Of a DNA stretch of 40,331 nt, positions 1-40,331 are shown in pieces. Under the pieces are notes generated by a model. That model did not search any database. It was not told the origin of the DNA and saw nothing but the letters and a program-made list of their open reading frames with translations. The position numbers and the translations under genes were made by a program. Position 1 is the first letter of the stretch, and every line of letters begins with the position of its first letter. Source of the stretch: Vulcanimicrobiota bacterium (GTDB taxonomy: Bacteria; Vulcanimicrobiota; Vulcanimicrobiia; Vulcanimicrobiales; Vulcanimicrobiaceae). The stretch is taken from NCBI GenBank assembly GCA_030041115.1, contig JASHOM010000036.1, positions 1 through 40,331 on the forward strand. The letters run 5' to 3'.

Positions 1-1
1 C

Positions 2-1858
2 ACCTATCGGACGCGGTCCGCGATTCGCGACGTGGGTAAGGTGCTCGGGCTGAGCAGCGAGCAAATCGATGCAATCGCGCGAGAATTCGATGCACGCGAA
101 GCTTTCCCGGAAGGGTCCGGCCCGGAGATGCTCTTTACGATCTGCCGGCGGATTGCGAACTTTCCGCGCCACTTGGGAATTCATTCCGGCGGCATGCTGA
201 TCACGCGCGATCCGCTCGTTCGAGTGGCGCCCGTCGAGTGGGCGACCATGCGCGACCGCACCGTCGTGCAGTGGGACAAGGATGATTTGCAAGAACTCGG
301 CTTGATCAAAATCGACCTGCTCGGCTTGGGCATGCTCTCGCTGTTGCGCGAGGCGTTCGCGATCTATCGGCGCTGCCTCACACGTGACGACCCTTGGCTG
401 AGAGGGCTTGCCGGGCGCGATCTCGAGCTGCACACGATCCCGGCGGACGATCGAGCGACCTACGCGCTGATGCAGCGCGCCGATACGATCGGGGTCTTTC
501 AGATCGAGTCGCGCGCGCAGCAATCCATGCTGCCGAGATTGAAGCCCGCATGTTTTTACGACATCGTCATGCAGGTCGCAATCATTCGTCCGGGGCCCAT
601 TCAAGGGCAGATGATCCATCCGTTTCTGCGCCGGCGCGCGGGGCTCGAACCGGTGAGCTATCCGCATCCGAAGTTGAAGCCCGTGCTCGAACGAACGCTC
701 GGCGTTCCGCTCTTCCAGGAGCAAGGAATGCGATTGGCGACCGAGGCGGCGGGCTTCTCGCCCGGTGAAGCCGATCGGCTTCGGCGCGCGATGGGGCACA
801 AGCGCTCGCGCGACCGCATGGAGGCGATACACGCGAAGTTGGTCGACGGCATGATCGCCAACGGGATCGGCCGCGATGCCGCCGAGCAGCTTTTTCACAT
901 GCTCGAAGGCTTCGCCGATTACGGCTTTCCCGAATCGCACGCCGCCAGCTTTGCGCTTTTGGCCTATGCGTCGGCGTATCTCAAATGCCACTTTCCCGCG
1001 GTTTTTGCCGCGGCGATACTCAACGTCCAGCCGATGGGCTTTTACTCGACCGAAGTGCTCGTCAACGACGCGCGTCGCCACGGCGTAACGATCGAGCCGA
1101 TCGAAGTCAATGCCAGCGAGTATTGGTCGCGCGTCGAGCGCAACGGTGCGCTGCGTTTGGGATTCCATCTCGTCCGCGGCCTGGGCGAGGCCCAGCGCAA
1201 ACGCCTGGAAACGGCGCTCGCACAGGGGCCCTTCGAGGATGTAATTGCCTTCGCGCAGCGCACGCGGCTCGAACGCGAAACGCTCGAAAATCTCGCAATC
1301 GCCGGCGCCTTCGCGCCGTGGTACGCGTCACGCCGCGAAGCGATGTGGGCGCTGCGCGCTCTCGACGAGCGCGAGGCACGCGGCGAGCTCGGCGCGCTCA
1401 TGGACGTCGAGGAGCCGGCGGTCGAGTTCGAATCGCCGCCGCCGAAAAAGCTCGTCGCCTTCGATCTCTGGTCAACCGGCGTCACGCCGTCGGGGCAGGT
1501 GATGGAGCACTTTCGCACTTTTCTCGCCGAACGAAAAGTCGTTCCGGCCGCGCAATTGCGCGGCGTTTCGCGCAACGCCGCTTGCCGCGTCGGCGGCCTG
1601 GTCGTCACCCGCCAGCGTCCCGGTACTGCGAAGGGCTTCGTCTTCTTGACGCTCGAGGACGAGACCGGATTGGTCAACGTCATCGTGCGTCCCGACGTCT
1701 ACGAATGCTATCGCCGGCCGATTCGCTCGTCGTCGACCCTCATCGTCGAGGGAACGCTGCAGAAAGAAGGCGGATGCATCGACGTGCTCGCGAAAAAAAT
1801 CTGGAGCTTCGATGACGAGGGCATCACTCGTACCCTCGCCATTCACAGCTTTCAGTGA
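2..1858 (+). CDS. dnaE2: Error-prone DNA polymerase DnaE2/ImuC, 3' part
   Basis: C-terminal ~618 residues of a C-family polymerase alpha subunit of the DnaE2 type, which performs damage-tolerant (translesion) synthesis, usually under SOS control with ImuA/ImuB. The frame is already open at base 2, where TYRTRSAIRDVGK continues upstream, so the GTG at 32 is not the real start. Visible parts are the palm segment with a catalytic-type Asp in KIDLLGLGML (about residue 102 of the fragment), IRPGPIQGQMIHPF, FQEQGMRLA, the block EGFADYGFPESHAASFALLA, and a C-terminal OB fold (GFVFLTLEDETGLVNVIV). The family is usually 1000-1100 residues, so the PHP domain and the other catalytic Asp residues lie outside the window. 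No neighbouring imuA/imuB is seen downstream. Replicative DnaE is less likely because of the short C-terminus and DnaE2-like blocks. Confidence 0.93.
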   Translation, partial: TYRTRSAIRDVGKVLGLSSEQIDAIAREFDAREAFPEGSGPEMLFTICRRIANFPRHLGIHSGGMLITRDPLVRVAPVEWATMRDRTVVQWDKDDLQELGLIKIDLLGLGMLSLLREAFAIYRRCLTRDDPWLRGLAGRDLELHTIPADDRATYALMQRADTIGVFQIESRAQQSMLPRLKPACFYDIVMQVAIIRPGPIQGQMIHPFLRRRAGLEPVSYPHPKLKPVLERTLGVPLFQEQGMRLATEAAGFSPGEADRLRRAMGHKRSRDRMEAIHAKLVDGMIANGIGRDAAEQLFHMLEGFADYGFPESHAASFALLAYASAYLKCHFPAVFAAAILNVQPMGFYSTEVLVNDARRHGVTIEPIEVNASEYWSRVERNGALRLGFHLVRGLGEAQRKRLETALAQGPFEDVIAFAQRTRLERETLENLAIAGAFAPWYASRREAMWALRALDEREARGELGALMDVEEPAVEFESPPPKKLVAFDLWSTGVTPSGQVMEHFRTFLAERKVVPAAQLRGVSRNAACRVGGLVVTRQRPGTAKGFVFLTLEDETGLVNVIVRPDVYECYRRPIRSSSTLIVEGTLQKEGGCIDVLAKKIWSFDDEGITRTLAIHSFQ

Positions 1859-1884
1859 AAAGCCCGCGCGAGCCTTTACTTGAT

Positions 1885-1904
1885 CGGGTGGATCAGACCA
1901 CCCG
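1885..1904 (+). terminator. Stem-loop after dnaE2
   Basis: CGGGTGG and CCACCCG form a perfect 7-bp stem with a 6-nt loop, 26 nt after the dnaE2 stop. There is no clear T-tract, so this may be a 3' stabiliser rather than an intrinsic terminator. Confidence 0.45.
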
Positions 1905-1992
1905 GCCTCGTATCCGGTAATCGGGAAAACGGCGGGGGGCGCACGCGGCGAGGCTTGCAAGCGCGCCGAGGAGGAAGTTCGTGGCGCCTCCC

Positions 1993-2024
1993 TTATACGA
2001 CATGGTAAACCACATTATACGACA
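1993..2024 (+). promoter_or_regulatory. Direct repeat TTATACGACA x2 upstream of the cupin gene
   Basis: TTATACGACA occurs at 1993-2002 and again at 2015-2024, with a 22-bp period (about two helical turns). The palindrome TGGTAAACCA lies between them. The pair ends 13 nt before the cupin start at 2038. It could be an operator for a dimeric regulator, or overlapping -10-like elements. Confidence 0.4.
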
Positions 2025-2037
2025 ACATAGGACATCG

Positions 2038-2517
2038 ATGCAGAAAGTCAACACGAATACGCTCGAACCGATCGCTTGGTCCTCACCGAAGGGCAAGTTC
2101 GGCGGCGAGGGAATTCAAATTTCCGAGGCCTTGGGGCGCAAGCGCAACTCGACCGATCTGCTCGAACGGCATCCGTTCGACGTCGAGATTCTGCGCATTG
2201 CGCCGGGTAAGGCTGCTTATCCGTATCATTCGCACAGCGAGCAATGGGAGTTCTATCATGTGATCTCGGGCAGCGGCACGGTGCGCCATGACGAGGGAAC
2301 CAGTAAGGTCGCTGCCGGCGACGCCTGCGTCTTCAAGCCGGGCGAAGCTCACCAGTTCTTCAACGACGGCGACGAGCATCTCGTCGTCTACGTCGTTGCC
2401 GACAACCCACTTTGCGAATCGGTGTACTATCCCGACAGCGACAAATGGGGCGTTCTCATGCCGGCGCGCAGGCTGTTGCGCTCGGAGCCGCTCGACTATT
2501 TCGACGGCGAAGAATGA
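2038..2517 (+). CDS. Small single-domain cupin protein
   Basis: Protein of 159 residues with both cupin motifs. Motif 1 is HSHSEQWEFYHVISGSG (H, H, E; about residues 65-80), motif 2 is GDACVFKPGEAHQFF (about 94-108). The two His, the Glu and the second-motif His should bind a metal. Cupins of this size are metal-dependent isomerases, dioxygenases or sugar-binding proteins, and the substrate cannot be told from the sequence. The ATG at 2038 is preferred over the GTG at 1981 because AGGA at 2029-2032 sits 5 nt upstream; the longer form would also translate through the TTATACGACA repeats. Its stop overlaps the start of the next small gene (ATGA), suggesting translational coupling. Confidence 0.85.
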   Translation: MQKVNTNTLEPIAWSSPKGKFGGEGIQISEALGRKRNSTDLLERHPFDVEILRIAPGKAAYPYHSHSEQWEFYHVISGSGTVRHDEGTSKVAAGDACVFKPGEAHQFFNDGDEHLVVYVVADNPLCESVYYPDSDKWGVLMPARRLLRSEPLDYFDGEE

Positions 2518-2678
2518 CCGCGCGCAGGCTCGGCGGTCCGCGCTCTTGCTATAAGCGTAACGGCGCGCCGAAGGCGGCGTTCGAAAGCAAAAAGGCGGCG
2601 GAGCGAGCCATCCCGCGAACGACGGCCGGTCTGCGACCATACCGCTGCCCGCAACACGGGTGGCATCTCGGGCATTGA
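2514..2678 (+). CDS. 54-residue basic zinc-finger-like protein
   Basis: The ATG at 2514 overlaps the TGA of the cupin gene (ATGA), which argues for coupled translation. The product is short and basic, with one Cys near residue 12 and a C-terminal YRCPQHGWHLGH block. Cys and His spaced this way resemble small conserved actinobacterial-type proteins ending in 'YRCPxCxGWHL'. That similarity is from memory. A nucleic-acid-binding or regulatory role is possible but not shown. It ends 13 nt before the phosphatase gene, so it may be co-transcribed with it. Confidence 0.6.
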   Translation: MTARRLGGPRSCYKRNGAPKAAFESKKAAERAIPRTTAGLRPYRCPQHGWHLGH

Positions 2679-2691
2679 GCGGACGCGCGCG

Positions 2692-4083
2692 ATGAACCGC
2701 CGGCAGCTCGTTCCGCTCGCGCTGACGCTCGGGTTTTTGCTCGTCGTCGTGACGCTGCTCGTCGCGGGCGGCCTTTACGTACGATCCGTCGTGGAGACGT
2801 CGTTCCGCAATGCCGAGCGCATCCGCACGGCTCGTCTGCACGTGACGGAGCTGCTCAACGAACAGTTGGACGAAGAGACGGGCGTTCGGGGCTATGCCGC
2901 GGTTCGCGAGCCGGCGCTGCTCGCACCGTACTACAGCGGTCGCGCGAGCTTTGCGGCGTCGTGGAGCCGCCTGCACCGGAATCTCGTCGAACTCAGCCTG
3001 CCGGCGGGTCTGCCGCCGCTGCGCGACGCGAGCGAGATGAATCGGCGCTGGCTGCGCGAGGTGGCGTTCCCCGTCATCCTCTCGCGACGCCCGCGTCCCT
3101 CGCTGGAGCTGCGGGGAAAGGACCTGGTCGACCGTTTTCGCATCGACGTACGCGCGATCGACGCGGCGCTGGCTCGCCGGGGCGCGTGGTACAACGCGCG
3201 GGCGGAAACGGCGATCGTCCTGGTCGGCGCCCTGGCGCCGGCCGCAGTGGTCGCGGTCGTCCTTGCCGCCGTGCTCTTTACGGTTCAGCAATACCGGCTT
3301 GGTGTACGACTCGAACGCGCGCGCGTCGCTTCGGAGGAGGAGCGGCGGAAATCGGCCGAAGTTCGGGCCGCGTATGAGACGGAGAAGCGAATCGCGGACA
3401 CTCTGCAACAGGCTTTCTCGGAGCGGCTCTTCCCCGAGCTGTCTTCGATCGGTTTCAGCGCTACGTACGTGCCCGCGACGGAAGAGGCCAAAGTCGGCGG
3501 CGACTGGTACGACGCGCTGCAACTGTCGGAAGACCGCGTCTTGCTGGCGATCGGCGACGTGACGGGTCATGGGATCGAGGCGGTCATCGCAATGAACAAG
3601 GCGCGCCAACTCTTGATCGGCTCGGCCTTACTCGACGCGACGCCGCACCACGTGCTCGAGCACGTCAACGCCGAGCTCGTTCGCGCGAGGTCGCCCATCA
3701 TCACCGCCGTTTCGGCGGTCATCGACACGCGCACGCGCGAATTCGTCTATGCCGCCGCGGGACACCCGCCGCCCGTGCTCCTCGAACCGCAAAGCCCGGC
3801 GCGCCTTCTGGAGTTCGGATCGCTGCCGCTCGGCGTCACCACGGAAACGGAATATACGACTCAGCGCGTTCAAACGGTGCCGGGCGCCACCATCGTACTG
3901 TATACCGACGGCGCGATCGAGCACTCGCGGGATCTGGCTCAGGGCGAAGCGCTGCTGCTCGAAGCGGTCGAGTCAGCCGTCCGGCATCCGGGCGAAGAGA
4001 CGGCGGCGGCCATCCGCGACCGCATCTTCGACGGCCGCAAAGTCGCCGACGACGTCGCGATTCTCACGGTGCATCTTTCGTGA
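2692..4083 (+). CDS. Membrane CHASE3-type sensor with SpoIIE/PP2C phosphatase domain (RsbU-like)
   Basis: Protein of 463 residues. A membrane segment lies at about 7-29, then an extracytoplasmic helical region at 35-165 of CHASE3 type, a second membrane segment at about 173-200, a charged coiled coil at 205-245, and a SpoIIE-type PP2C phosphatase to the end. Phosphatase motifs are VGGDWYD (~268), GDVTGHG (~287), AAGHPPPVLL, LYTDGAIE (~402) and DDVAILTV (~454), with the metal-binding Asp residues present. Such proteins dephosphorylate a phospho-Ser STAS anti-anti-sigma factor in response to an external signal. The next gene is exactly such a STAS protein, overlapping by 4 nt. The signal sensed is unknown. 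Confidence 0.9.
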   Translation: MNRRQLVPLALTLGFLLVVVTLLVAGGLYVRSVVETSFRNAERIRTARLHVTELLNEQLDEETGVRGYAAVREPALLAPYYSGRASFAASWSRLHRNLVELSLPAGLPPLRDASEMNRRWLREVAFPVILSRRPRPSLELRGKDLVDRFRIDVRAIDAALARRGAWYNARAETAIVLVGALAPAAVVAVVLAAVLFTVQQYRLGVRLERARVASEEERRKSAEVRAAYETEKRIADTLQQAFSERLFPELSSIGFSATYVPATEEAKVGGDWYDALQLSEDRVLLAIGDVTGHGIEAVIAMNKARQLLIGSALLDATPHHVLEHVNAELVRARSPIITAVSAVIDTRTREFVYAAAGHPPPVLLEPQSPARLLEFGSLPLGVTTETEYTTQRVQTVPGATIVLYTDGAIEHSRDLAQGEALLLEAVESAVRHPGEETAAAIRDRIFDGRKVADDVAILTVHLS

Positions 4084-4412
4084 GCGCAGGCAACGCCGTC
4101 AAAATCATCCGCTTGAGCGGGGAGCTCGAGATAAGCCGAAAATACGGGCTCCGCGCGGCGCTCACCCTATCCGAGGATGCGGCGCCGGTGCTGCTCGACC
4201 TCGGCGAAGTGACCTACGCGGACTCGATCGCCTTGACGGAGCTGCTGCGCCTTTGCGTCGACGCGCAGCGCAGCGACCGGCCCGTCGCCATGGTGATCAA
4301 AACGCCGCAATTCGCCCGGCTGGTCCAGTACGCGGGTCTCGCCGGAGCGTTCAAGATTTTCGACGACGAGACGGCGGCGCGCGAGTACCTCGCCGGGTTG
4401 ACGAGGCGATGA
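4080..4412 (+). CDS. STAS-domain anti-sigma-factor antagonist (RsbV/SpoIIAA-like)
   Basis: Protein of 110 residues spanning one STAS domain, with PVLLDLGEVTYADSIALTEL at about 36-55. The Ser of the YADS motif (~48) is in the position phosphorylated by the partner kinase. It starts at GTG 4080, overlapping the phosphatase stop (GTGA), and its own stop overlaps the start of the kinase gene (ATGA). In partner switching, the unphosphorylated form sequesters the HATPase anti-sigma factor and the SpoIIE phosphatase regenerates it. Context and fold agree, but no sigma factor gene lies beside it, so its final target is unknown. Confidence 0.9.
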   Translation: MSAGNAVKIIRLSGELEISRKYGLRAALTLSEDAAPVLLDLGEVTYADSIALTELLRLCVDAQRSDRPVAMVIKTPQFARLVQYAGLAGAFKIFDDETAAREYLAGLTRR

Positions 4413-4810
4413 TGCCGCGAGCTTCGCAGCTTCATCTCCATTGCCCGGCGCAATCGCAGTACGTCGCGCCCGTTCGCCACGCGCTCACGGCGTTCTTGGA
4501 GGCGCTGGAGTTCGAACGGCAATCGCTCGAAGACATTACGACGGCGGCCGGAGAGGCGCTCGCCAACATCGTCGAGCACGCGTACGTCAAAGGCGCTTGC
4601 CCGGCCGAGTGCTACTTCGACCTGCGCGCCAGCGTCAACCGTCGAGGGAGGCTGTGTTTGGACGTTTGCGACGGAGGACTCTTTTTGGAACGGGCGCCGC
4701 TACCGGGTCGCGGATTCGGCTTGCGGATCATTCGCGCGATTGCCGGCGAGCTGACGATCGACACGTCCTCGGGTACGCGCGTGCGGATGACATTCGATTG
4801 CAAAAAATGA
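4409..4810 (+). CDS. Anti-sigma-factor serine kinase, HATPase_c_2 fold (RsbW/SpoIIAB-like)
   Basis: Protein of 133 residues with a GHKL-type ATPase fold. The N-box is EALANIVEHAY (~49-59), the G1-like segment is DVCDGG, and the G2-like box is GRGFGLRIIRA (~99-109). It would phosphorylate the STAS protein encoded just upstream and bind a sigma factor or other target. The ATG at 4409 overlaps the STAS stop, and a second ATG at 4412 follows immediately. The three genes 2692-4810 form one translationally coupled module. An equally compatible alternative is a switch controlling a non-sigma effector, because no sigma gene is adjacent. Confidence 0.88.
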   Translation: MMPRASQLHLHCPAQSQYVAPVRHALTAFLEALEFERQSLEDITTAAGEALANIVEHAYVKGACPAECYFDLRASVNRRGRLCLDVCDGGLFLERAPLPGRGFGLRIIRAIAGELTIDTSSGTRVRMTFDCKK

Positions 4811-4843
4811 TGTACGTCATCGCCAAAAGATGATGGATGTCAT
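4807..4843. promoter_or_regulatory. Pair of ATGATG..GTCAT semi-palindromic repeats
   Basis: ATGATGTACGTCAT (4807-4820) and ATGATGGATGTCAT (4830-4843) match at 12 of 14 positions with a 23-bp period. The first is palindromic at 12 of 14 positions and both keep ATGA/TCAT ends. They sit directly after the kinase gene and before the 4922 and 5110 genes, so they may be operators of the downstream unit. Confidence 0.35.
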
Positions 4844-4921
4844 AATTGATGGAATGGGAGTTTTGTCGCAGGGTGTCGTAATGTGACCTAGCGCACCCTT
4901 TGCTACACGAGGAGAACGCGA

Positions 4922-5107
4922 ATGCGTTTGAACTGGACGCCGAGCCGGTCTTGTACCGTCGCGGCTCTCGTGTTTTCCGATGCTCGCCGTCTGCGCATAC
5001 GCCAAAGCGTTACGCCGGCCGCGCATTACGTCGACCGCATGCGCACCAGCCACCCGATCTTCGCCCACCCGTTAGGCAGTGACCCGAGCCGGTCACAAGG
5101 AGGATAG
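4922..5107 (+). CDS. Short ORF with strong RBS, possibly a frameshifted secreted peptide
   Basis: A 61-codon ORF preceded by AGGAG at 4910-4914 with 7-nt spacing, a very good ribosome site. Its stop (TAG 5105-5107) lies in the ribosome site of the next gene, so translation could be coupled. The first 18 residues (MRLNWTPSRSCTVAALVF) look like the start of a signal peptide. A one-base shift near 4975 would continue as PMLAVCAYAKALRRP, giving a normal hydrophobic signal peptide and stopping shortly after. It is therefore either a short leader peptide or a frameshifted small exported protein. Confidence 0.4.
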   Translation: MRLNWTPSRSCTVAALVFSDARRLRIRQSVTPAAHYVDRMRTSHPIFAHPLGSDPSRSQGG

Positions 5108-5109
5108 TC

Positions 5110-6471
5110 ATGTCTCACCCTCTCTCGCGCGGACCGCTGGTAGCCGCAATGTTTTCTTTGGCGCTATCCGCTTGCGGCTACAGCGGAGTAACGCTCCCTG
5201 CGGCTGCGCCGGTTACCAACGTTCATCGGAGCTCCTCGAGCGGGAAGATTCAGCACGTCGTCATCATCGTTCAAGAGAATCGCTCATTCAATAATCTGTT
5301 CTACGGCTTCAAAGGCGCCAAGACCGCGACCTACGGCTACGACTCGTACAACCAGAAGGTGACGCTCGAGCCGATTACGCTGGGCACCGACTGGGACGTC
5401 GAGCACGACTCGTCGGGGTTCTTCGCGGCGTGCGACGGCACCGGAAGCATTCCCGGCACGGACTGCCGGATGAACGGCTTCAACGAGGAGGGCGTGGGCT
5501 GCGGCTACAGCAACGATGCCTGTCCCTACGAGTATCCGCAGTACGCGTACGTACCGCACGACGAGACCAAACCGTACTTCGACATGGCCAAACAGTACGT
5601 GCTGGCCGACGAGATGTACGCGTCGAACTTCGATGCCAGCAGCTTCATCTCGCATCAATACATCATCGCCGCACAATCCGAACATGCGGTGAACTTCCCG
5701 GCCGGCGCCTGGGGCTGCCCGGGCGGTTCCGGCGACACGATCTCGGAAGTCGGACCGCAGCGTCAGATTCCCGACGGCAGCGAGGTCGTCTGCTGGAATC
5801 CCACGACGCTCGGCGACGAACTCGACAGCGCGGGGATCTCGTGGGCGTTCTATGCCGTCTCGTACTCCGGCTATCCGTGGATTTGGAGTGCCTATCAAGC
5901 GATCAAGCACATCTACGACGGCCCGGATTGGGACAAGGACGTGATTTCGCAGCCCTCGCAAATCCTCACCGACATCAAGAACGGAAACCTTCGCACCGTG
6001 AGCTGGGTGACCCCGACGTGGACGAACTCCGATCACGCGGGCTCGGGTTCGACGACCGGACCGTCCTGGGTTTCCTCGGTGGTCAACACGATCGGCCAAT
6101 CGAAATATTGGGATTCCACCGCGATCTTCATTTTTTGGGACGACTACGGCGGCTGGTACGACCCCGAGCCGCCCTCGTACGTGGACTATGACGGACTCGG
6201 CATGCGCCTTCCCATGATCATCATTTCGCCGTACGCCAAGAAGGGCTTCATCGACCATACCCATTACGAACACGGCACCATGTTGAAGTTCATCGAGCAG
6301 ACGTTTGGTTTGAGCTCGTTGTCGGCGAGCGACGCGCGCGCCAATCCGCCGACGAAGGCCTTCGACTTCAGCAAACCGCCGCGGAAGTTCAAGGTGATCC
6401 CGGCCGAGCGCGATGCGAATTACTTCCTTTACCAACAACCGCCCGACCATCACGTCCCCGACGACAACTAA
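5110..6471 (+). CDS. Phosphoesterase-family lipoprotein (PF04185; phospholipase C / acid phosphatase type), copy 1
   Basis: Protein of 453 residues. A lipoprotein signal with LSAC (Cys22) predicts export and lipid anchoring. The family start HVVIIVQENRSFNNLFYGF is at about 49, then YVPHDETKPYFDMAKQYVLADEM, NSDHAGSGSTTGPSWV, FIFWDDYGGWYDP (~341) and IIISPYAKKGFIDH (~371). These residues bind metals and form the active site in the alkaline-phosphatase-like superfamily that includes AcpA and non-hemolytic phospholipase C. Substrate (phospholipid or phosphomonoester) is not decidable. AAGGAGG at 5097-5103 fixes the ATG at 5110. A paralogue with the same blocks lies at 14682-16034. Phosphate scavenging is a plausible role. 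Confidence 0.9.
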   Translation: MSHPLSRGPLVAAMFSLALSACGYSGVTLPAAAPVTNVHRSSSSGKIQHVVIIVQENRSFNNLFYGFKGAKTATYGYDSYNQKVTLEPITLGTDWDVEHDSSGFFAACDGTGSIPGTDCRMNGFNEEGVGCGYSNDACPYEYPQYAYVPHDETKPYFDMAKQYVLADEMYASNFDASSFISHQYIIAAQSEHAVNFPAGAWGCPGGSGDTISEVGPQRQIPDGSEVVCWNPTTLGDELDSAGISWAFYAVSYSGYPWIWSAYQAIKHIYDGPDWDKDVISQPSQILTDIKNGNLRTVSWVTPTWTNSDHAGSGSTTGPSWVSSVVNTIGQSKYWDSTAIFIFWDDYGGWYDPEPPSYVDYDGLGMRLPMIIISPYAKKGFIDHTHYEHGTMLKFIEQTFGLSSLSASDARANPPTKAFDFSKPPRKFKVIPAERDANYFLYQQPPDHHVPDDN

Positions 6472-6530
6472 GGGTCCGAGGGCGTAGCCTCCGACCCGCG
6501 CCTCGCCGCAGCCGGCAATTTGCCGGCTGC
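6472..6530 (+). terminator. Two consecutive stem-loops after the phosphoesterase gene
   Basis: GGGTCCGAGG (6472-6481) pairs with CCTCCGACCC (6488-6497) with one C-C mismatch, starting at the first base after the stop codon. GCAGCCGGCAA (6508-6518) and TTGCCGGCTGC (6520-6530) form a perfect 11-bp inverted repeat. No T-tract follows. The remaining bases up to about 6620 hold nothing else recognisable. Confidence 0.5.
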
Positions 6531-6621
6531 GCTGCTTCGCGCGGTACGGCGATGGCCTCGCCCTCGACGGTTGCTCGCGTTACGCAGCGGCATGAGCCGC
6601 CCCATCGTTCGAATTTCAGCC

Positions 6622-6659
6622 CGCTAGGCATGCATACTTACTGCAAAGTATGCCTAGCG
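6622..6659. repeat. Bulged inverted repeat CGCTAG/GCATACTT
   Basis: GCATACTT (6632-6639) pairs with AAGTATGC (6646-6653), and CGCTAG (6622-6627) pairs with CTAGCG (6654-6659), leaving a 4-nt bulge (GCAT). It lies upstream of the promoter of the tandem-repeat lipoprotein gene and could be an operator or a transcript 3' end. Confidence 0.4.
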
Positions 6660-6668
6660 ACCCTATCC

Positions 6669-6709
6669 TTGAAGGCTGTTTGGTACTAGTATAATGGTAC
6701 TAGTATATT
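6669..6709 (+). promoter_or_regulatory. AT-rich promoter with perfect 13-bp tandem repeat
   Basis: TGGTACTAGTATA is repeated perfectly at 6681-6693 and 6695-6707 (14-bp period). Each copy contains the palindrome TACTAGTA. The repeat creates TATAAT at 6690-6695, with TTGAAG at 6669-6674 and a short 15-nt spacer, and TATATT at 6704-6709. AT-rich sequence here stands out against GC-rich surroundings. This is the likely promoter and operator region of the gene at 6774. Confidence 0.55.
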
Positions 6710-6773
6710 CGTACTACGGCCCTTGCTTGTTATATGCTTCCTGGCGCCCCAGCGCTGAAAGGCAACAAAGAAA

Positions 6774-7163
6774 ATGCGTAACACGATGCTTCTTCTCTCG
6801 GCGGTTCTAGCGGCCGCGTTACTCGGCGGCTGCGCCGGCGGCATGTCGAGCGGCGGAATGCTGCCGAACACCGGACAGTTCTCCGCTCACCACCTCGACT
6901 CGGTCGGCGGCGGTCCGGTTCCCGCGCCGCCTCCACCTGCCGCGCACCGGATGGACTCGGTCGGCGGTGGTCCGGTTCCCATTGCGCCGCCTCCACCGGC
7001 CGTGCGCCGGATGGACTCCGTGGGCGGCGGTCCGGTTCCCATTGCGCCGCCTCCACCGGCCGTGCGCCGGATGGATTCCGTCGGTGGCGGCCCGGTGCCC
7101 AACGCGCGCCGCGTCCACCATCTCGACTCGGTTGGCGGGGGTCCCGTCCCGAACGAAGGGTAG
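6774..7163 (+). CDS. Lipoprotein made of DSVGGGPVP proline/glycine repeats
   Basis: Protein of 129 residues. The signal peptide ends in LLGGC (Cys20), predicting a lipoprotein. After it, five copies of (L/M)DSVGGGPVP alternate with APPPPA(V/A)(R/H)R linkers. The central units repeat every 20 residues (60 bp) and are nearly identical in DNA, so the array can expand or contract. The low-complexity Pro/Gly-rich chain suggests a surface or periplasmic spacer rather than an enzyme. I recognise no named family. The start has only a weak ribosome site (AAAGAAA), but the signal peptide begins exactly here. It lies 40 nt upstream of the LuxR-type regulator and may share its transcript. Confidence 0.75.
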   Translation: MRNTMLLLSAVLAAALLGGCAGGMSSGGMLPNTGQFSAHHLDSVGGGPVPAPPPPAAHRMDSVGGGPVPIAPPPPAVRRMDSVGGGPVPIAPPPPAVRRMDSVGGGPVPNARRVHHLDSVGGGPVPNEG

Positions 7164-7203
7164 CGACGGTATTTACCGATAAAAGAATAGAGTAAGACCA
7201 TCG

Positions 7204-8748
7204 ATGGACTACCTGAACCGATCCGGCTTCGACGCCGAGGAGTTCGAGAGGGCGTTCACGGCTGCGGACTTTGACCGCTGCCGTGAATTGATTGATGCCG
7301 GCGAGGGCTTTGACGCAGTTCTAGCCCGCGCCCGGCTCGCGTTACGCGAGCGGCGCTACGTCGAGATCATCGGCGCTCTCTCGGAGGTCCCCAAGCGATC
7401 GACCGAGGCCCGTGCCGCCCGCGACGTTTTGCTCGGCGCGGCCTTGGGCTTTACCAAGGACTACGTCGCCGGAAATCGGCTCATCGATCGCGCGCTCGAG
7501 GAGCTGCCGGCCGGCAGCGCCTGGTACTACGACGCGCTGCACTATAAGGGGCTCATCGCGTGGATGAGGCAGCAGTACCGCGAGGCGGAATCGGCGTGCG
7601 TCCCGCAGCTCGCCTCGCCCGATCCGAACAATCGCGCGCGCGCGCGCAACCTGCTCTCTTGGATCGCGCTGCGTCGTGGTGACGTTCTGCGTCAGGTCGA
7701 CGAGCTGGAGAAAGCCCTCGACGAGCTCGATGCCGCCGAAGCCCCCGATCAGTTCCTTCGAGCCAACGCGCTGTTCACGCTCGCGGTGCTCTGTCGAGAA
7801 ATGCCGCTGCGCGAAACGGCCGAACGAGTGCGCAACGTGGCCGAAGCGCTTCCGTGGACTCCGGGTCTTCGGCTCGAACGCTTCCAGATCACGCGCTTTC
7901 TCGCTGCAATCGACGAGCTCGACGGCAACGAGCTCGCGGCTTTCGCCGGCTTTCGGAGCGCCTCGCGGCTCGCACCCTCGCAGCATTGGAGCATCCTCTG
8001 TCTCCTGGACCGGGCGCTGCTGGCAAAGAACACCGGCGAAATGGCCTTTGCCACCGAGCAGTTGCAGGAGGCTCACGAGATCGCGCAGCGGGTCTCCTGG
8101 ACGGAGGTTTCCGGCGAAGAGCGCTCGGCACTCCTCGTGCTCGCGGAACTTTTCGCTCACGACGATCCCGCAGTAGCCGAGCAGTATCTCGCACGCTTCC
8201 GCTCGATTCGGGGATCGGACATACCGCTGCTCTCCTACGGAACCGACCCGCGCGTGCGCGGCTTCGAGGCCTACTCGCAGGGTGTCGCCTGGCTGCGCCT
8301 GGGCGACATCGACGAAGGGAAAGCGGCGCTCACCGAAGCCTGGTCGATCTTCGAAGACTTCAACTATGCCTGGCGCGCCGCGCTTTGCGCCTTGTCGCTC
8401 TATCAGGTAACGCACGATCGCCGGTGGATTCAGCGAGCGGCTCGCAAGATCGCTCCCTGGCCGAACAGCTGGATCGCGCGCCGCATCGCCGATGCAACGA
8501 ACGCGTCGGTCTTGCGGCTGGACCGCATTCCGCCGGCGAAGCGGCAGGTGCTCGAGCTGTTGTGCGCCGGCCGCCGCAACTCGGAAATAGCAAGCGCGCT
8601 CGGGCGCAGCCCGAACACCGTGCGCAACCAACTCGCGCAGCTCTTTCAAACCTTCAACGTCAAGACCCGCGCGGAGCTCGTGGCCGCGCTCGCCAAACCC
8701 GTGCCGCCGGTGACCCTGCTCGACAACAAACGGCGCCGCCGCACCTAA
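7204..8748 (+). CDS. Large TPR-like protein with C-terminal LuxR/GerE helix-turn-helix
   Basis: Protein of 514 residues. Residues ~20-430 are helical and TPR/MalT-like, rich in Leu, Ala and Glu. A LuxR-type DNA-binding domain occupies ~442-495: PPAKRQVLELLCAGRRNSEI followed by ASALGRSPNTVRNQLAQLF. No receiver domain or ATPase P-loop is present, unlike MalT or LAL regulators, so it looks like a stand-alone sensor-regulator with a protein- or ligand-binding helical array. The gene lies just upstream of the cyclase/STAND gene, with an 18-bp palindrome between them. Targets are unknown. Confidence 0.8.
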   Translation: MDYLNRSGFDAEEFERAFTAADFDRCRELIDAGEGFDAVLARARLALRERRYVEIIGALSEVPKRSTEARAARDVLLGAALGFTKDYVAGNRLIDRALEELPAGSAWYYDALHYKGLIAWMRQQYREAESACVPQLASPDPNNRARARNLLSWIALRRGDVLRQVDELEKALDELDAAEAPDQFLRANALFTLAVLCREMPLRETAERVRNVAEALPWTPGLRLERFQITRFLAAIDELDGNELAAFAGFRSASRLAPSQHWSILCLLDRALLAKNTGEMAFATEQLQEAHEIAQRVSWTEVSGEERSALLVLAELFAHDDPAVAEQYLARFRSIRGSDIPLLSYGTDPRVRGFEAYSQGVAWLRLGDIDEGKAALTEAWSIFEDFNYAWRAALCALSLYQVTHDRRWIQRAARKIAPWPNSWIARRIADATNASVLRLDRIPPAKRQVLELLCAGRRNSEIASALGRSPNTVRNQLAQLFQTFNVKTRAELVAALAKPVPPVTLLDNKRRRRT

Positions 8749-8775
8749 GCGATCCGTACCGGGCGCGCTCCATCG

Positions 8776-8793
8776 CGCCGCCGATCGGCGGCG
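8776..8793. promoter_or_regulatory. 18-bp perfect palindrome CGCCGCCGA/TCGGCGGCG
   Basis: A perfect inverted repeat without spacer in the 79-bp gap between the LuxR-type regulator and the cyclase/STAND gene. It may be an operator for that regulator. In such GC-rich DNA chance or a transcript hairpin are alternatives. Confidence 0.35.
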
Positions 8794-8827
8794 GAGTCTG
8801 CGGCCGTCCGTTCGAAGGCTGAGAGCG

Positions 8828-11512
8828 ATGCAGTTGACGCCGGAGTCTTCCGGAATGCCGACGGGCACGGTTGCGTTCCTGTTCTCCGACATCGAGGGAA
8901 GCACGCGCCGTTGGGAACAGCACGGCGACGCGATGCGCGACACCCTGCGCCGTCACGACGAAATTATGCGCGCCGCGATCGAGACTCGGCGCGGCTACAT
9001 TTTCAAGACGATCGGCGATGCTTTCTGCGCCGCCTTTAGGACGGCCGGCGACGCGCTCGAGGCGGCCGTCGACGCACAGCGGCGTTTGGGACGCGAGGAT
9101 TTCAGCGCCACCAACGGCCTCTACGTTCGCATGGCGATTCACGTCGGTGAGACCGATGAACGCGCCGGCGATTACTTCGGCGTCGCGGTGAATCGAACGG
9201 CGCGGCTGCTTTCGGCCGGGCATGGCGGTCAGATCCTCCTTTCGGGCGTTGCCGCCGATCGGGCGCTCGCGCATCTGCCCAAAGGCGTGCACCTGCGCCA
9301 TCTCGGCGCGCTTGCGCTGCGCGATCTCACCGTGCCCGAGCGCGTCTACCAGCCCGTCGGAGCCGAGCTGCGCTCGGAGTTCAAGCCGCTGCGCGCACTC
9401 GAAACGCCGCCGAACAATCTTCCGCGCCGGCGGACGAGCTTCGTGGGCAGGCACGACGACGTCGCCCGCGTCGACGCACTCTTGGACGAAGGAGCGCTCC
9501 TCACCATCGTCGGCGCCGGAGGGATCGGAAAAACGCGGCTAGCGCTCGAGGTCGCTACCGCCCGGCTGAACGACGCGCGCGACGGTGCTTGGTTCGTCGA
9601 TCTGTCCTCCGTCGTCGACGCGGAACTGATCGCCGGAACGATGCTTGCGGCCTTGGGCGGCGAGAGCTCAGCCGACTCCGAGCCGCTCGACCAGCTCGTG
9701 GCGTACTTGGAGAAGCGCGAGCTGTTGCTGGTCTTGGACAATAGCGAGCATCTCGTCTCGGCCGTGGCCGCAATCGTCGCGGGAATCATCGCGCACTGTC
9801 CGCACGTTACCGTGCTGGCGACCAGTCGCGAGCCGCTCGATATTTCGGGCGAGCGCATCTACCGGCTATCGACGCTGGACCCCGCATCGGCGCTGCAGCT
9901 CTTCGCCGACCGCGCGCGCGCGGTCGATCCTTCCTTCAACATTGCGGAGAAGGCGGCGGCGGTCGAGGAGATTTGCAACCGCTTGGACGGGATCGCGCTG
10001 GCGATCGAGTTGGCCGCCGCCCGGATCCGCACGATGTCCGCCGAAGACCTGGCGGCGCACTTGGAGCTGCGTCTGCTTGCCGGCGGACGCGATCGCCGCC
10101 CGCGTCAGCAGACGATGCGCGCCCTCATCGATTGGAGTTACGATTTGCTGGCCGACGAGGAGCGCCGCGCACTGCGTCACTGCGCGGTCTTCGTGCGGGG
10201 CTTCACCCTTCGTGCGGCGGCCGACGTCTGCGCCCGCGAAGAGTGGCGCATGCTCGACGAGCTGGCCTCGCTCGTCGATAAATCGCTCGCGATTACCGAC
10301 GTCGCGGGATCGACTCAACGGTATCGCCTGCTCGAGCCGATCAGAGAGTATGCGCTCGAGAAGCTCAAAGAAGCCGGCGAGCTGGACGAGGCGCTCCGCC
10401 GTCACGCGCAAACGATGGCGGCGCTGGCCCGCAACGCCTACGAAGAATGGGAGAACGGACCCGGCGCCGATTGGCTGGCTCGGCTCGAGCAGGATCTCTC
10501 GAATTTTCGCATCGCGCTGCGCTGGAGCATGGACGAAGCAAACGATCGCGAGCTGGGAGCGCAGATCGTGGTGGGAACGACGCCGGTCTTTCTACGGCTC
10601 TCCTTGCTCGCCGAAGGCATCGCCTCGTGCGAGCGCGTGCTGCGCGACGGGCCGCTGCGCGGCGACGTCGAAGCGCACGTCCGATACGGCTTGTCGATGC
10701 TGTGCAGCAATATCGGCGACAACAAGAAGTGCCTGGATCAAGCCGAGGTCGCGGTGCGGCTCTATCGCGACGTTTCTTCCTCGCGCGGCTTGGCGCGAGC
10801 GCTTTCGCAAGTTGCCGCTCGCTACGCCCAGCAATCGCGTTACCAAGAAGCGAGAGCGGCGGCGGAAGAAGCCTTACGGCTGGCGCGCGAGAGCGGCGAC
10901 CGGCGACTGCTCGCCGACGTGCTGCGCCGCTGCGCCGATTCGTTTGGCGGCGAAGGACAAGCGGCCGCGCGCGCGCGATACGAAGAATGCGTCGCGCTCT
11001 TTCGCTCGCTGGGTCGCGACGACGAGACCGCGCGAGCCTTGAATTGGTGGGCGCAATGGGAGCAGGCCGTCGGCAATTATGCGACCGCGGCGCAGCTTCT
11101 GCAAGAGGCGGCGCGGCTCAACCAAAGCGACGCGGCGATGGTTACGTTCGCCTCCGACATTGCCGGCGTCTACCTTGCGATGGGCGATCGCAGGAGCGCC
11201 GAGCCCTTTGCTCGCACGTCGCTGCGCCTCGCGGCAAAGGCACACCACGACGTGCTGACCGCGCTCGCGCTGGTTTACTTAGCCGCCGTACGCAGTGAAA
11301 GCGATGCGGGCTCGGCGGCGCTGCTGCTCGGCTACGCTCGAGAGCGCCTGCGAGTCGCCGAATGGGAGCTCGTCCCGCCCGATACGACGACGCTGGCCGA
11401 GCTGCGCGACCGGTTGGAGCGTCAGCTCGGCGAACCGGAGGTCCTGCGCTTACTCGCGCAAGGAGCCGCGTGGAGCGAGGACGAGGCCATCGCCCGCGCT
11501 CTGGCGACGTAG
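8828..11512 (+). CDS. Class III nucleotide cyclase - STAND ATPase - TPR fusion protein
   Basis: Protein of 894 residues. Residues ~12-165 are a class III adenylate/guanylate cyclase domain with FLFSDIEGSTRRWEQH (first metal Asp), FKTIGDAF (second metal Asp) and GVAVNRTARLL (transition-state Asn and Arg), so it may be active. A P-loop NTPase of NB-ARC/STAND type follows, with VGAGGIGKTRLALEVA (~227), LLLVLDNSEHL (Walker B, ~299) and LATSREPLDISGERIYRL. The rest, from ~520, is a TPR-like helical array. Such fusions resemble the ATPase-TPR part of AfsR/MalT regulators but with a cyclase in place of the DNA-binding domain. It probably couples ligand or protein binding to cyclic nucleotide output. 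ATG 8858 is an alternative start. Confidence 0.87.
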   Translation: MQLTPESSGMPTGTVAFLFSDIEGSTRRWEQHGDAMRDTLRRHDEIMRAAIETRRGYIFKTIGDAFCAAFRTAGDALEAAVDAQRRLGREDFSATNGLYVRMAIHVGETDERAGDYFGVAVNRTARLLSAGHGGQILLSGVAADRALAHLPKGVHLRHLGALALRDLTVPERVYQPVGAELRSEFKPLRALETPPNNLPRRRTSFVGRHDDVARVDALLDEGALLTIVGAGGIGKTRLALEVATARLNDARDGAWFVDLSSVVDAELIAGTMLAALGGESSADSEPLDQLVAYLEKRELLLVLDNSEHLVSAVAAIVAGIIAHCPHVTVLATSREPLDISGERIYRLSTLDPASALQLFADRARAVDPSFNIAEKAAAVEEICNRLDGIALAIELAAARIRTMSAEDLAAHLELRLLAGGRDRRPRQQTMRALIDWSYDLLADEERRALRHCAVFVRGFTLRAAADVCAREEWRMLDELASLVDKSLAITDVAGSTQRYRLLEPIREYALEKLKEAGELDEALRRHAQTMAALARNAYEEWENGPGADWLARLEQDLSNFRIALRWSMDEANDRELGAQIVVGTTPVFLRLSLLAEGIASCERVLRDGPLRGDVEAHVRYGLSMLCSNIGDNKKCLDQAEVAVRLYRDVSSSRGLARALSQVAARYAQQSRYQEARAAAEEALRLARESGDRRLLADVLRRCADSFGGEGQAAARARYEECVALFRSLGRDDETARALNWWAQWEQAVGNYATAAQLLQEAARLNQSDAAMVTFASDIAGVYLAMGDRRSAEPFARTSLRLAAKAHHDVLTALALVYLAAVRSESDAGSAALLLGYARERLRVAEWELVPPDTTTLAELRDRLERQLGEPEVLRLLAQGAAWSEDEAIARALAT

Positions 11513-11533
11513 GCCCAAGGGGCTCCTAGCGCA

Positions 11534-12067
11534 CTAGCAGGGTTTCGGCCCGTTCTGCGGGCGGATCTCCTCGTCGGCTCCCTCCACGTACGTGCATTGA
11601 TGGGCGAGCTTGTATTGACCGGTTTCACCGGTGCAGCCGTGGATCGCCTTATACGTTCCGCTCACTTCGTTGGTCTTCGAATCGTACGTCGACGACGCGC
11701 TAAAGGCGCAGTAGCCGTCGGTCAGCTCGATGACGCTCGTACCCTTGGCCGAGGTTCCGTTCACCGTCAGGCCGACCGACTCGCTCACCGGGGCATGTCC
11801 GAATTTAATGGAAAGCGTACCGCCCAAGGCGCTGCCCGATTGCGCGAGCGACTCGGTCGCTTTGCCCGTTTTGTAGATGCTGTCGTGGAAAGTGCCGCTG
11901 TATTGGCCGCTGTAGTTGGCGCGCGCCGCCGCGCGGTCGTCGCCGCCGGGCATTCCCTGCGCCGCCGAACTCGCGCCGGGCACGCCGGTTCCCGCGCCGC
12001 CGCAAGCGGTGACGGCCAAGAGTACGGCGGCAACGGCTGGGGTCTGTCGTGCGAATAATCTTCTCAT
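11534..12067 (-). CDS. Small secreted lipoprotein of unknown function
   Basis: Protein of 177 residues from the ATG at 12067, chosen because GGAGG lies just upstream and the signal peptide MRRLFARQTPAVAAVLLAVTACGG starts there with lipobox VTAC; upstream codons in this frame look non-coding. The mature part has a beta-rich composition (YSGQYSGTFHDSIYK, GTLSIKFGHA, GTSVIELTDGYC, GTYKAIHGC) and paired Cys, like small lipocalin-like or beta-barrel domains. No specific family is recognised. It is transcribed divergently from the GH125 gene, sharing a 61-bp upstream region. Confidence 0.75.
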   Translation of the reverse strand: MRRLFARQTPAVAAVLLAVTACGGAGTGVPGASSAAQGMPGGDDRAAARANYSGQYSGTFHDSIYKTGKATESLAQSGSALGGTLSIKFGHAPVSESVGLTVNGTSAKGTSVIELTDGYCAFSASSTYDSKTNEVSGTYKAIHGCTGETGQYKLAHQCTYVEGADEEIRPQNGPKPC

Positions 12068-12128
12068 CGTTCCTCCGAATGACGAACGTATTTGGTGAAC
12101 ATACCGTTCCGGGCACCCGAGTGCCTTC

Positions 12129-13598
12129 GTGCGCCCGAGGATGGAGCTTCGAGCCGGCGTGCCGCGAGCGCAAAGATTCTCCGCCCCCGGTCGCCAATGG
12201 CGTGGTGTGACCGGGCCGTGCCGTCGAATCATCGCGCTGCTGATCGGTGCCGCCGCCGTCCTTCCCCTTCGTACCTTCGCGCAGACCCTCGACGTTCCGG
12301 TCGAATCGGGCATCCGCCCGATCCAAACCGAGACGCTGTTTCACGAGCTCTTCGCCGACTTCTTCAAAGAATCGGACGGTACGACGTACGTTCAAACGGG
12401 CGACATTCCGGCGATGTGGCTGCGCGACTCGGCGGCCCAGACGATCCCGTACATTCGCTTTACCGCCGCCTATCCCGCGCTGCGCGTTCCGTTCTCCGGC
12501 GTGATCGGGCGCGACGCCAAGAACATCCTCACCGATCCGTACGCCGAAGCGTTCAGCGCCGACTATCACGTCTGGGAGCGAAAATGGGAGATCGACTCGC
12601 TCGCCTGGCCGGTCATGCTCGTTTTCGTCTACTACGCAAACACCCACGATCGCAGCATCTTCACGCCGACCCTTCACAGCGCGATGCAGACCATCGTCAC
12701 GACGCTCGAATGCGAACGGCATCACGCCTCGTGCAGCCATTACTCGTGGCCCGATCCGGTTCCGACGCACGCTTCGTACAATCCGAATACGGGCCTCATC
12801 TGGAGCGCATTTCGACCTTCGGACGATCCCGTGACCTATCGCTTCAACGTTCCGCAGAACGCGATGGCGGTCGTCGCGATGCGGCTGCTGGCAAGGTTTG
12901 CGCGCGACGCGTTCAAAGACGATGCGCTGGCGCAACGGGCGACGACGCTGGCCGCCGCCGTGCAGACGGGCGTGATGCGATACGGCCGCGTCTTCGACCG
13001 CAAGTACGGCTGGCTGTACGCGTATGAAACCGACGGAAACGGGCACTACGCTTTCATGGACGATGCCAACATTCCGAATTTGACCGCCATGCCGTTTTAC
13101 GGTTGGTGCGCGAGCAACGATCCGGTCTATCTCGATACGCGCCGGTTCACCTTGAGCTCGGAGAACCCGTACTATTACTCGGGAACGTACGCGACCGGAC
13201 TCGGAAGCCCGCACACGCCCAAGGGCTGGGTCTGGCCGCTGGGAATCATCGGCGCGGCGCTCTCGACCACGCAGCGCTCCGACATCGTCACCGCGATCGA
13301 CATGCTGGACCGAAGCGACACGCTCAACGGGTTGATGCACGAGTCTGTCAATCCGGATAACCCGCAGGAGTTCACGCGCCCGGAGTTCGGATGGGCGAAC
13401 GCTTTTTGGGCCGACCTGCTCTTTCGCACCGTTGCGGGCTACCCGGCCACTCCGCTAGGTCTGCTCACCACGATGATTCCCGGCGAGCACCAGAGCGAAA
13501 TTCCGACCATTACGCCCGCGTGGACGCAATTCTCCGACCGTGCCGAGATCGTGCGCACGCTGGGACGTTTACTGGCGCAAGCTCCCCGCAACTGGTAA
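12129..13598 (+). CDS. Secreted glycoside hydrolase family 125 (exo-alpha-1,6-mannosidase type)
   Basis: Protein of up to 489 residues. The GH125 signature is clear: TGDIPAMWLRDSAAQTIPYI (~90), WERKWEIDSLAWPVML (~148), GLIWSAFRPSDD, MDDANIPNLTAMPFYGW, GLGSPHTPKGWVWPLGII and RPEFGWANAFWADLL near the end. GH125 enzymes are metal-independent inverting exo-alpha-mannosidases acting on alpha-1,6-linked mannose; acidic residues in the conserved blocks are candidates for catalysis but I have not mapped them exactly. A signal peptide RRIIALLIGAAAVLPLRTFA is preceded by an unusually long n-region, so the GTG at 12207 may be the true start. It likely processes external mannan or glycoprotein glycans. 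Confidence 0.9.
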   Translation: MRPRMELRAGVPRAQRFSAPGRQWRGVTGPCRRIIALLIGAAAVLPLRTFAQTLDVPVESGIRPIQTETLFHELFADFFKESDGTTYVQTGDIPAMWLRDSAAQTIPYIRFTAAYPALRVPFSGVIGRDAKNILTDPYAEAFSADYHVWERKWEIDSLAWPVMLVFVYYANTHDRSIFTPTLHSAMQTIVTTLECERHHASCSHYSWPDPVPTHASYNPNTGLIWSAFRPSDDPVTYRFNVPQNAMAVVAMRLLARFARDAFKDDALAQRATTLAAAVQTGVMRYGRVFDRKYGWLYAYETDGNGHYAFMDDANIPNLTAMPFYGWCASNDPVYLDTRRFTLSSENPYYYSGTYATGLGSPHTPKGWVWPLGIIGAALSTTQRSDIVTAIDMLDRSDTLNGLMHESVNPDNPQEFTRPEFGWANAFWADLLFRTVAGYPATPLGLLTTMIPGEHQSEIPTITPAWTQFSDRAEIVRTLGRLLAQAPRNW

Positions 13599-13646
13599 GC
13601 GGGCGGCGCGGCAGGCTTACGCTTCGTCAAATCGAAGCTCGCCGAA

Positions 13647-14678
13647 GTGATTCGCTCGTTCTCTGTCGCGTTGGTCGCGCTCATGTTGAGCGCGTGCTCG
13701 GTCGCTAGAGAAGGCAACCTTCCCGCGAGCGGCGTTACGGATCTCGCCGGGTCGCCGGATCGACTCGGGGCCGCCGCCTCCGGCAGCGTTTATGTCGCGA
13801 ACTGGTACGACAGCACGGTCTCCGTCTACTCCGCGGGCGGAGCGTCGAGGCTGCGAACGATCACCGATGGAGTCTCGTATCCCAACGCGTTGGCTATCGA
13901 CAAGACGGGGAACCTCTTTGTCGGCAACTACGGCATGGCGAGCGGGAGCATCACCAGCAGCGTCGCGGTTTACGGCGCGAACGGAAAGCAACCGAGCCGG
14001 ACGATCGCACAAGGGATCGTCGGTCCCTATGCGATCGCGTTTTCTTCCGGAAAGGTTTACGTCGCGAACAACGGCGGTCCCACCGTGACCGTGTACTCGC
14101 GCAACTCGAACGCGGTATTGCAAACGATCTCGCACGGCGTGGGGTCGCCCGAGGCCTTGCTCTTCGACGGCGCGGGGAACCTTTACGTGGCGAACTGGCT
14201 CTACAACAGCGTCGCCGTCTACCCGCCCGGCAAGATCAATCCGATGCGGACGATAAAGACGCAAATATCGCGACCCGACGCCCTCGCCCTCGATGCGGCG
14301 TCCAATCTCTACGTGGCGAACTTTCGCGGCCGCTCGGTGACGATCTATCGCCCCAAGCACGATAAAACGCCGCGCGAAATCACCAAAGGCGTCGCCGAAC
14401 CCGTCGCGCTCATTTCAACCGCGGCAAAGGAGCTGTACGTACTGAACCGCCAGAACGATACGGTCACGATTTATTCCGAAACGACGCTCGATCGCGTCGG
14501 CGTGATCTCCGACGGCATCGCTTGCCCGACGACGATGGCGATGAGTTCGACCGGGCTGCTGTACGTCGCGAACTCTTGCCCGAGCTCCGTTACCGTCTAT
14601 TCGCCTCCCGGCACCACGCCGATCCGCACCATCACCAAGGGGCTCGACGGGCCGGTGGCGATCGCCGTAGCACGGTAG
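13647..14678 (+). CDS. NHL/SMP-30-like beta-propeller lipoprotein
   Basis: Protein of 343 residues starting at GTG. Signal peptide with lipobox LSAC (MIRSFSVALVALMLSACSVA). The mature part is a series of ~45-residue blades, each carrying a variant of 'LYVANxxxxSVTVYxxG' followed by 'xRTIxxGxxxPxAL'. This is the pattern of six- or seven-bladed NHL/YVTN propellers, used for binding or as lactonase-like enzymes; no catalytic residues can be assigned. It ends 3 bp before the second phosphoesterase gene and is probably co-transcribed with it. Related propeller lipoproteins lie at 23141-24088 and 28793-29806 on the other strand. Confidence 0.82.
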   Translation: MIRSFSVALVALMLSACSVAREGNLPASGVTDLAGSPDRLGAAASGSVYVANWYDSTVSVYSAGGASRLRTITDGVSYPNALAIDKTGNLFVGNYGMASGSITSSVAVYGANGKQPSRTIAQGIVGPYAIAFSSGKVYVANNGGPTVTVYSRNSNAVLQTISHGVGSPEALLFDGAGNLYVANWLYNSVAVYPPGKINPMRTIKTQISRPDALALDAASNLYVANFRGRSVTIYRPKHDKTPREITKGVAEPVALISTAAKELYVLNRQNDTVTIYSETTLDRVGVISDGIACPTTMAMSSTGLLYVANSCPSSVTVYSPPGTTPIRTITKGLDGPVAIAVAR

Positions 14679-14681
14679 CTC

Positions 14682-16034
14682 GTGGCCGCCAACGCTCCGG
14701 CGCGAGCCGGACTCGTCCTCGTCCTCGGCCTTGCGCTCGCAGCCTGCGGGCGAAGCGCTTCGACGATCTCGCTTCCCTCCGCGCCGGCGCCGGCGCGCGT
14801 GCCGGCTTCGTCGAAAATCACCCACGTCGTCATCATCGTTCAGGAGAATCGGTCGACCGATAATCTGTTCAACGGCCTTCCGGGCGCCGACACGACTCGC
14901 TTCGGCTTGAACTCTCGGGGCAAGCGCGTTGCGCTCGAGCCCGTCAGCCTCACCGCACCGTACGACCTCAGCCACGCGCATGCGGCCTTCGTGGTCGAGT
15001 ACGCGCAAGGCAAGCTCAACGGCTTCAACAACGAGTCGTCGTCGTGCGTGTCGGCCACCTTTTGCGGTCCGCGTCAGCGCCGCGCTTACGGCTACGTGCC
15101 GCACGACGAGATCAAGCCGTACTTCGACATGGCCCAGCAGTACGCATTCGCCGACGAGATGTTCCAAACCAACGAGGGGCCGAGCTTCCCGGCCCATCAG
15201 TACTTGATCAGCGGAACGTCGTCGGTTGCCAACGGATCCGGTCTGCGGGCCGCCGACAATCCCTTCCGCCCGGACGGCCAGAACGGCGCCGGCGGCGGCT
15301 GCGATTCGCAGCCGGGAACGCTCGTGCCGGTGATCGACGCGGCGGGCCTCGAAAGCGAACGCGTCTATCCGTGCTTCAACCGTATCTCGTTGATGGAGTT
15401 GCTCGAGCGCAAGGGGCTTACGTGGCGCTACTATCAGGCGTCGAAAGGAGCGGGTCTCTGGAACGCCCCCGATGCGATCGTGCACGTTTGGCAGAGCGGT
15501 GCGTTCTCGACCGAGGTCGTCACGCCGCCGTCGCAGGTTCTCACCGACGTGGCGCAGGGGCATTTAGCCGACGTCGTCTGGGTAACGCCGACGGCGCTCG
15601 CCTCCGATCACGCGCGCGCGACGAACGGCTCGGGGCCGTCGTGGGTGGCCTCCGTCGTCAACGCGGTCGGCGAGAGCCAATACTGGGACAGCACGGCGAT
15701 CTTCATCATGTGGGACGACTGGGGCGGCTGGTACGATCACGTGGCGCCGCACATATATAATTCCTACGAGCTGGGCTTCCGCGTTCCGTTGATCGTGATA
15801 TCGCCGTATGCCAAGAAACACTACGTCTCGCACGTTCCGCACGAGTTCGGAAGCATTCTCAAGTTTACCGAGAAAATCTTCGGATTGCCGTCGATGCACA
15901 CGACGGACGCGCGCTCCGACGACCTCTTCGATTGTTTCGACTTTTCGCAGGCACCGTCGAAGTTCGCGCGCATTCCGGCGAAGTATCCGCCGAGCTATTT
16001 CTTCAAGCAGCCCTCGACGGAGCCCGACGATTAA
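14682..16034 (+). CDS. Phosphoesterase-family lipoprotein (PF04185), copy 2
   Basis: Protein of 450 residues starting at GTG, with lipobox LAAC. It shares its core blocks with the 5110-6471 gene: HVVIIVQENRSTDNLFNGLP, GYVPHDEIKPYFDMAQQYAF, ASDHARATNGSGPSWVASVV, FIMWDDWGGWYDHVAP and VISPYAKKHYVSH. The two are therefore ancient paralogues placed ~8 kb apart. Predicted activity is phospholipase C-like or acid phosphatase at the cell surface. There is only a 3-bp gap from the propeller gene and no good ribosome site, so translation may be coupled. The stop overlaps the likely start of the GloVer gene. Confidence 0.88.
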   Translation: MAANAPARAGLVLVLGLALAACGRSASTISLPSAPAPARVPASSKITHVVIIVQENRSTDNLFNGLPGADTTRFGLNSRGKRVALEPVSLTAPYDLSHAHAAFVVEYAQGKLNGFNNESSSCVSATFCGPRQRRAYGYVPHDEIKPYFDMAQQYAFADEMFQTNEGPSFPAHQYLISGTSSVANGSGLRAADNPFRPDGQNGAGGGCDSQPGTLVPVIDAAGLESERVYPCFNRISLMELLERKGLTWRYYQASKGAGLWNAPDAIVHVWQSGAFSTEVVTPPSQVLTDVAQGHLADVVWVTPTALASDHARATNGSGPSWVASVVNAVGESQYWDSTAIFIMWDDWGGWYDHVAPHIYNSYELGFRVPLIVISPYAKKHYVSHVPHEFGSILKFTEKIFGLPSMHTTDARSDDLFDCFDFSQAPSKFARIPAKYPPSYFFKQPSTEPDD

Positions 16035-17301
16035 CGTCCGCTCCGTTGCACGAGCGAGGCTCGCCTTGCTCTGCGGCCTGACGCTGACGGCGTGCTCGTC
16101 GAACGACCCGAGCGCGACGCTGCCCGCACGCGCGTCGAGTTTTGCTCCGAGCGCAGAGTATCACGAGCTGTACAGCTTCGGCGAGCGTGGAAAGGCGAAC
16201 GACGGCCGCACGCCCAGCGGCGAGCTCGTCGCGACCGGCGGCGAGCTGTACGGGACCACCGAAAACGGCGGCACGACCAACGCTCACTGCTCGGGCGGTT
16301 GCGGCACCGTGTTCGAGGTCGACACGTCGGGGACCGAACGCGTGCTCTATCGGTTCGAGGGCGGCGACGACGGCGCGGCCCCTCTGGGCGGGTTGGTCGC
16401 GTTCGACGGAACCCTCTACGGCACGACGAGCAGCGGGGGAACGGGCAAATGCTCGGGCGGCTGCGGTACGGTCTTCTCGTTGAGCGTGAACGGAACGTCG
16501 TACGCAGTGCTCTACAGCTTTGCCGGCGATACGGACGGACGGGACCCGCTCGCCGGTCTGATCGAGTTCGATGGGTCGTTGTACGGCACGACGCAGTACG
16601 GCGGCACGACCGCGCGCAGTTGTCCGATCGGGTGCGGGACGGTCTTCGCGGTGAGTACCGGCGGTCAGGAAAGCGTCGTCTATCGCTTCAAAGGGGGCAC
16701 CGACGGCGAGCTCCCGGCCTCCCGGCTGGTCGCGCTCGGCGGATCGCTCTTCGGGACGACGCAGTACGGCGGCACCAATACGGCACTCTGCGCGAAGGGA
16801 TGCGGGACGCTCTTCTCGGTGAGCGTCAGCGGGACGAAGACGACCGTGCATGCGTTCAAATACTCGCCGGCGTCCCGCGACGGTGCCTATCCCGCAGCCG
16901 GGCCTTCCGTTCTCAAGAACCTGTTGTACGGCACGACGATGGGCGGTGGGAGCGACGCCCAGGGAACGGTCTTTGACGCGAACGCGTCGTCCGGGAGCGA
17001 GCACGTGCTGCACAGCTTCGACTGCTGCTCGAACGCAAGCGATGGAACGTATCCGATGGCGCCGCTGCTTCGCGTCAACGGGAACCTCTACGGAACGACG
17101 AGCGAAGGCGGCGCGAGCAACGCCGGAACGATTTTCTCGATCTCTCCGTCGGGTTCGGAGAGCGTGCTGCACAGTTTCGCCGGCAAGCCCGACGGCGCGC
17201 TGCCGGACGCGGGGCTCTGTTTTACGAACGGCGCGCTCTACGGAACGACGCCGACCGGCGGATCTCAATCCGAGGGCATGGTCTTTTCCGTCACGCCGTG
17301 A
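16030..17301 (+). CDS. GloVer-type tandem repeat lipoprotein (seven LYGTT units)
   Basis: About 423 residues. Seven repeats each contain 'L(Y/F)GTT..GG', usually followed by 'CxxGCGT(V/L)F' and 'VLYxFxGGxDGxxP'; this is the repeat named GloVer in proteins with choice-of-anchor architecture. Paired Cys in the first units may form disulfides. The start is uncertain. A signal with lipobox LTAC (RARLALLCGLTLTAC) is obvious, but between the previous stop and that signal there is no ATG or GTG in frame. The ATT at 16030, overlapping the previous TAA, or the TTG at 16066 are candidates, or translation continues from the upstream gene. The repeats form a beta-propeller-like exported protein of unknown role. 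Confidence 0.75.
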   Translation: MNVRSVARARLALLCGLTLTACSSNDPSATLPARASSFAPSAEYHELYSFGERGKANDGRTPSGELVATGGELYGTTENGGTTNAHCSGGCGTVFEVDTSGTERVLYRFEGGDDGAAPLGGLVAFDGTLYGTTSSGGTGKCSGGCGTVFSLSVNGTSYAVLYSFAGDTDGRDPLAGLIEFDGSLYGTTQYGGTTARSCPIGCGTVFAVSTGGQESVVYRFKGGTDGELPASRLVALGGSLFGTTQYGGTNTALCAKGCGTLFSVSVSGTKTTVHAFKYSPASRDGAYPAAGPSVLKNLLYGTTMGGGSDAQGTVFDANASSGSEHVLHSFDCCSNASDGTYPMAPLLRVNGNLYGTTSEGGASNAGTIFSISPSGSESVLHSFAGKPDGALPDAGLCFTNGALYGTTPTGGSQSEGMVFSVTP

Positions 17302-18833
17302 GCGGCTCGCCGGTCGGGGCGCGCGATCGCTTCGTACGCGGCGCCGAGCGCAACGATGAGCGCCATGACCAACAGCGTCACCCACCCGTAATTGAACACC
17401 GCTCGCCCGCTCGTCAACGACGTGGGCCACGCGATGTTCGCCAGCATGAGCAGCAAGTACAGCGCGCCCGCGGCGGTTACCGGGACGCCCCACTTGCCCA
17501 GCGCAAAGGTGCCGCTGGGCTTCCAGCCGCGCCGGCGCGCAACGAGCGCCCCGAACACCGTGAGGAAGAAGGCGAGATAGATGCCCGACGTGGCGAACGA
17601 AACCAGTGCGTAGAGCGCATTGACGTGCGCGGGATAATCGAACCACAGGATGCGAACGGGCGCGCTCGGATTGATCAGCACGAGCAGCAAAAAGAGAAAG
17701 GGGACGATCGTCCCGACTAGAATCGCGTTGCCGGGCGTTCGATGGCGCGCCGAGACGGCCGCGAGTTTTTGACTCAGCGGCAATGCGCGGTCGCGCGCGA
17801 GCGCGAAGGCCACGCGAGCGCCGGCACCTTGAACCGCGGTGCCGCAACTGAAAAACGCAACGACGACCATGACGAGAAAGAAGTCCGCAAGCCAGGCGGG
17901 TAATCCGTCGAGGACGCCGGTCACGCCCCCCGTGACGACGCTCCCGATGCCCGTTGCCGGGGTGGCGAGCAGCAATCCTAAGACCAATACGAACGACGCG
18001 ATGCCGCCGTAGAGCAGCGCGTCGCGCATCGCCCGGGGAACCTGCCGCTGCGCTTCGATCGTCTCTTCCGAGATGTCGCCGGCCGACTCGAAGCCGTAGA
18101 AAATGTAAACGTTGGCAAGGATTGCGACCAGCGCCGCACCGGTCCACCAATGGCCGGAGAAGTCCAGTCCGAGTGGGTTGCTTTTGAGATGCTCCACGTG
18201 CTGCGAGGAAAAAACGTAGGCCAAATGCTGGTGAAACCCGCAGGCGGCGAGCGCGATGAAAACGCCGAAGGTTCCGATGCTTTCGACATAGACTCCAAAA
18301 CGAGCCACCCGGCCCATGATTCGCGCTCCGGTCCAGTTCAATATCGCCGAGAGCACGATGATCGAGCCGGCGATCGCGAAAATCGTTGCGTGGTTCGCCG
18401 GATCCCAACGAGTGCCGAGCCAAACGTTGGCCAGCGACGTTACGTAGCTCACCGCGCCGGAATCGACCGACGCGACCGTCGCGAGGAGCGCGAATCCGTA
18501 AATCCATCCGATGAACCAGCCGTAGCGAGGCCCCACGGTGTATTTGCCGTACTGATAGAGCGCGCCGGAGAGCGGATATTCGCTGGCGAGCTCACCGAAG
18601 ACGAGCGCGACGAGCATCATCAGCGCCACGACGACCGGAATCGTCCAAATATAGCGAGGACCGCCGGTGCCCAGTCCCAGCGTGTACAGCGAGTAAATGC
18701 CGACCATCGGGCTCAGGTAGCTAAAGGCTACCGAGAAATTGTCGAAAAGGGACAAGACTCGGGAGAGTTCGGGACGGTATCCGAGCGCTGTGAGCCGGGC
18801 GTCCTCGCCGCCGCTCTTCGCCGTTGCAGGCAT
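17265..18833 (-). CDS. APC-superfamily amino acid permease
   Basis: Protein of 522 residues from the ATG at 18833, with about 12 membrane segments. APC features include SLFDNFSVAFSYLSPMVGIY in the first helix, GELASEYPLSGALYQYGKY, FYGFESAGDISEET and RVAFALARDRALPLSQKLA. It probably imports or exchanges amino acids or amines across the inner membrane. A longer reading to 18989 is unlikely because it runs into the divergent gene and lacks similarity there. A TACACT -10-like box (18845-18840) lies 6 nt before the ATG, so the mRNA may be leaderless. Its 3' end overlaps the convergent GloVer gene by 37 bp. Confidence 0.88.
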   Translation of the reverse strand: MPATAKSGGEDARLTALGYRPELSRVLSLFDNFSVAFSYLSPMVGIYSLYTLGLGTGGPRYIWTIPVVVALMMLVALVFGELASEYPLSGALYQYGKYTVGPRYGWFIGWIYGFALLATVASVDSGAVSYVTSLANVWLGTRWDPANHATIFAIAGSIIVLSAILNWTGARIMGRVARFGVYVESIGTFGVFIALAACGFHQHLAYVFSSQHVEHLKSNPLGLDFSGHWWTGAALVAILANVYIFYGFESAGDISEETIEAQRQVPRAMRDALLYGGIASFVLVLGLLLATPATGIGSVVTGGVTGVLDGLPAWLADFFLVMVVVAFFSCGTAVQGAGARVAFALARDRALPLSQKLAAVSARHRTPGNAILVGTIVPFLFLLLVLINPSAPVRILWFDYPAHVNALYALVSFATSGIYLAFFLTVFGALVARRRGWKPSGTFALGKWGVPVTAAGALYLLLMLANIAWPTSLTSGRAVFNYGWVTLLVMALIVALGAAYEAIARPDRRAAHGVTEKTMPSD

Positions 18834-18847
18834 GGCGCTAGTGTAAC

Positions 18848-19837
18848 ATGTCGTCGACGGAAGGTGCGAGTGCTCGCGGAACGAACGTTTTTTCATTGCT
18901 ACGCGGAGTGCGTGCGAGGAGCGTTCACACGTATCTGGACGAAGAAGCGGTTGGGCAGTTACTGCACTGGGACGAGTTAATCGCCGCAATGGAGCGCGCT
19001 CTCGTCGAATTTTCGCGCGGTACCGTCATTCACCCGATGCGTCAGATCTTGACGATCGAAGAGCGGCGCCGCTATCTCGGGATCATGCCCGCGGTTCTGG
19101 GCGACGTGATGGGCGTGAAGTTCGTCACGTTCTACCCCGTCAATGCACAGGCCGGTCTGCACACGCATAACGCGACGATCGTGCTCTATCGAACCGATAC
19201 GGGACTGCCCCTCGCGGCGATGGACGGCCGGCTGATCACCGAGATGCGAACGGCCGCCGTCTCGGCCGCCGTCACCAAACATCTCGCGTCGCCCGAGAGC
19301 ACCGTGCTCGCGCTGCTCGGCAGCGGCGTACAGGCGCGCGCGCACTTGGCGGCGCTCTCGCGCGTGCGGCGGTTTTCCGAGGTGCGCGTCTGGAACCGCA
19401 CCGCCGCGCACGCCGAACGGTTCGCCGGCGAGCACGGCGCGATCGCCGTGGCGAGCGCCGAGGCCGCGGTTCGCGATGCGGACGTCGTGGTCACCGCAAC
19501 GGCTGCCCATGAGCCGATCCTCGAAGGCGCTTGGCTCAAGGAGGGCGCGCACGTGAATGCCGTCGGGTCGTCGCGACCGGATTGGCGCGAGCTCGACGAT
19601 TCGGCGATGGCCAACGTGGTCGTCGTCGACTCGCGCGAAGCCGCAGCGAAGGAAGCCGGCGACGTCATCATGGCAAACGCGCAGATATTCGCCGAGGCGG
19701 GAGAGATCTTCGAGGGCAGAAAGCGCGTGCCGTCCTCCGCGACGACGGTTTTCAAATCCGTCGGTCTCGCCGTCGAAGACGTGGCGGCGGCGCGGCTCGT
19801 GGTCGAGGCCGCCGATCGCCGGCGCGCTGCCCGGTAG
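18848..19837 (+). CDS. Ornithine cyclodeaminase / mu-crystallin family protein
   Basis: Protein of 329 residues (309 if the GTG at 18908 is used, which fits the family's usual start near 'TYLDEEAV' better). Features are the N-terminal HTYLDEEAVGQLLHWDELIA, then KFVTFYPVNAQAGLHTHNA, DGRLITEMRTAAVSAAVTKH, the Rossmann motif LLGSGVQARAHLAAL (~158) and HVNAVGSSRPDWREL. Family members are NAD(P)-dependent ornithine cyclodeaminases, alanine dehydrogenases, ketimine reductases or N-substituted amino acid synthases. The exact substrate cannot be read. It lies 14 bp from the divergent APC permease, so import and metabolism of the same amino acid is plausible. The DUF5069 gene follows after 4 bp. Confidence 0.85.
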   Translation: MSSTEGASARGTNVFSLLRGVRARSVHTYLDEEAVGQLLHWDELIAAMERALVEFSRGTVIHPMRQILTIEERRRYLGIMPAVLGDVMGVKFVTFYPVNAQAGLHTHNATIVLYRTDTGLPLAAMDGRLITEMRTAAVSAAVTKHLASPESTVLALLGSGVQARAHLAALSRVRRFSEVRVWNRTAAHAERFAGEHGAIAVASAEAAVRDADVVVTATAAHEPILEGAWLKEGAHVNAVGSSRPDWRELDDSAMANVVVVDSREAAAKEAGDVIMANAQIFAEAGEIFEGRKRVPSSATTVFKSVGLAVEDVAAARLVVEAADRRRAAR

Positions 19838-19841
19838 TCTC

Positions 19842-20288
19842 GTGGAACCGCTCGATTTGCGCCGAAGGCCTCCGCGCAGCTGCTACGAGGAGCTTGACGG
19901 TCTCATGTTGATGCCGCGTACGATCGACAAGCTGCGCGGACGGTTGCCCGGCGGCAATCCCGGCGCCTACTTTATCGACGGGCATATCAAGGGCATTTCG
20001 GGTTATCTGCTCGAGCGGTTGGGAATTCGGGAGGACGAGCTGCGCGAGGCCGTCGCACGCTCCGCGAGCGAGGAGGAAGTCGGGACGTGGCTGCGCGCGC
20101 GAACCGACGTCTCGCAGTATCCCGCGATCAATCAGACGCTCCGGCGAATCAAGCCCAAACACACCCAAGACGAGGCGTACTTCCGAAGCGAGTACGCCGC
20201 CGTCCTAGCCCAACGCCCCGATTTAGAGTTCATCGTCGACATCGTCGACGCCGACGATCAAAGGCTTTTCGGTCGCGCGGAGGCTTAG
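19842..20288 (+). CDS. DUF5069-type protein
   Basis: Protein of 148 residues from the GTG at 19842, 4 bp after the upstream stop. It begins LDLRRRPPRSCYEELDGLML and continues MPRTIDKLRGRLPGGNPGAY, a pattern I associate with DUF5069 proteins, which have no assigned activity. The C-terminal half is acidic and ends in a FIVDIVDADDQRLFGR segment. Its stop overlaps the convergent 20285 gene by 4 bp. Tight coupling with the cyclodeaminase-like gene suggests a shared transcript but not necessarily a shared pathway. Confidence 0.75.
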   Translation: MEPLDLRRRPPRSCYEELDGLMLMPRTIDKLRGRLPGGNPGAYFIDGHIKGISGYLLERLGIREDELREAVARSASEEEVGTWLRARTDVSQYPAINQTLRRIKPKHTQDEAYFRSEYAAVLAQRPDLEFIVDIVDADDQRLFGRAEA

Positions 20289-20776
20289 GTTCTGGTGCAG
20301 CTTCCCTTGAAGCTCGGTTTCGCGGCCGTCATCGAAGCGTAGCTGACGAAGCTGAAGCTGTTCTGATTCGTTCGTATCGTTTGCCCGTGCCCGAGCTTGC
20401 CGCTGTCGTTGGCGTGATCGGCCCACTGCTCGGTGTTGCCGGTCCAAGGCTTCGCGTAGTCGATCCACCAGCTCGACATGTTATCAAGCCCGGTTTGCAC
20501 GTACCGCATGTTCTTGGCATCGTATGACGTCGCGATGCTCAGCACGTACGGCTTCGTCATTTTCGCCTGCGGAGGTACGACGACCGCTTCGTGCAAGAGA
20601 CCCGAGTCCATCGTGTACGTTGCCGTCGCCTTGCTCGGCTTCTGCCCGATCTGGCCCGCGGTGCACTGCCAGGAGCCGACGTAATACTGCATCGCCGCCA
20701 TGCCCGACGGCGGCTGGGCGCCGGCCGGCATCGCCGCGCAGAGTGCCAACACAAAAAATCCGAGAGCCTTTTTCAA
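20285..20776 (-). CDS. Small secreted protein, DUF1579-like, with TTG start
   Basis: Protein of 163 residues. The start is the TTG at 20776 because a perfect GGAGG lies 6-7 nt upstream and the reading MKKALGFFVLALCAAMPAGA is a clean signal peptide. The ATG at 20794 has no ribosome site, and its own codons 3-4 are that GGAGG. The mature part begins near MQYYVGSWQCTAG and has a beta-rich pattern with DYAKPWTGNTEQWADH. 'xYxVGxWxCxxG' openings are common in small exported proteins of this kind, but the DUF1579 link is a guess. The function is unknown. Confidence 0.72.
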   Translation of the reverse strand: MKKALGFFVLALCAAMPAGAQPPSGMAAMQYYVGSWQCTAGQIGQKPSKATATYTMDSGLLHEAVVVPPQAKMTKPYVLSIATSYDAKNMRYVQTGLDNMSSWWIDYAKPWTGNTEQWADHANDSGKLGHGQTIRTNQNSFSFVSYASMTAAKPSFKGSCTRT

Positions 20777-20926
20777 GAGTTGCCTCCTTTTCATGCCTGG
20801 TTCGTTCGAGGTTCGCCCGTTCGGCGCCGCGCTTCGCTGCCCCCCTGTTTGACGCGCTGGACGAAAACAAGCTGCGCGGCGGCGGTGCACGTTCCGCCGG
20901 CGATGAGCTGTTCGTCGCTGGGAATC

Positions 20927-21430
20927 ATGCCGATTCCCGCTCCGACCTCACTTCCGGCCAATTACGAGACCGCCGGCTGGTATCTCGCGCAGCAACTGAT
21001 GGGCTCGCCTCACGTCATGCCGAAGCTTGTGCGGCGGACAGTCATTCGCGAGCAGGCGCAACCTTTCGCGCTCTTTTGCGGTCGTGAAGATCGTATGAAG
21101 AACCTCGCCGCCCCGATCGCGGATCTCACGATCAGCGATCGAGCGAGCGCCGGTAATGTGCGCGAATCTATCGAGCCGATTTACGGCGGGTATGCCAACC
21201 CGCGCGGGGAGATCATGCTTTTCGCCAAAGACGCTGCCTATTGCGTAAACGTCGCCAAGCAGACGCTGAAAGAGCGCCCTCAACTGAATGCGGGCGCTCA
21301 AGTGCGCTACGACGCGGCCGGCCTCGGCGAGCCGTTCGAATACGGAACGAGGACGTTTCGCCGGCTGAGCAACGAACAGATCGTCGAGATCTGCACGTCC
21401 GGCCGGTTTCGGCTTACGTCAAAATACTAG
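20927..21430 (+). CDS. Conserved-looking hypothetical protein
   Basis: About 167 residues from the ATG at 20927 (GGGA 4 nt upstream); the ATG at 20903 is an alternative. The frame stays open upstream to 20591, but that part is the antisense of the 20285 gene and looks non-coding. The protein is soluble, with segments NYETAGWYLAQQLMGSPHVM, REQAQPFALFCGRED and GTRTFRRLSNEQIVEICTSG. I recognise no family and see no catalytic signature or membrane segment. It ends directly beside the convergent zinc-ribbon gene (stop codons at 21430 and 21431). Confidence 0.55.
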   Translation: MPIPAPTSLPANYETAGWYLAQQLMGSPHVMPKLVRRTVIREQAQPFALFCGREDRMKNLAAPIADLTISDRASAGNVRESIEPIYGGYANPRGEIMLFAKDAAYCVNVAKQTLKERPQLNAGAQVRYDAAGLGEPFEYGTRTFRRLSNEQIVEICTSGRFRLTSKY

Positions 21431-21730
21431 CTAGCGATATGCTTGCTGCGACGAAAAACAGTCGCGGCAATAGACGGGCCGTCCGGTGCGCGGCTCGAAC
21501 GGCAGCTCCGCCACGCCCCCGCATTGACTGCACGTCGCCTTGAACAACTCGCGCTGTCCGCGGGAACCGCCGCTGCGGCCGCCGCCGGCAGACCGGTGAG
21601 CGGCGCGGCAATCGTCGCAGCGCGAAGGCTTGTTTGCAAAACCTTTGCTGGCAAAGAATTCCTGCTGGCCTGCGGTGAACGTAAAGGTCCGTCCGCAATC
21701 GCGACAGGTGAGAGTTTCATCGGTGTACAC
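21431..21730 (-). CDS. Double zinc-ribbon protein (zf-ribbon plus CxxC-x17-CxxC)
   Basis: Protein of 99 residues starting at GTG 21730 with AGGAGA 8 nt upstream. The N-terminal ribbon has Cys9/12 and Cys38/41 around FTFTAGQQEFFASKGF, the usual 'probable zinc-ribbon' pattern. A Gly/Ser/Arg-rich linker leads to CSQC-x17-CRDC (Cys67/70/88/91), the CxxC-x17-CxxC domain. Two zinc ions are expected. Such proteins are small nucleic-acid- or ribosome-associated factors of unknown role, and the linker resembles an RGG-like RNA-binding segment. It lies 18 bp downstream of infA on the same strand, so it is probably co-transcribed with it, which fits a translation-linked job. Confidence 0.85.
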   Translation of the reverse strand: MYTDETLTCRDCGRTFTFTAGQQEFFASKGFANKPSRCDDCRAAHRSAGGGRSGGSRGQRELFKATCSQCGGVAELPFEPRTGRPVYCRDCFSSQQAYR

Positions 21731-21748
21731 TAAAGGATCTCCTAAGCA

Positions 21749-22075
21749 CTAAGGGTGTTGCTCGGACCCGTGTGGGGTCCGGCGCGCTTCGCCGGCGCGA
21801 TAGCGGTAGACGATTCGCCCCTTTGTCAAATCGTAGGGCGACATTTCGACCTCAACGCGGTCTCCGGGAAGAATTCTGATACGGTGGCGCCGCAACCGCC
21901 CGGCAATGTGGGCGAGAAGAATGTGGCCGTTGTCGAGCTCGACTGAAAATGTCGCGCTCGGAAAAACTTGTTTGATGCTGCCGGAAACTTCGAGCGGCGC
22001 TTCCTTGACGTTTTGGACGGCCTTGGCTTTCGGCGGCCGGGAATCGGTCTTACGTTTGCGATTACGAATAGCTAT
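21749..22075 (-). CDS. infA: Translation initiation factor IF-1 with near-cognate start codon
   Basis: About 108 residues. The IF-1 core is unmistakable: [57 protein letters not shown]. The frame holds no ATG, GTG or TTG between the in-frame TAA (about 22094) and the core. The best start is the ATA at 22075-22073, placed 8 nt after AAGGAG (22089-22084); the ATT at 22069 is second. The ATG at 22083 directly follows the ribosome site and runs into a TAG three codons on. With ATA the protein gains a Lys/Arg-rich N-terminal extension of about 25 residues and a C-terminal tail beyond the normal 72. A sequencing error is the main alternative. Confidence 0.85.
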
Positions 22076-22382
22076 GAATCCATCTCCTTATCGAACGTCG
22101 AACTGTGAATGCGCCCGTCCGAAGCGCTCAAAAAAAGGGCCTCGTGGTTTTGAAGGGCCGGAGCTCTGCGGGCGGTGTCCATGATACTGCGTACCGATCT
22201 TTCAGTGGCGCAACTTTATCGACCAGTCGAAAGATCGCGCTGTGGGTGAAGTGGCAGGATTATCTCACAGATCGTTCTCTTGCGCAACTTCGACGAAAAT
22301 GAGCCCCGTCACGCCGGCGTCGCGGTGGAAGGCCCCGGGCTCCTAGCGCCCGGCGTCTTGTGGGCCTAGCCGGTCATGGCGG
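22076..22382. other. infA leader and intergenic stretch
   Basis: Apart from the infA promoter (22259-22287) and ribosome site (AAGGAG, 22089-22084), no coding signal is convincing here. A short plus-strand ORF (22105-22302) has no ribosome site and crosses the promoter. The ~170-nt leader of infA could carry regulation linked to its unusual start codon, but no clear structure is seen by eye. Confidence 0.4.
22259..22287 (-). promoter_or_regulatory. Promoter for infA
   Basis: On the reverse strand, TTGCGC (22287-22282) and GATAAT (22264-22259) are separated by exactly 17 bp. They lie about 185 nt upstream of the infA start, which leaves a long 5' leader. Confidence 0.5.
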
Positions 22383-22481
22383 TCAGGATCGCCCGCGAGC
22401 TGCAATCCACGCTATCAGCAGGGCTGCGACGACGATGCCTATGACGAGCGCCCATGGCTGGTCGGTGAAATAGGGGCTCAT
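22383..22481 (-). CDS. 32-residue single-pass membrane micro-protein
   Basis: The reading MSPYFTDQPWALVIGIVVAA LLIAWIAARGRS (given as two halves) has one strongly hydrophobic helix (~10-27) followed by the positive tail RGR, the normal layout of a small membrane protein with its N-terminus outside. It is bounded by ATG 22481 and TGA 22383. No strong ribosome site is seen (GAGGG is 15-20 nt upstream). The hydrophobic run is unlikely by chance in such GC-rich DNA, but expression is unproven and no family is known to me. Confidence 0.45.
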   Translation of the reverse strand: MSPYFTDQPWALVIGIVVAALLIAWIAARGRS

Positions 22482-22645
22482 GGCACGGGCTTACCCTCGC
22501 GAACGAAGCCGGTAACACTTGACGGATTGCCGCTGGGTCACGCCGGTCGGCAGTCGCCGATGGCGCCCTTTCCCGTGGTCCTGGAGGCGGAGCTCACAGC
22601 GTTCTCGGAAGGCACGTCGAACCACCGCGGCAAGGAGGTGCGACC

Positions 22646-23068
22646 GTGATCCGAGCTGCCATGCTACTGAGCGTGATCGTTCTGCTTGCGATCGATAGCC
22701 CGATGCAAGCGTTCTCCGCGGCCCCGAAAGTCGAACGCATCGGTCGAGTTGACGCGAAACAATATCAAACCATCGTGATCCGAGGCCGCAACTTCGGTAC
22801 CAGTGCGCCGTATGACGGTGACTCATCGTATCTCTGGATGGTCGACATACAGGGTAACGGTAGTGGATGGTGGCGCGCGGGATGCCCGCAACAATACGGT
22901 CCCTGCACGACAACCCTGAACGTTTCCAGTTGGACCGACAACGAGATTGTCATCACAGGGTTCACGGGCAACGGTCAGTATCCGCTCAAGGGAGACCTCG
23001 TGAGCTTCTTTATCTGGAATCCGCAGACCGGACGCGGACCAGCGGCTGCCGCCAGAATGATCTGGTAG
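22646..23068 (+). CDS. Secreted protein with IPT/TIG-like fold
   Basis: Protein of 140 residues, GTG start with AAGGAGG (22632-22638) 7 nt upstream. The signal peptide MIRAAMLLSVIVLLAIDSPM QAFSA (shown in two parts) is cleaved near residue 25. The mature part begins PKVERIGRVDAKQYQTIVIR and GRNFGTSAPYDGDSSYLWM, with SWTDNEIVITGFTGNGQY later. The 'G.NFG..........W.D..I' pattern matches IPT/TIG immunoglobulin-like domains used for carbohydrate or surface binding. One Cys pair (CPQQYGPC) may form a disulfide. No enzyme activity is implied. Confidence 0.72.
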   Translation: MIRAAMLLSVIVLLAIDSPMQAFSAAPKVERIGRVDAKQYQTIVIRGRNFGTSAPYDGDSSYLWMVDIQGNGSGWWRAGCPQQYGPCTTTLNVSSWTDNEIVITGFTGNGQYPLKGDLVSFFIWNPQTGRGPAAAARMIW

Positions 23069-23140
23069 CTCCTCGTCCTGAATCGAGGTCCTGCCAACGC
23101 TCCGATGGCGATCTCCCCTGCAAAAGCGATGCGTTGCTGC

Positions 23141-24088
23141 TCAGGGGTTGAAGTTCTCGCCGTCCACTGCGCCGGTTGGCTGCGAGATCCCGTCCTTCGC
23201 GCCCAGTTTCTTGATCAGTGAACCGGCGGGATAAGTGAACACGAAGACTGCACGCGGGAGGCCGTCATCCTCAACGTACGCTCGGTTGTTTCTTCTGTTG
23301 ATCCTCACACTTAATGGGATGCGGTAGCCGGAACCGAGCGTGCCGGATACGCCGCCGTATGGCGGAGCGACAATGTCTACGGCGTTATTTCCTTCGTCAC
23401 AAACGACAAGGTCTTTCTTCTTGTCGAACGCCATGCCGCCGGGGAACCGCAACGTAATGCCGAGGATCGTTCCGTGGCATCCAGCGAGACCGCCCGCATA
23501 CTCCATAATCTGGCCCTGTTGCGCGTACGCGTTGAAAAAACCGACGAAGACATCGCCGCTCCCGTCAACTGCAACCGATTCAACGACTGCACCGTCGATC
23601 GTGCACGAATCCAAGATCGTGTTCGTATCCTGCGGATACTCATTGACGGAGCCACCTCCTTGGTCGGCCTCGTACACATTCCCGCCCCGGTCGGTCGCGA
23701 CGTCGGACGGTTCCAACATACCCTGTGAATAAGTGAATGACGGCGAGTTTGTTCCAGGCGCATACTCGGTGATGTCCGTCGGGCTGAGCTGTGCGACGTA
23801 GAGATTTCCCTTCGCATCGACCCAGTTGGGACCGGTAGTGCCGATGCCCTCGGAGATGCTGCCAATTTTCTTCCAACTCCCATTTTTGAAGATATCTACA
23901 ACTCCGTTGTCGCCGTTGTCGTCTACGTAGAGCGCTCTGACGGTATCACGCACGAGCGCCTTGTCGTTCACGCGAATACCCGGCATCGCGCCCGGGGCTG
24001 AGATTGTTTGCTGCGAGCCGCCGCACCCGACGAGCACTGTAACGACGCTGATGTTAAGAGCGTGGCGGACAAGGTAGCGCGGTCTCAT
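23141..24088 (-). CDS. NHL-type beta-propeller lipoprotein
   Basis: Protein of 315 residues with lipobox LVGC (MRPRYLVRHALNISVVTVLVGCGG), preceded by GGAGG. The mature part has propeller blades such as GNLYVAQLSPTDITEYAPGT, PSDVATDRGGNVYEADQGGG, ESVAVDGSGDVFVGFFN and KKDLVVCDEGNNAVDIVAPP. This is the SMP-30/NHL fold without recognisable catalytic residues. It resembles, but is not identical to, the propellers at 13647 and 28793. Probable surface binding or scaffold protein. Confidence 0.8.
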   Translation of the reverse strand: MRPRYLVRHALNISVVTVLVGCGGSQQTISAPGAMPGIRVNDKALVRDTVRALYVDDNGDNGVVDIFKNGSWKKIGSISEGIGTTGPNWVDAKGNLYVAQLSPTDITEYAPGTNSPSFTYSQGMLEPSDVATDRGGNVYEADQGGGSVNEYPQDTNTILDSCTIDGAVVESVAVDGSGDVFVGFFNAYAQQGQIMEYAGGLAGCHGTILGITLRFPGGMAFDKKKDLVVCDEGNNAVDIVAPPYGGVSGTLGSGYRIPLSVRINRRNNRAYVEDDGLPRAVFVFTYPAGSLIKKLGAKDGISQPTGAVDGENFNP

Positions 24089-24208
24089 CGGCTGTGCCTC
24101 CTAAAGGCTGAACGGATGGCAATAGGGGTTCGGCGAACGGGTCACTGTTCCATTGATGCTGGCCCGGTTTGGTGGACACTTTCGGCTTAGCCGAGAAGGG
24201 TCCGTCCA

Positions 24209-24526
24209 ATGGCAAAGAAGCATCCTCGATCCTACCCCCTGGAGTTCCGCCAGAACGTCATCGAACTTGCGCGCGCCGGCAAGAAGTTTGACGAACTGGC
24301 CACGCAGTTCGACCTAGCCCCGCAGACCGTGCGGAACTGGATCAAGCAGGCCGAGCTCGACGGCGGCCGCCGTACCGACGGTTTGACCTCGACTGAACGC
24401 AACGAGCTCGCCAAGCTGCGAAAAGGAAACCGGCAGCTCAAGCTCGAGCGTGAGATCTTGTCAAAAGCCGCGGCCTGGTTCGCTCGCGAGACCGATTCGA
24501 TTCCGCCCCGGTCTTCGAATTCGTGA
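24209..24526 (+). CDS. IS3-family transposase OrfA (helix-turn-helix)
   Basis: Protein of 105 residues: MAKKHPRSYPLEFRQNVIEL, then the HTH region KKFDELATQFDLAPQTVRNWIK, then a leucine-zipper-like segment NELAKLRKGNRQLKLEREIL SKAAAWFARE (two parts). OrfA binds the terminal repeats and is fused to OrfB by -1 frameshifting in active elements. The C-terminal ~11 residues (TDSIPPRSSNS) differ from the usual KETDR ending. It overlaps orfB by 4 nt (GTGA at 24523). It appears intact, but its partner is not. Confidence 0.85.
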   Translation: MAKKHPRSYPLEFRQNVIELARAGKKFDELATQFDLAPQTVRNWIKQAELDGGRRTDGLTSTERNELAKLRKGNRQLKLEREILSKAAAWFARETDSIPPRSSNS

Positions 24527-25256
24527 GAGCGCATCAGGCCCTTTGGCCCATTGCGACGCAATGCCGCGTGCTGGAGGTCTCGACCAGCGGTTATTATGCG
24601 TGGCTCAAACGCTCGCCCTCCGATCGTGCGCGAGCAGATCAAGCGATCGGCGATGCCGTTGAGGTCCAGTGGTATCCAAGGTGCGAGCCGTCGCAAAGGC
24701 TATCTCACGATGGTCCGCGCTCGCGATGCCCGGCCAGCTCCCGATCTTGTCGATCGGAAGTTGACCGCAGAGGCTCCGGATCAGCTCTGGGTTGCCGACA
24801 TAACGGACGTTCCCACGCTCGCGGGGTTTCTGTTCGTCGCAATCGTGCTCGATGTTTTCAGCCGCCGAGTCGTGGGATGGGCGATGGCAACACATTTGCG
24901 GACGCAGCTCGTGCTCGACGCCCTGGACATGGTGCTCAGCCAGCGGCGGCCGACCAATGTGATTCATCATTCCGATCAAGGTTGCCAATACACGTCGATT
25001 GCTTTTGGCAACCGCTGTCGCGAAGCTGGTGTCCGACCTTCAACGGGCTCCGTTGGCGACTGCTACGACAATGCGATGTGCGAGAGCTTCAACGCAATCC
25101 TCGAGTGCGAGCTGCTCGTTCGGCATCGGTTCTCGACGGCACGCGAGGCAGCTCTCAGCGTGTTCGACTGTATCGGGTGGTACAACGCAGCGGCGGCACA
25201 CAGCGCTGGAGATGCTGTCACCGGCTGACTACGAAAAGCGGAAGACCGCTGCATGA
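24523..25256 (+). pseudogene. IS3-family transposase OrfB, broken
   Basis: The start (MRAHQALWPIATQCRVLEVS TSGYYAWLKRSPSDRARAD) is in the frame beginning at 24523. Near 24660 the sequence jumps into another frame at GIQGASRRKGYLTM, with roughly 35-40 residues of the usual protein missing, so a deletion changed the frame. The rve integrase core follows with all three catalytic acids: WVADITDVPT (D), IHHSDQGCQYTS (D) and DNAMCESF (E). A second frameshift at about 25185 moves the ending TALEMLSPADYEKRKTAA into the third frame, ending at 25256. It cannot make a functional transposase. Confidence 0.85.
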
Positions 25257-25305
25257 TCTCTCATCAAAAACCGTCCACAGAAGCGGGCCAGCTTCAGGCG
25301 ACGAC

Positions 25306-25491
25306 CTAAGGTTTAATTGAGATAGGTATCGGCGCGAAATCGGCATGCTGCCCAGTGCCATGCGGGGCAAACGATATATGCAGGCTGTAGCTTCCTGAAG
25401 GTAGATTTGGATACAGCGTGGAGAGATCCGCATGGGAACGCCAGGCCTGCGTTACTGTCCCGAGTATGACTGCCACGATCGGCTTCTTCAT
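25306..25491 (-). CDS. 61-residue beta-rich hypothetical protein
   Basis: The ATG at 25491 has AAGGA about 8 nt upstream and begins 12 nt after the stop of the larger gene at 25503, so the two are probably co-transcribed. The product MKKPIVAVILGTVTQAWRSH continues with LPSGSYSLHISFAPHG and ends PIPISIKP. This looks like a small beta-sandwich or a C-terminal domain that became a separate gene. No clear signal cleavage site or known family. The IS element ends only 13 bp beyond its stop, so the insertion just missed it. Confidence 0.55.
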   Translation of the reverse strand: MKKPIVAVILGTVTQAWRSHADLSTLYPNLPSGSYSLHISFAPHGTGQHADFAPIPISIKP

Positions 25492-25502
25492 GTTGAATGT
25501 CC

Positions 25503-26459
25503 TTAACAACTAATGTCGCCAGTACCAAGGAGCTTAGTCCAAGTCGGCAACGTCGTACTTGGAGCGTAGCTCGGCTGGGGGTTCACGCTTTTGCTCGTAA
25601 CGAGCGCGTAAGGCGCCTTCTTAACGCTGGAAGCTGTGCCGCTCCAGTTCCATGCCATCGTGCCCAATGTAACCCAAAGCTGGTAACCAACTCGCGAAGA
25701 TATTGGGCCGGGCTGATACATGAAGTAATCCGTAAAGGACATCGTATCCGTAACCGTTTGGCACTTCGGCGGCGTCGCTAAAATGAGCGCTGGCGCATCG
25801 TAGCTGTTCCACTGCGTAGCGGCTGGCGCTGGGCTGGCGTATGGGAAAACTGCGTCCAGCCCAGGTCCGCTGGTGTAAGACTTCGGGTTGGGGCTTGGAG
25901 TGCCGCTCGCGCTAATCGAAAGGCTGTTTGCTATCTGCACCATTGCGATGAGCCCGGAAGGGCCAGGGGAAGGCGTTGCTACCAGATAGGCCCAGTATAT
26001 TCCCACCGTTCCCGGTTCCACGGTCGGACAGAGATTACCCACAGCAATCGCAGTATTCGGAGAGGCGCATTCTTCTGGATTTCCGTTTGCCGGGTAGTTC
26101 GTAGGCAGCCCAACAGTGCCGGCAATCGCTGTAGCCCACGGCGCAGGAGCATCGACGGGATAATAGACGTCCGCAAAAAGCGGTCCCGTGATCCCCGAAA
26201 CGGTGCCAGTCATTCTCACGTACCTAACCCCAGTTGTGATCGTACCAGCGTTGGAGATCCAGTAGAGAGAGATCGCGCTCCCAGAAGATGGCACCGGCGA
26301 GACTGACGCGGCAGGCACGGCGGACGGTAAGCTACTAAGGTTGTTGCTGTTCAAGGTATAGTTGCCCACCACACTAGACGTGTTCGTCGAATCAAACGAC
26401 CACTGAACACCAGCAACGGACGATGGCGAAGCCTCAAGCTGAACTTGCTGGCCCACCAC
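25503..26459 (-). CDS. Ig-like/beta-rich hypothetical protein, 5' end unclear or truncated
   Basis: 318 residues from the GTG at 26459. The N-terminus VVGQQVQLEASPSSVAGVQW is already inside an Ig-like domain, and coding-quality sequence (TVSHPKYTTNASFSPGPI) continues upstream to about 26510 without any start codon or signal peptide. The rest is Ser/Thr/Pro-rich and beta-type (FADVYYPVDAPAPW, GYQLWVTLGTMAWNWSGTAS), with a few Cys, as in exported proteins. The missing signal peptide and the sharp change to the relaxase-side leader near 26510 suggest a 5'-truncated gene. No family recognised. Confidence 0.55.
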   Translation of the reverse strand: MVGQQVQLEASPSSVAGVQWSFDSTNTSSVVGNYTLNSNNLSSLPSAVPAASVSPVPSSGSAISLYWISNAGTITTGVRYVRMTGTVSGITGPLFADVYYPVDAPAPWATAIAGTVGLPTNYPANGNPEECASPNTAIAVGNLCPTVEPGTVGIYWAYLVATPSPGPSGLIAMVQIANSLSISASGTPSPNPKSYTSGPGLDAVFPYASPAPAATQWNSYDAPALILATPPKCQTVTDTMSFTDYFMYQPGPISSRVGYQLWVTLGTMAWNWSGTASSVKKAPYALVTSKSVNPQPSYAPSTTLPTWTKLLGTGDISC

Positions 26460-26555
26460 GATGGGGCCAGGCGAAAAACTTGCATTCGTGGTATACTTGG
26501 GGTGAGAGACTGTACCCCGAATTATATACGCATAATAATGCGGGTGTAAATCAAG

Positions 26556-26595
26556 AGTCCCGATGGCGACATCGTTCGCGCGGGGCTTTTTCTTT
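26556..26595 (+). terminator. Intrinsic terminator/attenuator upstream of the relaxase-like fragment
   Basis: AGTCCC (26556-26561) pairs with GGGGCT (26582-26587, one G-T pair), enclosing the hairpin CGATG-gcga-CATCG, and is followed by TTTTTCTTTT. It ends 17 nt before the start codon at 26612, so it would end transcripts entering from 26490-26550 or act as an attenuator. A TATACT box lies at about 26494-26499. Confidence 0.6.
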
Positions 26596-26611
26596 TGCCA
26601 GAGGTGACGTC

Positions 26612-26914
26612 ATGATCTCCAAATCAGTGCCGGCGCGCTCCCATACCCGCACCTTCGCGACCGGCATCGGCTACATCACCGAACATGCCCACGAGCGCGC
26701 CTGTAGACACGCGGCGCGTTCGTTCGAGCACGGCATCGGCTACGCCAGTGCACCGAAGAAGGCAGCGAGGGTGCAGCTGCGCGGCGTCATGTCGGTCGAG
26801 ACGGCTTCAATCGAGATGGAAGCGGTGGTGATACTCTCTCGACGCTGCAAGGATCCGGTTTATCATCTCATCGTTGCCTACGCTAAGGGTGACTGTCCGT
26901 TAGATCGCCGTTAG
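26612..26914 (+). CDS. N-terminal fragment resembling a MobA/VirD2-type relaxase
   Basis: 100 residues from the ATG at 26612, with GAGGTGA 7 nt upstream. The opening MISKSVPARSHTRTFATGIG resembles the 'MI.K....KSF...V.YI' start of mobilisation relaxases, and MEAVVILSRRCKDPVYHLIVAYAKGDCP resembles their 'R..KPVYHxxLSWxxGExP' block. The protein then stops, where relaxases run 300 or more residues and carry the HxH metal site. It is thus probably a truncated remnant from a mobilisable element, without nicking activity. The family call is from pattern memory only. Alternatively it is a stand-alone small protein. Confidence 0.45.
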   Translation: MISKSVPARSHTRTFATGIGYITEHAHERACRHAARSFEHGIGYASAPKKAARVQLRGVMSVETASIEMEAVVILSRRCKDPVYHLIVAYAKGDCPLDRR

Positions 26915-26945
26915 AGCAGCGCCGCGGCAGTTGAGGCCGGGCCAC

Positions 26946-26984
26946 TTGCGGCCAATACTCCAATGGAGTATACTTACCAAGGTG
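26946..26984 (+). promoter_or_regulatory. Leaderless promoter with nested operator for the BrnT operon
   Basis: TTGCGG (26946-26951) and TATACT (26969-26974) are separated by 17 bp. The palindrome ATACTCCA-a-TGGAGTAT (26955-26971, perfect 8-bp arms) fills the spacer and touches the -10. The GTG start at 26982 lies 7 nt after the -10, so the transcript should begin at or near the start codon. This fits autorepression by the antitoxin. Confidence 0.7.
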
Positions 26985-27293
26985 TGGGATCGCGCGTTCG
27001 ACGGTTGGACCTGGGACGCCGAGAAGAGCGAGCGCTGCTACGACGAGCGCGGGTTTGACTTCGACTATGCGGCCAAGATTTTCGAAAGCGATACGATCGA
27101 GTGGGAGGATCGACGGCGCGACTACGGCGAGCCGCGGTTCGTTACGGTTGGCCAGGTCGACGATCAGATTCTCATCGTCGTATGGACCCGGCGCGACGAC
27201 ACGAGACGCATCATTTCGGCGCGGCCGGCGTCGAGACAGGAGAGGGAGAAGTTCTATGGCGAGCGTGAAGCGCACCAACAAAGAGATTCGTAA
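26982..27293 (+). CDS. brnT: BrnT-family ribonuclease toxin
   Basis: Protein of 103 residues from the GTG at 26982 (a TTG at 26931 would lie upstream of the promoter). BrnT features are FDGWTWDAEKSERCYDERGF (the 'F.WD..K...N..KHG' opening), DFDYAAKIFESDTIEWEDRR, EPRFVTVGQVDDQILIVVWT and DTRRIISARPASRQEREKFY. BrnT toxins have a RelE-like fold and cleave RNA, arresting growth until inactivated by BrnA. The family's usual His in the first helix is not obvious here (YDERG instead of xKHG), so activity may be changed. It overlaps the antitoxin gene by 38 nt. Confidence 0.82.
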   Translation: MWDRAFDGWTWDAEKSERCYDERGFDFDYAAKIFESDTIEWEDRRRDYGEPRFVTVGQVDDQILIVVWTRRDDTRRIISARPASRQEREKFYGEREAHQQRDS

Positions 27294-27609
27294 GGAGCGC
27301 GGCCGCGGGGACGCGAAGAAGCTTGCGTCGTTTACCGATCGTGACATTGAGCGGTTTGCCCGCGAGGATGAGAGCGACACGAGGGAGCTCGGCGAGCCGC
27401 GGTACGTGCCGCCCCGGACGGACGTTCGTGCATTACGCGAGCGCCTCGGCCTGTCGCAATCAGAATTTGCTCGGCGATACCTTCTTTCGGTGCGCACTGT
27501 GCAGCAGTGGGAGCAGGGGCAGCGCGAACCGTCCGAGCCGGCACGGGTGCTGCTCTTTGCGATTGTTCGTAATCCTCGCGCTGTTGAGCGCGTATTGCGC
27601 TCGCGATAG
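27256..27609 (+). CDS. Antitoxin: BrnA-like N-terminus with XRE helix-turn-helix
   Basis: Protein of 117 residues from the ATG at 27256. The N-terminus is polar and charged (MASVKRTNKEIRKERGRGDA KKLASFTDRDIERFAREDES, two parts), the region that would clamp the toxin. The C-terminus is an XRE/HTH_3 domain: VRALRERLGLSQSEFARRYL then LSVRTVQQWEQGQREPSEPA. The typical BrnA is a ribbon-helix-helix protein, so an XRE DNA-binding half is a variant seen with BrnT and RelE-type toxins. It should repress the operon at the palindrome 26955-26971. Confidence 0.8.
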   Translation: MASVKRTNKEIRKERGRGDAKKLASFTDRDIERFAREDESDTRELGEPRYVPPRTDVRALRERLGLSQSEFARRYLLSVRTVQQWEQGQREPSEPARVLLFAIVRNPRAVERVLRSR

Positions 27610-27623
27610 GATCGCGCGATTGC

Positions 27624-27734
27624 ATGTCAAGTCACGGCGAATGGGAACTCTCGGCCAGCGGTCCCGGCCGATCGCGCACCGCACGCGATTCATACCGAGA
27701 GCTGCTCGAGCTTCGGAAGGAGAGTCAACCATGA
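27624..27734 (+). CDS. 36-residue ORF coupled to the DUF2442 remnant
   Basis: MSSHGEWELSASGPGRSRTA RDSYRELLELRKESQP (two parts), from the ATG at 27624 to a TGA at 27732 that overlaps the next ATG (ATGA). The overlap and the normal codon pattern suggest it is translated, but the product is too short to assign. It could be the tail of a truncated partner gene. No ribosome site stands out. Confidence 0.4.
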   Translation: MSSHGEWELSASGPGRSRTARDSYRELLELRKESQP

Positions 27735-28008
27735 CGTCAGTCCGAAAAGCGAAGACCAGGATTCTCACAAGCCGCGCGGAGATGAGAAAAGCCGTGGCAG
27801 CCGCTCGCCGCTGTGAGAAAGTGGCGACGAAGATCCGTCATGCCCGCTATGACGCGAAAGGCTACGTAATCATAGTTGAACTATCGACCGGATCGGTTCT
27901 AACCGTGCCACGCCGGATTATTCCCGGCTTTGCAAGAGGGCGGCGCTTGCCGATCTCGAGATTGCTCCCGGCAGCGAGGGCCTTTGGTCGACACGCGCCG
28001 GGACATAA
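27731..28008 (+). pseudogene. DUF2442-like gene with frameshift
   Basis: Starts at the ATG 27731 (overlapping the previous stop). The first ~70 codons read as DUF2442: KIRHARYDAKGYVIIVELST then GSVLTVPRRIIPGFA. The family continues 'xLxDxEISPGGEGLxW', and this is found in a different frame, as ALADLEIAPGSEGLWS, ending at TAA 28006-28008. A frameshift at about 27935 therefore splits the gene. DUF2442 proteins often sit next to DUF4160 or toxin genes and are suspected antitoxins, in keeping with the BrnT pair next door. Confidence 0.6.
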
Positions 28009-28030
28009 TCCTGCGGGCGAGCCGCTTGGT

Positions 28031-28483
28031 TTACTTCTCGGGTGCCGGCGAGGGGCAAGGCTCGTGGTGAACGTCCCATTGAATTCCCTGCGCCTTTATC
28101 TGCTCAAAATTCGGATTGTCCGGCATTGGCACCATCGTGCCGTTACGCGGGTTGTAGTATAAATTTTGCGCCCCTAGAACATGGGTAACCTGGCCAGGCG
28201 GTACCTTAAAAAAGAAAACCATATCATCTGCACTTGGCCCAAATAATCCGTATCGGACCAAGGGCCGCTGGCATGGCTTTACCTCAGCGAGTATTTGCTT
28301 AATACGAATCACTTGCGCGGGGCTCAGTTCCGGATGTCCCGGCGTGTTGTACTCCCCTGCCGCGAAGCTGAATCCACGATCTGGGGCAGGGCTTGAGCTA
28401 GTGCCAAGCGTTGCGAAGCAGATAATCGCACTGGCAGTTAGAAATCTTAACGAATGCACAACCTTGTTAAAAGGAGTCGACAT
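28031..28483 (-). CDS. Secreted hypothetical protein
   Basis: Protein of 150 residues from the ATG at 28483. The N-terminus MSTPFNKVVHSLRFLTASAI leads to a hydrophobic stretch and a probable cleavage around residue 31-35. The mature part has PELSPAQVIRIKQILAEVKP, VFFFKVPPGQVTHVLGAQN and two Cys (CQRP and EPCPSPAPEK) that could pair. GC content is lower than in the first 24 kb. No family recognised. Its 3' end lies close to the DUF2442 remnant on the other strand. Confidence 0.65.
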   Translation of the reverse strand: MSTPFNKVVHSLRFLTASAIICFATLGTSSSPAPDRGFSFAAGEYNTPGHPELSPAQVIRIKQILAEVKPCQRPLVRYGLFGPSADDMVFFFKVPPGQVTHVLGAQNLYYNPRNGTMVPMPDNPNFEQIKAQGIQWDVHHEPCPSPAPEK

Positions 28484-28792
28484 TCGTCAACGGGACCCTA
28501 CCAGCAAAAGGCTTAAGCTACAACCACAAGAGCCAAGCTCGTACGGTATCGCCGCATGTATCATTTATTCGCCGGCGCTCTGTTTCATCCTGGAGTTAGC
28601 AAATTTGGAAGTTGCTAACGTCGTTCGCGGTTCTACGGGTCGAACCATCGGTTGACCTCATTGCTTCGAAGTACGAACTTCTTCGGAGGTATGGAAAAAA
28701 GACTATTCTGGCGATCGCCGCGACCTTCGGCCGAGATCGCGGCAAAGATCGCGCTTTTCGGGTCCAGGCATCGCCGACATCGGGCGCACTTC
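28484..28792. other. Intergenic stretch, nothing assigned
   Basis: Several overlapping short ORFs exist on both strands between the two secreted-protein genes, but none has a ribosome site or protein-like composition. I see no repeat or terminator with a T-tract. Confidence 0.4.
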
Positions 28793-29806
28793 CTAACGCG
28801 AAATCGGACTTGCCGTCCTCGCGTCGTTCTTCGAGGTGGGCGGACTGATCGTGATTCCCCACGGATCATCCCAAGAGGCGTCTAGAGCCTTCGTCGGCTC
28901 GCCCCCGTCGGGGTAACGCCAAAGGAGCACCTTCAAGGGGTGCGCGTTGCGCTTATAGAGATCAGGCCCTACGACGCGGCTACCGGCGATCCAATACTGC
29001 TCAAGCCGATTTACCATTTTGCCACTTGGAGTCTTGAGCAGGACTGTGCCGACGATCTTCGCGGAGGAGCCCGCCACACTCACGCGGTCCAGACGCTTCG
29101 TGCCTCTCTGGCCGTGCGTTCCAAGCTCAATAAGTGCAAGGTACTTTCCGTCCCACTGCATGCTCAGCGGGTAAAAGCTCCGGCTTAACAAGATTGTCGA
29201 CAAAGAGGAACTTCCATGAGGAAGCTCGGCGATCTTCCCTGCCACGTCACCATCGACAAACAGGTTACCGTTGGCATCGTAGGTGCAGTAATAATATTGC
29301 GAGATATCCGGATCGGAGTAAGTTGTCGGTTGCCCATGCGCACCTGCAAATATGGCAACGTCGTTCTGGTTGGCGACGGCAAGGTCTCCGCTACTCTGAT
29401 CAACCGCGCAGCTGTTGGGGTACTCGCCCGGCTCACTCAGCGTCGCGATTGGTACGGTGCCGCCGTGTGCATATTCTAACAGCTCCGACGAGGACTGGTT
29501 CGCGATCCAAACGTTACCGGTCGCATCAACACACTCCCCGACCGGCGTGTCGAAGCCAGTCAGAATGCCCGCAAGTTTGCCCTGAGGATAGGTAAGAACG
29601 TACACTTCTGAGAGGACATCATCTGACACGTAGAGCAGACTGCCGGTCGTCGCCCGTGGAAGGATCCACGAATGTTCGGCCTTCATCGAAGAAGTCTCGG
29701 GGCTTGAAAATGTCCACCCCGTAACCACTGAACCAGTGCAGCCAGCAGTGGCGATCGTCGCCAACACAATCGCGAAGATCGGTGGGAATCCGCAACGGCA
29801 GTTCAT
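28793..29806 (-). CDS. Beta-propeller lipoprotein
   Basis: Protein of 337 residues from the ATG at 29806, favoured over 29824 because AGGAG lies 7 nt upstream of it. The signal MNCRCGFPPIFAIVLATIAT ends in lipobox TAGC. The mature chain has NHL-like blades: GSLLYVSDDVLSEVYVLTYP, GECVDATGNVWIANQSSSEL, NSCAVDQSSGDLAVANQNDV and YDANGNLFVDGDVAGKIAEL. The last ~100 residues (YPLSMQWDGKYLALIELGTH) form the closing blades. No catalytic residues recognised. Third propeller lipoprotein in the window. Confidence 0.78.
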   Translation of the reverse strand: MNCRCGFPPIFAIVLATIATAGCTGSVVTGWTFSSPETSSMKAEHSWILPRATTGSLLYVSDDVLSEVYVLTYPQGKLAGILTGFDTPVGECVDATGNVWIANQSSSELLEYAHGGTVPIATLSEPGEYPNSCAVDQSSGDLAVANQNDVAIFAGAHGQPTTYSDPDISQYYYCTYDANGNLFVDGDVAGKIAELPHGSSSLSTILLSRSFYPLSMQWDGKYLALIELGTHGQRGTKRLDRVSVAGSSAKIVGTVLLKTPSGKMVNRLEQYWIAGSRVVGPDLYKRNAHPLKVLLWRYPDGGEPTKALDASWDDPWGITISPPTSKNDARTASPISR

Positions 29807-29947
29807 GCTATGTTCTCCTCGCATTGACTACGCCATCATTCGCCACGACTGTTCTGCGCGAGTGCCGACGGCGCCTTATAGGGTCGCGAACAGCAAAGCT
29901 TACGGTTGTGCGGTCGCTTATGGACTAGCGAGCCTTTGCCCTGCTAG

Positions 29948-30631
29948 CCACAACGGCGATCGAGGCGCGCGGTCAGGCGCGGCACGCTCTCATCGCAACC
30001 GTGGTTCTATCCGGCCTTGGCCTTCGCGGCCTACACCGGCGCTCGGCGCGGAGAGGTACTCGCGGTCAAATGGTCCGACATCGACCTCGATGCCGGCACG
30101 GTGACCATTCGTGAATCACTGAGCGAGCCACGCTCTGGTCTCGCATTCAAACGTCCAAGGAACTGAAAGGTACGAACCATCACCATCAGTTCGGAGCCGG
30201 GGATAATCCTCCGCACGCACAAAGCAATGCAGGCAGAGGAGCAGCTCTTCCTCGGTGAGGCGTATAAGAAGATCGACCTTGTCTTTGCGCGGCCTGACGG
30301 CGTCACATCAATCACGCCGCACGATCTTCGCGATACGCATGCTTCGCTGCTCGCAAAGGCCGGCGTGCCGATCGAGGTGATCAGCAGCCGTCTGGGTCAC
30401 AGCTGCATCAGCATCACGGTCGATCGGTACCTCACGGTCTATCAGGAGCGAGACGCTGCCGCAGCGGCCGCCTTCGAGCGGCTGGTGGCATATTTAGGCT
30501 GGTGGCATAATCAGAATGAAAGGCGACGTGACAAAAATGTGACAAATCGGCTTTTCCACACCCGGTCACGCGCCGGAAACCCCCACAGCGTAAAGACTTT
30601 TGATTTAGCCCCAGCGGGATTCGAAGTGTAA
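29948..30631 (+). pseudogene. Tyrosine recombinase (phage-type integrase), decayed
   Basis: The catalytic half survives in a single frame: WFYPALAFAAYTGARRGEVL (box-A Arg), then VKWSDIDLDAGTVTIRESLS, an in-frame TGA at 30164-30166, VRTITISSEPGIILRTHKAM, ITPHDLRDTHASLLAKAGVP (HxxR), ISSRLGHSCISITVDRY (His and candidate catalytic Tyr). Both the N-terminal half and the segment between KKIDLVFARPDG and ITPHDLR are missing, so it is doubly deleted. The C-terminus ends in DLAPAGFEV, encoded by a tRNA-3'-end-like sequence, the mark of an integrase beside its attachment site. The ATG at 30227 could still start a 134-residue C-terminal piece. Confidence 0.82.
30606..30625 (-). other. att-like remnant: tRNA 3'-end sequence
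   Basis: Read on the reverse strand, TTCGAATCCCGCTGGGGCTA has the form of a T-loop followed by the 3' side of a tRNA. No tRNA body lies upstream of it on that strand. Phage-type integrases often recombine at such tRNA ends, so this is a likely attachment-site core marking the left boundary of the 30.6-40.3 kb element. Confidence 0.5.
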
Positions 30632-30780
30632 TGTAGCGGTCCTGCCCGTTCCCGCTTAATACTAAATAGTTCGATACTGTAAGGGTTTCCGACACTAGCG
30701 CGTTCTGACCGATACTGCCCAAAACGGCCGTTTTCTGCCCCCTCCGTTACACGGGCGTTACACGAAGGCCCCAAAGAGAC

Positions 30781-30821
30781 TTGTGTTCGGAAGCTACCGA
30801 CCTGGTATAATCGGGGACGTG
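30781..30821 (+). promoter_or_regulatory. Leaderless promoter of the HEPN gene
   Basis: A perfect TATAAT lies at 30806-30811, with TTGTGT at 30781-30786 (19-nt spacer). The GTG at 30819 follows the -10 by 7 nt, so transcription should start at or just before the start codon. Confidence 0.55.
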
Positions 30822-31439
30822 GCACCCGAAAAGAGAAACCCGACGTTGGACGACTGCGAGGCAGAACTCGTCAGCGATCTTGAGGACGCTTCGGGGCGTG
30901 ACGAAGGCCGATGGTTCAGTACACTTGAGCAAGGATGGGAGCGTGTCGGCAAACTCGACTTACTGGCTGATGCACTTGGCGAAGCAGGGCACTGGCGGCA
31001 CGACTTCACGGTAGCCATTATGGCGGCTGCGTATTGCGAGTATTATCTCCGGAAGTTGCTAGACCTGAGGTTAGACGTGGAGACTTTGGAGCCATCTGAA
31101 GTCGAATCGATTCCCTTCTCTATGCTGGTTCGTCTCGCTCGATCGTTAGACGTGTTGCCTGAACGCTTGCGGAAGCCCCTTAAGGGTTTCGCGAGGGTTC
31201 GCAACCGCTTCGCGCACGATATCGAGTATAGACTTTCCGAAACTGATCGGGAGGCGCTAGATAAGACTTTAGACGCAACAATGCGCAAAGAGATAGAGGA
31301 CTACTTAGCGCAAGCTCTAGCGAACAACAAAAATGCAACACCGCTCGAATCGTATTTTCGACTTTTTGCGTCTGCTTTGGTAGACGACTTAGAAAAAGTC
31401 CTCTGCTCCCATGAGACGAACGAGGATTCGTTCAGGTAG
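30819..31439 (+). CDS. HEPN-domain protein with RxxxxH ribonuclease-type motif
   Basis: 206 residues from the GTG at 30819, chosen because of the -10 box 7 nt before it; GTG 30783 would place the promoter inside the gene. All-helical protein. The region TVAIMAAAYCEYYLRKLLDL to GFARVRNRFAHDIEYRL matches the HEPN pattern, with R-N-R-F-A-H as the Rx4-6H motif that cleaves RNA in HEPN toxins and many defence proteins. DUF4145 and related families look like this. The C-terminal helix pair ends in LFASALVDDLEKVL. It overlaps the convergent DUF4760 gene by 8 nt. A toxin or antiphage effector role is inferred, not shown. Confidence 0.68.
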   Translation: MAPEKRNPTLDDCEAELVSDLEDASGRDEGRWFSTLEQGWERVGKLDLLADALGEAGHWRHDFTVAIMAAAYCEYYLRKLLDLRLDVETLEPSEVESIPFSMLVRLARSLDVLPERLRKPLKGFARVRNRFAHDIEYRLSETDREALDKTLDATMRKEIEDYLAQALANNKNATPLESYFRLFASALVDDLEKVLCSHETNEDSFR

Positions 31440-31986
31440 AGGGGGCGTCAGACTCGATTCCTAAAGCCTTTTGTTGGGCCTTGAAGAACTTCTCGGCTGC
31501 TTCAGCAAACTCACCTAGTCCGAACTTAATCGTAGGCTGACCTGCGGTTCTATTTAGGTCCTGGAACATCTCAAAGGTCCGTATCACCTGCGGGGCAAGA
31601 AAACCGAAGAAGAGTTGCTCGTCTATCTCCTTTCGCGCATGAAGTGCGCCTGCAGCCTTAAAATAGTTCATGACGATAGCGACGTTCTGTAGGCGGAAAC
31701 GATAATCAGTATCCTGCGGAATGCTGCCTAACCGATATGCCGCTAAGACCGCCATGCCTTCTGCAGAGCAGACGCGAGCAAATGCAGTCGCCGGTGTTGC
31801 GGAATCCTCCTTGCCATTATACCTGAACGGAACTAACTCGCGGTCGTAACGTCGCAGTAGGTCTAAAGTGTTCTTTAGCTTCTCGCTGTTATTCAACGCC
31901 CGTAGCTGAGTATAAGCTACGATAACGCCTACGACGCCGGTTACGGCGATAATCGTTGTTGCTAAACTCGTCACGTCAACAACCAA
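31432..31986 (-). CDS. DUF4760-like membrane-anchored protein
   Basis: 184 residues from TTG 31986 (GTG 31974 possible). A membrane helix SLATTIIAVTGVVGVIVAYT begins at about residue 6, followed by a cytosolic helical domain: KLKNTLDLLRRYDRELVPFR, then RLQNVAIVMNYFKAAGALHA and ELFFGFLAPQVIRTFEMFQD-like text (here DEQLFFGFLAPQVIRTFEMF). This is the pattern of DUF4760, a family of unknown function with one N-terminal anchor. It follows the DUF6680 gene by 20 bp on the same strand, and its 3' end overlaps the HEPN gene. Low GC and relaxed codon use fit recent acquisition. Confidence 0.62.
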   Translation of the reverse strand: MVVDVTSLATTIIAVTGVVGVIVAYTQLRALNNSEKLKNTLDLLRRYDRELVPFRYNGKEDSATPATAFARVCSAEGMAVLAAYRLGSIPQDTDYRFRLQNVAIVMNYFKAAGALHARKEIDEQLFFGFLAPQVIRTFEMFQDLNRTAGQPTIKFGLGEFAEAAEKFFKAQQKALGIESDAPST

Positions 31987-32006
31987 ATGGAACCTGCCTG
32001 TCTGCT

Positions 32007-32606
32007 TTACTGTATCGCGCCAGATTGCGGACCCGGTGGTTCACCGAGCGGCAGCGGCGATGGGCCGTCCTTACGATCGGCCCCGAAGTTCTGCGAGTTC
32101 TTTAGCACGCGGTGAAACTCTATAGCAGTGGCACCTTGCATCCTCGCGTTTGTCAAGAAAAACTCCGGGCTGTACGTACGTTGAATCTCGTTTGCGGTTA
32201 TCTTATCGAAGCCCACGGCCTTTGCCATTTCCGACAGCAAGTCGTTATACTTGAGATTCCTTATTTCCCAGCCGCGCGCGTCGTTTAGCGACGTATTTGT
32301 TAAAGCTTCGTGCCAATCTCGCCACTTCGCTCGAACCGAATCCTCCTTGTAAAATACGACGTCGATGAGTGCCAGGGCTTTGATCCGCTCCATGTTTAGT
32401 GGATCAGCCCGCGTAGCCATTAAAGTCGAAAACAGATCGAGGCGCTGCTTTTGTTCATGATTACTTTTCCGAAGGTCATCATCCGCTCGGCGACCGTTAT
32501 CCTGATTGGCTTTTTGAAGCGAGCTTCCATACTGAACGGCTATTGCCGGGCCTGCGAAAAGAGCGACGATCGTGACCGAACTGACAATAATGCTGGCCGT
32601 ATCCAT
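32007..32606 (-). CDS. DUF6680-like membrane-anchored protein
   Basis: 199 residues from the ATG at 32606. The start is set by TATAAT (32619-32614) 7 nt upstream, so the mRNA is probably leaderless; a longer reading to 32708 would overlap this promoter. The N-terminus MDTASIIVSSVTIVALFAGP is a membrane anchor. The domain that follows has QKQRLDLFSTLMATRADPLN and ERIKALALIDVVFYKEDSVR, characteristic of DUF6680, then SLNDARGWEIRNLKYNDLLS. The function is unknown. It forms a two-gene unit with the DUF4760 gene. Membrane-anchored helical proteins paired with HEPN nucleases are common in defence loci. Confidence 0.65.
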   Translation of the reverse strand: MDTASIIVSSVTIVALFAGPAIAVQYGSSLQKANQDNGRRADDDLRKSNHEQKQRLDLFSTLMATRADPLNMERIKALALIDVVFYKEDSVRAKWRDWHEALTNTSLNDARGWEIRNLKYNDLLSEMAKAVGFDKITANEIQRTYSPEFFLTNARMQGATAIEFHRVLKNSQNFGADRKDGPSPLPLGEPPGPQSGAIQ

Positions 32607-33007
32607 AGGCGCCATTATAGCACTCGCCTTAGCGGGCCCAGAAAAGGAACACCACAGGTGCTCCCTCCGGGTGAGCCTGTCTAGCGGCCATAAACCCCTT
32701 GGCGTCACCTCTGCATGCCTACGCGCCGAGCAGTCTCGATCGAAACTCGCAGGAAAGAACCTTTTCCGCCCTGATTATCCGGGCCGACTTCCTAGACGCC
32801 TTGCAAGAAAAGAGCCTGTGCTGCTTAGCTTTTTGCTAAATGCTCTAGCGGCTTCTGTTTGAATGGGCGTCCGGTCGTGTTTCGAAAAGTGCCTGTGGTT
32901 ATTGACTTTTTCGGAACCCTAACAGTTTCGGCTAGAGGGTCAACCTGTGCTAAGGTGGCGTTCAGCTAGTAAAACCGGCGCGACTGCGCCAGAGGGAGAC
33001 GGTTCCT
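32607..33007. other. Intergenic stretch between divergent genes
   Basis: Holds the leaderless promoter of the DUF6680 gene (TATAAT, 32619-32614) and a TTGACT at about 32909 on the plus strand without a clear -10 at the right distance. A purine-rich GAGGGAGA at about 32992 may serve the 33008 gene. I see no other gene. Confidence 0.4.
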
Positions 33008-33861
33008 TTGCTAGAGTACGACAAGCACGAGCAGCCTTGCGAGGACTCGTGTGCGGTTCTTGAGCGGTACATTCACTACATGGACGGGCTTCGCGACCTA
33101 GACCTGGACGACGAAGCTGAAGCATTCTTCGACCGCGTTGAGCGCAGCATGGACTTCGGTGAGCCTGCGCCGCTACTGCTGGAAGAGCGCCTGCGCCGTG
33201 GTACATGCGGCAAGGGCACTATCTCGCGCATGGTTCGCGCCTTTCTAGGTAGTTGTGACCACGCGCAGCGGTTTTGGTTCAAGGCACACCCCGAACAGCT
33301 TGGGGTGGAGCTTGAGGCGCGCATGGGTGGCGTATCCGCGCTTTGGCTCAACGAGCAGGAGAGCCTTACCGAAGGCGACCGGGCCCGGCTAGCTGAGATC
33401 GGAAGTGCCACGGCTGCGGGTCCGAAGAGCCGGGCAAGAGGTTCGCGTTTTGGTGGTCTCGCGAGGAGCAAGAATCCGAGAACATTGAAGGCGCCCGCGT
33501 GGCCTGTTACAGATGCAACAAGATCGGGAACCGTCTGCGCTTAGGCCAAGAGCACCTCTTTGAAACCTACGAACGTCTAGCATACGACGACGAGCTTACC
33601 GAGCTTCTTCCAGAAGATAGCAACGGCATTCGGGAAGCGATAGCTGCTGGTGACTTATCCATTCGCTTTGGTTGGGAGATTGGCGTGACTTATGGACCAC
33701 CGGCACCGCCGGAGCGCGGCCACTACAAGAAACCAGCACCTCCGCCTAGTCCCGTCGCATGGGAGCTAGACCCGAGTCTGCCCGTTCGAGAAGCAATAGC
33801 GGATCTTATTGTTAGACGACTAACGGGCGAGTCAATCAAAAGACAGAAGAAAGCGGCCTAA
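33008..33861 (+). pseudogene. Zinc-finger protein split by a frameshift
   Basis: Two frames together read as one protein. Frame A from TTG 33008 gives MLEYDKHEQPCEDSCAVLER, a helical acidic region, and GKGTISRMVRAFLGSCDHAQ, up to LTEGDRARLAEI near 33395. Protein-like sequence then continues in frame B as RKCHGCGSEEPGKRFAFWWS, ARVACYRCNKIGNRLRLGQE and VAWELDPSLPVREAIADLIV, ending at 33861. CHGC and CYRC form a four-Cys zinc site that exists only in frame B, which has a TGA just before it and no start codon there. Either an indel broke the gene or the shift is programmed, although no classical slippery site is seen. No family recognised. Confidence 0.55.
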
Positions 33862-34208
33862 CCGTCTCAGTCTACTGTGTTTATAGATATAATAGACTTT
33901 TCTCGATAACGTCGAGTGCCCGTAAGTGGTGTCGTAAGGCATCTGCCGCGTATCGAGACTCTGGCGCTTGTCCTCATACCGTACGGCGGTGAGCGTCGGA
34001 CTCACGGGCAAGCTCTGCGACTTCCGTTTTGGTCGTGGAGCCCGGTTGAGCTACCCACGTTTGCGGGGCTGCTCCTGGAAGCGTGGCACGTTTTGACACG
34101 CTGCGCCGTCGATTCAAAACGGGCTGTACTCATGCAGCCTCCTTGGCGTCGGCGGTGCAACTTTTTGCCTTGACTCACTCAAAAGAACTTTCATTTAGGG
34201 AGGTGGTC
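33862..34208. other. Intergenic stretch with TATAAT and a tRNA-like fold
   Basis: TATAAT at 33888-33893 in an AT-rich patch, with a poor -35, may drive the operon from 34209. A small hairpin CTCGA-taacg-TCGAG lies at 33902-33916. At 33983-34060 on the reverse strand there is a tRNA-like but defective segment (discussed under rejected). A GTG-started ORF (33916-34173) looks non-coding. Confidence 0.4.
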
Positions 34209-34454
34209 TTGACTACCGTTTTATCTTTGGTTCGCACGATACGTCGCGAGCCGCTCAGTCTTTTGGAGGAACGCTTAGGCGTCAACAAGTCTACACTTTC
34301 GACTGTTTCCAGGCACCCGTCGCAGGCCGGGAAGCGTTTGCGTCGAGCATTGGAGTCGTACTTCGACGCACCGTTTGAAGTGCTAGCGAGACAGATCGAC
34401 GGCAAGCGGCTTGCCGAGGACATTCTCACTCAACTTAAACAAGGAAAGCCATGA
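34209..34454 (+). CDS. Small helix-turn-helix protein
   Basis: 81 residues from the TTG at 34209, chosen for AGGGAGG (34197-34203) 5 nt upstream. A 123-residue form from GTG 34083 is possible but its extra part looks non-coding. The HTH-like segment is REPLSLLEERLGVNKSTLST VSRHPSQAGKRLRRALESYF (two parts), then DAPFEVLARQIDGKRLAEDI. It resembles small XRE-type regulators of mobile elements. Its stop overlaps the next gene's ATG (34451) by 4 nt, making it the first gene of a coupled cluster of four. Confidence 0.62.
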   Translation: MTTVLSLVRTIRREPLSLLEERLGVNKSTLSTVSRHPSQAGKRLRRALESYFDAPFEVLARQIDGKRLAEDILTQLKQGKP

Positions 34455-34825
34455 CTGACCATTATTTTCGCACCGGCAACGCGACGGTGACGCCTAACCC
34501 CGAACCGAACGCCGGTGCCCGCGCCACAGCAGCTAAGCTGGCCGCGAAAGCCGCGACGGCTGCAGCTTCTAGTGCCGAACGCATACAACAGGCGGACAAG
34601 GCTCGCTCAATCCTTGAACGCGAGCGTATACTGCGGGGCCTCACCCAACAGCAGCTAGGCTACAAGCTCGGCCTCGGCGTTGAGACAGTCGAGCAGATCG
34701 AACGCGGGTACCTACCAAGTGCTCATGCCGCCGCTCAGCTCAAAAAAGTGCTTCACCTCGACGGTGAACTAGCGGCCGGACCCTGCACGACCGAAGCAAT
34801 CGCAAAAGCTAACCTGAGGTTCTAA
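34451..34825 (+). CDS. XRE-family helix-turn-helix protein
   Basis: Protein of 124 residues. The N-terminal ~50 residues are Ala-rich and helical (AKLAAKAATAAASSAERIQQ). The HTH follows as LERERILRGLTQQQLGYKLG then LGVETVEQIERGYLPSAHAA, a standard HTH_3 pattern with the 'LTQxxLxxxLGxxxxTVxxxE' core. A repressor or copy-control role within the element is likely. It overlaps the previous gene and is 1 bp from the next. Confidence 0.72.
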   Translation: MTDHYFRTGNATVTPNPEPNAGARATAAKLAAKAATAAASSAERIQQADKARSILERERILRGLTQQQLGYKLGLGVETVEQIERGYLPSAHAAAQLKKVLHLDGELAAGPCTTEAIAKANLRF

Positions 34826-34826
34826 G

Positions 34827-35081
34827 GTGAACGCATTAGACCAGGCCGTTCTTAAAACCGTAGTGCTGGGCGAGCACCGTCAGAAAGCTATCTCGGCGAA
34901 GGTTGGCGCGTCAGCAAGTGCCATCGCCAAGTCCCTTACTCGGCTGAAGAAGTCCGGTCTTGTATCGCTCGAACCCAAGGGCCAGCGGCTCGACGCTATT
35001 CTCGCTATCACCGAAGCTCTGAGTCACCTTGAGCAGGTCGTCGCCGCGACGTTGACCGGACTGGCGGAGCCCGCATCGTGA
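34827..35081 (+). CDS. Winged helix-turn-helix protein
   Basis: Protein of 84 residues starting at GTG 34827, 1 bp after the upstream stop. The reading RQKAISAKVGASASAIAKSL then TRLKKSGLVSLEPKGQRLDA is the recognition helix plus wing of a MarR/HTH_20-type domain. The C-terminal helix (LSHLEQVVAATLTGLAEP) could dimerise. It probably binds DNA near its own operon. Its stop overlaps the next GTG (35078) by 4 nt. Confidence 0.68.
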   Translation: MNALDQAVLKTVVLGEHRQKAISAKVGASASAIAKSLTRLKKSGLVSLEPKGQRLDAILAITEALSHLEQVVAATLTGLAEPAS

Positions 35082-35746
35082 ACCTGATAGACGTCAGCAA
35101 ACCCCGAAAGCTCTCGCCCCATGCTCAGGAGCAGATCGGACGCAAGCGCGACGAACAGACGCGCCTCAAAGGTAAGCTCAAGAGTCTCGATTGCGAGATC
35201 AACGAGATTGCCGATAACGACGCGAAGAAAGCCGACGAAGCTGACGACGCGATGACCAGGCGGCTGCGGAAGTACCGCACTCGGCAAGGCACTAGGCAGT
35301 TGCGCTTTCATCTCACCGGACAGCGAGAGAAGGGCGTAAAAAATACGTTAGTCAAGGCGTTCGACTTTATCCGCGAGCGATGCAAGGCGTCAGGCTATCA
35401 CGGAATGCCGATTGCCGTGGGTGACCTAGCCGCGCATTTGAGATTAAGTGAGCGTCAGACGTACAGCATTATAGACCAACTTGAGAAGAGGACTCCTCAC
35501 GGCGCTTATGCGGTCTATGCCAAAGGTTCGATCGATCCGAAGTCATTTGAGGTGGAGAAGCCGCCGCAACGGCAACCGAACCCCGGCGTTATCGTGCGAC
35601 TAGCAAGACCAGGGAAGGAGACTTGGTATGCGGTGACGTTGCCTGAGTCGCGGGAGTATCACCTGGAGTTGCGCGATTCGCTCGGACGAAGTATCGCGGC
35701 CGAGAAGATAAGACGAGACTCGGTTTCTGAGCTTCTCGCAGCGTGA
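35078..35746 (+). CDS. Coiled-coil plus winged-helix protein, possible replication or partition factor
   Basis: Protein of 222 residues from the GTG at 35078. Residues ~10-60 form a charged coiled coil (EQIGRKRDEQTRLKGKLKSL). Around 85-140 there is a helical segment with a winged-helix pattern: KAFDFIRERCKASGYHGMPI, then VGDLAAHLRLSERQTYSIID QLEK (two parts). The C-terminus (GKETWYAVTLPESREYHLEL) is beta-rich. DNA binding is likely and a replication-initiator or partition role is possible from its place at the end of the regulatory cluster, but I recognise no specific family. TACCCCTGAA repeats follow its stop. Confidence 0.6.
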   Translation: MNLIDVSKPRKLSPHAQEQIGRKRDEQTRLKGKLKSLDCEINEIADNDAKKADEADDAMTRRLRKYRTRQGTRQLRFHLTGQREKGVKNTLVKAFDFIRERCKASGYHGMPIAVGDLAAHLRLSERQTYSIIDQLEKRTPHGAYAVYAKGSIDPKSFEVEKPPQRQPNPGVIVRLARPGKETWYAVTLPESREYHLELRDSLGRSIAAEKIRRDSVSELLAA

Positions 35747-36238
35747 ATACCCCTGAAATCCTCCAGAGCGTACCCCTGAAGTCAGGGGGTGAAGTTCTCG
35801 TCGGCTGCCACTTCATGGGTCATTGCACTACAAACCCAATGGCTACAGCGTTTCTGACTACTTCGGCAAAGTGAGATTCGCCCTGAGTCGGTGAGTTACT
35901 GACCCTCCCTTACCGTGGTACAGAAGAGGAATCTCGCTGCACCTCGGTGGCGAGAGCTTCGCGGATATGCGAGGCTCGGGCTCTCGACGTTGAGCTTGGC
36001 TCGAAAGTTCCGAGATCGAGCCCCTCGCTGGAGCGCAGGCTCAGCATTTCGACTAGCGGCTGCTGCCAGCTTCCTGCAGCGGTTATGAAGCAGGCTTCGC
36101 TAACGCTTCGCCTCTGCCATATGGCGCAGCCGGGCTCAAGAACGCACTCCGCAGACTCCGCTGCTCCATGCTCCGAGAAGCGGTAAGTTGAAAACAGCCA
36201 CGCACCAACGCAGGCGCGGTTAAGCTCTGACTGGGCGA
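35747..36238. other. Non-coding stretch with TACCCCTGAA repeats
   Basis: TACCCCTGAA occurs at 35748-35757 and 35771-35780 (23-bp period). The second copy forms the hairpin CCCCTG-aagt-CAGGGG. It could be a transcript end or a binding-site array for the upstream DNA-binding protein. The remainder to 36238 is GC-rich with short inverted segments; an ORF at 35947-36186 has no ribosome site and looks spurious. Confidence 0.4.
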
Positions 36239-36613
36239 TTAGATTTCCGAAGCCCAGCAGTCAACGTATGGCAGCGGATATTGCCTGTCTGGGTCATCCC
36301 CCGCCCATACATTCCCCGAGACGACGACAATGTGAGCAACCATCCCATATGCTCCATCGTCCTTCCAGCCCAGGGTTTTTATCACTGCCCCCGAGCCGAG
36401 TCGGAAGGCACTCTCGTTCACCGCGCCTTCGTAGCCATCTCGATCGTTATCTAGAAGCGCGTTCTGCGCGGCATTAAACGCTATTTGTGAGCTAAAGCAG
36501 ACACTATCCCTCGAAAGCGTTTCTTTTTGACCTGTCGGCGGAGGTGTGCTGGCAGCAGACGCCATCGAAGTAACAGCGGCCAGGATGGCAGATAGGACGA
36601 TGCAGTATCTCAC
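36239..36613 (-). CDS. Secreted hypothetical protein
   Basis: Protein of 124 residues, GTG start with AGGAG 8 nt upstream. The signal peptide MRYCIVLSAILAAVTSMASA is cleaved around Ala20. The mature part includes DSVCFSSQIAFNAAQNALLD and ends DPDRQYPLPYVDCWASEI. Two Cys may pair. It is the only minus-strand gene between 32.7 and 38.4 kb and may be a cargo gene of the element. No family recognised. Confidence 0.62.
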   Translation of the reverse strand: MRYCIVLSAILAAVTSMASAASTPPPTGQKETLSRDSVCFSSQIAFNAAQNALLDNDRDGYEGAVNESAFRLGSGAVIKTLGWKDDGAYGMVAHIVVVSGNVWAGDDPDRQYPLPYVDCWASEI

Positions 36614-37098
36614 GTATGGTCTCCTTTTGAGATGTTCGGGACCGCAGGCTGGGGTTCACCGTTGATAAAAGGGGGACCTCGAAACCCTCTACGTCGAGCC
36701 GTTCTGACGACGGTAACAAGTCACCGGATTAAGGCCCTACAGTCGTTTCAGAGTGCGTTCCGGTATCTACCCTTAGGGACGCGATTAGGCAGGCGCAGAT
36801 CGAAAAACTCGCGTCGTCCCACGAGTAACATCGGACCCTAAAATCGACCTCGGCGCATCCGCCCAAACAGCAGCAACCCAGGGATACAAATAGACCCCTC
36901 AAAGCGACCCTACAGGACCCCTAAAACCGAAGCCAACCCTAAGAAGCGGACTTGCGCTCAATCACGCCCTAATCCACGCCGAGAGGCAGTCGAACGTGTG
37001 CAGCCGCCCCGGCATCGGTCGCCCCCGATAATCCACCGCCAATCCCATCGCGGCCAATCGGAGCCGCGCATCGCATCCTACCGAAGGAGAATCCCTAA
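36614..37098. other. Non-coding stretch with ACCCTAAA-type repeats
   Basis: Variants of ACCC(C)T(A/C)AAA occur at 36835, 36894, 36907, 36917 and 36936, all on the plus strand. The pattern recalls iteron-like or multi-site binding arrays and resembles the ACCCCTGAA repeats at 35748-35780. No gene is visible. AAGGAGA at 37084-37090 belongs to the 37099 gene. Confidence 0.4.
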
Positions 37099-37218
37099 AT
37101 GCACGTTGACGCAAACGGCTGCCTCGAAACACGCGAGGCCAAGAAAGTCGCCGAAGAACGCAAGCTCGACCTTGCGAAACAGAATGAGACGCCCACCGAG
37201 GACGAGAGTGACGAGTGA
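37099..37218 (+). CDS. 39-residue acidic small protein
   Basis: MHVDANGCLETREAKKVAEE RKLDLAKQNETPTEDESDE (two parts), from the ATG at 37099 with GGAGA (37086-37090) 8 nt upstream. Helical and highly charged, with an acidic tail. The TGA at 37216-37218 overlaps the GTG start of the next small gene at 37215. The good ribosome site and overlap support translation. No function can be proposed beyond pairing with the Cys-rich neighbour. Confidence 0.6.
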   Translation: MHVDANGCLETREAKKVAEERKLDLAKQNETPTEDESDE

Positions 37219-37388
37219 CCTACTGCTGCAAATACTGCGGCGGCCGGATATGGGAGCATTCCGCTGACGGCTGCGACTGTCGTTCCGGCTGTAAATGCAA
37301 AGGGTCCGTCAGCAGAAGCGACTTCGTTCGTAAGAGGTCGAAGCAGCCGTCACCGTTCGCGGAGCTTGAAGAGCGGGAGGCAGGGTGA
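37215..37388 (+). CDS. 57-residue Cys-rich zinc-binding small protein
   Basis: Starts at GTG 37215, overlapping the previous stop (GTGA). The first 28 residues hold seven Cys: YCCKYCGG, then DGCDCRSGCKCKG, which could bind one or two zinc ions. The rest is basic then acidic (SRSDFVRKRSKQPSPFAELE). Small Cys-rich proteins of this kind occur in phages and plasmids and often bind nucleic acid or host proteins. No named family recognised. Confidence 0.62.
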   Translation: MTYCCKYCGGRIWEHSADGCDCRSGCKCKGSVSRSDFVRKRSKQPSPFAELEEREAG

Positions 37389-37442
37389 ACGGCTATTGGC
37401 CGGCCCAGGGCTGTAGAACGGGGATGAATAAAAGGCCTTGCC

Positions 37443-37889
37443 ATGATCGTCTTTCTCTGGCTGCTGTTTGGATTGGCGTCAGCGACGATCGCGTATTACA
37501 AGGGCCATAGCTTTATCGGATGGCTGTTGCTAGGTGTGCTCTTTGGCCCCTTCGCAGTTGTGGTGATAGCCTTCATTCCCGCAAACCACCCGGAACCGGT
37601 CGTACAGGCTGAAGTCGAAGAAGGGATGGAACGGGTATGCCCCCGCTGTCGCTCGTGGATACCCTGCGCCGCCTCGGTGTGTCGCTTCTGCCGCTCAGAG
37701 GTTACACCGGACCTTGACGACGACGAGGGCGACGAGCAGCGATCGCAGCCGACCTTCGAGTCGAGCGACGTAACTCGACGCTCCTACGAAAACGCTAGGG
37801 GAAAAAATCCAGACGCTCAAGGCACGGCTAACGAAGTCCGCGCTCATTTTAAGCGGCATAGATCGCAGACAGAGTACGACAGGATATGA
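37443..37889 (+). CDS. Two-helix membrane protein with C-terminal zinc ribbon
   Basis: Protein of 148 residues. Two membrane helices: MIVFLWLLFGLASATIAYYK (1-20) and GHSFIGWLLLGVLFGPFAVV VIAFIP (two parts; ~21-46), the 'G.SF..W..LG...GP....A' layout common in small superinfection or membrane proteins. A zinc ribbon follows: CPRCRSWIPCAASVCRFC (four of five Cys as ligands). The tail is polar and disordered. The function is unknown; similar proteins are widespread in bacteria and on mobile elements. Confidence 0.72.
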   Translation: MIVFLWLLFGLASATIAYYKGHSFIGWLLLGVLFGPFAVVVIAFIPANHPEPVVQAEVEEGMERVCPRCRSWIPCAASVCRFCRSEVTPDLDDDEGDEQRSQPTFESSDVTRRSYENARGKNPDAQGTANEVRAHFKRHRSQTEYDRI

Positions 37890-37967
37890 GTTTTTCCGCC
37901 CACTACTAATCCATACATCGTAGCTCGGGAAATCATCTGCCTTGGTCATGAGAGGTCCGAGTGGGCA

Positions 37968-38414
37968 ATGCCCGAAACACAAAAACAAATCATGACAGCA
38001 CGCCTGATCCTTTTGGCGATTCTGGTTAGCTCAGCTATGACCGCCTGTCATGGTTCGAGCCAGACCTCGGAATGCACCGACAAACTATCTACTTATACGG
38101 ATGACGAGGCCGAGGCATTCGGTCAACTCAATGCGGCCGACTATGAAAGCGCGTTCAGCACGTTCGCCAAAGCCAGTCAAAGCCGCAGCGAATGCGTGTA
38201 TGGGACAAGTGGCCGGACTCAGGCATTAAACTCTAGCTATCTGGCATTAGACACTGCCGGAGAAGCCGCCGCGGCTCGCCACTTAGGTATGACAGAAGAT
38301 GCAGAGAAACTAATGAGTTCTGCGAAAGACCTCGCCTCCGAGACCCTCAAGTACCACGGATTGCCGTTGGGCGTTAGGCGTGCAATGCTAAAACTCGCAA
38401 CGACGAGCGAGTGA
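37968..38414 (+). CDS. Small lipoprotein of unknown function
   Basis: 148 residues from ATG 37968, or 140 from ATG 37992, which starts directly at the signal MTARLILLAILVSSAMTACH with lipobox MTAC. The mature part is helical: EAEAFGQLNAADYESAFSTF, LALDTAGEAAAARHLGMTED and MSSAKDLASETLKYHGLPLG, resembling TPR-like or DUF-type surface lipoproteins. Two Cys (C at SECTDK and SECVYG) may bond. No family recognised. It is convergent with the 38425 gene, 10 bp apart. Confidence 0.65.
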   Translation: MPETQKQIMTARLILLAILVSSAMTACHGSSQTSECTDKLSTYTDDEAEAFGQLNAADYESAFSTFAKASQSRSECVYGTSGRTQALNSSYLALDTAGEAAAARHLGMTEDAEKLMSSAKDLASETLKYHGLPLGVRRAMLKLATTSE

Positions 38415-38424
38415 TCGAATGGCT

Positions 38425-38742
38425 TCAGCCTTTCAGGTTTGTCGAATCGACCCCTTCGGTAATGTCGCGGGGTGCGTTCCTTTCCCGGTTGCGGATATTC
38501 CGAAGAGCAGCAGGAGATAACTCGTCGTCTCCCGGCTCCGGAGGCTGCGGCATCAAGCTGGAGAGTTTGGATACGTTGGCCGCTACGTCGATAAGTGCCC
38601 ACGCGGCGAAAACCGCGAACACGAAAAACTGAGTTTCGACCGTTGGAATGACGGAGGTTCCCGCTTCCGACATAGATTTTACGACGAACGGTAACAGAAT
38701 GAACCCTGCGAGAAATAAGGTGAAGGCGACGCCGTATTTCAT
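38425..38742 (-). CDS. Two-helix membrane protein
   Basis: Protein of 105 residues. Helix 1 is MKYGVAFTLFLAGFILLPFV (1-20); helix 2 is ETQFFVFAVFAAWALIDVAA (~36-55). A polar tail with Pro and acidic residues follows (LMPQPPEPGDDELSPAALRN). Membrane cargo of unknown role. The ribosome site is weak. Confidence 0.58.
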   Translation of the reverse strand: MKYGVAFTLFLAGFILLPFVVKSMSEAGTSVIPTVETQFFVFAVFAAWALIDVAANVSKLSSLMPQPPEPGDDELSPAALRNIRNRERNAPRDITEGVDSTNLKG

Positions 38743-38801
38743 TTTATTTGCTCAAGCAGAAAGCTGTGACGGTTTCTTAAAGGCTGCTTCATAAAACCGA
38801 G

Positions 38802-38825
38802 GTTCGACCCCTGCTTTGGCTACCC
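38802..38825 (+). other. tRNA 3'-end-like segment GGTTCGACCCC...GGCTACC
   Basis: GGTTCGACCCC is an exact B-box/T-loop pattern, followed by TGCTTTGGCTACC, like a tRNA acceptor end without the terminal A. No matching 5' acceptor or D-arm is found 70-75 nt upstream. It may be a captured tRNA fragment or an old attachment site, and it differs from the 30606 sequence. Confidence 0.35.
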
Positions 38826-38890
38826 GAACCTAGCTCCACTGAGCTTACGTATACGTTCGAGGGCGTGTTTGGGCTGCGGATAGCAAGGGC

Positions 38891-38924
38891 GACGAGGGTC
38901 CTACTAGGACGAGGGTCCTACTAG
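38891..38924 (+). repeat. Perfect tandem 17-bp repeat upstream of the 38926 gene
   Basis: GACGAGGGTCCTACTAG is repeated exactly twice (38891-38907 and 38908-38924), ending one base before the ATG at 38926. Each copy carries GGGTCC and a CTAG core. It may be an operator pair, or a duplication that provides the ribosome site (CTAGGATG). Confidence 0.6.
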
Positions 38925-38925
38925 G

Positions 38926-39165
38926 ATGGAAGTCGCTTCGGAAACTATCGTAAAGAACCCGGCCCTTATCAAAATGCTGGGCCATATGATAGCCGCTACG
39001 CCGAAGGAAGATACAGAGGGACTATTACGCTGTGCGTCTGCCTTTACAAAGCTAGTAGGGCTCTCCCCGAGAGCGGTTTTGTTACTGAAGTGCTACTTTG
39101 ACCAAGAGAGCCAAGACCGTAAACAGCTAAAAGCCGCCGCAAAGAAAGCGGCTAAACCACGGTAG
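38926..39165 (+). CDS. 79-residue basic helical protein
   Basis: MEVASETIVKNPALIKMLGH, then TPKEDTEGLLRCASAFTKLV and a Lys/Ala-rich tail QLKAAAKKAAKPR. Helical and basic, suggesting nucleic-acid binding, without a recognised motif. The start codon follows the 17-bp tandem repeat directly, so translation may depend on it. First of three small genes leading to the integrase. Confidence 0.55.
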   Translation: MEVASETIVKNPALIKMLGHMIAATPKEDTEGLLRCASAFTKLVGLSPRAVLLLKCYFDQESQDRKQLKAAAKKAAKPR

Positions 39166-39203
39166 CGCGGCTACCTATACTTCATCCCACAAGAAAGAAC
39201 CGA

Positions 39204-39608
39204 ATGAACAGCGACTCATTTGTCGAGTGGCTCGGCCACCTGTTGCATGAAAGAACCGAGCTTCGTATAAAGCTCCGTCAACTTCGCGTCCTGAAACGGA
39301 CCGCCCGCGTTGCAGAAGCGCAGCAAACCGAGGACGAGATATATGACCTTATCCTCGCTCCGATATCCGACAAGCTGACGCCGTATACGAAACCTTCACG
39401 CTATCTGCTCGTTGAGGCTGCTCATGACTTGCTCTGGAACGTCTTTACTCGTCCCGAGTCTATCGAGAAGGCTAGCCAGGTTTGGGACTACGGCGTAGCA
39501 CACTCGAACGTCGGCGGCTGGAGTCAGGACTTGAAAGATCGTCTGCTCGATGTTTGCGGACCGCTGGACTTCGTACTAGCGCAGAAGCTGGCTACGGTCG
39601 CGGCCTAG
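39204..39608 (+). CDS. Hypothetical helical protein
   Basis: Protein of 134 residues, ATG 39204, 38 bp after the previous stop, with AAGAAAG upstream as a weak ribosome site. The sequence (VEWLGHLLHERTELRIKLRQ, KRTARVAEAQQTEDEIYDLI, YLLVEAAHDLLWNVFTRPES) is soluble and helical with no recognised motif. It is likely part of the same transcript as xis and int. No function proposed. Confidence 0.55.
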   Translation: MNSDSFVEWLGHLLHERTELRIKLRQLRVLKRTARVAEAQQTEDEIYDLILAPISDKLTPYTKPSRYLLVEAAHDLLWNVFTRPESIEKASQVWDYGVAHSNVGGWSQDLKDRLLDVCGPLDFVLAQKLATVAA

Positions 39609-39661
39609 TCCCTCGCGATCGAACGCGATCGCCGTTCCTTGAATCCCCAAGAAAGTTTCTC

Positions 39662-39862
39662 ATGGCACAGTCCAAGGCTCTGCGTTTCGCTGAGCTTCCC
39701 GACGTTCTCACGCCTAAGCACCTCATGGAGTATCTACCGCTCGGGCGTGACGCTATCTATGAAGCCCTAAAGTCGCAAGTCATTCGCAACGTGCGGTTAG
39801 AGCAGAAGTTTATCATCCCGAAAGGGGCGCTGCGGGAGTTTCTCGGCGGCGCTGTAGAATGA
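39662..39862 (+). CDS. Excisionase-like helix-turn-helix protein
   Basis: 66 residues from ATG 39662. The segment LTPKHLMEYLPLGRDAIYEA LKSQVIRNVRLEQKFIIPKG (two parts) fits the HTH_17/MerR-like excisionase domain: a helix, a 'GRDAIYEAL' recognition helix and a 'xxIPKxAL' wing. Such proteins bend DNA and direct integrase toward excision. It lies 31 bp before the integrase gene, the usual xis-int order. Confidence 0.72.
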   Translation: MAQSKALRFAELPDVLTPKHLMEYLPLGRDAIYEALKSQVIRNVRLEQKFIIPKGALREFLGGAVE

Positions 39863-39893
39863 GGCCCTCGGCAGGACCCCAGGAGGTAAGGAC

Positions 39894-40331
39894 ATGGGGT
39901 ACCTAAAGCGACTCGCTGACAAGCGTTACCGCATAAAGTACGACGTCGTACCCTCAAACGGGAAGCCACGTCAGATCAAAACGGAGACGCTCGAAGGCGT
40001 TAGCAAAAAACAAGCCGAGGCGATTCTAGCCGACCGAAAAACAGAGGTCACAAAAGCTCGGGAGGCGATCGCTAACGGTGAACAAGCCAAGGATGAAGTC
40101 GTACTCGGTGACTTATTCGACAGGTTCCTAAAACAAAAGCGAAGCTCGAAGGAAGATAACACCATCATTCGCTACGAGACACTTGTCAAGCTCTATCTAA
40201 GGCCGAGGTTCGGGGCCATGCAGGTGAAGCAGCTAAAGCCACACCACCTGATGACCGCATATTCGGACTGGCTAGAGAATGGACGCGAAGGCCGCGAGGC
40301 CGTATCGGCCAAGACGATTCGCCACGCTCAC
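39894..40331 (+). CDS. Tyrosine-type integrase, N-terminal part
   Basis: 146 residues present; the gene runs off the right edge. AGGAGG lies about 7-8 nt before the ATG. The N-terminus MGYLKRLADKRYRIKYDVVP is an arm-type DNA-binding domain, followed by the core-binding SAM-like domain: VVLGDLFDRFLKQKRSSKED, RYETLVKLYLRPRFGAMQVK and QLKPHHLMTAYSDWLENGRE. The last residues (VSAKTIRHAH) are the usual junction before the catalytic domain, whose RHRY residues lie outside. With the xis-like gene it makes the right end of an integrative element. Confidence 0.85.
   Translation, partial: MGYLKRLADKRYRIKYDVVPSNGKPRQIKTETLEGVSKKQAEAILADRKTEVTKAREAIANGEQAKDEVVLGDLFDRFLKQKRSSKEDNTIIRYETLVKLYLRPRFGAMQVKQLKPHHLMTAYSDWLENGREGREAVSAKTIRHAH

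Follow-up and report, generated by a model that had tools for sequence, protein, structure and literature searches.

A BrnT toxin operon with a helix-turn-helix antitoxin, a candidate operator across its promoter and a predicted leaderless toxin start in a Vulcanimicrobiota bacterium

How might a toxin gene be expressed, and held in check, when its start codon follows the promoter almost at once and a palindrome lies across that promoter? The question is raised by an operon in a 40,331-nt contig of a Vulcanimicrobiota bacterium (the whole stretch analysed, hereafter the window), in which a BrnT-family toxin gene precedes the gene of a helix-turn-helix (HTH) protein. We consider it likely that the pair forms a type II BrnT/HTH module under autorepression, in which the GTG-initiated toxin message has no leader or almost none and the antitoxin is translated from a Shine–Dalgarno-like site of its own.

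The first gene product matches the Pfam BrnT profile PF04365 with 80.1 bits (E 1.5e-22; curated cut-off 34.5 bits). Its AlphaFold model (pLDDT 91.5) adopts the RelE-like/BrnT fold and matches the Salmonella toxin 7vd7_A (E 1.2e-6, TM 0.72). Profile and fold thus place the protein in the BrnT family, without implying that it acts by the same mechanism. The toxicity of BrnT, RelS and Aave_1720 depends on a Lys-His pair, K16/H17 in Brucella abortus (PMC13284704, PMC10714953). The preliminary description had suspected that the His of the KHG motif was missing and had proposed alignment with characterised BrnT as a check; the alignment bears this out, as residues E22-R23-G24 of the window toxin fall on K-H-G of the solved homologue 7vd7, with Glu-Arg at the Lys-His position.

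The antitoxin matches Pfam HTH_3 with 38.2 bits (E 1.5e-9), and the Pfam search returned no BrnA match for it, in agreement with the earlier proposal that an XRE domain replaces the BrnA ribbon-helix-helix. Its best NCBIfam resemblances, both below cut-off, are to NadS and MqsA-type HTH domains. The toxin-first order and the 38-nt gene overlap are those of a BrnTA module, but the pair was not filed as BrnTA because the partner is HTH_3 rather than ribbon-helix-helix BrnA. The next open frame (window 27731-28159, MTSVRKAKTRILTSRAEM...) has no Pfam match.

Direct reading confirmed the bases of the promoter that had been proposed, TTGCGG and TATACT separated by a 17-nt spacer (26952-26968) and followed by seven nucleotides (26975-26981) before the GTG (Table 1). 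This gap falls within the 6–7 nt between -10 end and start codon that characterise leaderless genes. A -35/-10 pair scoring as well and ending no more than 12 nt from the start arises in ~1% of shuffles of this locus. A generic promoter scan of the window did not list TTGCGG/TATACT; it did report a second weak promoter-like site at 26839-26866. No Shine–Dalgarno-like 4-mer lies 3–11 nt upstream of the toxin GTG. The GGAG in the right palindrome arm was ruled out as the toxin Shine–Dalgarno sequence, being 13 nt away.

Table 1. Features of the BrnT/HTH operon, in window coordinates.
Feature	Position	Strand	Basis or remark
-35 element TTGCGG	26946..26951	+	Weak, 3/6 match to TTGACA; direct sequence reading
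Operator candidate, perfect 8+1+8 palindrome ATACTCCA-A-TGGAGTAT	26955..26971	.	8/8 arms paired
-10 element TATACT	26969..26974	+	5/6; direct sequence reading
Predicted transcript 5′ end	26980..26982 (A26980, G26981 or G26982)	+	From -10 spacing; leader 0–2 nt
BrnT-family toxin, 103 aa, GTG start, ERG in place of KHG	26982..27293	+	Pfam PF04365
Purine-rich GAGAGGGAGAAGTTCT (stretch also written GGAGAGGGAGAAG), likely ribosome-binding site, before antitoxin ATG	27240..27255	+	Sequence reading
Antitoxin, 117 aa, N-terminal arm and C-terminal XRE/HTH_3 domain	27256..27609	+	Pfam

The palindrome had been described as nested in the spacer. Its 8-bp arms are indeed perfect, but it extends beyond the spacer: the three base pairs that open the -10 element (26969-26971) also close the palindrome. 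Perfect palindromes with arms of at least 8 bp and no more than 3 nt between them are not rare in the window, which holds 14 distinct examples; a chance repeat was nevertheless rejected, because the position of this one is conserved in relatives. A search of the 2.6-Mb assembly for the 17-bp motif with up to three mismatches found no second site, which rules out an operator regulon at that limit.

Relatives of the toxin were found in 34 of the 149 genomes searched in the phylum, and relatives of the antitoxin, at a stricter limit, in 33. Twenty-seven loci were compared, the window included; the antitoxin search matched all of them except L021, a broken copy. A pattern search that kept the best-scoring pair within ~110 nt placed a TTGNNN-17/18-TA-type promoter just before the toxin gene in 24 of the 27, where the spacer usually holds an inverted repeat. 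A promoter score of at least 8 near the start occurred at 19/19 tested loci, as against ~1% of shuffled upstream regions. The closest toxin relatives, L003 and L004, carry TTGCCC and TTGCCA where the window has TTGCGG, and most other relatives have TTGAC[AGT] as the -35 element.

The dyad keeps its place as well. Its centre lies 9 bp before the -10 element in most loci, and 6 bp before it in L003, L004 and the window. Across the phylum loci, pairing of the arms reaches 58% at the 9-bp offset, compared with 13–36% at other offsets. The two arms change together, from TACTCCA/TGGAGTA in the window to TACGCTA/TAGCG in many relatives, TACGCCG/CGGCGTA in L006 and CTACGGC/GACGTAG in L008. A conserved dyad at a fixed place in the promoter lends indirect support to the idea that the antitoxin may bind there and repress.

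An ordinary leadered operon, with transcription starting further upstream, the palindrome lying in the 5′ leader and TTGCGG/TATACT unused, would suit the weak -35 element of the window and the other promoter-like site at 26839-26866, as well as a co-oriented open frame that ends 31 nt before the -35. We regard this arrangement as unlikely, given the near-consensus promoters at the same place in the relatives and the lack of a Shine–Dalgarno sequence suitably spaced from the GTG. The upstream frame itself (window 26612-26914) has a weak relaxase (MobA/VirD2) match below cut-off and is probably a fragment.

Gene pairs of the same composition occur in other phyla. Annotated plasmid pairs of BrnT with an HTH protein were found in Acetobacter, Komagataeibacter, Gluconobacter, Methylobacterium, Methylomarinovum and Azospirillum, and HTH partners lacking that annotation were read from the sequence in Skermanella, Tistrella and Roseomonas. 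In the pairs of Roseomonas, Acetobacter, Komagataeibacter, Skermanella and Methylobacterium a dyad again lies over the promoter and the gap is 5–7 nt, and the TACGCT half-site of the phylum relatives reappears in some of the proteobacterial-plasmid pairs. In Tistrella TATAAT overlaps the ATG, whereas in Azospirillum TSH100 (L200) KHG is retained and the gap, at ~25 nt, gives a longer leader; no clear operator was seen in L190 or L192. By the same scan none of six ribbon-helix-helix-partnered loci, a small sample, showed the layout. The layout looks real because it is found again in these relatives from other bacteria; the promoter, operator position and leaderless distance put forward in the preliminary description thus draw support from both the phylum relatives and the proteobacterial plasmids. 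A further BrnT relative, from Bauldia litoralis (L032 1743-2117), is followed by an overlapping DUF1508 gene without a DNA-binding domain, possibly an unusual antitoxin.

The same comparison bears on the altered toxin motif. Most HTH-partnered relatives have x-Arg at the Lys-His position; the His is kept in 2/34 HTH-partnered toxins versus 3/6 of the sampled ribbon-helix-helix-partnered ones, a tabulation that left out Azospirillum TSH100 (KHG, HTH partner) and Roseomonas (ERG). On these observations a strict tie between the His-to-Arg switch and the HTH partner was rejected, and only a tendency stands. Neither the HTH antitoxin nor the lost His is peculiar to the window operon; both characterise a widespread BrnT/HTH subfamily.

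Support for a leaderless start also comes from the genome at large. Matches to TANNNT ending 6–7 nt before predicted starts are in excess in this genome (16 observed vs ~6 expected, P 6e-4) and in two relatives, G054 (12 vs 1.7, P 2e-7) and G096 (6 vs 1.1, P 1e-3). These counts use starts from a simple gene caller written for the analysis and cover sampled parts amounting to about a third of the assembly. No enrichment appeared at a gap of 2 nt in the sampled parts of the same three genomes. Because of the excess at 6–7 nt, leaderless genes are probably common in these genomes, which adds computational evidence for such genes in a little-studied phylum.

In the likely reading given at the outset, one sigma-70-type promoter would transcribe the operon, BrnT toxin first and HTH antitoxin second. 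An antitoxin dimer, alone or with the toxin, would bind the palindrome, which fills the spacer and runs into the -10 element, and so shut out RNA polymerase. When the promoter is free, transcription would begin at the GTG or within ~2 nt of it, and toxin synthesis would start on an mRNA that has little or no leader and lacks a Shine–Dalgarno site, while the antitoxin would be translated from a separate purine-rich site within the last part of the toxin gene. It is proposed that this difference in translation starts favours antitoxin over toxin.

The gap between -10 element and start codon varies among the relatives. It is 0–12 nt in all 22 loci with an assignable start (those of L016 and L021 were read by eye, and their frames break downstream). 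The leaderless distance, 6–8 nt, is found in the window, L009, L014 and L037. About half of the relatives have a gap of only 0–4 nt, so the layout is not always leaderless: the gap is 2 nt in L004, L005, L010-L013 and L016, and 0–4 nt in L007, L021, L028 and L034-L036. By the usual spacing rule, a promoter at 0–4 nt should yield a transcript that begins inside the toxin gene and lacks the toxin start codon. The lack of any enrichment at a gap of 2 nt makes such relatives puzzling. Beyond these loci, no start codon follows the -10 element in L003 or L015.

A rival reading keeps this promoter and operator but has transcription start past the toxin start codon, in which case the promoter would serve mainly the antitoxin and toxin would be made only from upstream read-through. 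Besides the gaps of 2 nt or 0–4 nt in many relatives, two features of the short-gap loci fit this scheme. GGAG stands 8 nt before the start in L004, L005, L010-L013 and L016, where it may serve as a Shine–Dalgarno sequence, and in the TAGCGGAG group it disrupts the symmetry of the operator; Shine–Dalgarno-like 4-mers 8 nt before starts are also common genome-wide. The other feature is a gene in the same orientation that ends in LLFVMVDGWALVC-GGV, or in something close to it, and lies directly upstream of many short-gap loci and precedes the toxin in L005, L007, L010-L013, L016, L021, L034 and L036; we take its end to resemble that of FliP/SctR. For the window the scheme seems quite unlikely. 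The 7-nt gap there suits a start at the GTG, and the GGAG, at its 13-nt distance, would be caught within a 7-bp hairpin that RNA folding predicts for the operator in read-through RNA, although the RNA stretches around the operator fold no better than shuffles (z -0.9 and -0.5).

A broader and rather doubtful idea is that the distance from -10 to start acts as a dial in BrnT/HTH operons, with 6–8 nt giving a leaderless toxin message and 0–4 nt an antitoxin-only transcript, toxin then coming solely from read-through RNA. If so, the window would be one leaderless representative of its family, and about half of the family's copies would leave the toxin start out of the transcript. Placement of the start relative to the -10 element could then set the toxin-to-antitoxin ratio, an idea that the layout makes simply testable.

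A transposase pair (HTH_Tnp_1 and rve; window 24209-25225) and a phage-integrase fragment (30227-30628) flank the operon region, suggesting a mobile or decayed island. Internal stops or frameshifts interrupt the toxin genes of L017, L010, L011, L016 and L028, as if modules often decay, and with the startless L003 and L015 they indicate that not every copy is functional. That the window operon has itself decayed or lost activity among the remains of mobile elements, as the transposase, the integrase and relaxase-like fragments and the broken relatives might suggest, is very unlikely, since neither of its genes is broken, the toxin is modelled with confidence and the palindrome has no mismatch.

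With the BrnT/BrnA systems of B. abortus and other bacteria (PF04365) the window pair shares toxin family, fold and toxin-first overlapping operon; it differs in its XRE/HTH partner, in Glu-Arg for Lys-His and in the predicted leaderless promoter layout. BrnA autoregulates its own promoter (PMC10714953, PMC11980606), and BrnT-HTH fusions have been reported (PMC11980606). RelS-RelI of Mycobacterium tuberculosis likewise combines a BrnT-like toxin, encoded first, with an antitoxin that is not ribbon-helix-helix, but RelS keeps K9/H10, unlike the window toxin, and inverted repeats were reported absent from the region examined (PMC13284704). The plasmid pairs of Acetobacter, Komagataeibacter, Gluconobacter, Methylobacterium and Azospirillum have the same gene pair and, except in Azospirillum TSH100, the xRG toxin motif, but belong to another phylum and carry other operator letters; the literature searched contained no experimental study of them.

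MqsRA and HigBA likewise encode the toxin first and an HTH antitoxin second, which in both represses its own promoter (PMC4803016), and palindromes are described for HigA (PMC6987408); the toxin families of both differ from that of the window, and the N-terminal zinc domain of MqsA is absent from the window antitoxin. The literature searched held no description of an operator-in-spacer layout with very short -10-to-start gaps in BrnT/HTH operons. The compact control design envisaged in the preliminary description is supported as to layout, but it has precedents in M. tuberculosis, where toxin–antitoxin module mRNAs are mostly leaderless (32/37 pairs; PMC3898074) and mycobacterial module operators are usually centred on the -10 element, as in MazEF6 (PMC9477884). 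Those modules belong to other toxin and antitoxin families, MazE6 being a ribbon-helix-helix protein. A leaderless regulator of a toxin–antitoxin locus is likewise known in PaaR2 of Escherichia coli O157 (PMC8630535). On this comparison, each ingredient of the window operon is already known from other toxin–antitoxin systems; the operon links an apparently little-studied BrnT/HTH subfamily with a promoter layout that is conserved across two distant groups of bacteria.
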